NCBI GenBank assembly: GCA_902609285.1 | Contig: CACLRL010000007.1 | Coordinates: forward strand, 1 to 57,151 | Source: an uncultured Candidatus Actinomarina sp. | GTDB lineage: Bacteria > Actinomycetota > Acidimicrobiia > Actinomarinales > Actinomarinaceae | Length of the DNA: 57,151 nt | Direction: 5' to 3' | Shown here: positions 1 through 57,151 of the stretch, piece by piece | Layout of the letters: each line of letters begins with the position of its first letter | Position numbering within the stretch: the first letter of the stretch is position 1 | Program-made: the position numbers and the translations under genes | Notes under the pieces: generated by a model | Told to the model about the DNA's origin: nothing | Seen by the model: only the letters and a program-made list of their open reading frames with translations | Database searches by the model: none

Positions 1-1
1 A

Positions 2-484
2 AATTACAACTTTGATGATAAATATATATTTCAAGTTAAAAAATCAAATTTAAAATCATTCTCTGAAGTATCAAGTCTTATTCAAACATTTTTTCCAGAT
101 AAAAAGAAGAACTTAGATATTTATCCTTGGGATCTTGTAAATATTATTTTTTCTAAACAAAAAAAAATTACTAATGAAATTTTGGGTAAATTTTGTAGCC
201 GTGAAATGGTTTTTAGACAGTTTCTATCCTATTTCAATAAAGAATTACAAAGGATTTCACTACTTGACAAATATGAGGAAGTGGAAGTATCAGAGCTTTT
301 GTCCGAAAAAATTGATTATAAATATGAACTCGCTGAAAAAAGAAGAATAAAGTTATCTTCAGATGACGTTAGTAACTCACTAGCAATGATATATAAAATA
401 GAAAAACTAAATTCGGATAGTAAATTTAGTGAAGAAAATGCAAAAAGATTTATCGTATCTATTAAAAATATTTTACAATTTTGA
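2..484 (+). CDS. C-terminal part of a DNA polymerase III delta (HolA)-like protein, truncated by window start
   Basis: Frame open from base 2 (NYNFDDKYIFQVKKSN...) through the listed ORF to the stop at 484; helical C-terminal region and position next to rpsT match the common holA-rpsT arrangement. Confidence 0.55.
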   Translation, partial: NYNFDDKYIFQVKKSNLKSFSEVSSLIQTFFPDKKKNLDIYPWDLVNIIFSKQKKITNEILGKFCSREMVFRQFLSYFNKELQRISLLDKYEEVEVSELLSEKIDYKYELAEKRRIKLSSDDVSNSLAMIYKIEKLNSDSKFSEENAKRFIVSIKNILQF

Positions 485-709
485 AATTTTTGATTTATTT
501 CTATCTCTAAAGTTTTTAGTGACTATTCCATTTGTATAGGCTCTGTCAAGGTTTCTGATGACAGTATCTTTCATCTCTTTTTCAACTGTACCTTCAGAAT
601 TTAAAATTGCTTTTATAGACGAACGTAGAGCTGTCTTTTTGTCCTTATTTCTAAGATTTTTCTTTTCGTCTTGTCTTATTCTTTTTTTTTGAGAACTAAT
701 ATTTGCCAT
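473..709 (-). CDS. rpsT: 30S ribosomal protein S20
   Basis: MANISSQKKRIRQDEKKNLRNKDKKTALRSSIKAIL is a typical S20 N-terminus; 78 aa; next to lepA. Confidence 0.92.
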   Translation of the reverse strand: MANISSQKKRIRQDEKKNLRNKDKKTALRSSIKAILNSEGTVEKEMKDTVIRNLDRAYTNGIVTKNFRDRNKSKISKL

Positions 710-748
710 CTAAAACCTTTTGGTATATAAGATAATAACTTATTAAAG

Positions 749-2527
749 ATGTTAACAAATAAAAATATAAGAAATATTTCTATTATTGCTCATGTAGATC
801 ATGGTAAATCTACTTTAGCTGACAGATTAATTGAATTATCCGGATTAATCACCCGAGGAGATCATAATGACCAAATTTTGGACAATATGGACCTTGAAAG
901 AGAGCGTGGAATTACCATTAAATCACAACCAATAAGATTAATCTTTGACGATTTGATTATAAACCTAATTGATACTCCTGGTCATGTTGACTTTTCTTAT
1001 GAGGTATCAAGAGCATTAATTGCTTGCGATGGAGCTATCTTGTTGGTAGATGGAACAAAAGGCGTACAAGCTCAAACTTTTGCACATTCTTACGCAGCTA
1101 TTGAAGCTGGACTTGATATTATTCCTGTGATCAACAAAATAGATTCTGTGCATGCAGATATTCATAATGTCTCACAACAAATCCATAATCTTATAGGATC
1201 AAATGATGAAGAAATATTTAACATTTCAGCGAAAACAGGAAAGGGAGTGGAAGATCTTATCAAAGAAATTCCAAACTTAATTACCCCACCTGAAGAAAAA
1301 TCAGAGAAAGTGAATGCATTAATTTTTGACTCATATTTCGATTCTTATAAAGGAGTCGTAGCTTCAGTAAGAGTATTTGGTGGTGAAATAAAAAAGGAAA
1401 TGAATTTAAAACTTGTAAATTCAGGTTTCAAATTTGATACAAATGAGTTGGGGTATTTTGACCTTAATCCAAAAAGATCAGATAATTTAAAATTTGGAGA
1501 AGTTGGCTACATTGTGACAGGAGCAAAAGATTTATCTCAAATCAGAGTTGGAGATACTTTAGTTGCAGGAGATGATGAGAAACCAATTATATTATCAGAA
1601 TATGAGGAGTCTCAACCAACTGTATTCTCAAGTATTTTTCCTTCAGATTCTGACGATTTTACCAAATTAAGAGAGTCATTAGATAAATATGTCCTCAACG
1701 ATGCAAGTTTTGTTTTTGAACCAGAGACTTCCTCAGCATTTGGGTTTGGATTTAGATGTGGTTTCTTAGGATTGTTGCATCTCGAGATAGTTATTGAAAG
1801 ATTAGAAAGAGAATTTGATTTATCTTTGATTGTTACACCACCTTCCGTAGAGTTTAAGATGATTAGAAACAACGATGAAGAAAGAGTAATTAGGAATCCT
1901 TCAATACTTGATGAATACACTGATATCAAAAAACTTCAAGAAAGAGTTTGCGAAGTAGATTTATTGTTTCCTAAAGAATATCTTGGATCAATTATGACAT
2001 TGCTAAATGATAAGAGGGGAGTTCAAGATGATTTAAGTTATTTAAGCACAACAATGGTAAAACTTAAATATAAAGTTCCTTTACTGGAACTTGTCTCTGG
2101 ATTTTACGATACCCTGAAATCAATTTCTCAAGGTTTTGCTTCCATTGATTACAAGATTCTTGATTTTGAAGATGGAAATTTAGTTAAACTTGACATCTTA
2201 GTAAATGGGATGGTTGTTGATTCTTTTAGTTCAATTTTATCCAAAGAAAGTGCAGATTTTATTGGAAGAAATAGAGTAAAAAAGTTGGCAGAATTAATAC
2301 CTCGTCAACAATTTGACATTCCAATTCAAGCAGCAATTGGATCAAGAATTTTATCCAGAGAAACTGTGAAAGCCCTAAGAAAAGATGTTACTGCCAAACT
2401 TTATGGTGGAGACGTTACTAGAAAAAGAAAATTGCTTGAAAAGCAAAAAGAAGGAAAAAAGAAGATGCGAAATATTGGAAGTGTAGAAGTTCCAAAAGAA
2501 GCTTTTAAAGAATTCTTGAAACAATAA
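749..2527 (+). CDS. lepA: Elongation factor 4 (LepA)
   Basis: NISIIAHVDHGKSTLADRLIE, DTPGHVDFSYEVSRAL, and C-terminal KLYGGDVTRKRKLLEKQKEGKKKMR. Confidence 0.98.
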   Translation: MLTNKNIRNISIIAHVDHGKSTLADRLIELSGLITRGDHNDQILDNMDLERERGITIKSQPIRLIFDDLIINLIDTPGHVDFSYEVSRALIACDGAILLVDGTKGVQAQTFAHSYAAIEAGLDIIPVINKIDSVHADIHNVSQQIHNLIGSNDEEIFNISAKTGKGVEDLIKEIPNLITPPEEKSEKVNALIFDSYFDSYKGVVASVRVFGGEIKKEMNLKLVNSGFKFDTNELGYFDLNPKRSDNLKFGEVGYIVTGAKDLSQIRVGDTLVAGDDEKPIILSEYEESQPTVFSSIFPSDSDDFTKLRESLDKYVLNDASFVFEPETSSAFGFGFRCGFLGLLHLEIVIERLEREFDLSLIVTPPSVEFKMIRNNDEERVIRNPSILDEYTDIKKLQERVCEVDLLFPKEYLGSIMTLLNDKRGVQDDLSYLSTTMVKLKYKVPLLELVSGFYDTLKSISQGFASIDYKILDFEDGNLVKLDILVNGMVVDSFSSILSKESADFIGRNRVKKLAELIPRQQFDIPIQAAIGSRILSRETVKALRKDVTAKLYGGDVTRKRKLLEKQKEGKKKMRNIGSVEVPKEAFKEFLKQ

Positions 2528-2528
2528 T

Positions 2529-3161
2529 ATGCATATTCCTACAATTTACAATCCAAAAATTTCTGACAAAGATACTGTCTTTGCACTTGACACTGAAAAG
2601 CATCATCATTTAAAAAATGTTTTAAGAATTAAGGATGACACTAAGGTTAAAATTACAAATGGAAAAGGAAAGATTTATACAGGTAATTTATCTAATAAAA
2701 ATATTTCAATTGAATCTAATGAAATATTTTCAAGAAAAAGTGATTTAAATATTTTTATTGGAATTATTCAAGATAAAGAGAGATTACGTTTTATTATCGA
2801 AAAACTTACAGAACTTTCTGTTAATTCAGTTTCTATAGGCCCAACAGCACATTCCCAGAAATTAAAAATAAATAGCAATAAATTAGAAAAATGGTCTATT
2901 TCTGCAGTAGAACAATCTGGAAATGCTTTTAAACCTGAAATATTTTTAGTCGATAGATTGGATTACAAGAAATTTAAACATGCTTTTGATGTATCAGGTG
3001 AGAATATAAAAAATAATTTAGATCACAAAGATATTGCTATTGGTCCTGAGGGAGGATGGTCGAATAAAGAAATTGAAAATTTTAAATATGTTTCAAAAAT
3101 TGCTGATTTTACCCTAAGAACGGAAACCGCGTCAATACTTGGTGTATCCTTATTGATGTAA
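2529..3161 (+). CDS. rsmE: 16S rRNA (uracil1498-N3)-methyltransferase RsmE
   Basis: KHHHLKNVLRIK at the N-terminus, AIGPEGGWSNKEIE and LRTETASILGVSLL at the C-terminus. Confidence 0.9.
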   Translation: MHIPTIYNPKISDKDTVFALDTEKHHHLKNVLRIKDDTKVKITNGKGKIYTGNLSNKNISIESNEIFSRKSDLNIFIGIIQDKERLRFIIEKLTELSVNSVSIGPTAHSQKLKINSNKLEKWSISAVEQSGNAFKPEIFLVDRLDYKKFKHAFDVSGENIKNNLDHKDIAIGPEGGWSNKEIENFKYVSKIADFTLRTETASILGVSLLM

Positions 3162-3169
3162 AATAAATT

Positions 3170-3508
3170 ATGGAAGAAAAATCAATATTTGAGATGATTC
3201 TTGATAAAGAATTAGAGTCAGAAATAATTTATGAAGATGAAGATATATTTTCAATTAAAGATATCAACCCTATTGCTCCTGTTCATTTATTGATAATTCC
3301 AAAAAAGAGAATTAATACAATAAATGATGTTTCCGATGAAGATACATTATTAATTGGAAAGATGGTCCAAGTGGCAAAGAATTTAGCAAAAAAATATGAG
3401 ATTGACGAAAGTGGATATAGATTAATATTTAATACAAATGATGATGGGGGTCAGTCCGTTTATCACATACATCTTCATCTTATTGGCGGAGAAAAACTAA
3501 AGTGGTAA
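3170..3508 (+). CDS. HIT family protein
   Basis: HIT triad YHIHLHLIGG and upstream PVHLLIIPKKRI. Confidence 0.95.
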   Translation: MEEKSIFEMILDKELESEIIYEDEDIFSIKDINPIAPVHLLIIPKKRINTINDVSDEDTLLIGKMVQVAKNLAKKYEIDESGYRLIFNTNDDGGQSVYHIHLHLIGGEKLKW

Positions 3509-4434
3509 TAGAAAAAGTAATTCCCGAAGATGTTGAGTTACTAAATTTATTTGGTATCAACGACAGTAATTTAAAATATATAAAAAAAATATTTCCATCT
3601 GTAAAGTTAAATGCGAGAGGAAATATTCTTTATTTGGATGGAAATCAAAATAATGTTAATAAGCTTTTAAATTTGATTGATGAAATGATCATCTTAAATC
3701 AAAATAAACAATCAATTGAGATTCCAGACATAGAACTATTGTTAAATATGAATGGTTCGTTAAATGGGGATAATAAAAAAATAAGTACCATTAACATCAC
3801 AAATAATAAATCTATAAAAGTTAAAAATGTAAGTCAATATAAATACATAGACACAATTATGAAATCGACTGTTACCTTTGGAGTTGGTCCTGCAGGAACT
3901 GGCAAAACATTTTTGGCAGTAGCAAGTGCGGTAAAATTATATTCAGAAGATGTCATCAAAAAAATTGTTTTAACAAGACCAGCTGTTGAAGCAGGTGAAA
4001 AGTTAGGATTTCTACCCGGTGATTTATCCCAAAAAATTGATCCTTATTTAGTACCTTTATTTGATTCACTTGAATATTTTTTTGGAAACGAAAATTTAGA
4101 GTATCTCATTGAAAAAAGAAATATTGAAATAGTTCCTCTTGCATATATGAGAGGTAGAACACTAAACAATGCTTGTATTATTCTTGATGAAGCACAAAAT
4201 GCAACATCAGGGCAAATTAAAATGTTTTTAACAAGACTAGGGGAGAACTCAAAAGTTATCATCACAGGTGACGAATCTCAAATAGATCTTTACAACACAG
4301 ATAACTCTGGACTTAAAAAAACAAGAAAAGCACTTTCAAATATTGATGAAATATCAGTAATGGAATTTGAGAATTCTGATATTGTAAGAAACCCTTTAGT
4401 ATCAAAAATATTAGAGGTTTTCCCAAAAAAATAA
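3502..4434 (+). CDS. phoH: PhoH-like ATPase
   Basis: GVGPAGTGKTFLAVASAV, LTRPAVEAGEKLGFLPGDLSQKIDPYL, ILDEAQNATSGQIKMFLTRLG. Confidence 0.96.
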   Translation: MVIEKVIPEDVELLNLFGINDSNLKYIKKIFPSVKLNARGNILYLDGNQNNVNKLLNLIDEMIILNQNKQSIEIPDIELLLNMNGSLNGDNKKISTINITNNKSIKVKNVSQYKYIDTIMKSTVTFGVGPAGTGKTFLAVASAVKLYSEDVIKKIVLTRPAVEAGEKLGFLPGDLSQKIDPYLVPLFDSLEYFFGNENLEYLIEKRNIEIVPLAYMRGRTLNNACIILDEAQNATSGQIKMFLTRLGENSKVIITGDESQIDLYNTDNSGLKKTRKALSNIDEISVMEFENSDIVRNPLVSKILEVFPKK

Positions 4435-6608
4435 TGAAAGATTACATCTCTTTTGGTAAAAAATTATTTTATATAAGCATATTTGGAGGTCTTGTTTGGT
4501 TTATTTCATTCTCAATATTTCCTGAAAATCAAGTTATAAAAATAAGTGTTGGAGAAAAGTCTCCTACAACATTTTTAGCACCTAAATATATAGAAATTAC
4601 TGATGAAGAACAAACAAATATAAATATTCAACAAGCAGTTGACTCTGTAAATCCCATATATTCCATAAATACCGACCTCAATCAAACAGTGTTGAATGGA
4701 ATAACAAATATGTTTTTAACGGTAATTGAATCTAGAACAGATGAAGTTTTAGTTTCGAATGACGAGGAAGTTGTAGGTGAAAGCTCTGAATCATCAGTAG
4801 AGATTATTGAACTTAATAAAATCCAACAAATAGAAAGAATAGCTAGCTCACTTTTATTTTCGACAATTTCAACTGCAAACATCGAAGTATTAGTTGAGAT
4901 TTCAAACTATGATTTACAAAATAAATCATCCTATCTTTCTCAGTTAGAGCTTGAGGCAAAAAGTCTTGCAAACGAAATTCTTTTTGTTGGTATTAATAAT
5001 GATAATTTAAACCAAACAAGACAGAATCTTGTTTCAAGTCCACCCTATCTTGATTTATCAAGTGATTTGTTTGCATTAATGCCTGAAAGTAGATTGAGAT
5101 CTTCTGTAGCAGAACTTATCGCTGAAAATCTGATAGCTAATCAAAAACTGGAACAAGAACTTTGGGATGAGCAAAAAGATAAGGTAGCAAATTCAGTAGA
5201 GCCAGTAATAATAAAATATTTTGAAGAAGATATTGTTGTAAGTGAAGGTGAAGAAATAAACTTAGTTCAATACAATGCCTTAGACAGTTTTGGATACCTA
5301 TCAGGGGAATCAAGAAGTATACAGACTGCAGCAATTCCCATCATTTTTTCAGTTTTTGTTTTAATATACTTTCTTCTGTGGCGTTTCAAAGATTCAATGT
5401 GGAATAATGATAATGAGTTTCTTTTGTTGCTTACATTAATTCTTGTTTCATCAATTTTCCTACGAGGCATTTCATATTTTTCACAAAGTTTAGATTTAAA
5501 TTATTTAAAATATGCTGTTCCTATATCTTTTGTTGGAGTTGTTTCTGCTGTTTTACTTAACTTAAGAGCAACCCTAATTCTGTCACTTTCAAGTTCTCTG
5601 TTAGCCCTTGCAGGTGGTGGGAATATAGGTTTAGTTGCTATGGGTGCGGTGCTTACAGTTGTGCCTTCAATATTCCTTTCTGAAGACATAGACAGGATTA
5701 CTTTAAGGGAGAGAATTATTTACATCACTTTATCTCAACCCGTAGTTGCTTTTGGAATATTTTTCTTTTTAAGAGAAAATTTCAGTTTTATTGAAATTTT
5801 AGTTTCTTCACTACTCGGTGGATTAGTTGGTAATTTAGCAGCATTTTCACTCATAAACTACATTGAATTGGTATTCAAACTTACTACGAATTTTAGGTTG
5901 TCAGAAATTGCCGACAGAAATCATCCTGGCCTTCGATATTTAGAAGAAAAAGCTTTAGGGACTTTTAATCACTCGCTTGTTGTTGGAACCTTAGGAGACA
6001 GAGCAGCAAATCTCATTGGGGCAAACTCCCAATTGGTAAGAGCTATGGCATATTTCCATGATTTAGGAAAAACTGAAAACCCAACAATGTTTGTTGAAAA
6101 TCAATTTGGATCAAGCAATCCACATGATAATTTAACTTCTGATGATTCAGTAGAAATTATAAGATCACATGTTCCAGATGGAGTTAGATTAGCTAAAAAA
6201 TTTAAGATTCCAGAAGCCGTCTATAAGGGAATCATCGAACACCATGGCGATTCAGTTATGAGATATTTCTATGAGAAAGAAAAACAAATGAATCCCCGTG
6301 TATCAAAAGATGACTTTAGGCACCTTGGTCAAAAGCCTAGTTCAAAAGAAACTGTGATATTAATGTTTGCAGATTCTCTTGAAGCAGCTTGTAGAGCTCG
6401 ATTTCAATACGAAGATGCTGATGAAGAAAAAATTAGTAATTTAGTCGATGAAATTTTTGATGAAAAAATTAACGATGGCCAACTATTAGAAGCTCCAATT
6501 ACCTTTCAAGATCTTGAAACAATAAAACAGTCATTTCAATCAAGTCTTGAGGGTCTATATCATCAAAGAGTTTTGTATCCAGAATTTACAGATGATGAAG
6601 AAGAATAA
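4434..6608 (+). CDS. 7TM-HD family phosphohydrolase (PgpH/YqfF-like)
   Basis: Large extracytoplasmic N-terminal domain, multiple TM helices, then HD domain (NHSLVVGTLGDRAA, MAYFHDLGKTENP, IIEHHGDS). Confidence 0.9.
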   Translation: MKDYISFGKKLFYISIFGGLVWFISFSIFPENQVIKISVGEKSPTTFLAPKYIEITDEEQTNINIQQAVDSVNPIYSINTDLNQTVLNGITNMFLTVIESRTDEVLVSNDEEVVGESSESSVEIIELNKIQQIERIASSLLFSTISTANIEVLVEISNYDLQNKSSYLSQLELEAKSLANEILFVGINNDNLNQTRQNLVSSPPYLDLSSDLFALMPESRLRSSVAELIAENLIANQKLEQELWDEQKDKVANSVEPVIIKYFEEDIVVSEGEEINLVQYNALDSFGYLSGESRSIQTAAIPIIFSVFVLIYFLLWRFKDSMWNNDNEFLLLLTLILVSSIFLRGISYFSQSLDLNYLKYAVPISFVGVVSAVLLNLRATLILSLSSSLLALAGGGNIGLVAMGAVLTVVPSIFLSEDIDRITLRERIIYITLSQPVVAFGIFFFLRENFSFIEILVSSLLGGLVGNLAAFSLINYIELVFKLTTNFRLSEIADRNHPGLRYLEEKALGTFNHSLVVGTLGDRAANLIGANSQLVRAMAYFHDLGKTENPTMFVENQFGSSNPHDNLTSDDSVEIIRSHVPDGVRLAKKFKIPEAVYKGIIEHHGDSVMRYFYEKEKQMNPRVSKDDFRHLGQKPSSKETVILMFADSLEAACRARFQYEDADEEKISNLVDEIFDEKINDGQLLEAPITFQDLETIKQSFQSSLEGLYHQRVLYPEFTDDEEE

Positions 6609-6611
6609 ATA

Positions 6612-7055
6612 TTGAAAATTCTCTTTAACGGATATTTCTATAAAAATGAGAAGCTTAAAGTTCTTGAAGCAGTTGATGAATTTTCTAAAAAATTTAATAT
6701 TTCAAAAAACTTTCATTTTACAATTCACTCATTAAATGAAAATGAGTCAAAGAAAATGAATAAAAAAACATTCAATCGAAATACACCAACAGATGTTTTA
6801 TCTTTCCCTCTGTATGACAATATAAATTTAATTAATAATTTAGATAAAAATATGTCGGAAGATATGGGAGATATGTTTGTGTGTCGTAATATTATTAAAA
6901 AGAATGCAAAAATCTACAATAAAGATTTTGTTGAAGAACTACAATATATTGTAATTCATGGTCTTTTGCATTTAATAGGTTACTCACATAAAAAAAATGA
7001 TAAATTAAAGATTTATGAATCAGAACTTATGAAAAGAATTTGGAATGAATCTTAA
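6612..7055 (+). CDS. ybeY: rRNA maturation endoribonuclease YbeY
   Basis: TPTDVLSFPL and metal-binding YIVIHGLLHLIGYSH; TTG start. Confidence 0.95.
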   Translation: MKILFNGYFYKNEKLKVLEAVDEFSKKFNISKNFHFTIHSLNENESKKMNKKTFNRNTPTDVLSFPLYDNINLINNLDKNMSEDMGDMFVCRNIIKKNAKIYNKDFVEELQYIVIHGLLHLIGYSHKKNDKLKIYESELMKRIWNES

Positions 7056-7743
7056 GGATATAGACCTTAAACACATAGCCATAATTATGGATGGCAATGG
7101 CAGATGGGCTACTAACCAAGGACTAGATAGGACTGCTGGACATGCAGCTGGAGAATATTCTCTTTCTCGATCTATAGATTGGTCTCTAATCAATGACTTA
7201 GAATGGCTATCGGTGTTTGCTTTCTCGACAGAAAATTGGTCAAGGTCTAAAGAAGAAGTCGATTTTTTAATGTTTTTTAATAGAGATATATTAATTAGAA
7301 GAAGAGAAGAATTTAACAATAAAGGAGTAAAGTTTCATTTTATTGGTGATTTAGGTGATGAAAGAATTCCAGATGAAAATAAAAGGTTAATGAGTGAGAC
7401 GGAAGAATTAACAAAAAATAATACGAATTTAAATCTTGTATTTGCATTTAATTATGGATCAAGAAAAGAAATTTATGATGCCATTGCAAAAATAAGTAAA
7501 AATAATTCTGGTTCAATAAATGAAGAATCTTTCAGGTCTAATTTATTACTTCCAGAAATGCCAGATCCGGACTTACTCATTCGAACCGCGGGAGAGAAGA
7601 GAGTAAGTAATTTTCTTCTCTATCAATTAAGCTACACTGAACTTATGTTTGTCGATACTCTTTGGCCAGACTTTGATGAAAATCAGTTAGATCTGGCTGT
7701 TAAAGAGTTTGAAAATCGGGTTAGAAAGTACGGAAATGCCTGA
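7045..7743 (+). CDS. uppS: Isoprenyl transferase (undecaprenyl diphosphate synthase)
   Basis: HIAIIMDGNGRWATNQGL, FAFSTENWSRS, PDPDLLIRTAGEKRVSNFLLYQLSYTELMF. Confidence 0.96.
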   Translation: MNLKDIDLKHIAIIMDGNGRWATNQGLDRTAGHAAGEYSLSRSIDWSLINDLEWLSVFAFSTENWSRSKEEVDFLMFFNRDILIRRREEFNNKGVKFHFIGDLGDERIPDENKRLMSETEELTKNNTNLNLVFAFNYGSRKEIYDAIAKISKNNSGSINEESFRSNLLLPEMPDPDLLIRTAGEKRVSNFLLYQLSYTELMFVDTLWPDFDENQLDLAVKEFENRVRKYGNA

Positions 7744-9019
7744 AGGAATATTTGATAAGGTAGTTAAAATTGCTCAATCAAGAGGTTTTGTCTTTAATGC
7801 TTCATCTATATATGGAGGATTAAGAAGTTCGTATGATTATGGGCCACTTGGAGTACTTTTAAAGAACAATATTGCAAGGTTGTGGTGGGATAGCATTAAT
7901 GATCTTGATGTTCAAATTTATCCAGTAGATACCGCAATTATACAATCAAGTGAAGTTTGGAAGGCTTCCGGCCATTTAGCTGAATTCACGGATCCAATGG
8001 TTGACCATAAACCAACAGGTGAAAGGTTCAGAGCAGATCAGGTGCCTGAAGATATTAAAAAAGAAGATTTGACAGAACCACGTCAATTTAACCTTATGTT
8101 TGAAACTAACATTGGCCCAGTCAAGAATGAAAATTCTGCTGTTTATTTAAGGCCTGAAACTGCCCAAGGCATATTTGTTAACTTTGAAAATGTTTTGCGT
8201 ACAATGAGAGCGAAAATCCCATTTGGAATTGGAAATATAGGCAAGTCATTTAGAAACGAAATCACACCAGGACAATTTATTTTTAGAACCAGAGAATTTG
8301 AACAAATGGAGATTGAATTCTTTTGTGATGAAAGTGAAGAAGACAAATGGTTTGATTACTGGATAGAAAACAGATTAAATTGGTACAGAAATCTTGGTAT
8401 TCCAGAAAATAAATTAAGAGTTAGAGATCATGACAAGTCAGAACTTGCTCACTACGCAAAAAAAACATCAGACATTGAATTCGATTACCCATGGGGATGG
8501 GGTGAGCTAGAAGGAATTGCTAATAGAGGCAACTTTGATTTGAATGCTCATCAAGAAAATAGTGGTAAGGAATTAAGCTATTTTGATCCTAATAATGAAT
8601 TAAAATACATTCCATCAGTTATAGAGCCAGCAGGTGGGTTAACTAGGACACTTTTTGCTGTTTTGCTATCTTTATATGAAGAGGAAGAATTAGAAAAAGA
8701 AACACGAACTATTTTTAAATTCAATTTTGATCTTGCACCAATTCAAATTGGGATACTTCCATTAAGCAAAAAAGACGAATTAATTACAGTTTGTGGTGAG
8801 ATTAATGCCACACTTAGATCAATGTTTAGAACAGAAATTGATATTACCCAATCTATTGGCAAAAGATATAGAAGACAGGATGAAATAGGCACTCCTTATT
8901 GTATAACAGTAGATTTTGATACTTTAGAGGATAAATCTGTAACAGTTAGAAATAGAGATACAATGCAACAAGAGAGAATTAAAATCGAAGATTTAAGTGA
9001 CTATTTCAATAATATTTAA
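7736..9019 (+). CDS. glyS: Glycine-tRNA ligase, single-chain type
   Basis: FVFNASSIYGGLRSSYDYGPLGVLLKNNI, RPETAQGIFVNF; ATG at 7736 (MPEGIFDKV) is preferred to the ORF-track start at 7709. Confidence 0.95.
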   Translation: MPEGIFDKVVKIAQSRGFVFNASSIYGGLRSSYDYGPLGVLLKNNIARLWWDSINDLDVQIYPVDTAIIQSSEVWKASGHLAEFTDPMVDHKPTGERFRADQVPEDIKKEDLTEPRQFNLMFETNIGPVKNENSAVYLRPETAQGIFVNFENVLRTMRAKIPFGIGNIGKSFRNEITPGQFIFRTREFEQMEIEFFCDESEEDKWFDYWIENRLNWYRNLGIPENKLRVRDHDKSELAHYAKKTSDIEFDYPWGWGELEGIANRGNFDLNAHQENSGKELSYFDPNNELKYIPSVIEPAGGLTRTLFAVLLSLYEEEELEKETRTIFKFNFDLAPIQIGILPLSKKDELITVCGEINATLRSMFRTEIDITQSIGKRYRRQDEIGTPYCITVDFDTLEDKSVTVRNRDTMQQERIKIEDLSDYFNNI

Positions 9020-10647
9020 TGGGAATTTCTAAACAATCAATCGAAGATTTAAAAAATAAATCAAAAATTAGTGACTTTATTTTAAGTTCTACAACCGGAA
9101 AACTAAGAGGTAATAAGGGCATGGCTCTTTGTCCATTCCATGGTGAAAAGACAGCAAGCATGAGCTTTACTGATGAAGAAAATCTTTTCCATTGTTTTGG
9201 TTGTAGAGAAGGTGGGGACATATTTAAATATATTCAATTAATTAATAATGTTGAATTTCAAGAATCTGTAGAAATTGCTGCAGACAAGTATAGTTTTAAC
9301 CTTACCTATACAGATTCAAAATTTGAAAATGATCAAAAAAACTTAATAAATTATATGAATAAGTTAAATGATTACTTTATTAAAAATATGAACGAAGGCA
9401 AGAGTCAAGATTCAATTGATTATTTAAAATCAAGAAATCTTGAAGGAATAGATATCAAAGAATTTAACATAGGATTCGCTGAGAAAAATGAAAGTAATAC
9501 TTTGGCTTATATGAATCAAATTGGCATATCAAAAAATGAATTAAAAAATCTTGGATTGCTTAGCGATAAAGGCAATCTTCTATTTAAAAATAGAATTATA
9601 TTTCCAATTACAAACTTTAGAAATGACACAATAGGTTTTGGTGGAAGAGCAATTGAAGATTTTGGTCCAAAATATATTAATTCTGCAGAATCAGGAGTTT
9701 ATAAAAAGAACAGATCTTTATACTTCACGCCTAACTTTCTACTATCTGTAAAAAAGAAAAAATTTGTGATTCTTGTTGAAGGATACTTTGATGTAATTGC
9801 CTTAAATAAATTAGGATATGCAAATGTTGCTTCACCTTCAGGGACAGCCTTGACAGTTCAGCAGATTAATTTACTTTCAAGATATACAAAAGATATTTAT
9901 ATATGTTTTGATAATGATTCAGCAGGTGATATGGCTACAAAAAGAATCTTAGAAATCAAAAATAACCAACCATCAGATCTCAACTTTTTTAAAATGAAAC
10001 TGCCAGATAAGTATAAAGATATATCAGAATTTTTTGAAAATGGAGAAACAGACATAGAGAATATTTTTGATCAAAAAGAAGAATTAGTAGAGTTTTGTAT
10101 CAATATGATTATTGATACTGATGACACCAAGAAAACATTTCAAGAATTTAAAAACATTACTAAGTTGCTTAGTCCATTAGAAAAAGACTTATCAATAAGT
10201 TATTTGAGTAACAAAATAGGAATTACAAAAGAAGTTATTTTAAATGAATTAAATTACCAGTCAAATATTGATTCAGAAGATGTTCCACAGTCCAAAAGAA
10301 ATGATATAAATCACATAAACACATTCCGTGAAATATTATTTGCTGACTTAATTAAAAGTGATTTCAAATATAACAATGAGATAGAATTTCTTATTAATAT
10401 TGATGAAAATTTCAAAAAATTAGTATCAGAACTTTCAAATAAAAACACTGAAGAAAATGAAAAGTATAAAAATATTTCTTATTCTGATGCTCAACTGCAG
10501 GAAGCTATTGCGAGGTTATATATTTATTTAGCGGACAATAAAATTGAAAAATTAATAAAAGAAATGGATGAGTCAAATGACTTATCTATTCTCGAAGATT
10601 TGGAAGATTTGAAAAAGAAAATCGAATTTTATCAGAATACTCTTTAA
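9019..10647 (+). CDS. dnaG: DNA primase
   Basis: Zinc-binding CPFHGEKTASMSF...HCFGCREGGD; Toprim VEGYFDVIALNKLG and CFDNDSAGDMATKR. Confidence 0.97.
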   Translation: MGISKQSIEDLKNKSKISDFILSSTTGKLRGNKGMALCPFHGEKTASMSFTDEENLFHCFGCREGGDIFKYIQLINNVEFQESVEIAADKYSFNLTYTDSKFENDQKNLINYMNKLNDYFIKNMNEGKSQDSIDYLKSRNLEGIDIKEFNIGFAEKNESNTLAYMNQIGISKNELKNLGLLSDKGNLLFKNRIIFPITNFRNDTIGFGGRAIEDFGPKYINSAESGVYKKNRSLYFTPNFLLSVKKKKFVILVEGYFDVIALNKLGYANVASPSGTALTVQQINLLSRYTKDIYICFDNDSAGDMATKRILEIKNNQPSDLNFFKMKLPDKYKDISEFFENGETDIENIFDQKEELVEFCINMIIDTDDTKKTFQEFKNITKLLSPLEKDLSISYLSNKIGITKEVILNELNYQSNIDSEDVPQSKRNDINHINTFREILFADLIKSDFKYNNEIEFLINIDENFKKLVSELSNKNTEENEKYKNISYSDAQLQEAIARLYIYLADNKIEKLIKEMDESNDLSILEDLEDLKKKIEFYQNTL

Positions 10648-10670
10648 TGCATACTATTATTAATTTGCTA

Positions 10671-10743
10671 TCCGAGGTAGCTCAATTGGCAGAGCAGCGG
10701 ACTGTTAATCCGTTGGTTGTGGGTTCAAGTCCCACCCTCGGAG
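10671..10743 (+). tRNA. tRNA-Asn (GTT)
   Basis: TCCGAGG...CCTCGGA acceptor stem, anticodon loop actGTTaat, T-arm GGTTCAAGTCC; no encoded CCA. Confidence 0.95.
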
Positions 10744-10790
10744 CTTTTTTAAGTACGAAAAAAAAGTATACTTAATCTGAATGGAGGATA

Positions 10791-11081
10791 ATGGATAATT
10801 TAGTAGAACTGATTACTCAAAATGCAGAAGGAAAAGACCTTAGTGTTTTAGGTGGAACTGTGAAACTGGTTGTTGATGATCAAACTGTATTTGTAACACC
10901 TGAAGGAGATGTTTCTTCAAGCGATGAAGATGCAGACTGCACAATGACTATTGACTCTGAGACTATGCTGTCAATAATGAACGGTGAGACTAGTGGTCAA
11001 GCAGCTTTTATGACTGGAAAATTAAAAGTTTCTGGGGATATGGGTATCGCTTTAAAAACTCAAGCATTTTTGGGTAATTAA
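10791..11081 (+). CDS. SCP2 sterol-binding domain protein
   Basis: DCTMTIDSETMLSIMNGETSGQAAFMTGKLKVSGDMGIALKTQAF is SCP2-like; GGAGG ribosome-binding site upstream. Confidence 0.85.
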   Translation: MDNLVELITQNAEGKDLSVLGGTVKLVVDDQTVFVTPEGDVSSSDEDADCTMTIDSETMLSIMNGETSGQAAFMTGKLKVSGDMGIALKTQAFLGN

Positions 11082-11091
11082 ATTAAAATTG

Positions 11092-11165
11092 GGGCCTGTA
11101 GCTCAGTTGGTTAGAGCAACGGACTCATAATCCGTCGGTCGCAGGTTCGAGTCCTGCCGGGCCCA
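11092..11165 (+). tRNA. tRNA with CAT anticodon (elongator Met, or lysidine-type Ile2)
   Basis: GGGCCTG...CGGGCCC acceptor (one G-U pair), anticodon loop actCATaat, T-arm GGTTCGAGTCC; no encoded CCA. Met versus Ile2 not resolved by eye. Confidence 0.92.
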
Positions 11166-11167
11166 CT

Positions 11168-13165
11168 GTGTATAAAAATATGATTATGAGCAAAATCAAT
11201 TCTCGTTTAATTGGATCAATTTTCGCTATAACATTATTAATTCCCCCAAATTTTGGTTTAAACCTTTATGGAATAAATTTTGAAGATATTCCATTGATAG
11301 GGATTTTTCTTATACTGCTATTAAATAAGTTAATGAATTTAAATCTTGATAGATTTGATATATCATTTCTTTCATTTTTTTTGACTTTTGTTATCTATAC
11401 AAGTCTCTTTATGAAAGAAATAAATTTGCTAAATCAAACAAATTTAAGATTCTACTTTTATTTTGCTCTTACTTATCTGTGTGTTGATTTTTTAAGAAAA
11501 AATAACTACAACATAATTGAAATTTTTCAACCTCTAGTGTTTGTTATGATTGCCAATTTTGTACTAATTATTTTTCAAATTGAACTGCCTGGAACAATTG
11601 ATGGTTGGATTAGTAATAATACTAATAGCGCTAATCCCTTAACCTCGGGTAGGCTTGGTGGGTTTCAAGGCGGGGGACCAAATGTAATTGGAATTATTTG
11701 TGCAATATCCTCTTTAATTTGTATTTACAACATAACTCAAAGTAAAAGCTTTAAAAAACATATATTTGAAGATAAGTTAAATTCTTTTTTTCTAATAATT
11801 TCATTACTTAATCTCTACTTAACATTTTCTAGAGGCTCTTACCTTGCTTTTGTTGTTGGTTTGTTGATAATTTTGTTATTTAGTAATTCAATCAACAAAA
11901 AATCCAAAATATACTTTTCAATTGGGACTTTGGGAATTTCTTTAATAGCTATATTTTTGTTTCCATCAATATTTTTAAAACAGTCAAACAGAGGATATCT
12001 CAGCTCCATTGCGATAATAAATATCGAAATTTTAAATGGAACTGGGGGTGGTAATTACATTAAGGAAGTCTATAAAGATTATCTTGTGACTTTAGACGAT
12101 GATACTTTAATTGATAAATTTAATATAGAGTATTCAGCCAATCAAAAAAAAGACATTAAGCCATCAAATGATGACAATAGTGAGAACCCAGCTCAAGGAT
12201 ATCTGAAAATGAAATTTGATTATAGAGATAATATATTACCTAGGTCTGTTGTTTCATTCTTTTTTTCGAACACTGGTGATGATTGGGTACAAATTGGTTC
12301 AAATCATACAAGCGGTGTAGTCATCGATTTATTTGATAATAGTTCATTTTTTGAAGTTGGTGGTTGGGCTGATGGACAGTCACCTGGAGGATCGTATCTC
12401 GATGGGTTTATAAACGACTTAACAATTAAAGTAGAAGAGTCTACTTACAGATATTATTTCACAGAAACCAACAGAGATAACAGCTATTTCATTTTTTTGC
12501 CAGCTTCAAAAGAATACTACGACAATAGGAATGACGGAAAAATAGTGTTTAAAGAAAATGGATTGAAATTGAAAAGACCACGCAGTTACTGGATTGCTAT
12601 TCCTAATGAAACAACTTTATCTGGTAAAGATTTTGAAATAACCCTAAATTTACATTTGGATAATATTCCAAAAGGAAATGAAACTTTGTTTAGTCAAAGT
12701 TCAATTTTAAAGATTGACGAAAAAGAAAATAATCAATCATGGAAGTGGTCAATTGTAGATGGAAAAATGTATTTCTTTTGGGTTGATGATATACAAAGTG
12801 GTTATTCGAACTTTTTAGGTGGTCAGAGTTTGAGATCTGGGCAATTGATTGCAGATGATGGAAAATTTAATACAATTATCTCAGAATTCTCTTTGTCACA
12901 ATTCGATGAAATTACAACCTCACATAACGGCTTTTTAACTATGGCAGTAGAGTATGGATTAATAATTGTTTTATTAATTTTATTGCTAATTTTTTATTCG
13001 ATATTTAGTAATTTTAAAAGAGCTTACGATATAGAATTAGCATTACTTTTTATGCTTCTTACCCAAAATCTTACAAACGATTTAGTTTATGCTCCAGATG
13101 TAGCAATATATTTTTGGCTAATTCCATTGTTTTTGTTTGAAAAATCTTTAAGAATCAATAATTGA
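11168..13165 (+). CDS. O-antigen polymerase/ligase (Wzy/WaaL superfamily) with a large beta-rich insert in the main periplasmic loop; real start probably ATG 11180 or 11186
   Basis: Multiple TM segments; GRLGGFQGGGPN; YLTFSRGSYLAFVVG; GTGGGNY and HNGFLTMAVEYGL separated by ~290 polar, beta-rich residues. Confidence 0.82.
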   Translation: MYKNMIMSKINSRLIGSIFAITLLIPPNFGLNLYGINFEDIPLIGIFLILLLNKLMNLNLDRFDISFLSFFLTFVIYTSLFMKEINLLNQTNLRFYFYFALTYLCVDFLRKNNYNIIEIFQPLVFVMIANFVLIIFQIELPGTIDGWISNNTNSANPLTSGRLGGFQGGGPNVIGIICAISSLICIYNITQSKSFKKHIFEDKLNSFFLIISLLNLYLTFSRGSYLAFVVGLLIILLFSNSINKKSKIYFSIGTLGISLIAIFLFPSIFLKQSNRGYLSSIAIINIEILNGTGGGNYIKEVYKDYLVTLDDDTLIDKFNIEYSANQKKDIKPSNDDNSENPAQGYLKMKFDYRDNILPRSVVSFFFSNTGDDWVQIGSNHTSGVVIDLFDNSSFFEVGGWADGQSPGGSYLDGFINDLTIKVEESTYRYYFTETNRDNSYFIFLPASKEYYDNRNDGKIVFKENGLKLKRPRSYWIAIPNETTLSGKDFEITLNLHLDNIPKGNETLFSQSSILKIDEKENNQSWKWSIVDGKMYFFWVDDIQSGYSNFLGGQSLRSGQLIADDGKFNTIISEFSLSQFDEITTSHNGFLTMAVEYGLIIVLLILLLIFYSIFSNFKRAYDIELALLFMLLTQNLTNDLVYAPDVAIYFWLIPLFLFEKSLRINN

Positions 13166-14278
13166 GTTCTTACTTAAAAAGTTTTTTATTGTCTCATTTA
13201 AAACTAAAACTTGTCTTCCATCTGACAAAGTTAGGTAATTTACCGGAGTTGTAAATTTATTTACATTATTTAGGTCAATGTTTCTAAATGTCCACAAGAT
13301 ATCTACAGCTTTATTTATTGTTAAGTTTTCATCAATAACGAAAGCATTCTCCAGTGCTTTTATAAAGGCATAAAGTTCATTGACAGATTCAAAATTTGTT
13401 AATTCATTGATAAGTTGCATTACTACATATTGCTGTCTTTCAATTCTTGATAAATCGCTAACTCCCGGCATAGGACGCCAATTTGAAATATCGTTACCAT
13501 CCTTATCAACAATTTTTTCTCCTACTAAGACCTCTGTAGATCTAGATACGACCCAATTTAAGGTGGCCAATCCATTGACTGTTTGGCATCCTTTTTGTAA
13601 TTCAAAACTAAATCCTTCTCTTTGAGTCTCATCTACACATATCTCTATCCCATCTACAGAGTCAATAATTTCTTCAAAACCTTCAAAATCGAAACTAGCA
13701 AAATGATTAATTCTTATCCCAGAGATACTGTAAATTGCAGCAGCTAAATTTTCTGCTCTTCCACCGCAATCATTTTTAATATATGAAGCATTTATTCTTT
13801 CTAAATTATTCGTACAATTATTTTTTATCAATAAATCTCTTGGAAAAGACAAAAGTGTAATTTTTTCTGTTTCTTTTTCAATAAGACCGAGAATGATTAC
13901 ATCTGCTCTTTTACCTTCCACATCACCTCTTGTTTCGGCAATTTTTTTTGATCTTTCGTCAGAACCGATAAGCAGGTATGCATCAAAATTATCAAGCTCT
14001 TCCTCGAAATTGTTGTAAAGTAATAATTCTTCAATTTGAGACTTATCTTCGCTTGAGATAATCAATTGATTTTCCAAATTTTCGGTTGCTTGAACTTCAG
14101 ATGAATTATTATTTTCAGGTTTTATAAGAGTTGTTGTAGTGACACCATCAACAATGTCATCTATAACTTCTTGACTAAATTCTTCGGTTTCTAGATTTGG
14201 CAAAAAAACTAAAATAATTATTGCTGCAATACTTATTAATCCAAGAAAAAGAAAAGTGTATTTATTAAAAATATTCAT
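13148..14278 (-). CDS. LytR-CpsA-Psr (LCP) family cell-wall polymer ligase
   Basis: N-terminal TM; YLLIGSDER, RADVIILG, LLSFPRDLLI, RINASY, GFEEIIDSVDGIEICV. Confidence 0.93.
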   Translation of the reverse strand: MNIFNKYTFLFLGLISIAAIIILVFLPNLETEEFSQEVIDDIVDGVTTTTLIKPENNNSSEVQATENLENQLIISSEDKSQIEELLLYNNFEEELDNFDAYLLIGSDERSKKIAETRGDVEGKRADVIILGLIEKETEKITLLSFPRDLLIKNNCTNNLERINASYIKNDCGGRAENLAAAIYSISGIRINHFASFDFEGFEEIIDSVDGIEICVDETQREGFSFELQKGCQTVNGLATLNWVVSRSTEVLVGEKIVDKDGNDISNWRPMPGVSDLSRIERQQYVVMQLINELTNFESVNELYAFIKALENAFVIDENLTINKAVDILWTFRNIDLNNVNKFTTPVNYLTLSDGRQVLVLNETIKNFLSKNSIIDS

Positions 14279-14328
14279 TAGATACCAAATTACATAGTAT
14301 AACTGTGTATTCTTTAATTGTGAAAAAT

Positions 14329-15033
14329 ATGAAATGTGTAATTGCAGCAGGGGGATTAGGAACCAGACTTCAAAATTTTAGAGATAATAAATCTACGAAA
14401 ATCTTATTAGAGGTAAATGGAGCTCCTATGATTAACCAACAAATAAAACAATTAAACAATTGGGGATTCGAAAATTTTGTAATAATTACAAATCCCGAAT
14501 ACTCAGATCTTATTCAAGATGTTGTAAAAAAAGCTCATAGTGAATTTCACATAGAATTTTCTGTTCAAGACAAGCCAAAAGGTATATCTCACGCTCTTCT
14601 ACAAGCAGAACATATTGTAAATAATGAGAAATTATTTTTTGTATTAGGAGATAATTTTTTTGAAAAGAATCCACTAGAAGGTTTTGATTTAGACGATTTC
14701 AAAGAAGGTGCATATATCTTTACAAAATCAGTAGATAACCCCAAAGAATTTGGAGTTGCCCAAATGGATAAAGAAGGAAATGTAATATCTATAGAAGAAA
14801 AACCCGAAATGCCTAAATCAAATAATGCAGTAGTTGGGGTATATATGTTTGATGAATCTGTATTTGAGATGATTTCAACCCTTCAACCATCAAAAAGAGG
14901 TGAATATGAAATAACCGATTTATGTAATTTATATGTCAATAATCAAAAGTGTAAAAATTTTTCAATTGACGGTTGGTGGATAGATGCCGGAACACCTGAA
15001 AGAATAATTGAACTTGAAGAGAAGTTAGGTTAA
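14329..15033 (+). CDS. Nucleotidyltransferase (RmlA-like sugar-phosphate NDP transferase)
   Basis: VIAAGGLGTRL...NKSTKILLEVNGAPMI; VLGDNFF; GWWIDAGTPERIIELE. Confidence 0.88.
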   Translation: MKCVIAAGGLGTRLQNFRDNKSTKILLEVNGAPMINQQIKQLNNWGFENFVIITNPEYSDLIQDVVKKAHSEFHIEFSVQDKPKGISHALLQAEHIVNNEKLFFVLGDNFFEKNPLEGFDLDDFKEGAYIFTKSVDNPKEFGVAQMDKEGNVISIEEKPEMPKSNNAVVGVYMFDESVFEMISTLQPSKRGEYEITDLCNLYVNNQKCKNFSIDGWWIDAGTPERIIELEEKLG

Positions 15034-16065
15034 TACTTTCAATCTTATTGAAATAAAATAAGTTAGAAAATAAATGAAAAATAAGGCTCCAATAAGCAAA
15101 TATGACATTTGTGTTGATGTAAATATTGAAAGATAAATTAATGCAAAAGTTCCGAGACTATAAATTAGAAATATAGAAAGAACTTTTTTTTCAGAAAATC
15201 CTTTGGCAAGCAATCTATGTGAGATATGGTCTGTTCCACCAGTAGTAGGGGATTTACCAATACTTATTCGGTAAGTTACCACAACAAGAAAATCAAGTAT
15301 AGGTACAGAAAAAATCAACAAAACAGGACTTAGTGTAGATGTATAAACAGTAATATCTTTTGGAGCCCAATTATATAGAATGCTCATAAACCCAAGACAG
15401 AAACCGATAAATAAACTACCAGAATCTCCAAAATATAGTTTTGCAGGTGGAAAATTGAAAAATAAAAAACCTCCAATTGCACAAAGTAACAGAATAGAAA
15501 TATCTGTTAATTTATATTGGTTTAAATAATTTGTTAATAGTGCAATCTGTATACAAATTGCTGATGAAACAACTACAGCAAGCCCGTCCATATTATCTAT
15601 AAAATTTATTGCATTCATTATCAATATAATCCAAATCGTTGAGACAATAAAATTTACATAATTATCACTTTCTATCCCGATTAACGATTCAAAATTTATA
15701 AAAATATTTAAATTGTAGAGAGGTATGTAAACAATAACTATTTGGAAAATGAGTTTTAAATACCATTTAAAATTGTATAAGTCATCCACCAAGCCTAAAA
15801 CTGAAATTACTACCGCAAAAAAGCCAATATAAAGAAAATTACTTTCTGCTTGTCCTAGAAGTCTTGTAGATATCAAAAATGCAATAGAACATGCAATACC
15901 ACCAAATGGAGGAACATATCTTGAAGAAAGTCTTTTTTCATTTTTTCTGTTTTTTGGAATAAAATCATGGGTTCTTTTTAGTGTTATCCAATTAAAAAGT
16001 AACGACAGTAAGATTGTTCCTATTGCGGCACTTTCTAGAGAGACTTGAAAATTAGATAAATTCAC
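15025..16065 (-). CDS. WecA/TagO/MraY-family undecaprenyl-phosphate sugar-1-P transferase
   Basis: Polytopic; VPPFGGIACSIAFL, GLVDDLYNFKWYLKL, NAINFIDNMDGLA, PPAKLYFGDSGSLFIGF. Confidence 0.93.
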   Translation of the reverse strand: MNLSNFQVSLESAAIGTILLSLLFNWITLKRTHDFIPKNRKNEKRLSSRYVPPFGGIACSIAFLISTRLLGQAESNFLYIGFFAVVISVLGLVDDLYNFKWYLKLIFQIVIVYIPLYNLNIFINFESLIGIESDNYVNFIVSTIWIILIMNAINFIDNMDGLAVVVSSAICIQIALLTNYLNQYKLTDISILLLCAIGGFLFFNFPPAKLYFGDSGSLFIGFCLGFMSILYNWAPKDITVYTSTLSPVLLIFSVPILDFLVVVTYRISIGKSPTTGGTDHISHRLLAKGFSEKKVLSIFLIYSLGTFALIYLSIFTSTQMSYLLIGALFFIYFLTYFISIRLKVLT

Positions 16066-17176
16066 TTTTATAGCTTTCTATCTCTTGCCTTAAATATTGA
16101 TAAATTTTACTGTATGCAGCTGCAATTTTCTCAGATGTATAGTTTTGATTAATCAGTTCTCTATTTAAATTAGCATTAGCTTCAAAAAAAATATTTGAAT
16201 TAGCTATTTCATCTAAATATTTTTTGAATTCTTGAATGTTATTACCTTCTACGAAAAATGAATTACTAAATTTTGAGCTCAAACCGGTTGTACCAGGAAT
16301 ATTATTTGATAAACATATTAAACCTGTATACAAAGACTCTAAAAGTATTCTTGAAGAACCTTCGTACCTTGACATAACAATGTTTATATCGTAATTACAA
16401 AGTTGTTTATTTACATCAATAGGTCCTAAATAATTTATAAAGTTATTATTTCTAATTTTATCCAAATCATCATTGCTCAATGAATCTGGGTTTCCTTCAT
16501 CTAAATCTCCAGCTAGATAAAATTCAAAACTGGAATCTTTCATTAATTTAGCTAGCTCCAGATATTCAAATACACCTTTGTCATTTATTAATCTTGTGGC
16601 CATAATTACTTTTAAATTTTCATTTTGGTATTCTTTTTTTATTTCAATTTCCTTAGTTTTGATTCCAGAGGTTGGGATTATGTAAGATTCACCTTGATAT
16701 TTTGAATAGTTAATAAAAGTTTTCTGATCTTCACTGTTTTGGAACATCAGAAAATCAAAGTTTTTATTTATTAAGTTTTTAATCAAAAAACTTAAAATTA
16801 GTTTTAAGAACTTAGCTTTAAAATTATTGCTAAATAGATAACCTAAACCAGTAACAGTAAGTATATTTTTAGTTTTCTTATTTTTAAAATGATTTGCAAA
16901 AGCGAACAATAAACCTGATTTTAAAGTAAACACGTGAAATATATCATCAGAATTTAAAGATTTTATTATTTTTTGGAGATTTCTTATTCCAGACAAATCT
17001 AAAATTTTATTTCTGTTAATTTCCCAATTTATTGTTTTTTCATAATAATTTTCAATTTCAGATTTATTTACATCAATAGGACAAACAGCCATAAATTTTG
17101 AGTCCTTAATATTAGATACAATGTCTTTTCTTGATTGAGTTAATATCCAATCCCAATGAGCTAAATAAACAATCAT
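16052..17176 (-). CDS. Glycosyltransferase, GT4-like; start re-set to MIVYLAHWDW
   Basis: LKVIMATRLINDKGVFEYLELAKLMKD, EFYLAGDLDEGNP, IVMSRYEGSSRILLESLYTGLICLSNNIPGTTGL. Confidence 0.85.
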   Translation of the reverse strand: MIVYLAHWDWILTQSRKDIVSNIKDSKFMAVCPIDVNKSEIENYYEKTINWEINRNKILDLSGIRNLQKIIKSLNSDDIFHVFTLKSGLLFAFANHFKNKKTKNILTVTGLGYLFSNNFKAKFLKLILSFLIKNLINKNFDFLMFQNSEDQKTFINYSKYQGESYIIPTSGIKTKEIEIKKEYQNENLKVIMATRLINDKGVFEYLELAKLMKDSSFEFYLAGDLDEGNPDSLSNDDLDKIRNNNFINYLGPIDVNKQLCNYDINIVMSRYEGSSRILLESLYTGLICLSNNIPGTTGLSSKFSNSFFVEGNNIQEFKKYLDEIANSNIFFEANANLNRELINQNYTSEKIAAAYSKIYQYLRQEIESYKSEFI

Positions 17177-17183
17177 TAATAAC

Positions 17184-17208
17184 ATTTTAAGTGTTAAAAT
17201 TGTTAACA
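17184..17208. promoter_or_regulatory. Overlapping inverted repeats in a divergent intergenic region (candidate operator)
   Basis: ATTTTAA-gtg-TTAAAAT (17184-17200) overlapping TGTTAA-aattg-TTAACA (17192-17208), between the divergent starts 17176 (-) and 17218 (+). Confidence 0.4.
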
Positions 17209-17217
17209 TTGCATAAT

Positions 17218-18420
17218 ATGAACATTGTCATCATAGGCACAGGGTATGTTGGTTTAGTCACTGGAGTAGGGTTGGCTAATCTAGGAAACACCATTAATTT
17301 TATTGATTTAGATGAAAATAAAATTAAAGATCTGTCTAGCAAAAAAATTACCTTCTATGAGCCTGGACTTGAAGATTATTTTAATAATGATGAAACCTTT
17401 AAAAGGATGTCTTTTTCATCAGACTATACAAGTATTGAGTGGGAAAATATTGATATTGTCTTTGTGTGCGTTCAAACACCAAATAATATTGAAACAAATT
17501 CTGTTGATACAAAGTTCTTAGAATCAGCGATAAAAGAAATAAATAATGTAAACAATAATGACTTAGTAATAACAGTGAAATCGACAATTCCTCCATATGA
17601 GATAGAAAAAGTATGTGAAAAAGTAGGAATGGATTCAAGCAAATTAACATTCAATCCTGAATTCCTAAGAGAAGGTACAGCTGTTGAAGATTTCTTTAAG
17701 CCTGACAGGATTATTCTTGGAGGAGCTGACAAAGAAAAATTAAATAAATTAATAGAGCTTTATAGTGAATTTGAGTGTGAAATTATTACAACTGATTCGA
17801 TTAGCTCTCAATTGATTAAATATCTAGCCAACACATATCTTCCTCTTCGATTATCTTTTGTAAATGAAGCAACGAGATTAATAGATTATTCTGGTGGAAA
17901 TTTAGATGATGTCCTAAAAGGTGTTGGTTTAGACAACAGAATTGGACAGCACTATTTTAGACCATCACCTTCTTGGGGCGGTTCATGTTTTCCAAAAGAC
18001 CTTGTCGAGGTAAACAATTTTTATGATCATGAAAAACTAAATCTTCCACTTATTTCTAACATTATTAGTTCAAACGATATTCATGTAAATTGGACTTCTC
18101 AAAATATCAGAGATTTGTATGAATCGAAAAACTTGGAAGGTGTAATTCTTATCGGTGCAGCATTCAAAGAAGACACAGATGATTTAAGAAACTCACCTAC
18201 AACAGAGGTATTTAAAAATCTTAGAAGTTCAATTGAAAATGTCATTATTTTTGATGAAATAATTAATAATGAAGATATAGTCAAATTCGATTATCTAGAA
18301 AGTCTAAATTCTCCTCATCTATTTGTTTTAATGTATCCAGTTAAAGAGTCAACACTTGAAAGGTTGAATAAAGTTATTGAGGAAACTAATTCTATAACTT
18401 ATATACCTTGGTCACTATGA
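17218..18420 (+). CDS. UDP-glucose/GDP-mannose dehydrogenase family, UDP-glucose 6-dehydrogenase-like
   Basis: MNIVIIGTGYVGLVTGVGLA, STIPP, NPEFLREGTAVEDFFKPDRIILGG, SWGGSCFPKD. Confidence 0.9.
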   Translation: MNIVIIGTGYVGLVTGVGLANLGNTINFIDLDENKIKDLSSKKITFYEPGLEDYFNNDETFKRMSFSSDYTSIEWENIDIVFVCVQTPNNIETNSVDTKFLESAIKEINNVNNNDLVITVKSTIPPYEIEKVCEKVGMDSSKLTFNPEFLREGTAVEDFFKPDRIILGGADKEKLNKLIELYSEFECEIITTDSISSQLIKYLANTYLPLRLSFVNEATRLIDYSGGNLDDVLKGVGLDNRIGQHYFRPSPSWGGSCFPKDLVEVNNFYDHEKLNLPLISNIISSNDIHVNWTSQNIRDLYESKNLEGVILIGAAFKEDTDDLRNSPTTEVFKNLRSSIENVIIFDEIINNEDIVKFDYLESLNSPHLFVLMYPVKESTLERLNKVIEETNSITYIPWSL

Positions 18421-19352
18421 ATATCGTAATTACTGGTGGTTCAGGATTTGTAGGATCTTATTTATCTGAAAAATTAATAAACGATGGACACGAGATTATT
18501 GTTGTGGATAATTTATTAACAGGTTCTACAGAAAATATAAATCATTTAATGCAAAACGAAAATTTTTCGTTCATTGAGCATGATGTTCAAAATCATATAG
18601 AAATAGAAACTAAGGTCGATCATGTTTTACATTTTGCAAGTGCAGCTTCACCGAAAGCATATACTGAACATCCAGTTAACACTTTAAAAGCTGGAAGTGT
18701 AGGCACTATAAACACACTGGGTTTAGCTAAAAAACATGATGCGGAATATTTACTTGCATCAACCTCAGAAGTGTATGGAGATCCGTTAATAAGCCCACAG
18801 ACTGAAGAATATTGGGGTAATGTAAATCCAAATGGTGAAAGAAGTATGTATGATGAAGCGAAAAGATTTGCAGAGGCAGCAGTTGCAACTTACTCAAGAT
18901 CCTATGATTTAAAAACTAAAATTGTAAGAATTTTCAATACTTATGGTCCAAGAATGCAATTAAACGATGGAAGAGTAGTAACAAATTTTATTGTTCAAGC
19001 ATTAAAAAATGAAAGTATAACAATATACGGAGATGGATCACAAACACGAAGCTTTTCATATGTAGAAGATACTGTTGCAGGAATAATTTCATTAATGAAT
19101 TCATCTGAATATGATGTTTTTAATATTGGTAATCCAAATGAAATGACAGTTGGCCAATTAGCAGAAAAAATTATTGAATTAACAGACTCAACATCTGAAA
19201 TAAAATATTTAGAACTTCCAAATGATGATCCAAAACAACGTAAACCTGATATTACCAAAGCTAAAACAAAATTAAATTGGGAACCAAAAGTAAATCTTGA
19301 AGATGGATTAACAAAAACTATTAAATGGGTTGAAGGGCAATTATCTAAATAA
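18417..19352 (+). CDS. NAD-dependent SDR, UDP-glucuronate decarboxylase (UXS)-like
   Basis: MNIVITGGSGFVGSYLSEKL; FASAASPKAYTEHPVNTLKAGSVGTIN; LLASTSEVYGDP; RIFNTYGPRM. Confidence 0.87.
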   Translation: MNIVITGGSGFVGSYLSEKLINDGHEIIVVDNLLTGSTENINHLMQNENFSFIEHDVQNHIEIETKVDHVLHFASAASPKAYTEHPVNTLKAGSVGTINTLGLAKKHDAEYLLASTSEVYGDPLISPQTEEYWGNVNPNGERSMYDEAKRFAEAAVATYSRSYDLKTKIVRIFNTYGPRMQLNDGRVVTNFIVQALKNESITIYGDGSQTRSFSYVEDTVAGIISLMNSSEYDVFNIGNPNEMTVGQLAEKIIELTDSTSEIKYLELPNDDPKQRKPDITKAKTKLNWEPKVNLEDGLTKTIKWVEGQLSK

Positions 19353-20406
19353 CTGCCAAGACTCTTTCTACAAGGTTGTTGACAGATTGCTTTTCTAATT
19401 TTGATTGCGAATAATTAATAATTTCATTGATTTCATGTTTTTTTAAATTTCCAATATTTGAGATTTTATTAGATAGATCTTCAGATGTTCCATCAAATTT
19501 AAATTTATCGACATATTTTTCAGGTAAAAGCTCGTCATAATCAGAATTAGAATAAAAATTAATAAGTCCATGCGACATTGTTTCAAGTACAGATTTATCA
19601 AAAAAGCCTTGTTCGGTATTGTTTATATGAAAACTTAGATTGGAAATTTTATTTATCAAATTTTTATGAGGGATACTATCCAAAAATTTTATATTTTCAT
19701 TAGATGCGTATTTTAATTTCAGCCCTTCAAAATATGCTTCATCTTTAGGTGATAGAGGACCACCTATAATTGATAATTCATGACTTGATCCATGTTCGCT
19801 ATTGAGAAATCCTGATATTGATTCATCAATTTTTTTTGACTCAGAAATTCTTGAGACGATTGCAAAATCTTTTGCATTAAAATTATCAATTTTTCGATAA
19901 AACTCATCAAATTTAATTGCATGGCCAATTACATGTAATTTATTTTTGTTATTTAATAACTTTTTGTAGGGAAATGAATTTTTTGATGCTGTAATAATTT
20001 TGTTGGAATAAATTGTTGCTTTTAGTAAAAAAATTTTTTTCAAAGAATCGGTAGGGCCTTTATGTGTGTACCAGAAAATAGATTTAATTTTTCTCATTTT
20101 AAGTATTGGTGAGGCAATAATCACCATTAACGAAGACATATGAGATAAGCAAAATTCATATTTGTTAGATTTAGTTAATTTATTAATTATTTTGAATAGA
20201 TTAATTACTTTTGCAATTCTTCCAAGCTCACTATCAATTGAAGATACTATGACATTTTTATCTACATCATCATCATTCCCTTTACTGAGACTAACTACAT
20301 GCACTTCATCAAATTTTTTTGCAAATGCATTTAACCAAGATATTGCAAATCCTAATGATGTATTTTTGGAATCTGTAGATATATTTAATACAAGAACTTT
20401 TTTCAT
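19345..20406 (-). CDS. Glycosyltransferase, GT1/GT4-like
   Basis: DFAIVSRISESKKIDESI, IIGGPLSPKDEAYFEGLK, ETMSHGLINFYSNSDYDELLP. Confidence 0.78.
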   Translation of the reverse strand: MKKVLVLNISTDSKNTSLGFAISWLNAFAKKFDEVHVVSLSKGNDDDVDKNVIVSSIDSELGRIAKVINLFKIINKLTKSNKYEFCLSHMSSLMVIIASPILKMRKIKSIFWYTHKGPTDSLKKIFLLKATIYSNKIITASKNSFPYKKLLNNKNKLHVIGHAIKFDEFYRKIDNFNAKDFAIVSRISESKKIDESISGFLNSEHGSSHELSIIGGPLSPKDEAYFEGLKLKYASNENIKFLDSIPHKNLINKISNLSFHINNTEQGFFDKSVLETMSHGLINFYSNSDYDELLPEKYVDKFKFDGTSEDLSNKISNIGNLKKHEINEIINYSQSKLEKQSVNNLVERVLAVI

Positions 20407-20411
20407 TTTTG

Positions 20412-21545
20412 CTATACCTCAACCAGGTTTGTAAATAGCTTTTTGTAAAGATGAAAAGTATTTTTTAAATTATATTTTTCAAAAACGAAATCTTTACCTT
20501 TTTGCCCTTTAGTCACTGCTATATCTTTTTCATTAATAATTTTGGCAATTTTAGATTTAATATTGTCTTGTGACACAGGTAAATCTAACAAATATCCTCT
20601 ATCTTCATTTTCTAAAATCTCTTTACAATCTCCAACAGGAGTACACAGAACTGGTATTCCAAAACTCATTGCCTCAAGCAACGAATGTGGCAACCCTTCA
20701 TAGTTTGATGCCTGGATGAAAAGATCAGTATTCAAAAAAATACGATTAATATCTTCTCTGTTAAGTTTCCCATGAAAAACAATGTTATCTTTATAATCAT
20801 ATTTTGATGAAATACTTTTAAGTCGATCTATTTCTGGCCCTTCTCCGACAATGTTTAATTTAATACCTGGATTATTTAAATTTGATATTGCTTTAATTAC
20901 CTTGTCTATATTTTTGTGTGGTACAAGCCTAGATAAAATAGTTATATTCAATTGATTATTTTGAAATATTTTTGTACTTTTCTTTGGCATCCTTACACCA
21001 TTATTTATAGATTCAATTTTATTTTTATATCCTAAATCTATGACGAAGTTTTTAAGGTGTTGAGAGGGTGTCACCACGATATCGGATCTTTTGATACTGA
21101 AGTTTCGTATTTTCTTTTGGAGTAAAATAAATATTCCATTATTGTTTTCTTGAAAATCGTCAAAGCTGTAAGGTGTTTTGGATTTATTATAAGCTCTTTC
21201 CCAAACAGGATCGCCAACAATCTTTCTAATAATCTTTTTTTTCAAAAAGATATTTGCAATTGTTGTTTCTGTGCCAAGACCGTTTACAAATATCAAATCT
21301 TTATCTTTTGCTAATTTATAAATTTTTAGAATTGTACTAAACCAACGATAGGGTAACGGTAAGTTTCTGTTAATTTTACTAACTGAGAACTCATTTTTTA
21401 TCTTCATATTTTGATTGTCAGAAAGAGTCAAAATATCAATCTCATAATTATGTTCATTTTGTAAATGATTTACAATTTCAGGAACGAAAGTGGCAGGCCC
21501 ACCTATATCTGGAGGAAATATTCCTACAGTTACTAGTATCTTCAT
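20412..21545 (-). CDS. Glycosyltransferase family 4
   Basis: FPPDIGGPATFVPEIVNHL; LSRLVPHKNIDKVIKAI; GEGPEIDRLK; QASNYEGLPHSLLEAMSFGIPVLCTPVGDCKEIL. Confidence 0.92.
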   Translation of the reverse strand: MKILVTVGIFPPDIGGPATFVPEIVNHLQNEHNYEIDILTLSDNQNMKIKNEFSVSKINRNLPLPYRWFSTILKIYKLAKDKDLIFVNGLGTETTIANIFLKKKIIRKIVGDPVWERAYNKSKTPYSFDDFQENNNGIFILLQKKIRNFSIKRSDIVVTPSQHLKNFVIDLGYKNKIESINNGVRMPKKSTKIFQNNQLNITILSRLVPHKNIDKVIKAISNLNNPGIKLNIVGEGPEIDRLKSISSKYDYKDNIVFHGKLNREDINRIFLNTDLFIQASNYEGLPHSLLEAMSFGIPVLCTPVGDCKEILENEDRGYLLDLPVSQDNIKSKIAKIINEKDIAVTKGQKGKDFVFEKYNLKNTFHLYKKLFTNLVEV

Positions 21546-21552
21546 AATTTAT

Positions 21553-22509
21553 TTAATCTTGTCTTTTAAATTCCACAATTTCTTTAATCATTGTTTTGAT
21601 ATCGTAACTTGGCTTAATTCCAGTCGCTTTAATAATTTTATCAATATTTGGAGTTCTTCTACTTGGGTCTTCGAATTTATCACCAAAGACATCTTTGTGG
21701 CTCTTAAACTTAACTTCTGAATTAGAGTTTGCAGTGTCTATAACCAATTGAGCCAAATCTTTAATAGATATTTCTTCAGTTTGACCAATATTATATATTT
21801 CTCCGTAGTTTTTTAATTCAGAAAGTTTTATAAAATAATTAATCACATCTCCAACCCATGTAAAAGACCTTGTTTGGCTACCATCACCGTGGATTATAAT
21901 GTCTTCATTCCTAAGAGCAGATTCTACAAATTTTGGCACGACCATTCCATACTCAGAAACTTGATTTGGACCAATAGTATTAAAAAGCCTAACTATTATT
22001 GGATTTAAATTTCCTGCTTCAAATTCAGATAAAGCTAAAAATTCATCAATCATTTTTGAGACAGCATATGACCACCTCAGTTTTGTAGTCGGCCCAATTA
22101 AACTTTTTGTTTCTTCATCCCAGCTTTCTTCTTGTGATGTTCCATAAATTTCCGATGTAGAAGTAATCAAAACTGGTATGTTATTTTTTTTACATGCTTC
22201 AAATACAATGTGAGTTCCTTGAATATTTGTTAACAGAGAATCACTTAAGTTTTCCATTATGTATTGAACACCTACACCTGCCGCTAAATGAAAGCAAAAA
22301 TCGTAACCTTCAAACATGCTATTTAAATTATTGATATCTTCGAGTTTTGATTTAACGAGATTAATTTTTGGAGAATCATCAAGATTTTCTTCTTTGCCAG
22401 TTGAAAAATCATCAATTATTAATACTTCATCAACTCCATCAGCAATCAATCTTCTTACCAGATTTGAACCAATAAAACCTGCACCACCGGTTACGATAAC
22501 TTTATTCAT
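21553..22509 (-). CDS. NAD-dependent nucleotide-sugar epimerase/dehydratase
   Basis: VIVTGGAGFIGSNLVRRLI; FHLAAGVGV; ITSTSEIYGTS; SYAVSKMIDEF. Confidence 0.9.
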   Translation of the reverse strand: MNKVIVTGGAGFIGSNLVRRLIADGVDEVLIIDDFSTGKEENLDDSPKINLVKSKLEDINNLNSMFEGYDFCFHLAAGVGVQYIMENLSDSLLTNIQGTHIVFEACKKNNIPVLITSTSEIYGTSQEESWDEETKSLIGPTTKLRWSYAVSKMIDEFLALSEFEAGNLNPIIVRLFNTIGPNQVSEYGMVVPKFVESALRNEDIIIHGDGSQTRSFTWVGDVINYFIKLSELKNYGEIYNIGQTEEISIKDLAQLVIDTANSNSEVKFKSHKDVFGDKFEDPSRRTPNIDKIIKATGIKPSYDIKTMIKEIVEFKRQD

Positions 22510-23485
22510 TTATATATACCAATTCTTTTAAATAACTTTCATTTTCTTTGTACCACGAAACTGTTTTTGCAATACCTTCCTCTATTTTAGTTGTAGGCTC
22601 CCACCCAATAGTATTTTTAATATTTTCTAGATTTGGACGAACTACGTCTGGATCTTTGTATGCTCTTTCTAAGTTCTCAATTTTTGCACTTTTTCCTGTA
22701 AACTTTTCTATTAATTTGATTACATCATTTAAAGAAACTGTGATATTTGAACCCACATTGAAGGTATTTGACTTTTCTAGTCCAGACATTTTTCTAAGGG
22801 CAGCGATAACATCTTCAATAAATGTAAATGATCTTTGTTGTTCTCCATTTCCAAAAACTTTTACTTCTTTTTCATTCATAATCCAGTGTATAAACCTTAA
22901 TATTGACATATCAGGTCTCCCATAAGGGCCATATACAGTGAAAAATCTTGAAATAATTAATTTTGTATTCGTATCTTCAAGAATTATTTTTGATAATGAT
23001 TCACCAGATAATTTAGTGCTTGCATAAACAGAGGGTGGTTTTATTTTCTCGTCTTTTTCCTCAACCATTAAATCCTGACCGCTATCACCATATATTGATG
23101 ATGTTGATGCAAGAATCAACTCTGGAATTTGCATTTGTTTAGAAAAATTAGAAATGTTTGCAGTTGCAAATGTATTATCTTCAATATAACTTTGTGGGTC
23201 TAGAAAGCTTTGTCTGACTCCTGCTCTTGCTGCCATATGATAGATTGTTGAAATCTCATAATTTTTTATTTCATTTAAGCTATCTTGTTCATTTAGATTA
23301 TTATTTAAAAAAACAAAATTTTCCTTTTTTTCTAACTCTTCTAATCTTTTTTGTTTTAACTTGACGTCATATGCATTATTTAATGAGTCAATTCCAATTA
23401 CAGTTTTGTCATCATCTAAGAGAGTATTTGATAAGTGATACCCAATAAATCCAGAACAGCCGGTAACTACTACTTTATTATCCAC
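22502..23485 (-). CDS. NAD-dependent epimerase, UDP-glucuronate 4-epimerase-like
   Basis: VVVTGCSGFIGYHLSNTLL; IDSLNNAYDVKLKQKRLEEL; MAARAGVRQSFLDPQSYIEDN; TVYGPYGRPDMS. Confidence 0.85.
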   Translation of the reverse strand: MDNKVVVTGCSGFIGYHLSNTLLDDDKTVIGIDSLNNAYDVKLKQKRLEELEKKENFVFLNNNLNEQDSLNEIKNYEISTIYHMAARAGVRQSFLDPQSYIEDNTFATANISNFSKQMQIPELILASTSSIYGDSGQDLMVEEKDEKIKPPSVYASTKLSGESLSKIILEDTNTKLIISRFFTVYGPYGRPDMSILRFIHWIMNEKEVKVFGNGEQQRSFTFIEDVIAALRKMSGLEKSNTFNVGSNITVSLNDVIKLIEKFTGKSAKIENLERAYKDPDVVRPNLENIKNTIGWEPTTKIEEGIAKTVSWYKENESYLKELVYINE

Positions 23486-23584
23486 TTAGTATATGCTAAC
23501 AAAACTAATTATTATTCTGATAAAAGAATTAAATACTATTTATATGTATTTTTTAGGTAATATCTTTAATAATGGGGGTTATAA

Positions 23585-24760
23585 ATAAATACGCTTAAAA
23601 GCCTTTCACCTTTATACTTTCTTTTTTTCATTTCAATAATTCCTCACTTTGATCTCATTCCTGGATTTATCCATACAGACGATGTTCCTGTATTGCTATT
23701 TTTTGTAGGAGCAATATATCTATTTGTTAAAAGTAAGAATTTTTCCTTAATAATTGAAAAATACATGTATTTTCTGTTTTTTATTTTTTATTTAATTGTT
23801 CAAAATCTTTTTGTCAAAGGTGAATTCTTACACTCTGAAATATTACGTTTTGGATTTTATCTATTAATTTTTATATTTATATCAACATTTGGACAAAAAA
23901 ATTATATAAATACTTTCCCGTACTACCTATTTTTATTTTTAACTTCGTTTTCAATGATTTCATATCTATTTTCAATAAACCTTGGTAAAGATATATACGA
24001 GACATGGAATATTGGCATTAACCTAAGTGACATAGATTATATCAAAGGTAGAACAAATGGATTTCAAGCAGGGGGTCCAAATAGCTTCGCTGATTTAATT
24101 ACCATAACCGCTGTCTATTCAATGTTTAGAATGGATAAAAAGTACTTACAAGTCATTATTCCATTTTCAATTGTTGGCTGTTTTTTTACTTACTCTCGTT
24201 TCTCTTTACTTATATTGGTTCTATTTATATTTTTGAGGATCAGCATCGAAAATAAAAAGTCTACTGGATTACTGCTCTTAATTGGTTCATTATTGATATG
24301 CGTCAATTTTGGATTAGTTGAAAGATTTTCTCAAGATGATAATAGCGGAGTCCAAGACAGGGTTGAGATGCAATCAGGAACATTAGAGTTTGTAGCTGAT
24401 GATTCTCTTGTAAATAATATTTTTGGAAGAGGATTTGATACATTTGTAGTGAAAGGCAATCAAGTGCTTGATTCAAAAAATTTTGATGACAATCCTTTCT
24501 CCTATGGTCCACATAATTCATACTTATTTATATTTTTAAATTATGGGATTATCGGTCTTTTATTATTTATATTGATTTTTAAAGATCTTATATTAAATCT
24601 TGTAAAATTTAGAGATTTTAAAAATTACTCACCGAACTTGATGGCTGTTATAGCATTTCTTGTTTTAAGTCTATCTAGTGATCTGTTACAAAATCATTCT
24701 GTATCTTGGTTTTTTTATTTTAGCTACTTCTTGTATCTGAATGAGAAAGAGAATTCTTGA
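23585..24760 (+). CDS. O-antigen polymerase/ligase (Wzy/WaaL-like); true N-terminus likely upstream of the ORF-track start at 23693, with a non-canonical start
   Basis: Polytopic; GRTNGFQAGGPN shared with the 11168 protein; GRGFDTF...GPHNSYLFIFLNYGIIG. Frame open back to 23585, but no ATG/GTG/TTG/CTG between the stop at 23582-23584 and TTG 23693. Confidence 0.75.
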   Translation: MNTLKSLSPLYFLFFISIIPHFDLIPGFIHTDDVPVLLFFVGAIYLFVKSKNFSLIIEKYMYFLFFIFYLIVQNLFVKGEFLHSEILRFGFYLLIFIFISTFGQKNYINTFPYYLFLFLTSFSMISYLFSINLGKDIYETWNIGINLSDIDYIKGRTNGFQAGGPNSFADLITITAVYSMFRMDKKYLQVIIPFSIVGCFFTYSRFSLLILVLFIFLRISIENKKSTGLLLLIGSLLICVNFGLVERFSQDDNSGVQDRVEMQSGTLEFVADDSLVNNIFGRGFDTFVVKGNQVLDSKNFDDNPFSYGPHNSYLFIFLNYGIIGLLLFILIFKDLILNLVKFRDFKNYSPNLMAVIAFLVLSLSSDLLQNHSVSWFFYFSYFLYLNEKENS

Positions 24761-24809
24761 TTTTGAAATACTCTTTTATTAGAAATCTTCAACATATACT
24801 ATATTTAAG

Positions 24810-25742
24810 ATGAATATTTTAGTTGTAGGTGGTGCTGGATACGTTGGTGGTGGAATCGTTGATAAGCTTTCAAAAGATCATGAAGTTACCGTTTATGATT
24901 CTTTAATTTATGAAACTTCATACCGTAAGAAAGTAAATTTTATTCTTGGTGACATAAGAGATTCTTCAAAATTAAATAGTATTTTAAGCGACTTTGATGT
25001 TGTAGTTTGGCTAGCAGCATTAGTAGGTGATGGAGCGTGTGCTATTAACCCAGAACTAACTCATGAAATTAATACAGAAAGTGTAAAAAATCTTGTTCAA
25101 AATTTTGATAAAAGAATTGTGTTTTTGTCAACCTGTTCAGTTTATGGGGCTCAAGATGGAATCTTGACTGAGTCCTCAGACACAAATCCACTATCTGAAT
25201 ATGCATCATCTAAATTAAAAGCTGAAGAGCATCTCAAAGATTCAAATGCTCTTATTTTTAGGCTTGGAACTCTTTTTGGCATAAGCGATGAATTTTCACG
25301 TGTTCGACTTGATTTAGTTGTCAATATTCTTACTGCCAAAGCACTTATTGATAAAAAAATAAGTGTGTTTGGTGGAGATCAATGGAGACCACTCCTACAT
25401 GTAAATGATGTTTCAAATGCAATAAGTCACTGTTTAAACACCGATGTAACTGGAATATATAATCTTCACTACAAAAATTATAAAATTATAGACATAGCAA
25501 ATGAGATAGAAAAAAAAGTAAAAGATGTTGAAGTAGAGGTAACGCCTATGAGCTTTGAGGATGCAAGAAACTATCAAGTATCTAGTCAAAAATTACTTGA
25601 TGAGACTGGTTTTGAAGCTTCAATAGAACTTATTAAGGGCGTTAATGAAATATATGATCTAATTTTTCATAATAGGATAAAAGACATTACTGATCCTAGG
25701 TATTCAAATCAAAACTTTTTGCAAAAGTTTGGGGTATCTTGA
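24810..25742 (+). CDS. NAD-dependent epimerase/dehydratase
   Basis: MNILVVGGAGYVGGGIVDKL; FLSTCSVYGAQDG; YASSKLKAEEHL; FRLGTLFGISDEFSRVRLDLVVNILTAKAL. Confidence 0.9.
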   Translation: MNILVVGGAGYVGGGIVDKLSKDHEVTVYDSLIYETSYRKKVNFILGDIRDSSKLNSILSDFDVVVWLAALVGDGACAINPELTHEINTESVKNLVQNFDKRIVFLSTCSVYGAQDGILTESSDTNPLSEYASSKLKAEEHLKDSNALIFRLGTLFGISDEFSRVRLDLVVNILTAKALIDKKISVFGGDQWRPLLHVNDVSNAISHCLNTDVTGIYNLHYKNYKIIDIANEIEKKVKDVEVEVTPMSFEDARNYQVSSQKLLDETGFEASIELIKGVNEIYDLIFHNRIKDITDPRYSNQNFLQKFGVS

Positions 25743-26185
25743 ATATAAAAAGATATGAAAGAGGATTTTCTGAAGATCACAGAGGTAGTGTTGAGTTTTT
25801 TAATGAATTAAATCTAAGTGAGTATAAAAGATTTTATACAGTAACAAATCCAAAAATAGGAACTGTAAGAGCATGGCATGGGCATAAAAAAGAAAAAAAA
25901 CTCATCAAGGTATTATCAGGAAATTTTTTGATTGGTGTTATCTCAATAGACGATTGGGAAAATCCCAATAAGACATTGAAGCCAGAGATGATTGAAATGA
26001 ATTTAAATTCAGATTTATTGTCAATTCCGGAGGGATATGCAAATGGAGCCATGAACCTTGAAGAAAATAGTAAAATTATGTATTTTTCTTCTTTAAGCTT
26101 AGAAGATTCTCTTAATGACGATTATCGCTTTGATTCAAAATATTGGGATCCTTGGACAAGTAATGGGGGTGAATTATTTGAGTAA
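25739..26185 (+). CDS. RmlC-like cupin (dTDP-sugar 3,5-epimerase-like)
   Basis: DHRGSVEFFNELNL...RAWHGHKKEKKLIKVLSGNFLIGVISIDD...IPEGYANGAMNLEENSKIMYFSS. Confidence 0.85.
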   Translation: MNIKRYERGFSEDHRGSVEFFNELNLSEYKRFYTVTNPKIGTVRAWHGHKKEKKLIKVLSGNFLIGVISIDDWENPNKTLKPEMIEMNLNSDLLSIPEGYANGAMNLEENSKIMYFSSLSLEDSLNDDYRFDSKYWDPWTSNGGELFE

Positions 26186-27083
26186 TATCTTAATCCTTGG
26201 TTCTACTGGTATGTTAGGAAAGATGGTTTCATTAGTTTTTTCTGAATATTCCGATGACAATTTATTTTTTACATCACGTTCTAAAAACAAATTCAATAAT
26301 GAATTGAATGGCGAAAAGATTATTTTTAATCCGAATAACGATAACTTTGATGATTTATGTGAGAAAATAAACCCTAATTTTGTCATAAATTGTATCGGTG
26401 CAATTAAACCAACAATTACGGAAAAAAAAGAATCAATTAATAACGCAATCTCGATAAATTCCTTCTTTCCACTTAAAATTTCAAAAAAAAGTGCCGATTT
26501 GAGTTTTAACTATATTCAAATTGGGACGGACTGTGTATTTTCTGGATTAGAAGGGGGATACATTGAAACGTCTACAACTGACGCAACAGATGTATATGGG
26601 AAAACAAAAATTGTGGGAGAAATATTTAGTAAAAACAAAACGCTAATACGTTCAAGCATTGTTGGACCAGAAAGCGGAAGAGGAATGTCTTTGCTTAATT
26701 GGTTCGTAAAAACAGAAGAACCAGAAGTGAATGGATTTACAGACCACGAATGGAATGGCGTCACTACTTTAAATTTTGCAAAAATTGTTTTAGGTATAAC
26801 AAAAAATGAACAAACTGGAATAAAATTACAACACTTGGTACCAAGTGACAGGGTAAACAAATATGAGTTACTTTTACTTTTCCAAGAATTCTTTTCAAAG
26901 GAAGTAAAAATAAATGATGTTGTATCAGATAACAAAGTTGATAGAACTTTAGACACAATTGATCCATTAGCTAATCAAGAACTCTGGAAAATGGGTGGTT
27001 ATATGGAAATTCCATCTATAAGAGAAAATATTTCTGAGTTGGCAGATTTCAAAGGAACAAAAAAAATATTGGAGTTCAAATGA
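26163..27083 (+). CDS. RmlD-like SDR reductase
   Basis: NILILGSTGMLGKMVSLVF; VINCIGAIKPT; IQIGTDCVFSGLEGGYIET; DVYGKTKIVGE. Confidence 0.87.
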   Translation: MGVNYLSNILILGSTGMLGKMVSLVFSEYSDDNLFFTSRSKNKFNNELNGEKIIFNPNNDNFDDLCEKINPNFVINCIGAIKPTITEKKESINNAISINSFFPLKISKKSADLSFNYIQIGTDCVFSGLEGGYIETSTTDATDVYGKTKIVGEIFSKNKTLIRSSIVGPESGRGMSLLNWFVKTEEPEVNGFTDHEWNGVTTLNFAKIVLGITKNEQTGIKLQHLVPSDRVNKYELLLLFQEFFSKEVKINDVVSDNKVDRTLDTIDPLANQELWKMGGYMEIPSIRENISELADFKGTKKILEFK

Positions 27084-28237
27084 AAGATCTTGCAATCATT
27101 CTAGGAATAAGGCCAGACGTTATAAGAGCAAGTAAAATAATCAAACTTTTATCTGAAAACAACAATATTACTTTTGATTTTATTTGGTCAGGCCAGCATT
27201 ATTCGGAGAACATGAAAGATGTTTTCTTCAAGCAACTTAATGTACCAGAACCAGATGTTGAATTTGAAATCGATACTAAAAGTGATGCTTCCACAGTCTC
27301 ATCGGTAATCAAAAATACATTCAATCATCTGGAAAACAATAGTTATAAAGCTGTAGTTTTTCTAGGTGATACTAATACGGTAATGGGGAGTATTGGTGCT
27401 GCACAGCAAAATGTCCCAATTGTTCATATTGAAGGATGTATGCGTTCATACGATTGGAGAATGCCAGAAGAAAAATATAGAAAAACTATAGATCACTTAT
27501 CAGACAGGATATATGCATATCTTCATTCATATAAATTGCAGGGCCTTAATGAGGGAATTTCTGAAGATATCATCAAAGTTACTGGAAACCCAATAGTTGA
27601 TATTATTCAAGAAAATCAAAGCATTTTTGACTCTGGATATGAAACCTTAGATAGTAAGGTTTTAGATTTTACAGGGGAGGGTGAATTCTTATTGGCTACA
27701 TCTCATAGGAGAGAGAATATCTTAAATTTAGATTCTCTAAATAATATTGTAAATTTATTTAATTCTTCTGATATGAAAATAGTATTTCCTGCAGGATATA
27801 AAACTCAGGAAATGCTGGAATCATATGATTTAAAACTTAATTCAAACGTTTTGATGATTGATCCCTTAGGGTATCTCGAATTTATGTATCTTTTAAAGAA
27901 ATCTACTTTTGTTATGAGTGATTCTGGAACAGTGGTTGAAGAAGCCTGCATTATGAATGTACCCTCTATTCAAATGAGATACTCTACGGAACGTCCTGAA
28001 GTATATGATGTTGGTGCTTCTATAAAATTTGATCCTTCCTTAAAAATTAGTGACTTTCAAGGCTACATAGATAAAGTCGTGAAATTAGTAGATACAAAAT
28101 GGGAGCAACCATTTGGAGATGGAAAAGCATCAAATAATATTGTTGATGATCTTTTAGAGTTATCTGATTCAAACAGTTTTCATAAACACAACAAAGAAAA
28201 TTATCCATTTGACATTTCAAATTCATTTAAAGAATGA
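27080..28237 (+). CDS. UDP-N-acetylhexosamine 2-epimerase family (closer to FnlC/CapG/WbjD than to WecB)
   Basis: GIRPDVIRASKIIKLL; GQHYSENM; LGDTNTVMG; HIEGCMRSYDWRMPEEKYRK; HRRENI; MSDSGTVVEEACIMNVPSIQMRYSTERPE. Confidence 0.87.
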   Translation: MKDLAIILGIRPDVIRASKIIKLLSENNNITFDFIWSGQHYSENMKDVFFKQLNVPEPDVEFEIDTKSDASTVSSVIKNTFNHLENNSYKAVVFLGDTNTVMGSIGAAQQNVPIVHIEGCMRSYDWRMPEEKYRKTIDHLSDRIYAYLHSYKLQGLNEGISEDIIKVTGNPIVDIIQENQSIFDSGYETLDSKVLDFTGEGEFLLATSHRRENILNLDSLNNIVNLFNSSDMKIVFPAGYKTQEMLESYDLKLNSNVLMIDPLGYLEFMYLLKKSTFVMSDSGTVVEEACIMNVPSIQMRYSTERPEVYDVGASIKFDPSLKISDFQGYIDKVVKLVDTKWEQPFGDGKASNNIVDDLLELSDSNSFHKHNKENYPFDISNSFKE

Positions 28238-29397
28238 AGAAAATTTTATTTCACTCTTTAACAATACCTCCAGACAACGTCTCAACAGGAATGTTGGTTG
28301 CTGAGATAGCAGATGGTTTTAAAGAAATGGGTGTTGATGTCGAGATATTAGCAAGTTCACCCCAATATAATACTGAAAATAATGACAACTCAACTTTAGA
28401 TAAATACTACACATCATCATATAAAGACATAAACATAACACATATAAATTCATCAAACAGGAGCTTCAATAAGGTAACAAGATTTTTTCAATGGATAACA
28501 TTTCACTATCAAACAATTAAATTTTTATCTAAAAACAAAAATCATTACTCTCATATTTTCATATTTAGTTATCCACCAACCATGAATTTGGTTGTAATTT
28601 ATATTAAGAAATTTTTAAAAATTAAAGTCACATACTCATGCTGGGAACTTTATCCAGAAATTGCTAACAAAACATTTAAAACTAATTCTGGAATTTTATT
28701 TAATATTTTTAAAAAAATTGATTCTTATGCAATGAAACTTGCTGATAATTTGGTTGTAAACTCTTCAGAATTAAAAACATATCTAATTAACAATCGTGGA
28801 TTAAAAGATAAAGAAATTAAATCAATTTATCACTTTTCACCCTATGAAATATCTAACGAAAATCCAAAACTAGATAAAAAAATAATTTTGTATGCTGGCA
28901 ATATGGGAAAGCCACAAAATATTAAAGAATTTATTAATACATTTAATTCAATTAAAGAGGTGAGTTGGAAATTAGAATTTTTTGGTGCAGGAGAAGAATT
29001 TGATTCGATTAAGGATTTAGAGAATGAGCAATTAAGTGTTTTTGAACATTTGCCAAGAAATGAATTGTACGAGAAAACAAAAGATATTCCTGTGGCACTT
29101 ATTTCATTAGATAAAGACATTACTGTAGAAGGCTTTCCTGGAAAAACTTTTGATTATCTTTCAATGAATAAAGTTCTGATTTGTTTTGCCAATAGTGACT
29201 CTGCAGTTTCAAAATTTATTGATAAATTTGAACTAGGCTTTACTATCGACCCAAATGATAAAACCTCTATGGGAACTATATTTGATAAACTAAATGATCA
29301 ATCACTACTTTTGAATTATCAAAAAAACATAAACAATCTCAATAAAAATATTCTAAATAAATCGAAGGTAATTGAGGATTACTACTCCCTAATTTAA
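28234..29397 (+). CDS. Glycosyltransferase (WbuB-like GT4)
   Basis: Follows the FnlC-like gene with a 4-bp overlap; PPDNVSTGMLVAEIADGFKEMGVDVEILAS; ILYAGNMGKPQNIKEFI; FFGAGEEFDSIK. Confidence 0.85.
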   Translation: MKKILFHSLTIPPDNVSTGMLVAEIADGFKEMGVDVEILASSPQYNTENNDNSTLDKYYTSSYKDINITHINSSNRSFNKVTRFFQWITFHYQTIKFLSKNKNHYSHIFIFSYPPTMNLVVIYIKKFLKIKVTYSCWELYPEIANKTFKTNSGILFNIFKKIDSYAMKLADNLVVNSSELKTYLINNRGLKDKEIKSIYHFSPYEISNENPKLDKKIILYAGNMGKPQNIKEFINTFNSIKEVSWKLEFFGAGEEFDSIKDLENEQLSVFEHLPRNELYEKTKDIPVALISLDKDITVEGFPGKTFDYLSMNKVLICFANSDSAVSKFIDKFELGFTIDPNDKTSMGTIFDKLNDQSLLLNYQKNINNLNKNILNKSKVIEDYYSLI

Positions 29398-30011
29398 TTT
29401 GCCCCTTTTCTTGAAATCACAGAGATAATTGTCTGAAAAAGTATTCTAAAATCAAGGAAAAAGTTGTAGTTTTCTACGTACTCAATATCCCAATAAAGCC
29501 TCTCTTGTAAACTTAAATCTAACCTTCCTTGGACTTGTGCGAGACCAGTTATTCCAGGCTTAACTGAATTTCTCTTTTTTTGATATTCGCCAAGTAGTTT
29601 TGACTCATAAACAACTAACGGTCTAGGGCCAACAGTAGACATTTCTCCTTTTACAACATTTATTACATTAGGCAGTTCATCTAGGGATGTCTTTCTTAAA
29701 AAAAGACCAATTTTGGTTATTCTGTCATCGTTTTCAATTCTTATTGGATTTCCCGGCTCTAAGGAGGGCTCAATTGTTTCGTCATCAGCTAATTTTTTAT
29801 AGTGCTCTTGATGTAAATCCTCGTCAGAGCTTTCATCCATAGTTCTAAATTTAAATAATCTAAAAATCTTACCGTTTCTACCAACTCTTTCTTGGATATA
29901 TATTGCTGGATAACCATCTGAAAAAATTATCAATAGATAAATTATTGGAAAAAAGAATAAAAAAACTGGAATAAGAAAAACCATAATTGTAATGTCAAAA
30001 ATTATTTTCAT
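29394..30011 (-). CDS. Bacterial sugar transferase (short WcaJ/PglC-like phosphoglycosyltransferase)
   Basis: YIQERVGRNGKIFRLFKFRTM; LRKTSLDELPNVINVVKGEMSTVGPRPLV; KPGITGLAQVQGR. Confidence 0.95.
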   Translation of the reverse strand: MKIIFDITIMVFLIPVFLFFFPIIYLLIIFSDGYPAIYIQERVGRNGKIFRLFKFRTMDESSDEDLHQEHYKKLADDETIEPSLEPGNPIRIENDDRITKIGLFLRKTSLDELPNVINVVKGEMSTVGPRPLVVYESKLLGEYQKKRNSVKPGITGLAQVQGRLDLSLQERLYWDIEYVENYNFFLDFRILFQTIISVISRKGAN

Positions 30012-30079
30012 ACAATATTTACTCTAAACTATTCAAATTAATTTACTTGAATAAAAAATATAACATTAGAGTTAGAGAA

Positions 30080-31921
30080 ATGTGTGGAATTGGTGGAATT
30101 GTTAGCACTAACAATTCTAAAATCGACCAAAATATTGCAAATAATATGAAAGTCTCCCTGGAACACAGGGGACCCGATCATTCTTCCATTAATTATATTT
30201 CAGATTCACAATGTTTTATACACAGCAGGCTTTCAATTATTGATTTAGACTCCAGATCAAATCAACCCTATCAGGACGAAGAGAAAAGATATACGATTGT
30301 CTTTAACGGCGAAATCTATAACTTCAAAGAAATTAGAACCGAATTAGAAAGTAAAGGTATAAAATTTTCAACAGAAGGCGATACAGAGGTATTACTGAAA
30401 GGATATATAGAATATAAAGCTGAAATATTGGAAAAATTAAGAGGCCAATTTGCTTTCGCTATTCATGATGCAATGACGAATTCCATCTTTTTAGCCAGAG
30501 ATAGAATTGGAATCAAACCTTTATACTTTGCAAAGAGTGAAGATTGGTTCATCTTCTCTTCAGAGTTAAAAACTATAGAGCAATCAAATTTAATTCCATT
30601 TGAACCTGATATTGAGTCTTATATTGCATACCTAAGGCATCTTTGTGTTCCAATGAATAGGACAGGAAATTTAAACATTTCAAAAGTACAACCAGGAGAG
30701 TACATAGAATTTTTCTCAGACAACTCTATAAAATCAAATCAATATTGGGATCCCTTTGTCATTGAAGTTAATAATGATATCTCAGAAGATGAAGCGATTA
30801 AAAATATAGATAGATTACTAAGCGAATCTGTTGAGTACAGGAAAGTAAGTGACGTTGAGGTTGGATTATTTCTATCTGGAGGGCTTGACTCATCTTTGAT
30901 CGGTAAGCTCATGAAACAAAATGAAAAAGCCGGACTTAAAGGATTCAACATCGATTTTGAAGATCATTTTCCTGGATATGAAGGAGAATTAAGTGAAGCA
31001 AAATTTGCAGCATCTAATAACGACATAGATTTAATTGAAGAGAATATTTCATATAAAGAATTTCAAGATCTTCTGAATAATTATTCATTCTATCAAGACG
31101 ATTTAGTTGGAGATGAGGTAGGAATTCCACTTTATTTTCTAGGTAAGAAAACAAGAAGTAAGAACATTAAGGTCGTTCAAGTTGGAGAAGGTGCAGATGA
31201 ATTATTCTATGGATATGATCATTGGAATAGATTTCTCAACTTGAATAGATATTTAAAACCTTTATTTAAATCAACAAAAAAATACTCAAGTTTTAAGAAT
31301 CATAGATTAAATTTACTAAGCAATATCCTCTTCAACAGAACTTCCTTTGCAGGTGGAGCATTGGGTTTTAATTTGAAAGAACTAGATAGCTTAATAGTCA
31401 ATGGATTACCAAATGATTCTGATTTAATATATTATGCTGACAATAAATGGTCAGAATATTTTTCAAATAAAGGATCAAAAATTTCTAAGTGGATGACTTT
31501 AATTGATTTAAAAATTAGACTTCCAGAACTTTTACTTATGAGAATGGATAAGCTTGTAATGCAATCTGCTGTTGAGGCAAGAGTGCCTTTTCTTGACCAT
31601 AAATTAGTAGAATATGTACTTTCTTTGCCAGAAGATTTACTAATTGACTCATCTATTACAAAAAGTCTTCTTAAAAAGGTTGCTTCAAAATATTTACCTA
31701 AACAGATCATTAATAGAAAAAAACAAGGATTCAGGGCTCCTATAGGTGAGTGGATTAAGAAAGATGAGGAAAAATTCCATGAATCTGTGCAACAGTTCAA
31801 TTCTCTAGTAAATTTATTTAATGAAAGAGAATTAAACCAAATCCTAAGTGGAAAGGATTATCAAAAAAAATGGTATTTAATTAATCTTTCAAATTGGCAT
31901 TTAGCAAGGGTTGCGAATTGA
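30080..31921 (+). CDS. Asparagine synthase (glutamine-hydrolysing)-type amidotransferase
   Basis: MCGIGGIV with Cys2; LEHRGPDHSS; FNGEIYNFKEIR; EVGLFLSGGLDSSLIG; EGADELFYGY; EARVPFLDHKLVEY. Confidence 0.95.
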   Translation: MCGIGGIVSTNNSKIDQNIANNMKVSLEHRGPDHSSINYISDSQCFIHSRLSIIDLDSRSNQPYQDEEKRYTIVFNGEIYNFKEIRTELESKGIKFSTEGDTEVLLKGYIEYKAEILEKLRGQFAFAIHDAMTNSIFLARDRIGIKPLYFAKSEDWFIFSSELKTIEQSNLIPFEPDIESYIAYLRHLCVPMNRTGNLNISKVQPGEYIEFFSDNSIKSNQYWDPFVIEVNNDISEDEAIKNIDRLLSESVEYRKVSDVEVGLFLSGGLDSSLIGKLMKQNEKAGLKGFNIDFEDHFPGYEGELSEAKFAASNNDIDLIEENISYKEFQDLLNNYSFYQDDLVGDEVGIPLYFLGKKTRSKNIKVVQVGEGADELFYGYDHWNRFLNLNRYLKPLFKSTKKYSSFKNHRLNLLSNILFNRTSFAGGALGFNLKELDSLIVNGLPNDSDLIYYADNKWSEYFSNKGSKISKWMTLIDLKIRLPELLLMRMDKLVMQSAVEARVPFLDHKLVEYVLSLPEDLLIDSSITKSLLKKVASKYLPKQIINRKKQGFRAPIGEWIKKDEEKFHESVQQFNSLVNLFNERELNQILSGKDYQKKWYLINLSNWHLARVAN

Positions 31922-33132
31922 TAAAAAATTGGAAAGAAAACACAGTTTATATATCGCTTATGCAATTAACTCTTTTGGGAGTTAATTTTTTTTTAATCAC
32001 AATAATTAGTAGAGAATATGGAGCAGAAATATATGGTGAATATGCCGCTTCAAAAAGTCTTTCAGTTCTAATTGGAACAGCAACTGTATTATCTTTAGCA
32101 TTAGTTGTTACAAAACTACGAGCTCAAAATGTTTACTTTCAAAAATCTCTTTTTTCTAACTCATATTTTCTTGTTTTAAGAAATCTTTCTATAGCATTGG
32201 CAGTAATTTTTCCATTAACAATTTTATTTGGTAGGGATTATCCATTATCTGCAATTTTTCTTATTGGTTTTGTTTTTAATGAAATGATTCATATTGCACT
32301 TGCATATTTTCAGGCAGATGGAAATTTCGTTACTACATCAAAACAAATAATCGTGAGAACCGTACTTTATGGATTTGGAGCCTGGTTTATTGTGATAAAT
32401 GGTCTACAAATAATATGGGTCGTAATATACCAGTCAGCCATTTTATTTGTATTTTTTTTAGTTGCCCATTTTTCCATACCAAAAACAGAGATAATCAAAG
32501 ATAAAGATCAAGAAAAGTCAACAAGAAAAGAGCTTAATAATTCTGGAAGAAAAATGGTTCTTACAACATTTTCTAGTGCTTTGATTTCAGAATTAGATAT
32601 AGTTTTATTAGGTTTATTTTATTTTGGTCCTGCACTAGGGGTCTTGGCTTGGTCCAGAAGAATATTAGAAATTATTTTTCAACTTTTAGCTGCAAGTCTC
32701 GATATATTATTTCCAGAATTATCACGAGCAAAAGATAAAAATGAAATTCAAAATATAAGAGACCGTTTAAAGAGAGTATTCTTTTTTTCATTCATTATTC
32801 CAGTTACTTTTTTCTTATTAAGAGATACTGCAGGAAATATTCTAGTGTCCCTTCTTGGTGAAGACTTTAGAGAAGTCTCCTCTCAAACTTCTTTGATTCT
32901 TTTTTCATTACCTTTAATGGTTTGGTCTAGAATCAATATTATTTTTTCTAGGGCTTTAGGTTTTGAAGTAAACATAACAAAAATTATTATTTCAGCATCT
33001 ATAATTTCATATCTTGTTTATTTTTCGCTTCACAACTTGAATATATCCAATCCAGCAATTCTTTCAATTATTACATCACAAACAATTATTTCAATAGTTA
33101 CTTCATACAGTTTTAGGAAATCTAATGCTTAA
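31918..33132 (+). CDS. Wzx-type oligosaccharide flippase (MOP superfamily)
   Basis: ~12 hydrophobic segments; SREYGAEIYGEYAASKSLSVLIG; LLGLFYFGPALGVLAWSRRILE; start overlaps the upstream stop. Confidence 0.85.
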   Translation: MIKNWKENTVYISLMQLTLLGVNFFLITIISREYGAEIYGEYAASKSLSVLIGTATVLSLALVVTKLRAQNVYFQKSLFSNSYFLVLRNLSIALAVIFPLTILFGRDYPLSAIFLIGFVFNEMIHIALAYFQADGNFVTTSKQIIVRTVLYGFGAWFIVINGLQIIWVVIYQSAILFVFFLVAHFSIPKTEIIKDKDQEKSTRKELNNSGRKMVLTTFSSALISELDIVLLGLFYFGPALGVLAWSRRILEIIFQLLAASLDILFPELSRAKDKNEIQNIRDRLKRVFFFSFIIPVTFFLLRDTAGNILVSLLGEDFREVSSQTSLILFSLPLMVWSRINIIFSRALGFEVNITKIIISASIISYLVYFSLHNLNISNPAILSIITSQTIISIVTSYSFRKSNA

Positions 33133-34759
33133 ACTTTTTTTACAAAGAATAAGATTTAAATTTAGAAACTTATTCGCAAAGAAAATAATTATCCCCGCAG
33201 ATTTTAAATCTTTTGAATACGCAATTCCAAAATATCATGAGTTATTGGTTTCTTATTTATTGTTAAATAAAGATTACGAAATTAATTATTCTAAAAAAAT
33301 ATTTGGTAAGGAAACCGATAATTTAGTAACTTCTATAGATATTTTTAGTGAAACTGATTTCAAATCACATAATAAATTTATTCCTGCTTATTTTGACAAA
33401 GGTGATGTAAAAGTCCCATATGAAGCCTCAAGGCTTCAATTTTTACAAAAATTAGATTTATTGTCTGTTTTGAATAAAGATCATGATTTAAACGAAAATG
33501 TAGACATTAACAATTTTCCCTTAATTTACTGGAATAGTCCTATGGATGTGGCAATTAGAAATATAAATCTTATTTTTCATAGAAATTTTTTAGAGAAAAA
33601 TGACTTAGATTCAAAAATTCTGGGAAATAATAAAGATTTAATTGATACATATATAAGCCAACACTACCAATTCATTACCGAAAATCTTGAAAATCATGGA
33701 AATGTTGTTGGAAATCATTATTTAATTCAACTATGTTCAATAATTTTGACGCTAGCAACATATAAATTTGACGGGCACGAAGATGAAGCTATTTATTATT
33801 TGAACGAGCTTAACAAAGAATTAAATAGACAATTTTACAAAGATGGAACTAATTTTGAAGGTTCATCCCACTATTCTGCATTTGTTACGGAAGCATTAAT
33901 TATTTTTAAACTTTCGTTAGATGAACTTCACCCTGATTCACCATTACTAGAATTGATTCAACAAAAAGTATCTTCAAATAGAAATTTATTAAATTTGCTT
34001 ATGATTAATGGAGAATTGTCTCAGATTGGCGACAATGATTCCGGAAGACTTTTTTATTTTTACCATGATGAAGACAACCCATTAAAAATGAACTGGTTAA
34101 TAGATCTCATTGATCATTTTTACAGTTTTGAAAATAAAAATACTACTGAAATACCAAATCTAAAAAATGATCCTGTAGATTTAACCGCTTATTCAAGGGT
34201 TGACCACCCTTTAATAAAAATATTTCAAAGTGATTTCAATCTTTATTCATATCCTGATTTTGGTATTTATATTTGGCGTAATGATAGGGGGTCAGAGTAC
34301 TTTAGTATCAGGTGTGGTCAAATAGGACAAAATAGTGTTGGTGGACATTCTCATTATGACCAGCTCTCAATTGAATGTTTTGCCACTAACAAATGGATAG
34401 CAAGAGATCCAGGAACTGGAACGTACACTGATGATATTAAAACAAGGAATGAATTCAGATCAATGAAATTTCATTGGGGACCAAATGCTGATATAGAATT
34501 TCCAAAAGAATCAGAGTTTGATTGTTTTAAGCTTAACTATATGGAAGATGGTAAAGTGTTATCTTTAGATAAAAATAATTTTTTAGGTAGTGCAATCTTT
34601 AACGGAAATAAAATATATAGGAAAATTGTAATTGAAAATGGAAATATACTAATAAGTGATTTTTCTAATGACGCTAATTTAAAACCATATGAAAATTGGG
34701 GAGAATTAAATGAAGGAGTTAAATTTAAATTCTCGAAAGGATACAAACGTATAAATTGA
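33125..34759 (+). CDS. Heparinase II/III family protein
   Basis: GNHYLIQL; FYKDGTNFEGSSHYSAFVTEAL; GGHSHYDQLSIECFATNKWIARDPGTGTYTDD. Confidence 0.85.
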   Translation: MLKLFLQRIRFKFRNLFAKKIIIPADFKSFEYAIPKYHELLVSYLLLNKDYEINYSKKIFGKETDNLVTSIDIFSETDFKSHNKFIPAYFDKGDVKVPYEASRLQFLQKLDLLSVLNKDHDLNENVDINNFPLIYWNSPMDVAIRNINLIFHRNFLEKNDLDSKILGNNKDLIDTYISQHYQFITENLENHGNVVGNHYLIQLCSIILTLATYKFDGHEDEAIYYLNELNKELNRQFYKDGTNFEGSSHYSAFVTEALIIFKLSLDELHPDSPLLELIQQKVSSNRNLLNLLMINGELSQIGDNDSGRLFYFYHDEDNPLKMNWLIDLIDHFYSFENKNTTEIPNLKNDPVDLTAYSRVDHPLIKIFQSDFNLYSYPDFGIYIWRNDRGSEYFSIRCGQIGQNSVGGHSHYDQLSIECFATNKWIARDPGTGTYTDDIKTRNEFRSMKFHWGPNADIEFPKESEFDCFKLNYMEDGKVLSLDKNNFLGSAIFNGNKIYRKIVIENGNILISDFSNDANLKPYENWGELNEGVKFKFSKGYKRIN

Positions 34760-36144
34760 AAACAAAAAAAATTACTCCACTTTTTTTTCTTTTTTTAATT
34801 GGTATATTCTTCGAAAGTCTTGATGCTTTTAGTTTATTTTCAATACCTTTGCCTTGGATAGGAATCTCAATTTTTATATTTATTTATATAATTTATTATT
34901 TTTTTGGTTTTGAAATTGAATTTAATCATTTCGATTCTTTGAGAATCTTACTTCTTTATTTTGTCACTATTACTTTAATTAGAGCTGTTTCATACAGCCC
35001 TGATCTACCTCAGTTTGCTACTTCAACATTCACTCAATATATTTCACTTAGACTTCTTAAGCTACTTGGATTTATTGCCGTTATTTGGTTTGTCTACACT
35101 TTAAGTAATTTTTTTGAACGAGATACGATTATAAAGTTTATTTCTTTCATAGGGATTTTTGTTTCTGCCATGTCTTTAATATCATATTTTTCATATATAT
35201 TTGATTTTCAGGACTTTTCAAGAAATAGACCTGGTTCTGGAGGTTGGTCACAACCAATAAAAAGAGCATGTTCTATCCTAAGAAATTATGGGACTTTCAG
35301 AGAACCAAGTTTCTTGGCAGTATGGTTAGCACCAATCATTCCTTTAAATTTTTATTTGGCGCGAAAACAATCAATTTGGTACGGATTGTCACTAATGCCA
35401 ATCCTCGCAATTATTTTATCAAGAAGCTTAACAGGTGTAATTAGCTTGATTATAGGGATCGTTGTTACAACTCTTCTTTGGACAATAAAAAATAAAAATT
35501 TTGATTTTTTATTTATTATTCCAATCATTTTTTTATTATGTTCTAGTTTTATAGGAAATAGTATCGGTTATAAATTTCCAGCATTAGATCCCTCAATGTG
35601 CCCACCAGAATCTCCTGATAAATGTAACTGTTCACTATATGACGATGAATTAGATGAAGCTAAAAATTCAGAAAGTGTAACACAAAGTATATTCGAGAGA
35701 ATAACTTTAATCACAAGGGGAGGGTTAGATGGTTTCGAAAATATATCTGTATTAAATGAATATATTTCTAATGAAAATCTTCAAATATTCGGACAAGGAT
35801 TAGGCATTGCTAACTTAAATTTCTCACCAACTTTTGATGAATTAACAAAGAAAAATATGAATGGAGAAATTGTTTATAGAAATCCAGGTCAGGTTGTCTC
35901 ATTTAATAATTTATATATAAATCTTTATTTTTCTTCAGGAATTGTCGGTTTATTATGGTTTTTTATATTTATATCGAACGTTTTGAAAAAACTTTATAAG
36001 AGAGGGAATGAATATACCTTTTATATCTTTTCAAATTTAATAGTAATCTTATTAATGTTTTTCTTCCAAGCAGAGGAATTAAGTACGATGTTAGCAATCT
36101 CACTAGGTTTGATGCTTCTAGAATTTAAAAATGAAAAAGTATAA
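34756..36144 (+). CDS. O-antigen polymerase/ligase-like membrane protein
   Basis: Polytopic; NYGTFREPSFLAVWLAP; IFGQGLGIANLNF...FNNLYINLYFSSGIVGLLWFF. Confidence 0.8.
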   Translation: MKTKKITPLFFLFLIGIFFESLDAFSLFSIPLPWIGISIFIFIYIIYYFFGFEIEFNHFDSLRILLLYFVTITLIRAVSYSPDLPQFATSTFTQYISLRLLKLLGFIAVIWFVYTLSNFFERDTIIKFISFIGIFVSAMSLISYFSYIFDFQDFSRNRPGSGGWSQPIKRACSILRNYGTFREPSFLAVWLAPIIPLNFYLARKQSIWYGLSLMPILAIILSRSLTGVISLIIGIVVTTLLWTIKNKNFDFLFIIPIIFLLCSSFIGNSIGYKFPALDPSMCPPESPDKCNCSLYDDELDEAKNSESVTQSIFERITLITRGGLDGFENISVLNEYISNENLQIFGQGLGIANLNFSPTFDELTKKNMNGEIVYRNPGQVVSFNNLYINLYFSSGIVGLLWFFIFISNVLKKLYKRGNEYTFYIFSNLIVILLMFFFQAEELSTMLAISLGLMLLEFKNEKV

Positions 36145-37363
36145 AAAAATATTAATAGTTACTCATCAATACTTACCACACGTAAGTCCTAGAACAACAC
36201 GTTGGAAATTACTGGTAGAAGAACTTATCAGTAAAGGACATGAAGTAACTATTTTGACTGGGATGTATCCAGATTTTGAAAAAAATAATGTCAAGGTGCT
36301 TTATTTTGGAAATAAAAATAATATAAATGTTGTTTCAAATCTTAGAGCAAAATCAAAACAAGTAAGTTCTGGCGAATCAATCAAAAAATTTTTTTACGGA
36401 GGTTTGAAAAAAATATATCGATTTTTTATCAATTATCTTGCTTGGCCCGATTATTCCATGTTTTGGGTTTATCAAATATATAAGAATAGAAATAATATTC
36501 CCAAGGATTATGATTTGATTATATCTGTAAGTTTGCCTTTTTCTTCACACATTGCCGCTTACATAATCAATAAAAAGATTAATAAACAATGGATTATGGA
36601 TATTGGTGATCCGTTCACATTAAAAGTTGATGCACCAGAAAATAACAGATTTCTTTATTCAGGCCTAAATAAACGATACGAGAAAAAATTTTACTCTAAG
36701 GCAGACAAGTTATTATTTACACACCAAGATGCATTGAGCAATCACAAAAAATTTTTTAATATACCAAGTAGTAAATTAATTGTTGCAAGCCCTATTAGTA
36801 ATTTTGATAATGATCTTTTCAAAAAAACCTTGTCCTTTAATTATTCAACTCGACCAATTAAAATATTTTATTTCGGAATATTCACAAAGGGTGTGAGGTC
36901 GCCACATTCATTCTTAGATTTAGTCAAAAAAAATAATGAATTTAAATTTTCATGGTATGTAAATGAGGATTCTGAAAAAATAATAAAGTCATGTGACATT
37001 AGTGCAGATAAACATAGTTTTTATTCCCATGTTTCAAGAGAAGATGCACAGCAACTCATGGTAAATTCTGCACATTGTTTACTCTCTATTGGAAATAAAA
37101 ATCCAAATCAAATCCCAAGTAAAGTTATTGAATATTTAGCCACAGGAAAGCCAATCATTCACTTCACAGAAATTGATGACGACCCCGTTATCAACTTAAG
37201 TAATGGATTCCATAACCTAGTTACTTTAAATAAAAATGATGATGAAAAAGTAATGTCTTCATTAATTGAGGAAATGTTTAATAAAATTGAAAAATTTGAT
37301 AAAGATAGATTTCTTAATAATTATACGGCCAAGTCAATAATTGATAATTTAAATATTCTCTAA
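36131..37363 (+). CDS. Glycosyltransferase (GT4-like)
   Basis: PHVSPRTTRWKLLVEELISKGHEVTILTG; WIMDIGDPF; LLSIGNKNPNQIPSKVIEYLATGKPIIHF. Confidence 0.85.
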   Translation: MKKYKKILIVTHQYLPHVSPRTTRWKLLVEELISKGHEVTILTGMYPDFEKNNVKVLYFGNKNNINVVSNLRAKSKQVSSGESIKKFFYGGLKKIYRFFINYLAWPDYSMFWVYQIYKNRNNIPKDYDLIISVSLPFSSHIAAYIINKKINKQWIMDIGDPFTLKVDAPENNRFLYSGLNKRYEKKFYSKADKLLFTHQDALSNHKKFFNIPSSKLIVASPISNFDNDLFKKTLSFNYSTRPIKIFYFGIFTKGVRSPHSFLDLVKKNNEFKFSWYVNEDSEKIIKSCDISADKHSFYSHVSREDAQQLMVNSAHCLLSIGNKNPNQIPSKVIEYLATGKPIIHFTEIDDDPVINLSNGFHNLVTLNKNDDEKVMSSLIEEMFNKIEKFDKDRFLNNYTAKSIIDNLNIL

Positions 37364-38311
37364 GACTATTTTCCAGTTTTCTGAATAATTTAATGTATCT
37401 ATTGTTTCGATACTTGAAGATTTAGCCTCATCAATTTTTTTTAGTGCATCATCAGGATCATTAATATTATATAAGAATATACTCTCTGGACTGAAGTATT
37501 GGGTATATGAGCTAAGGGGAGCAACTACTTTTAAACCAAGGTTCTGTGCTTCGTAAAGTGGTAACCCCACGGTTTCATACTCACTTGCATGAAAATATAT
37601 CTCACTATCTGATAACACTTTTAAAGTCTCATCATGAGTCTCAGTATTTGCAATTTTAAAACTCTTTAAATCTTTGGGTGGGTTTATAACTGTAATCTTT
37701 TCCTTATCTGGCAATTTACTCAATACATTCTTCATAAAATTGTAATTCTTATTTGCAACATCACTACCAAAGAAAACTATGTTTCCACTTTTATTTGATA
37801 CTTCGACTTGTGAAGTTTTCGTTTCACCGATTTGTATAATTTTTGAATGAAATTTTATATCTATGTCTTCTTTCAGATGATCGAGTTGGATAAGTATAAA
37901 GTTTGAAAATTTCATGCTTCTGTTCATAAGTGCTCTAAGAATTATGTTTCTGGAACCTTTTTTTACGAGAGGAAGGATATTCTGAATAAGAACAAATGAT
38001 TTTTTTAGTGTTTTGAATCCAAAATTGCCAAAATGAATAATTGCATCCGAATTATTAATCTCCTTAAGGATTGTTTTAGGCAAAAAATAATTTAAAAATG
38101 GATGAAGGTACCTTTTATTTGTTGTTTTGTAAAACGTAATCTTTTGATCTTCATAAAATTGATTGTTTAAATCCTTATAAAATTCTATCTCTGAATATAA
38201 AACGAAGATATTTAAATCAGTCTTTGAAAAAAAGTCAAAAGATTCGAGGAAGAGTTTTAATCCACCAAGAGACTTCACACCGCAGGCATTTAATACTATT
38301 TTTTTCACCAA
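37349..38311 (-). CDS. Glycosyltransferase (GT4-like)
   Basis: IVFFGSDVANKNYNFMKNVL; FHASEYETVGLPLYEAQNLGLKVVAPLSSY. Confidence 0.8.
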   Translation of the reverse strand: MVKKIVLNACGVKSLGGLKLFLESFDFFSKTDLNIFVLYSEIEFYKDLNNQFYEDQKITFYKTTNKRYLHPFLNYFLPKTILKEINNSDAIIHFGNFGFKTLKKSFVLIQNILPLVKKGSRNIILRALMNRSMKFSNFILIQLDHLKEDIDIKFHSKIIQIGETKTSQVEVSNKSGNIVFFGSDVANKNYNFMKNVLSKLPDKEKITVINPPKDLKSFKIANTETHDETLKVLSDSEIYFHASEYETVGLPLYEAQNLGLKVVAPLSSYTQYFSPESIFLYNINDPDDALKKIDEAKSSSIETIDTLNYSENWKIVLENI

Positions 38312-38364
38312 TTCAATAATAGTTGTTCATTAAGCATTAATACTATGACTAAAATCATAAAGTA

Positions 38365-39444
38365 GTGATAAAAAATTACGACGCAATATTAGTTGTTGGT
38401 ACTAGACCAAACTTCATTAAAGCTGCACCTTTGCTTGAATATTTTGAAAAAAATGATGTGAAAACATTATTTATTCATACAGGACAGCATAAAGACAAAA
38501 ATATGTCATCAAATATTTTCGAAGATTTGAATATTAGAAAACCAGATATCTTTCTTGATACACCTACAACAAACATTAATAAACAAACAACATACATTGT
38601 AGATAAACTTGATACATTATTTGACACCAATAAATCAAAATATGTTGGTGTCTTTGGAGATGTAACATCAACTCTTGCAGCAGCTATGTCTACCAAAAAT
38701 AAAAAAATGGAATTATTTCATGTAGAAGCTGGCTTAAGATCAAGAAATATGGATATGCCAGAAGAAAGAAACAGAATTATGGTTGATTCTATAAGCGATT
38801 ATTTATTTGCGCCTTCGGATGGTGCAGTAGATAATCTTAATTCGGAAAATTTGTCAGCAAAATACATTGGTAATGTTGGAAATATAATGATAGATACACT
38901 TGAAAAAAATATTGAGTACATAATTAACACCACACTCACAATTAAAAAGAAATTAAATGTTGATACACAGTATTTTGTAGTAACAATTCATAGGCCATCT
39001 AATTTATCTGATGAGAAGCTAGAAAATATATTTAATGGACTAAAAAAATTCAGTAATGAGTACACTATAATTTTACCGGCTCATCCTAGGTTAAAAAAAT
39101 ATATTTCGAAAAATAATGTTAAACATGAAAACATATTAATAATTGATCCTTTATCTTATATTGACTTTCTTGGCTTGGTAAATGGCTCGGAACTAGTTTT
39201 AACTGATTCCGGAGGCCTTCAAGAAGAGACAACTCATTTAAATGTTAAGTGTTTAACTATTAGAAATGAAACTGAAAGACCAATTACTGTATCTGAAGGA
39301 ACAAATAAAGTAATTGGAGTTGATACAGAAATAATAATTTCTGAAATAAACAACGCTATTGAGAGTAAACTTTCAGTTGGTAAGAAAATAAAATTTTGGG
39401 ATGGAGAAACATCTTCAAGAATATATAAAGAATTATTTGAATGA
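38365..39444 (+). CDS. wecB: UDP-N-acetylglucosamine 2-epimerase (non-hydrolysing)
   Basis: VVGTRPNFIKAAPLL; THTGQHKDKNM-like motif; FGDVTSTLA; HVEAGLRSRNMDMPEERNR; LTDSGGLQEET. Confidence 0.93.
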   Translation: MIKNYDAILVVGTRPNFIKAAPLLEYFEKNDVKTLFIHTGQHKDKNMSSNIFEDLNIRKPDIFLDTPTTNINKQTTYIVDKLDTLFDTNKSKYVGVFGDVTSTLAAAMSTKNKKMELFHVEAGLRSRNMDMPEERNRIMVDSISDYLFAPSDGAVDNLNSENLSAKYIGNVGNIMIDTLEKNIEYIINTTLTIKKKLNVDTQYFVVTIHRPSNLSDEKLENIFNGLKKFSNEYTIILPAHPRLKKYISKNNVKHENILIIDPLSYIDFLGLVNGSELVLTDSGGLQEETTHLNVKCLTIRNETERPITVSEGTNKVIGVDTEIIISEINNAIESKLSVGKKIKFWDGETSSRIYKELFE

Positions 39445-39445
39445 T

Positions 39446-40708
39446 ATGAGTGAATTTAAGTACGATTTAGGAATATTAGGCCTAGGTTATGTGGGACTTC
39501 CATTAGCTATATATTCTGTAGAGGGCGGATTAAAAGTTTTTGGATATGATATAAATTCTGAAAAAGTCTCAAAACTAAATGATGGTCAATCCCCAATAGA
39601 AGATATTAGTGATGTAACTCTTAAAAACTCATTAAAATCTAATCTTATATTTTCTGATGATTCTTCAACATTGTCGGAATGTGAACATATTGTGATAAGC
39701 GTTCCAACACCCTTGACCGATTTCAAGCCAGATCTAAGTTATGTCATAAATGCAGCGAAAGAAATTGCAAAAAATATTATGAAAGGTCAAGTAATAATAT
39801 TAGAGTCAACGACTTATCCTGGAACAACTACAGAAGTACTAATTCCAGAGATTGAAAAATTTACAGATCTTGTCGTTGGTGAAGACATATTTGTTGGATA
39901 TTCACCTGAAAGAATTGATCCAGGAAACAAAGAATGGAATTTTAAAAATACCCCAAAAGTAATAAGTGGAATTAATGAAAAATCACTCAATAAAATTAAA
40001 TCATTTTATGAAAAAATAATTGAAGTCGTAGTTGTTACTTCTGGCACGAAAGAAGCTGAAATGGTAAAGCTACTTGAAAACACTTATAGACAGGTCAATA
40101 TTGCATTAATAAACGAGCTAGCAATTCTTTGTAACATGTTAAATATTGATATTTGGGAGGTTGTCGATGCTGCAAAAACGAAACCATTTGGTTTTGAATC
40201 ATTTAGACCTGGACCAGGTGTAGGTGGTCATTGTATACCTATTGATCCAAAATATCTTTCATTTAAAACAAGGCAAATTGGTAAACCAGTAAGATTTGTG
40301 GAGCTTGCACAAGAAATAAATAACTCAATGCCTGCATATGTCGTAAACAGAATTATTGAAAGAATGAATATTTTAGGAAAACCAATGAAGGGTTCAAAAA
40401 TTTTGATATTTGGTGTTGCATATAAAAAAGATATAAGCGACACACGAGAATCTCCGGCTGTAGACGTAATTGAAAACTTTCTTGAAAAAGGTGTAGAGAT
40501 TGCTTTTTTTGACCCATTTGTTGATAATTTGAAAGTCAATAATCTAGAAATAAAAAAAGAGATAAATTTAGATAATTTTGATGATTACGATATGCATTTG
40601 GTTCATACACCACATTCAGAATTTGTAAAATTAAATCTATCACAATATAACGTTCCAATATTTGATGCAACAGGCAGTGATTTTATTGATGATGCAGAAA
40701 GAATCTAA
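39446..40708 (+). CDS. wecC: UDP-N-acetyl-D-mannosaminuronate-type nucleotide-sugar dehydrogenase
   Basis: LGILGLGYVGLPLAIYSVEGG; ESTTYPGTTTEVL; GYSPERIDPGN; GPGVGGHCIPIDPKYL. Confidence 0.9.
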   Translation: MSEFKYDLGILGLGYVGLPLAIYSVEGGLKVFGYDINSEKVSKLNDGQSPIEDISDVTLKNSLKSNLIFSDDSSTLSECEHIVISVPTPLTDFKPDLSYVINAAKEIAKNIMKGQVIILESTTYPGTTTEVLIPEIEKFTDLVVGEDIFVGYSPERIDPGNKEWNFKNTPKVISGINEKSLNKIKSFYEKIIEVVVVTSGTKEAEMVKLLENTYRQVNIALINELAILCNMLNIDIWEVVDAAKTKPFGFESFRPGPGVGGHCIPIDPKYLSFKTRQIGKPVRFVELAQEINNSMPAYVVNRIIERMNILGKPMKGSKILIFGVAYKKDISDTRESPAVDVIENFLEKGVEIAFFDPFVDNLKVNNLEIKKEINLDNFDDYDMHLVHTPHSEFVKLNLSQYNVPIFDATGSDFIDDAERI

Positions 40709-43157
40709 TTTAAAACCTAATTTCGACAATCTATCAAAAACTATTAATACATTAGGCATAGAGTTAGGGAATGTGATAAGACAACAAGCAGGAACAAAGA
40801 ATTTTAATTTAGTAGAAGAAATAAGAATTAATTCAAAAAAGTATAGAACTTCAAAAAACTATAAATATCTTGATTTAATTTATAAAAAATTAGATAAATT
40901 AACCGAGAATGAAATCTTGATACTCACCAAATCTTTTACCTTATTTTTTTATCTTTCAAATATTTCAGAACAGGTATTTAGAGAAAAATTTAAATATACT
41001 ATCGATAAAAAAGATATTAAAAATAATAAAAACAATCTTTTATTCTCACCAGTTTTTACTGCTCATCCCACAGAAAGTGCAAGACAATCAACATTAAAAA
41101 AACTTTACGAAATTGGAAAAATAATCTCGGAAAACAAGTCCGATAATCTTATTGAAGTAAATAACTTGATTACGCAATTATGGTATACACGAGAAATAAG
41201 GTCTATTAAACCAAATCCAATTGATGAAGTAAAAACGCTACTTTATTACTTAAATATTTTGTACACAGATGTACATAATGAAATAAATAATACATTTTAT
41301 GAAAATAATATAAATCAAAAAAATATTGTTAGATTTGGAACATGGATTGGTGGAGATAGGGATGGCAATCCCTATGTAACTTTAAAAGTTACTGAAGAAG
41401 CTTTAAGGGTATATTCAAACCAAATAATTCAGATTTATAAAGATAAAATTATTGAATTGTCCGAGAGTTTTAGTATTTCAACTTTATACGCAGACAGTCC
41501 AAAAAAATTAATTTCAAAAATAGAGGAGTATTCTAAAATTTTAAATAACGAGTATCGTCATTATACAAAGATAAATTTTGATGAGCCTTTTAGAATCTTT
41601 CTATCATTAGTCTTTCATCGTCTTGATAATTTTCAAAAAAACAAGAAAGGTTATTCCTCATTTGTTGAATTTCAAAACGATCTCAGTTTATTTGAGCAAG
41701 AAGTTAGTAACTGTTTTAATGAAAGTTCATTTTCACCAAACTTGACTCAGTTTATTGAATATGTAGATCAATTTAAATTTCATGGTGTTGGGATGGATAT
41801 TAGAGAGAATGCAAATGTTCTAAATCATAAATCTAAATATGTAAAAGAATATGAGGAATTTTTGAATCTTCTAAAAAGAATTCCAGAATGGAAAATTCTT
41901 TATGGAGATACAGTGATAAATTCTATTATTTTATCTATGACAAAAAATGAAAATGATATCTTAAATTTATTTTCTCTGTGTAGAAAATATATTAAAGATT
42001 TCAAAGATATTCCTATGTTGGTACCATTATTTGAGGAAATTGAAGATCTTGAAAAATCTCATGATATTATTTCTAGACTGTTTACCCATAAAGATTACTT
42101 AAAGCATGTAAATCATTTAGATTCTAAGCAAGAAATTATGCTTGGTTATTCAGACTCCAATAAAGATGGTGGAATCGTAACCTCTCAATGGTCTGTGTAT
42201 AAATCTCAAATTGCATTGTTTAAAACAGGCAAAGATAATAATATCGAAATCTCTTTTTTTCACGGCAGGGGAGGAACAATAAGTAGAGGTGGAGGACCTA
42301 CATATAATTCTATATTGTCTCAACCTAAGGGAACAATTTCAAACAGCTTAAGATATACGGAACAGGGTGAAGTAATTTCTGATAAGTATTCAACATCTAA
42401 CTTAGCAATTGAGAATCTAAAATTAGGGCTATTTGCATTCCTAAAAGCCAAGACAACCAAAGATGAAAAGCACAAAGAAGAGACTAATTTTATGAATGAA
42501 TTTTCAAGACTTTCCTCAGATAAGTACAAAACCTTAATTGATGATGATAATTTAATAAAATATTTTGAAAGCGCAACCCCTGTAAATTTATTATCGATTC
42601 TAAATATTGGTTCTAGGCCCTCTAAAAGGTCAAAAACAAGTTCTGTTAAAAATTACAGAGCAATTCCCTGGGTATTTGGATGGGCTCAAACAAGGCAGAC
42701 TATAACTGGCTGGTATGGATCTGGTACAGCACTCGAAAACTTAATAAAGACGCATGGAATAAAGCAAGTAAGGAGTATCTATAAATCATCTTCATTTTTT
42801 CAAAATTTATTGAGCAATATTGAAATGACTTTAGCAAAAACAGACTTGATAATTACTAAATTTTATATTGATCAATTAGTTGATGATAAGTATTTATACA
42901 TTTATGAAAACATTGTCGAAGAATGTGAGAAAGTTCAAAAATCAGTTTTAAAAATTACTCAATCAAAAGAATTACTAGATTCTAATGCAATTTTAAAAAA
43001 TACTCTTGCAATTAGAGATACTTATCTCGATCCTTTATCTTTGATACAAGTATTTCTTATGAAAAAATTACAAAATAATGAATTAAGTGATTACGAAAAA
43101 ACTTCTTTGCTTCTTTCTATAAATGGTTTAGCTGCTGGCCTAAGGAACACTGGGTGA
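40692..43157 (+). CDS. ppc: Phosphoenolpyruvate carboxylase (start at ATG 40689/40692)
   Basis: FTAHPTESARQSTLKKL; IGGDRDGNPYVT; LGYSDSNKDGG; FHGRGGTISRGGGP; WVFGWAQTRQTITGWYG; INGLAAGLRNTG. Confidence 0.97.
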   Translation: MQKESNLKPNFDNLSKTINTLGIELGNVIRQQAGTKNFNLVEEIRINSKKYRTSKNYKYLDLIYKKLDKLTENEILILTKSFTLFFYLSNISEQVFREKFKYTIDKKDIKNNKNNLLFSPVFTAHPTESARQSTLKKLYEIGKIISENKSDNLIEVNNLITQLWYTREIRSIKPNPIDEVKTLLYYLNILYTDVHNEINNTFYENNINQKNIVRFGTWIGGDRDGNPYVTLKVTEEALRVYSNQIIQIYKDKIIELSESFSISTLYADSPKKLISKIEEYSKILNNEYRHYTKINFDEPFRIFLSLVFHRLDNFQKNKKGYSSFVEFQNDLSLFEQEVSNCFNESSFSPNLTQFIEYVDQFKFHGVGMDIRENANVLNHKSKYVKEYEEFLNLLKRIPEWKILYGDTVINSIILSMTKNENDILNLFSLCRKYIKDFKDIPMLVPLFEEIEDLEKSHDIISRLFTHKDYLKHVNHLDSKQEIMLGYSDSNKDGGIVTSQWSVYKSQIALFKTGKDNNIEISFFHGRGGTISRGGGPTYNSILSQPKGTISNSLRYTEQGEVISDKYSTSNLAIENLKLGLFAFLKAKTTKDEKHKEETNFMNEFSRLSSDKYKTLIDDDNLIKYFESATPVNLLSILNIGSRPSKRSKTSSVKNYRAIPWVFGWAQTRQTITGWYGSGTALENLIKTHGIKQVRSIYKSSSFFQNLLSNIEMTLAKTDLIITKFYIDQLVDDKYLYIYENIVEECEKVQKSVLKITQSKELLDSNAILKNTLAIRDTYLDPLSLIQVFLMKKLQNNELSDYEKTSLLLSINGLAAGLRNTG

Positions 43158-44288
43158 GAGATCTCTTAGTTCAAAATGCATTTCATCAGGAGAAGTCCAA
43201 GTTCCACCCCATGCAAATCCCCATTCATTAAAAATTTCAACAACTCTTGGGTGATATCCTGATTTAACATTTATATCTATTGCAATTCCCCACGCATGCC
43301 TTGAAATAGATCCTCCTGCATTAAACCTATTTATTCGCCTTGGAGCATAGCAACCTCCTGATTTATGAAATTCTTCCTTGTATAGAGTATTTTCTAATCC
43401 TTCATCAATAACTTGATTAAGGGCACCTAAAAGTGGTTTCCACATAATTTTATTACAGGTGGCTCTACCGATTATTGGCATTTCCTTTCTTTCGATATTT
43501 TCGTTACGCCAGGCTGGCTCAACAATTATCCAAGTTCCATCTTTCTCTTTTATTTGAAAATCTCCAAAATAATTTTTAACTAATGCGGTTGGTAGAACCC
43601 AATTTTTATTTGGTTGAGAATTTCTAAATGTAACTCTAAGCTGTTTATATTTTATATTTCTATAGATTTCAACAAAATGATTTTCTGTTATTTTAGTATC
43701 CCAAATGATTGCTTGTATATTTCGATTAATACCTAATTTGTATCCAATATCTTTACTTACAAGAGCCTCGAACCAACCAATTTCAGAATCAGGTATTATT
43801 TCACCAACCTCTACTTCAGTTATAATTTCATTCATTCCAACTAAAACTAGTTTGTCTCCGACGTTTATAGAGTATTGTTCTGCTGTTAACTTTGAGATTA
43901 TTATTTTGTTGTCTTTTACTAATTTTGTGATTTCATCGGTATAAAATAAATCTGCGTATTTACCTTCAATAGATTTTATTGAAAGACTGTACAAGTAATC
44001 CGGATTAGTACTTAAAGTTTCAACATTGTTTGTATCAATAATCTTTTCAAGCCCAACATTTGCTCGACCTATAAATGTAACGTTACTATCTAAGTTTTTA
44101 ACAGATTCTAGGATTTGATTAGTTACACTGTAATATAAAACTCCTGGTTGAGAGATGGTTATAACGTCATAATTTTCTATTCCGTTAGACAATTTTTTAT
44201 TTTCTATCTCATTATCTCCATCATGACTAAATGCAGATGGTTGTACAACGATAAAGAAAGCAATTAAAAAAAGGCCCAACTTTTTCAC
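43140..44288 (-). CDS. Secreted M15 (VanY-like D-Ala-D-Ala carboxypeptidase) protein with an N-terminal domain resembling MacB/FtsX extracytoplasmic regions
   Basis: Signal peptide MKKLGLFLIAFFIVVQPSAFS; SISRHAWGIAIDIN and DEMHFEL zinc motifs; N-terminal VITISQPGVLYYS...KNIL-type beta/alpha region with YSINVGDKLVLVGMNEIITEVEVGEI. Confidence 0.82.
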   Translation of the reverse strand: MKKLGLFLIAFFIVVQPSAFSHDGDNEIENKKLSNGIENYDVITISQPGVLYYSVTNQILESVKNLDSNVTFIGRANVGLEKIIDTNNVETLSTNPDYLYSLSIKSIEGKYADLFYTDEITKLVKDNKIIISKLTAEQYSINVGDKLVLVGMNEIITEVEVGEIIPDSEIGWFEALVSKDIGYKLGINRNIQAIIWDTKITENHFVEIYRNIKYKQLRVTFRNSQPNKNWVLPTALVKNYFGDFQIKEKDGTWIIVEPAWRNENIERKEMPIIGRATCNKIMWKPLLGALNQVIDEGLENTLYKEEFHKSGGCYAPRRINRFNAGGSISRHAWGIAIDINVKSGYHPRVVEIFNEWGFAWGGTWTSPDEMHFELRDLSPSVP

Positions 44289-44399
44289 TAGCTAATTATA
44301 AGTAATTAAATTAGAAATACTTAACAAACTTTTAATCTTAAAAATACAAGTAAATCAACAAAATGTTTAATATTCAATAATGCAAATTAAGGATAATTC

Positions 44400-46991
44400 T
44401 TGAAACTTTTAACGAATTTTTTTTCATCAGCGGCAATCAGATTTCCTGTAATTACAATAATTGTCATTCTTGGGATCACTGGATTTTTTGGATATATGAC
44501 CACTCAAGCAGAGGAATTAGACACTGGTTTCGGTGGTGAAATTGACACACCAGAAATAGAAGCTCAAGGTAAGCTTTCTGATTATTTTGGAGGATCCGGT
44601 ACTCAAAGTGTTTTACAACTTGTTTTTGAGGGAGAAGATGTTCTTACTGTTGAAGGTTATGAAACGTATACAGAAGCGGTTGAAGTCATAAAAAACAGTG
44701 AATTGTTTCAATACTTAGTTAATGATCCAAACCAAGGTTTAGTTCAGGGTTTTTTTGCACCAATAGATGTAGCTAGAGCCTTTAACCCAATGCTAGATGT
44801 AAGTAGTTTGACTGATGAACAATTCAAGCAGCTTTATAAAACTACATCAGTACAAATGCCACCAGAATTTCAACAATTTGCTTCAGCATTACTTTCAAGT
44901 TCATATGATGAAGAAGCAGTAACAGCTACTGCAGGTCTTGGCATAATTACTATTAATTCAGCAATTATTCAAGGTGAATATGGATTTGAGGGAGCTTTTG
45001 AAGTTCAACCAAGACTAGAAAATGAATTAAATAAAGAATTACTTAAGTTAAGCGATGACTTTGAAAATATTGATGTTGCTGGATTTTCTCTAGCATTGCT
45101 ATTTGGTGACGAACAAGATGATTTTTTAGAAGAAGTAGCTCAGCTATTTGGAGCAGCCTTTGGTATTATCTTTTTAGTTCTTGCATTTATTTTCTTTATA
45201 AAACCAACAAAAACATTCGGGTTTTTTAAATCTACTAGAAGGACCTTTGCAGACATATTGAATAGTTTGGCTGCAATAATGCTAGCTATATTATGGATGC
45301 AGGGGATTGGAGTTGTACTTGGTCCAGGCTATTTAGATATTATTGGAGCACCAAATCAACTTTCACAAATTTCAACAATAATCATTCTCGGTTTAGGAGT
45401 TGATTATGCAATTCACTTTACAGGAAGGTATAGAGAAGAATTAGGTTTAAAAAATTCAGTAAATACATCGGCTTCTAAAACATTAAGTTCTGTTGGTATT
45501 GCTTTAACGCTTGCAACATTAGGTACAATGGTCGGATTTTTGACAAATATAGTTTCACCATTAACTCAACTTCAAGATTTTGGAATCACAACTGCACTGG
45601 GTATTTTTTATGCATTTATTTTGGTCATGACTCTTGTTCCTGCCGTCAGAACATTACTTGATAAGCGATCAGAAAGAAAAAATACAATTGATACAGATGC
45701 ATTTGCATCTTCTGGTGAAAAACTATTTAATAAATTGTCAGAAGCGACTTCAATAATACCGAAACGAATCAAGATTTTCGCAATTGCTTTAATTTTAGGA
45801 ATTGGTGGATACGGATACTATAGTTTTACAAATATATCGACAGTATTCAATTTTACTGATTTCCTACCATCAGATAGCCCAACGGTTAAAACATTTAATA
45901 CTTTACAAGATGAATTTGGTGGTGGATTTGGAGAAACTACAAGTGTGTTAATCGAATCAGACAATGTTGCCACACCCGAAATTCATAATGCTTTAATTGA
46001 TTCATTAAGTAATCTATCAGATGTTGAAAATGTACTAGTTTTTGCTGGAAATGCAGCCGCTGAATCAGTAGTAGGTTCTTTAGGAGCTATGTTGGTACCA
46101 CCTTCAGCAAATCCTCAAGCACCCCCACCATTGCCTGATATGGCATTAATTGGCCAGTTAGGAGCTTATGGTGTTCAAATTATGAGTGCACAAGGGTTAG
46201 ACGCTTTAAAGGTTAGTGATAATGGTGATGTAGAAGGTTTATATACATATTTACTTGAAACAGACCAAGATACATTTAATACAAGCTTATACATAAATGA
46301 AAATGATTTAATCTCAGCTATGCAAGTCAGAATTACAACCTCTGCAGGAACATCTGGAGCTGCTCAAATAAGAGATGATTTATACACAGCTTTTGAACCA
46401 CTTTCAGAATTAGGTATATTTGTTGGTGTGACGTCTGATAATATCGTTACAGAAAGCATTAATGAATTAATTAATTCTTCTCAATTCCAGTCATTAGTAT
46501 TTGCAATCTTGGCTTCAATGGCATTTCTTGTTTTGTATTATTTGATTGATATGAGAAGACCTTTCCTAGGTGTGATCACAGTACTTCCAGTAGCAGCAAT
46601 TGTTCTTGGAACTTATATGGGTATGTATTTATTAGACATACCTCTTAACCCCGTAACCTCTACATTATCAGGATTGGCAATTGGTATAGGTGTACCTTTT
46701 GTTATCCACGTTACAAATAGATTCAGAGAAACAATATCGTCTGGAATAGAACCGGTAGAAGCAATTCGTACAACTTTAAAGACTACGGGAGGTTCATTAT
46801 TTGGTAGTGCATTCACTACAATGGCAGGTTTTGGAATTCTTACAACATCCTCATTAGTTCCTTTTCAACAAATGGGAACAGTTATATTAGTTTCAATCGG
46901 CTTTGCTTTAATTGCCTCATTAATGATACTTCCAACATTTTTGGTTCTTTGGGCTAATTTCCATAATAGGAAAACGGCAAAAACTTTATAA
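44400..46991 (+). CDS. MMPL/RND superfamily transporter (HAE3-like, two repeats)
   Basis: Two RND halves; LGVDYAIHFTGRYREE; AIGIGVPFVIHVTNRFRETI; TTG start. Confidence 0.93.
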   Translation: MKLLTNFFSSAAIRFPVITIIVILGITGFFGYMTTQAEELDTGFGGEIDTPEIEAQGKLSDYFGGSGTQSVLQLVFEGEDVLTVEGYETYTEAVEVIKNSELFQYLVNDPNQGLVQGFFAPIDVARAFNPMLDVSSLTDEQFKQLYKTTSVQMPPEFQQFASALLSSSYDEEAVTATAGLGIITINSAIIQGEYGFEGAFEVQPRLENELNKELLKLSDDFENIDVAGFSLALLFGDEQDDFLEEVAQLFGAAFGIIFLVLAFIFFIKPTKTFGFFKSTRRTFADILNSLAAIMLAILWMQGIGVVLGPGYLDIIGAPNQLSQISTIIILGLGVDYAIHFTGRYREELGLKNSVNTSASKTLSSVGIALTLATLGTMVGFLTNIVSPLTQLQDFGITTALGIFYAFILVMTLVPAVRTLLDKRSERKNTIDTDAFASSGEKLFNKLSEATSIIPKRIKIFAIALILGIGGYGYYSFTNISTVFNFTDFLPSDSPTVKTFNTLQDEFGGGFGETTSVLIESDNVATPEIHNALIDSLSNLSDVENVLVFAGNAAAESVVGSLGAMLVPPSANPQAPPPLPDMALIGQLGAYGVQIMSAQGLDALKVSDNGDVEGLYTYLLETDQDTFNTSLYINENDLISAMQVRITTSAGTSGAAQIRDDLYTAFEPLSELGIFVGVTSDNIVTESINELINSSQFQSLVFAILASMAFLVLYYLIDMRRPFLGVITVLPVAAIVLGTYMGMYLLDIPLNPVTSTLSGLAIGIGVPFVIHVTNRFRETISSGIEPVEAIRTTLKTTGGSLFGSAFTTMAGFGILTTSSLVPFQQMGTVILVSIGFALIASLMILPTFLVLWANFHNRKTAKTL

Positions 46992-47014
46992 AAATCGTTA
47001 TTACTATTAATTAG

Positions 47015-47785
47015 GTGAAGTTATTCGAACTACTTGATAATGTGAACGAAATTGTCCCTTTAAAGTATGCTTTTGAAGACGATTCTGTTGGAATCACAAT
47101 TGGCGAAAATGAATCTAATGTAAACAATATTGTTATCGGACACGAATTAGATGATTATCTGTTGGAATATTGCTCTGATAACAACGTAGACACAGTTATT
47201 ACATATCACCCACCTTCTTATAAAAAAATTATAGAAGAAGATGACAGTGAGAATTTTTTACCTGATTCAATTACAACAAAATTTCTTGATTCATCTATAA
47301 ATGTAATAACAATCCATACTGCGCAAGATGTTTGTAAGGACGGTAATGCTGATACTTTAGTCGACCTATTTGATATAAAGAATCCTTCACTTTTTGCCCA
47401 AACTGTTGGAAAATACGGGGCGGGTCGTTATGGAACTATTAATATGATGTCTCCACAGGAACTGAAAAAATTAATTGAAAATAAACTCAATACAAAAATA
47501 ATTCGAACAAATGAATATTTTGAAAATATGGATGAAATAAGTCAAATTGCAGTTTTACCAGGTTCAGGAACTCAATTTATGGAGGAAATTATTGATAAAA
47601 CTCAAGTATTCATTACTGGAGATATCTCACATAGATATTTATTAAAAGCAGATGAAGAAAAGATGGGAATAATTCAGATTGGACATATCTCATCTGAAAT
47701 TCCAGGAATGAAGAAATTTGTAGAAAAGTTTAATAAATTTATGGGATTAGAAATAAATTACATATACAAAGATTTTTATGAATGA
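47015..47785 (+). CDS. NIF3-like dinuclear metal centre protein
   Basis: VITYHPPSYKKI, NVITIHTAQDVCKDGNAD, VFITGDISHRYLL. Confidence 0.9.
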   Translation: MKLFELLDNVNEIVPLKYAFEDDSVGITIGENESNVNNIVIGHELDDYLLEYCSDNNVDTVITYHPPSYKKIIEEDDSENFLPDSITTKFLDSSINVITIHTAQDVCKDGNADTLVDLFDIKNPSLFAQTVGKYGAGRYGTINMMSPQELKKLIENKLNTKIIRTNEYFENMDEISQIAVLPGSGTQFMEEIIDKTQVFITGDISHRYLLKADEEKMGIIQIGHISSEIPGMKKFVEKFNKFMGLEINYIYKDFYE

Positions 47786-48485
47786 ACCATTTTTACTAAG
47801 CAATTTAATTGACCTTCAAGAAATTGATAACAAACTCTTTAAACTAATTGAGTCTAAATCCTCAAGTGAAAATGTAAATAAACTTAAAGATTTAGAAATT
47901 GAATTTAAAGACCTAACATTAAATATATCTGGACAAATTAATTCACTGGAAAAATATTTTTCGATAAAAGAAAATAATGAAAAAAGTTTGAAAGAAATAA
48001 AGTTAAAAATAGAAGATATTGAAATGAAATTATCAAGTGATAATTTAGATCCAACTGATACATTGAATTTTTCAAATCAAAAAGAATCTCTAAAAATACA
48101 AACGAACAAACTAAGGCAAGAAATTGACAATATTGAATCCGAGAATTTTGATGAAATTGATATTCTAGAGAAAGATAAAGAAAATTTAGAAGAAGTAAAA
48201 AAACAATTAGTTGTTGTATCTAAGCTTGTTAAGTCAGAATGGGATCTTATCGATCAGCAAATTCCTATATTGGAAAATGATAAATCTAAATTTATTTCAA
48301 CTTTCCCAGATGAATTAAAAGTTTTCTATGATAATTTAAAAAATAAAGGTGTAGAAATTATTGCTGCTTATAAAATTGGAAACCAGTGTGGATGTTGTGG
48401 TGTTGAACTAACTACATCAGAGATTGATAAAATTCTTTCTACAAAGTTCCAACAATGTACATACTGCGAAGGAGTTTTAGTTTAA
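47778..48485 (+). CDS. Coiled-coil zinc-ribbon protein
   Basis: Long helical N-terminus; C-terminal NQCGCCGVELTTSEI...QQCTYCEGVLV; order NIF3 - zinc ribbon - RNase H as in actinobacteria. Confidence 0.9.
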   Translation: MNEPFLLSNLIDLQEIDNKLFKLIESKSSSENVNKLKDLEIEFKDLTLNISGQINSLEKYFSIKENNEKSLKEIKLKIEDIEMKLSSDNLDPTDTLNFSNQKESLKIQTNKLRQEIDNIESENFDEIDILEKDKENLEEVKKQLVVVSKLVKSEWDLIDQQIPILENDKSKFISTFPDELKVFYDNLKNKGVEIIAAYKIGNQCGCCGVELTTSEIDKILSTKFQQCTYCEGVLV

Positions 48486-48874
48486 TGTATAAAGTGTTTT
48501 GTGATGGTGCATCTAGGTCAAATCCAGGAGAAGCAGCTATTGGAGTAAGTATACAAGAAAACGACGATGAGATACATACTATTTCTGAGCCAATTGGTAT
48601 AGCTAGCAATAATGTAGCTGAATATAAGTCATTAATATTTGCATTAGAGTACTCGCTTGAAAAAAATTATTTAAATTTAGAAATCTTTCTAGACTCAAAA
48701 TTGGTGGTTGAGCAAATTAATGGTAATTTCAAAGTGAAATCATATAATTTAAAAAAATTAAATTCTGATGCACTCAATTTAATTAACAAATTTGATTCCA
48801 TATTAATTAAACACATTTATAGAGAACAAAATAAAAGAGCTGATCAATTAGCAAACATGGCATTAGATAAATAA
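48485..48874 (+). CDS. RNase HI-like protein
   Basis: MYKVFCDGASRSNPGEAAIGV; NNVAEYKSLIFAL; LDSKLVVEQINGNFKVK; NKRADQLANMAL; no fused phosphatase domain. Confidence 0.9.
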   Translation: MYKVFCDGASRSNPGEAAIGVSIQENDDEIHTISEPIGIASNNVAEYKSLIFALEYSLEKNYLNLEIFLDSKLVVEQINGNFKVKSYNLKKLNSDALNLINKFDSILIKHIYREQNKRADQLANMALDK

Positions 48875-48875
48875 T

Positions 48876-49337
48876 ATGTTATTTTGGCATGTAGGATTTT
48901 CAATATTTATTTTTAGATATGTATATAAAGATTATGAAGCTGACCTTCGGTACTTAGCTGGGGGAGCGTTATTACCCGACTTTGTAGATTTTCTTTTTAA
49001 CTTATTTGGTCTTAGAATTGCTTTTAATCAGCCAGGTCACACATTAATATTTGCTATTTCTGCAATGACATTAGTAATGATTATTACTAGACGAAAAACC
49101 CAATATAGAAAAAATTTTTTATTAATTTCGATTGGAATATTTTTACATTTATTTTTAGATTTTATGTGGCTTAACCAACATATTTTATTTTTTCCATTGC
49201 CATTTGATTCTATTGAAACCTCTTCAAGAGGCTTTTTAATTCTTCTGGTTCAGGAAATTGGTGGGTTTTCTTATTTGTATTCAAAAATTAATACTTTAGA
49301 ACAAGCTGACGATTTTTTTAGAGACGGTAGGATTTAA
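48876..49337 (+). CDS. Integral membrane protein, YdjM/DUF457-like putative metal-dependent hydrolase
   Basis: LAGGALLPDFVDFL; FNQPGHTLIFA; HLFLDFMWLNQHILFFPL. Confidence 0.6.
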   Translation: MLFWHVGFSIFIFRYVYKDYEADLRYLAGGALLPDFVDFLFNLFGLRIAFNQPGHTLIFAISAMTLVMIITRRKTQYRKNFLLISIGIFLHLFLDFMWLNQHILFFPLPFDSIETSSRGFLILLVQEIGGFSYLYSKINTLEQADDFFRDGRI

Positions 49338-50062
49338 TCTTTCTTTAAATACAAATTAAAACTAACAATTAAAAGAAATATTGCAAAAACAGAATTTAAA
49401 ACATTCTGTGGCAATAAGAAGGCTGCATTGCCACCAATTATTGAACCAATAATTCCAAACAACCCAATATACGTTCCCTGCTTAATAAGTTCAGGATTTC
49501 CCTTAAGTTTGGTAATTGCCGCTGTCATAGCTGTTGGGATAGTTGCTATTAGAGAAAAACCTTGTGCAACAATATTTTCTAAACCACCAAAAATTATTAA
49601 TAGAGGAATTCTTACAATTCCTCCCCCAATTCCTAAAAGTCCTGACAAAATTCCCGTAACTATTCCAATAATTATGTAAAAGAAAGGATTTTCATTAAAA
49701 GAGCTTTCAAAATTTCCATTTAAAAACATTCGAATTGAAACAATTACAAGAAGTACTGAAAATATTTTTTCTAATGATTTTGTTTTAATCATTGCAGTTA
49801 ATTTACTACCAATATAACCACCCACTATTCCACCAACTATGAGATATAAAATATTTAAAGTTAGAGTTATTCCATTTATGATATAAGTAAATCCGCTAGC
49901 TGATGCAACAAAGATTATTGCCATTGAGGAAATGCCAGTATTTACTTTAAAATTCTTGGTTGTCATATAAGTCAAGAGTGGTACAAAGATTACACCTCCA
50001 CCAACACCTAAGAGACCAGACAGGAGACCTCCAATTAATCCAATTGTGAATAATTTGAACAA
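49334..50062 (-). CDS. TauE/SafE family sulfite exporter-like permease
   Basis: GLIGGLLSGLLGVGGGVIFVPLL and GIVTGILSGLLGIGGGIVRIPLL repeats. Confidence 0.95.
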   Translation of the reverse strand: MFKLFTIGLIGGLLSGLLGVGGGVIFVPLLTYMTTKNFKVNTGISSMAIIFVASASGFTYIINGITLTLNILYLIVGGIVGGYIGSKLTAMIKTKSLEKIFSVLLVIVSIRMFLNGNFESSFNENPFFYIIIGIVTGILSGLLGIGGGIVRIPLLIIFGGLENIVAQGFSLIATIPTAMTAAITKLKGNPELIKQGTYIGLFGIIGSIIGGNAAFLLPQNVLNSVFAIFLLIVSFNLYLKKD

Positions 50063-50065
50063 TTG

Positions 50066-51046
50066 TTATTTCTTTAATCTAGGTAATAGCTCTTTGCCAA
50101 GAAGTTCTATAGTTTTAGGTTGATCTATAGAAGAAATTTGTATAGTGACAATTTCAGACTCAAAATCGTCGACTAGTGGTTTATAGATATCTATAAGTTC
50201 TTCTATATTTCCAGCTCTTGAGAACTTAGACATTATCTCCTCACGTCCCAAAGAGTCTGCAGTTTCTCTTAATACCATAGGATCTAGTTCTTGTAATCTA
50301 TTTGGAGCTCTTAAGCCTCTCCATGACTTCAATGATTCCCAAGCATCCTCATCGTTATCTGCAAACATTGTCCATCTGTAGGTATGAACTCTTAAGTTAG
50401 TTTTTCCTAATTCCTCTGACTTTTGTTTTGATGGATTTATTACTTTTTCATAAGCATCTTCAGGATTTTTAACACTAATCATTAATCCATCTGCATACTC
50501 AGCTGCAAGAGTTGCAGATTTAGGTCCACCTGCTGCTAACCAAATAGGTACTTCTTTCAAAGGCGGAGTGTATAATTTTGCAGAATTTGTACTGTAGTAT
50601 TCACCCTCAAAGGTTAATTTTTCACCAGATAGAAGCCTTCTTATGATGGTAAGAGCTTCTTTCATACGATTTGCTCTTTCCTCATATCTTGGAAATTCAT
50701 AACCCAAAGGACCTTCATTGATATTTTCACCTGTACCAACTCCTAAATGGAAAGTTGATTTAGTAAATCTATCGATAGTTGCACATGCTTGAGCTATTAC
50801 TCCAGGATGAATTCTCCATAATGGTGTTGTAACTCCAGTACCTAGATCCATATTTTTTAACTCTCGAGCTAGTGCTCCCAAGGTTGACCATGTGAAATTT
50901 GAAGCTGAATGGTCATCAACCCAAGGATGAAAATGTTCAGAAATCGTAACCATGTCAAAGCCGGCTTTTCTTGCTAATTGTGCATGTTCTAACAATTCTT
51001 CAGGTTGCCATTGTTCTGAACCTAAAAAGTAGGAAAACTTAGTCAT
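50066..51046 (-). CDS. LLM-class F420-dependent oxidoreductase (FGD-like)
   Basis: FSYFLGSEQWQPEELLEHAQLARKAGFDMVTISEHFHPW; TFHLGVGTGENINEGPLG; PIWLAAGGPKSATLAAEYADGLM. Confidence 0.92.
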   Translation of the reverse strand: MTKFSYFLGSEQWQPEELLEHAQLARKAGFDMVTISEHFHPWVDDHSASNFTWSTLGALARELKNMDLGTGVTTPLWRIHPGVIAQACATIDRFTKSTFHLGVGTGENINEGPLGYEFPRYEERANRMKEALTIIRRLLSGEKLTFEGEYYSTNSAKLYTPPLKEVPIWLAAGGPKSATLAAEYADGLMISVKNPEDAYEKVINPSKQKSEELGKTNLRVHTYRWTMFADNDEDAWESLKSWRGLRAPNRLQELDPMVLRETADSLGREEIMSKFSRAGNIEELIDIYKPLVDDFESEIVTIQISSIDQPKTIELLGKELLPRLKK

Positions 51047-51078
51047 CTAAGTAGGTTAATCTTATTTATTTTTTAGGT

Positions 51079-51102
51079 GGGTGCCTCATTGAAGAGACAC
51101 CC
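51079..51102 (-). terminator. Hairpin just downstream of rnpB; candidate terminator or 3'-processing stem
   Basis: Minus strand GGGTGTCTC-TTCAAT-GAGGCACCC, a 9-bp stem with one G-U pair. A T-tract is absent on the minus-strand 3' side (ACCTAAAAAATAAAT). Confidence 0.5.
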
Positions 51103-51110
51103 AAGTTTTT

Positions 51111-51435
51111 GAAGCTATAAGCCGGATTCTGTTTACACAAAATGTGTAAGATAATCATCCATCTTGTATATTTGTTACCAAATATATCTAGCTACCTACC
51201 CACAATTTTTAGCTGAGCAAGCTAATTGCTTTTTGGTATTGCTCCGAGAGGGGTTTACAAGCTAATTTAATCTCTTAAATCACTGGTAGTCTCTTACACT
51301 ACCGTTTCACCCTTACCTACAAAGTAGGCGGTTTATTTTCTGTTGCACTTTCCGTCAATTTCTTGCCTGGGAGTTACCCAGCTCTCTGCTCTATGGAGTC
51401 CGGACTTTCCTCGATAAATCGCGATTATCCACTTC
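51111..51435 (-). ncRNA. rnpB: RNase P RNA
   Basis: Reverse complement has GAGGAAAGTCCGGACTCCATAGAGCAG, GTGCAACAGAAAATAAACCGCC, GGTAAGGGTGAAACGGTAG, AAACCCCTCTCGGAGCAATACCAAA, ACAGAATCCGGCTTATAG. End coordinates approximate. Confidence 0.96.
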
Positions 51436-51465
51436 ACAAATTAACGATAGTATAAAAATGAATTC

Positions 51466-51963
51466 TTATGGATAATTATTTATTATTTCCTCGATATTTG
51501 ATAGGTTTAAGGGGCCTATGTATTTTTTGACTATCTCCCCATTTACGACAATATGAGTTTCAGGAACGCCAAAGACTCCAGATTCGATAGCTAATTTACT
51601 ACTCTCATCAACTGCATAAATGATTTCTCCATATCCATAATTGTTAAGAAATTCAATTGAGTTTTGAATATTATCCTGAAAACTTACCATTATTACACTG
51701 TCTTTTAAATTATTTGTCTCTGCAAGTGTTATCAGGAGGTCATGTTCCTCAATGCACTCTAGACACCAAGAGGCCCAATAATTTATGATTATGAAAGTAT
51801 CATCAACTTTTATAGATTCTTCATTTATTAAGGAGACTAAATTAAAATTGCTAATTCTAATATTATTTGAAGTTGAGTTATTATCAACAGTTGTACAAAA
51901 TTGTAAAAATATTAATAAAAAAAGAATAGGTAATTTATTTTTCATAATTTTCAAGTATCTCAA
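51466..51963 (-). CDS. ccmG: CcmG/TlpA-like thiol-disulfide oxidoreductase
   Basis: IINYWASWCLECIEEHDLL CxxC motif; GVFGVPETHIVVNGEIVKKYIGPL. Confidence 0.87.
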   Translation of the reverse strand: MRYLKIMKNKLPILFLLIFLQFCTTVDNNSTSNNIRISNFNLVSLINEESIKVDDTFIIINYWASWCLECIEEHDLLITLAETNNLKDSVIMVSFQDNIQNSIEFLNNYGYGEIIYAVDESSKLAIESGVFGVPETHIVVNGEIVKKYIGPLNLSNIEEIINNYP

Positions 51964-52465
51964 CTATAAAATTTCTATCTTCTTTACTCAGTTTATTTGA
52001 GCGAATAACAGAATTAAGAATTTCTAAACCTTCATTTCGTTTTGCAGGATCTTGGATGTAAATAATTCCAAGATATGATTTAGCAACCAGAGAATCAGAA
52101 TTTATTCTTAATGATTCATTTAAATATGTAGTTGCGACATCCAAATTATTTGATTCATAAACCATCCACCCAATTTGAGCTAATGCAAAACTCTTTAATT
52201 CATTATCAGCATTATTTTCAGCGATATACATGTAATGAGGTAGGGCCTGTGAGTAATCTAAATCATCAAAGTATCTGTTCGCTAGAGCCATTCTCATTGG
52301 GTGAATATCGGGATTTTGTTCTATAACTGACTCCATTTCTTCATTTGTAACATTTGCTAAATTAGTATTGAATTCATCATTAATTTCTGAATTATTTTGA
52401 AGATTAATGAATAGTACAGTCGCAAATATTAAAAAAGAAAATGAAGAAATAATCCATTTAGTCAT
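51935..52465 (-). CDS. ccmI: CcmI-like TPR protein
   Basis: N-terminal TM then TPR repeats (PDIHPMRMALANRYFDDLDYSQALPHYMYIAE..., SDSLVAKSYLGIIYIQ); between ccmH and ccmG; start re-set to MTKWII. Confidence 0.72.
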   Translation of the reverse strand: MTKWIISSFSFLIFATVLFINLQNNSEINDEFNTNLANVTNEEMESVIEQNPDIHPMRMALANRYFDDLDYSQALPHYMYIAENNADNELKSFALAQIGWMVYESNNLDVATTYLNESLRINSDSLVAKSYLGIIYIQDPAKRNEGLEILNSVIRSNKLSKEDRNFIVEILENYEK

Positions 52466-52814
52466 TACGTACCTTTTTATAAAAAACATAAGCAAAAAGT
52501 GCACCAAGGAATATAGGAATTAATAATAAAAAAGGGTTTGTATCATGTGGATTAGTATTTATTCTTTCACCAAACCGAAGAGTCCAATAGTTCATAATTT
52601 GTTCATCACTAAGACCATTAGCTATTTGTTCTTTTAAAACACCTCTCATATCATCTGCATACTCAGAAGGGGAATCAAAAAGAGTCTCACCTTGACATAC
52701 AGGGCATAATAAACTCTTACTCAACTTTTCGTATCGTGAATCATTATCCTCGTAAACAATAGAAGGGAGTCCTAAAAGAAATAGTAATAAAAATAAAGAA
52801 ACGTATTTTTTCAT
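52458..52814 (-). CDS. ccmH: CcmH cytochrome c maturation protein
   Basis: Signal peptide; LLCPVCQGETLFDSPSEYADDMRGVLKEQIANGLSDEQIMNYWTLRFGERI; C-terminal TM. Confidence 0.93.
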   Translation of the reverse strand: MKKYVSLFLLLFLLGLPSIVYEDNDSRYEKLSKSLLCPVCQGETLFDSPSEYADDMRGVLKEQIANGLSDEQIMNYWTLRFGERINTNPHDTNPFLLLIPIFLGALFAYVFYKKVRND

Positions 52815-54694
52815 TTTCTAATCCTCGTAAGAAACGATGCTGAGCTGATACCTAAACCAAGCCATAATATGAATATTCCATAATTTTCTCTAAATATTAG
52901 TTTATATTTATCTTCATCTATCACTTTGATGGTTACGTATGTGTCGCTCTCTATATTTCTAAATACGGCAGGTGAACTTATTGCTTGCTGTGATGAATTT
53001 TTAAAAATATTTAATGAAGCATATTTTTCTTTATTATTAAATTTTATAGGAAGATTTATTACATTTTTTTCACTTTTTATCTCTTCAAAAGGGGAGAGAA
53101 TTAAAAATTCTTTATCACCAAAATTAACTTCATCTCCAGCAGATATAATTATTTCATTTGAATAACTTTGAGTAACATTCATTATTAATCCAACAGCAAA
53201 AATTCCAACACCTAGATGGGAAATTTGTCCAGTCCAATATTTGCCTTGTAGTTTAGTTTTTTTAAATCTTATTAATATATTTTTAGAGATAACAATTATC
53301 AACAATATTGATCCAAATATTGTGATTATAAATTTGTAAGAAGCATTGAAATAAACCGTAAAAATTATTGAGAGAATAAGAGATAAATTAATCTGATTTT
53401 GATTTTGGCCTAACCAATCTTTTAAATTCAAATTTACTTTTGATACTCTTGTAGAAAATACCATTAAGTAAATAAGAATCAAAAGTAATGGCCCAACTAA
53501 TATATCGTAAAAAGATCTTCCCATGGTAAGTTGTTTACTAAAAAAAGATTCATAAAAAATTGGGTATGTAGTCCCAATTAAGACTATTAATGCTGATGCA
53601 GATAAAACAATATTATTTGCGACAAAGAAACCAGATCTTCCAAAAAGATGTTCTACCTTTTTTGAGCTTTTAAAATAATTGACATTTTTTATGCCAATAT
53701 AAACAAACAAACCTGTAAACATTACTAATCCAATAAGTAAATAAGTGCCTATGTTTCCGTTTGAAAATGCATGTACTGAGATTAATACACCTGATCTGGT
53801 AATAAATGTTCCAAAAATTACTGATAGAAACATAAGGCATGAAAGTACATAATTCCAGTTGATAAGTGTTTGTTCTTTGATTTGTGTTTTAGAAGAGTGC
53901 AAAAAAGCAGTTGCTAATAACCATGGAATGAAAGAAACATTTTCTACTGGATCCCACGCCCAGTACCCACCCCATCCGAGAACTTCATAAGACCACGCAG
54001 CTCCTAATGTAATACCTGCTGTTAAAAAGAGCCAGGGAAAATAAGTAGCTTTTTCAGCGACTTTAATCCAGTTTTCATCTTTATAATTATTAAATAACTC
54101 ACTTGTTGAAATCACAAATGGAAGCACTAAACCAATATAACCAAGATAAAGTATTGGAGGATGAATTGCCATTAAAGGATGATTTTGAAGAAGAGGATTT
54201 GGACCCCTTCCAGTATCTGATATCACTAAATCTTGAAATGGTAATAAGGTGAAATCTTGACACCCTATTGATGCCAATTGAACACATCCCGCAAAAGGTG
54301 ATGAACTAAAAATTGTAAAACCATTAAAAAATAAAATAATTAATGCAAAGATTTTTATATCGTAAATTTCAGTAGTTGATTTATAAAATTTAATATATAA
54401 ATAGAAATAAATACTTAATACAAAATTCCACAACAGAATAGAGCCATCTAGAGAACCCCACAGTGAAGCAAATTTATATATTGGAGGAGTTGTAGCAGCA
54501 GAGTGATTTGCAACATAATAAATCGAAAAATCATCTAAAAATAGTCCTATCTCAAGTAAGCAAAACAACATGAAGTGTATTAATAAATTTATTCTTACAA
54601 GAGACTGAAAAATTTTTTTATTATTGGAAAAAAATAAAATAATTAAATTTAAAGATCCTACCCAAGTTAGTAAAATTCCAATCGATGATATCAT
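52811..54694 (-). CDS. ccmF: CcmF heme lyase subunit
   Basis: LWGSLDGSILLWNF, NHPLMAIHPPILYLGYIG, WGGYWAWDPVENVSFIPWLLATAFLHS. Confidence 0.95.
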   Translation of the reverse strand: MISSIGILLTWVGSLNLIILFFSNNKKIFQSLVRINLLIHFMLFCLLEIGLFLDDFSIYYVANHSAATTPPIYKFASLWGSLDGSILLWNFVLSIYFYLYIKFYKSTTEIYDIKIFALIILFFNGFTIFSSSPFAGCVQLASIGCQDFTLLPFQDLVISDTGRGPNPLLQNHPLMAIHPPILYLGYIGLVLPFVISTSELFNNYKDENWIKVAEKATYFPWLFLTAGITLGAAWSYEVLGWGGYWAWDPVENVSFIPWLLATAFLHSSKTQIKEQTLINWNYVLSCLMFLSVIFGTFITRSGVLISVHAFSNGNIGTYLLIGLVMFTGLFVYIGIKNVNYFKSSKKVEHLFGRSGFFVANNIVLSASALIVLIGTTYPIFYESFFSKQLTMGRSFYDILVGPLLLILIYLMVFSTRVSKVNLNLKDWLGQNQNQINLSLILSIIFTVYFNASYKFIITIFGSILLIIVISKNILIRFKKTKLQGKYWTGQISHLGVGIFAVGLIMNVTQSYSNEIIISAGDEVNFGDKEFLILSPFEEIKSEKNVINLPIKFNNKEKYASLNIFKNSSQQAISSPAVFRNIESDTYVTIKVIDEDKYKLIFRENYGIFILWLGLGISSASFLTRIRK

Positions 54695-55095
54695 TCTGAA
54701 TAATTTTCTACGTCATACACTTCTCCATCCTCAGATATATACTCATTGTCATGTTTCACAAGCATGTCGTCGGAGTAAAAGATATCATCACTAAAATAAC
54801 CATCTAGTATTACACCCATCTCATCTTGAAATAGTTCAGGGATGAATCCATCAAAACTAATTTTCATAGTCACATTTCCATCGGTAATTAAAAATTCTGT
54901 TGCACCAAGTTCACCTTTTTTTACAGAATCAGATACAACAAATCCACCAAGCTTAATTCTTTCATCAGATGTAGATGATAAATAGTTAGCTTCTGTTGTC
55001 GTGTAGTAGTAGATAGTGTTGGTTGAGGCAATTCTAATACTTGCAAACATAATTATAAAAATCCCAACAAAGATGAGAAATAAATTTTTTTTCAC
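54691..55095 (-). CDS. ccmE: CcmE heme chaperone
   Basis: N-terminal TM, RIKLGGFV core, VILDGYFSDD, DMLVKHDNEY with HxxxY heme-binding motif. Confidence 0.92.
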   Translation of the reverse strand: MKKNLFLIFVGIFIIMFASIRIASTNTIYYYTTTEANYLSSTSDERIKLGGFVVSDSVKKGELGATEFLITDGNVTMKISFDGFIPELFQDEMGVILDGYFSDDIFYSDDMLVKHDNEYISEDGEVYDVENYSE

Positions 55096-55102
55096 TTTTT
55101 AT

Positions 55103-55771
55103 CTAGATTTTAGCCCTTGATTTTGGATTTAGATAATCATCCCATATTTGATCAGAATTAATTCTAAATTTCTTAGCAAGGAATACATGCACGAGTGTTA
55201 CAAGCAAAACACTTATTAGAAGCGTAGTTAGTATGTCTGGAGACATAGGAGCATCACCAGTAGAAACTGTTTCCTGACTTAAAATAGAAGCTTGTTGATG
55301 GACTGATCTCCACCAGATAACACTAAAATGTAATATTGGTATTTGAATAACACCAAATATCCCAATAAATGATGAATTTTTTGCTGTCTTGGATAAGTCA
55401 TCACTGAATCTTCTAGAAGCTAAATATCCAAGATAAACTAGCAACAATATTGCTGTTAAGTTAAGTCTTGCGTCACCCCAAACCCACCATGTTCCCCATG
55501 TAAACTTTCCCCATACAGATCCAGCAATAAGTGTTGAAGCAGTGAATAATACACCTGATTTTGCATTTGCTTCAGCTCTTGAATCATACTTTGGGTTTTT
55601 TTTAATTAAATATAACAATGAATATATAAATGTCAGTGTGTATGCAAGATAAGCTATCCAAACAGTTGGTACATGAACATAAAGGAGTTTAGAAGAGGGC
55701 CCTTGAACTGTATCATATGGTCCAAAAGCACTTACTAATATCCAAACTGCAAGCGGTCCATATAACATCAT
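55103..55771 (-). CDS. ccmC: CcmC heme exporter
   Basis: LYVHVPTVWIAYLAY; WGKFTWGTWWVWGDARLNLTAILLLVYLGYLA; HFSVIWWRSVHQ. Confidence 0.94.
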   Translation of the reverse strand: MMLYGPLAVWILVSAFGPYDTVQGPSSKLLYVHVPTVWIAYLAYTLTFIYSLLYLIKKNPKYDSRAEANAKSGVLFTASTLIAGSVWGKFTWGTWWVWGDARLNLTAILLLVYLGYLASRRFSDDLSKTAKNSSFIGIFGVIQIPILHFSVIWWRSVHQQASILSQETVSTGDAPMSPDILTTLLISVLLVTLVHVFLAKKFRINSDQIWDDYLNPKSRAKI

Positions 55772-56410
55772 TTAATTTGTCCTTTCAAGGTAAAAATTTG
55801 CAATAGCAAAAATAAAAACTGTAATTCCTAAATACATCAATAAGTAAATATTAGCTATATCCTGTCCTAAACCTAACCACAGTGGACCTATAAAGAATGA
55901 TAAAGCTAGGTACATTGGAGTAATGAGAATGAATTGAACAAATCTGTTGTTAAAGCTGGTAAATATCTGAAAAATTATATTTATCATGCTTGCATTAATA
56001 GCAAAAAATATAATTGAAAATAAAAAGTAAACTGTCGATACATTAACACTCGAATTGGTAAATGCAGAATACAAAATATTTAAAATAATAATTTGAGGAA
56101 GAAAAATTATAAATTCCGAAACAACTTTACTATTAAAAAACTCTATTTTTTTGTAATTTCCAAAATTTAACTCTCTAATTAATCGTTCCAGAATAATTGG
56201 CTTTCTGATTGCAAAAAGAGTTGAAAATATTATCAGAAATAATAAATGAGATACAATAAATAAATCTTCATCAACTGCAAATCTATTTTCAATCAAAATT
56301 GGAAAAATAATTATCAGAACGGTCATAGTTGGAGTAATTAAAAAAAGCGAAGAACTATTTTGAAATTCAACTAATAATTCTTTCTTTATTATGTGCTTAT
56401 TCACGTTCAT
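55772..56410 (-). CDS. ccmB: CcmB ABC exporter permease
   Basis: Six hydrophobic segments; ELLVEFQNSSSLFLITPTMTVLIIIFPI; RKPIILERLIRELNFGNYKKIEFFNSK; position between ccmA and ccmC. Confidence 0.85.
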   Translation of the reverse strand: MNVNKHIIKKELLVEFQNSSSLFLITPTMTVLIIIFPILIENRFAVDEDLFIVSHLLFLIIFSTLFAIRKPIILERLIRELNFGNYKKIEFFNSKVVSEFIIFLPQIIILNILYSAFTNSSVNVSTVYFLFSIIFFAINASMINIIFQIFTSFNNRFVQFILITPMYLALSFFIGPLWLGLGQDIANIYLLMYLGITVFIFAIANFYLERTN

Positions 56411-57038
56411 CTAAATCAATTACCTCAAAATTGATATCCTGAAAATCAATTAATTCTTGAGTAGATAAAATGTTGGATTTTTGATTTGTTGAACGTTTAT
56501 TAATTAATTTTTTTAATAAGTCAACTCCCTCAGAATCTAGGAAATTCAATGGTTCATCTATACATAAAACGTCTGGTTCATTTATTTCAATAATTGATAA
56601 TTCCGCCCTTCTAATCATTCCACTTGAAAAGTTTTTCACTTTTTCATCTAAATATATTTCAGGTAAATAATTTTTTGAAATTGCTATTTTTTCATCTATT
56701 GATATTTCTGACTTTGTTGTGAAATATTTGATATTTTCTAAAAATGTTAACTCTAATATTAAAGTTGCATATGGTGAGATTTGATCGATGTTACTTTTTG
56801 TTCTTATTACCTCTGAATTAAAATCTGTACCATCAAAATTTAACGATATGAAATTAATTAATGTAGATTTGCCGGCACCATTTCTTCCTATTATCTGGTA
56901 GTTATTTTCTTCACTAAATTCAAGATTCAGATTGCTAAGAACTACTTGATTTGAATAACCTAGAGTTAAATTTGTTGATTTAAAAAATATTTCTGACACA
57001 ACTTTATTGTATTGAAGATAGTTTTTTATAAATTTCAA
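56397..57038 (-). CDS. ccmA: CcmA ABC ATPase (real start may be an internal GTG/ATG)
   Basis: Walker A GRNGAGKSTLIN, signature FSSGMIRRAELS, Walker B VLCIDEPLNFLD. Confidence 0.88.
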   Translation of the reverse strand: MKFIKNYLQYNKVVSEIFFKSTNLTLGYSNQVVLSNLNLEFSEENNYQIIGRNGAGKSTLINFISLNFDGTDFNSEVIRTKSNIDQISPYATLILELTFLENIKYFTTKSEISIDEKIAISKNYLPEIYLDEKVKNFSSGMIRRAELSIIEINEPDVLCIDEPLNFLDSEGVDLLKKLINKRSTNQKSNILSTQELIDFQDINFEVIDLDERE

Positions 57039-57151
57039 AAGTTGTTATTACGTCATCTTTTGCAGAGTGAGTAGGAATTGAGACATTAAAATATTCAGCA
57101 ATTGTGATTAATTTATGGTTTTTTATTTTATCGCTCAATTTAGCCCTACTA
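57004..57151 (-). CDS. C-terminus of a DnaQ-like 3'-5' exonuclease, truncated by window end
   Basis: Minus-strand translation SRAKLSDKIKNHKLITIAEYFNVSIPTHSAKDDVITTFEIYKKLSSIQ*; the H-x4-D pattern matches the exonuclease III motif of DnaQ-type domains. Confidence 0.7.
   Translation of the reverse strand, partial: SRAKLSDKIKNHKLITIAEYFNVSIPTHSAKDDVITTFEIYKKLSSIQ

Follow-up and report, generated by a model that had tools for sequence, protein, structure and literature searches.

It is an open question how Wzy-type enzymes select their acceptors and set the length of their chains, and the known answers mostly involve separate partners, e.g. Wzz. Members of the Wzy_C/WaaL family (PF04932, PDB 7TPG) have a common membrane part, an SRG motif and a large extracytoplasmic loop that is preceded by a GxG motif and followed by an HN motif. 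Ligase-type membrane enzymes may carry a second globular domain, as described for the bimodular O-antigen ligase WadA, in which GT121 is joined to GT25 (PMC10920833). In the order Actinomarinales, each genome contains one flexible envelope-polysaccharide island with tRNAs as hot spots, and the wall composition of the order has been called unknown (PMC7771536).

Here we describe a Wzy_C-type protein from Candidatus Actinomarina, encoded in a stretch of 57,151 nucleotides (the window). Like WadA it combines a ligase-type membrane enzyme with a second globular domain; whereas that of WadA is an appended glycosyltransferase (PMC10920833), the domain found here is lectin-like and lies inside the catalytic loop. 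The window protein shares the membrane part and the motifs with the Wzy_C family and differs from it in a beta-sandwich of about 240 amino acids in this loop.

The polymerase gene and its membrane part

The reading frame at 11168-13165 (plus strand) is open throughout and encodes a protein of 665 amino acids from a GTG start. Since the gene for tRNA-Met ends at 11166, two bases ahead of this GTG, an ATG at 11180 or 11186 was considered and may be the true start. Compared with the Pfam model Wzy_C, the protein aligned in two separated stretches, the best of which (residues 207-265 to model positions 1-58) had an E-value of 2.2e-6, and its score of 28 bits remained just under the cut-off of 31.7. 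Both the split and the low score result from an insert of about 290 residues between the motifs G291-x-G-x-G-x-Y297 and T583-T-x-H586-N-G. PF04932 was matched by 22 of 22 members of the orthologue set. The N-terminal Wzy_C part ends with GTGGGNY (residues 291-297, 12038-12058, plus strand), in which G291, G293, G295 and Y297 are invariant; the C-terminal part carries the motif TTSHNGFLTMAVEYGL (residues 583-598, 12914-12961, plus strand) with the invariant H586. AlphaFold2 (AF2) modelled the membrane part as helices, and Foldseek matched it to WaaL (7tpg_B) with a probability of 0.93 and a TMt of 0.39. The protein is accordingly classified by reading frame, Pfam and Foldseek as a member of the Wzy_C superfamily, a putative lipid-linked glycan polymerase or ligase whose activity is predicted from its context. 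By homology, the large loop near the C terminus with H586 would be extracytoplasmic.

The preliminary description of the window had proposed an interruption of the Wzy_C loop by about 290 residues. The open frame, the split Pfam match and the presence of the same insert throughout an alignment of 25 intact proteins of full length, 24 of them orthologues of the window protein, confirm this proposal; the coordinates were right to within a base and the cited peptides lie where they had been placed. Such an insert is not routine among the Wzy_C matches listed in the class, where the whole domain spans about 115-190 codons. The window contains a paralogue which had been assigned to 23585-24760. It is real (Wzy_C, E 4.9e-12) and has the short loop ascribed to it, but with a normal start codon its frame starts at 23693 instead of 23585.

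Fold of the insert

Four segments were distinguished in the insert, all on the plus strand. A helical or low-confidence linker (residues 298-343, 12059-12196), delimited by alignment and AF2, is followed by the C-terminal half of a LamG/ConA-like sandwich (residues 344-424, 12197-12439), which is thus placed first and includes the invariant loop E396-x-G-G-x-x-D-G-Q-S405. Linker and strands of residues 425-470 (12440-12577; AF2, profile alignment, rotation scan) connect the natural C terminus of the sandwich to its natural N terminus. The N-terminal half (residues 471-575, 12578-12892; profile alignments, rotation scan) is placed second.

The AF2 model, calculated from 26 aligned inserts, is neither disordered nor helical and shows one all-beta globular core of 15 strands with a pTM of 0.77. 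Overall confidence was moderate and lowest around the E396-S405 loop (residues 401-408, pLDDT < 50); low AF2 confidence is often seen at exposed sites. In a Foldseek search of the PDB, concanavalin A occupied ranks 1, 2, 4, 5, 7, 8 and 17 and a related Canavalia lectin rank 10. The concanavalin A matches had probabilities up to 0.94, but an E-value of 0.02 and a TM-score of about 0.3. Among viral models the most probable match was a LamG-like jellyroll (probability 0.84). These results are no more than suggestive of a lectin-like fold. Concanavalin A and the permuted legume lectins, the best lectin matches, would resemble the insert also in being permuted beta-sandwiches. Concanavalin A is, in contrast, a secreted plant lectin without sequence similarity to the insert, and its permutation is post-translational.

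Sequence searches with the native insert against Pfam, NCBIfam, PHROGs and PDB sequences gave nothing useful. PF13385 and related Pfam LamG models matched the insert neither in native nor in permuted order, and a single orthologue reached a LamG-type Pfam model at an E-value of 0.095. The beta-rich, possibly LamG/ConA-like nature that had been suggested for the insert is nevertheless supported by the all-beta model, by the concanavalin A matches and by homology to phage-tail proteins.

Circular permutation of the sandwich

When the sequence was inspected by eye, residues 344-424 resembled the second half of a LamG-type domain, whereas its first half was recognised in residues 471-545. The permutation was spotted in this way before it was tested; the alignments of single halves and the rotation scan reported below are independent of that choice. 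A profile in swapped order, searched on the class, retrieved a protein with canonical domains, and the match spanned the artificial junction. This protein of 674 amino acids (L178, G208:C1:273500-276800) carries LamG-like domains of phage-tail type in tandem and, after them, a region of RHS-like repeats; its domains are canonical-order relatives of the insert. Through them a family was reached that occurs in actinophage minor-tail proteins (PHROG 5313). Searches of viral contigs yielded no relatives. Actinomarina reading frames of 198 amino acids, which appeared in the genome search with the permuted profile (E 0.001-0.01), were not LamG-like on inspection and were discarded as false positives.

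Profile-profile comparison in native order aligned the N-terminal half of the sandwich to template positions 25-95 and the C-terminal half to 108-190. Compared with the phage-tail family, the two halves have exchanged places and the strand order is non-canonical. Each half alone aligned to the same phage-tail template, with E-values of 3.6e-7 and 9.3e-5. In permuted order the insert matched the phage-tail family in one stretch of 136 columns (probability 97.1, E 6.8e-11), whereas 60 column-shuffled controls gave probabilities of at most 1.1. The same permutation was obtained after both alignments had been rebuilt and compared anew. In a rotation scan that assumed no junction, the score formed a plateau of 68-69 for starts between residues 404 and 476 and the best rotation covered the template end to end (11-190); the native start scored 47.8 and shuffled alignments reached a maximum of 16.6. 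Pfam scans of permuted single sequences yielded no match, so that the relationship became visible in profile-profile comparison alone.

We thus propose a circular permutation of the insert with high confidence on the sequence comparisons and with moderate confidence on the modelled fold. The architecture as such, a beta-sandwich in the catalytic loop of a Wzy_C enzyme, is assigned with high confidence. Homology to the minor-tail domain extends over the whole domain after rotation; the insert differs in the opposite order of its halves, in being embedded in a membrane enzyme and in its extra invariant DGQS loop. As a consequence of the permutation, the polymerase chain would enter and leave the sandwich via an internal loop and not via the natural ends. 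The source was probably a junction in a tandem array of domains like those of actinophage minor-tail proteins. The tie of the phage-tail family to Pfam LamG is weak (Laminin_G_3 at E 0.056 in one member; hhalign probability 4.5, though collinear), and a LamG profile built from Acidimicrobiia Pfam matches was too diverse to reach significance. The label 'ConA/LamG-like' is therefore based mainly on the fold. In the literature searched, we found no paper naming both Wzy_C and LamG, and the three papers naming laminin G together with circular permutation were, judged by title and abstract, not about such a domain.

A long form with an SLH triplet

Orthologues from 11 genomes contain an extra module of about 165 amino acids in the same loop, inserted after approximately residue 334 and just before the sandwich. 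It has eight invariant cysteines. Actinomarina proteins of roughly 990 amino acids contain this module too, together with SpoIID and peptidoglycan-binding domains. Part of it is also present in secreted proteins of the class (SpoIID, amidase and others), and in these Pfam recognises SLH. Pfam did not call SLH on the long-form polymerases themselves. In hhalign, the long-form module aligned with its SLH relatives over all three repeats (probability 97.7, E 1.3e-12, null 0.5), and by this comparison it is identified as an SLH triplet of the cysteine type that secreted wall enzymes possess as well. Those Acidimicrobiia enzymes are soluble and secreted, whereas the long-form triplet is located inside a polymerase loop. 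The window protein is a short form without the triplet, and the module had no match in the window's genome.

An extracytoplasmic position of the loop is suggested by the even number of invariant cysteines as well as by the SLH module, and the extracytoplasmic placement of the insert in the preliminary description is upheld. A single branch sets the long forms apart in the membrane-part tree and likewise in the insert tree; about one third of the lineage carries an SLH triplet in the catalytic loop. The secreted SpoIID protein of about 990 amino acids, with peptidoglycan-binding domains and a cysteine-type SLH triplet uncalled by Pfam (e.g. L119, G012:C5, and L126, G031:C3), is encoded in nearly all Actinomarina genomes searched.

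Occurrence and gene neighbourhood

The insert-bearing gene was present in 31 of the 42 genomes of the order, in one copy each and exclusively within Candidatus Actinomarina, including all eight Actinomarina genomes that are at least 90% complete. It is a near-universal single-copy gene of this genus, a status which, like the circular permutation and the SLH-bearing long form, goes beyond the preliminary description. The 31 carriers comprise 19 short forms (about 660 amino acids; two of these copies are partial at contig ends), 11 long forms (796-834 amino acids) and one broken copy. The latter (L095, G065:C1:212749-213619; genome of 600 kb in 4 contigs) is interrupted by several stops in different frames; sequencing indels or decay may account for them. 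A search of 397 sampled genomes of the phylum gave no match besides the window's own genome, in which a second copy of the insert was not found.

On average the insert core is more conserved (mean pairwise identity 49%) than the membrane part (41%), and the two identities are correlated (r 0.92), indicating that the insert has evolved together with the enzyme and is not decaying. The invariant residues include the E396-S405 loop.

Wherever the fetched stretch reached, the gene order was identical in short and long forms: glyS, dnaG, SCP2-like, polymerase, LCP (convergent), nucleotidyltransferase, WecA-like, glycosyltransferase, UDP-glucose dehydrogenase (UGD) and UXS-like. In the window, the conserved convergent neighbour encodes a LytR-CpsA-Psr (LCP) protein (13148-14278, minus strand; PF03816, E 7.9e-25). 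It is followed by the genes for a sugar nucleotidyltransferase (NTP_transferase; 14305-15033, plus strand) and a WecA-like undecaprenyl-phosphate sugar-phosphate transferase (Glycos_transf_4; 15025-16065, minus strand), both assigned by Pfam and synteny. These neighbours are predicted to make nucleotide sugars and, through the WecA-like transferase, to start an undecaprenyl-linked glycan, which the LCP protein could attach to peptidoglycan. In six close backgrounds, glyS and the WecA-like protein were 82-89% identical to those of the window, in comparison to 53-59% for the polymerase, 65-74% for the LCP protein and 66-79% for the nucleotidyltransferase. The lower identity than that of the flanks suggests that the latter three vary together as a set.

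Proposed function and alternative explanations

Taken as a whole, the data are explained best by a Wzy_C enzyme that holds one circularly permuted LamG/ConA-like beta-sandwich (about residues 344-575) in its catalytic loop as a lid for glycan or wall; we consider this explanation reasonably probable. Most likely the lid is extracytoplasmic, binds glycan or wall and sits on a polymerase or ligase that cooperates with the adjacent LCP protein; the ligand, the position as a lid and a role in acceptor choice or chain length are features that we infer. The catalytic loop would have been opened between GxGxGxY and the catalytic-type H586 to accept one sandwich in the order natural C-terminal half, linker, N-terminal half. 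Positioned over the active site, the sandwich might keep either the chain under synthesis or an acceptor (glycan or wall) near H586, and its grip would aid acceptor selection and keep the chain attached. The finished undecaprenyl-linked glycan could then pass to the neighbouring LCP enzyme, which would attach it to peptidoglycan, while in the long form the SLH triplet would add a further wall contact. Many LamG domains bind proteins or only support structure, and glycan binding is therefore a guess from context. A more specific version, in which a lectin lid captured from a phage-tail-type domain grips the product or the acceptor and determines processivity or chain length, so replacing a separate co-polymerase, while SLH ties the enzyme to the wall in some lineages, is offered tentatively and appears rather doubtful.

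The sandwich could alternatively capture the acceptor of a ligase, either WaaL-like or a protein O-glycosyltransferase. This assignment overlaps with our preferred explanation and is a real possibility, if not the one we lean to. Wzy_C takes in ligases too, the Foldseek match of the membrane part is WaaL, and with five Wzy_C matches in the genome another member could be the polymerase, the conserved one being that which adjoins LCP. On the other hand, no acceptor is known, and ligation could already be the task of the LCP protein. It is also conceivable, albeit unlikely, that the LamG-like scaffold binds no sugar and serves as a structural platform or docks a protein such as LCP or a Wzz-like partner. 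The protein-binding habit of many LamG domains would fit, as would the constant adjacency of the LCP gene and the codivergence of polymerase, LCP and nucleotidyltransferase in six backgrounds, which is expected for one product or for contacting proteins. The nearest relatives of the insert, however, are found in phage minor-tail proteins, which commonly recognise surface glycans; the SLH triplet of the long form is a wall-binding type of module, and the polar loop D402-G-Q-S405, which is invariant, resembles a ligand site.

Two further explanations dispense with the permuted domain or with the gene itself. That Pfam recognises the insert in neither order and that AF2 confidence is moderate would suit two unrelated half-size beta modules resembling the halves of a phage-tail domain by chance or convergence. 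This is improbable given that both halves align independently to the same template, that rotation produces one continuous end-to-end alignment far above the shuffles and that AF2 builds a single globular domain. An assembly fusion of the polymerase with another gene might be suspected in a 0.93-Mb draft genome of 37 contigs and 79% completeness. It was rejected and has a negligible probability, as orthologues with the same insert occupy the same syntenic place, with conserved flanks, in many genomes that were assembled separately, among them records bearing the name Actinomarina.

Under the preferred explanation of a glycan- or wall-binding lid, the architecture suggests that the polymerase carries its own sugar- or wall-gripping part. 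With a lectin-type module exactly in the catalytic loop, joined by an SLH triplet in sister lineages, the question of acceptor and chain length becomes addressable in one protein. In addition, the locus provides a clear example from nature of a domain that was both inserted and circularly permuted, in a near-universal gene of a marine actinobacterium that is highly streamlined and has a wall of unknown chemistry (PMC7771536).

Other observations in the window

In the six close backgrounds, the block 11168-15033 (polymerase, LCP protein and nucleotidyltransferase) has diverged far more than the genes on either side, as if replaced as an allele. Upstream of it (10671-11166), a gene for an SCP2-like protein of 96 amino acids (10791-11081) is flanked by tRNA-Asn and tRNA-Met. 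The identities to its relatives fall into two groups, 88-100% and 49-58%, and do not parallel those of the neighbours; in one locus (L048) the SCP2-like gene was 89% identical and dnaG 52%. This suggests a small tRNA-flanked SCP2-like cassette exchanged between lineages. A third Wzy-like membrane protein of 462 amino acids with a weak Wzy_C match is encoded in the same island (34756-36144), and a bacterial RNase P class A RNA is located at 51102-51440 on the minus strand.
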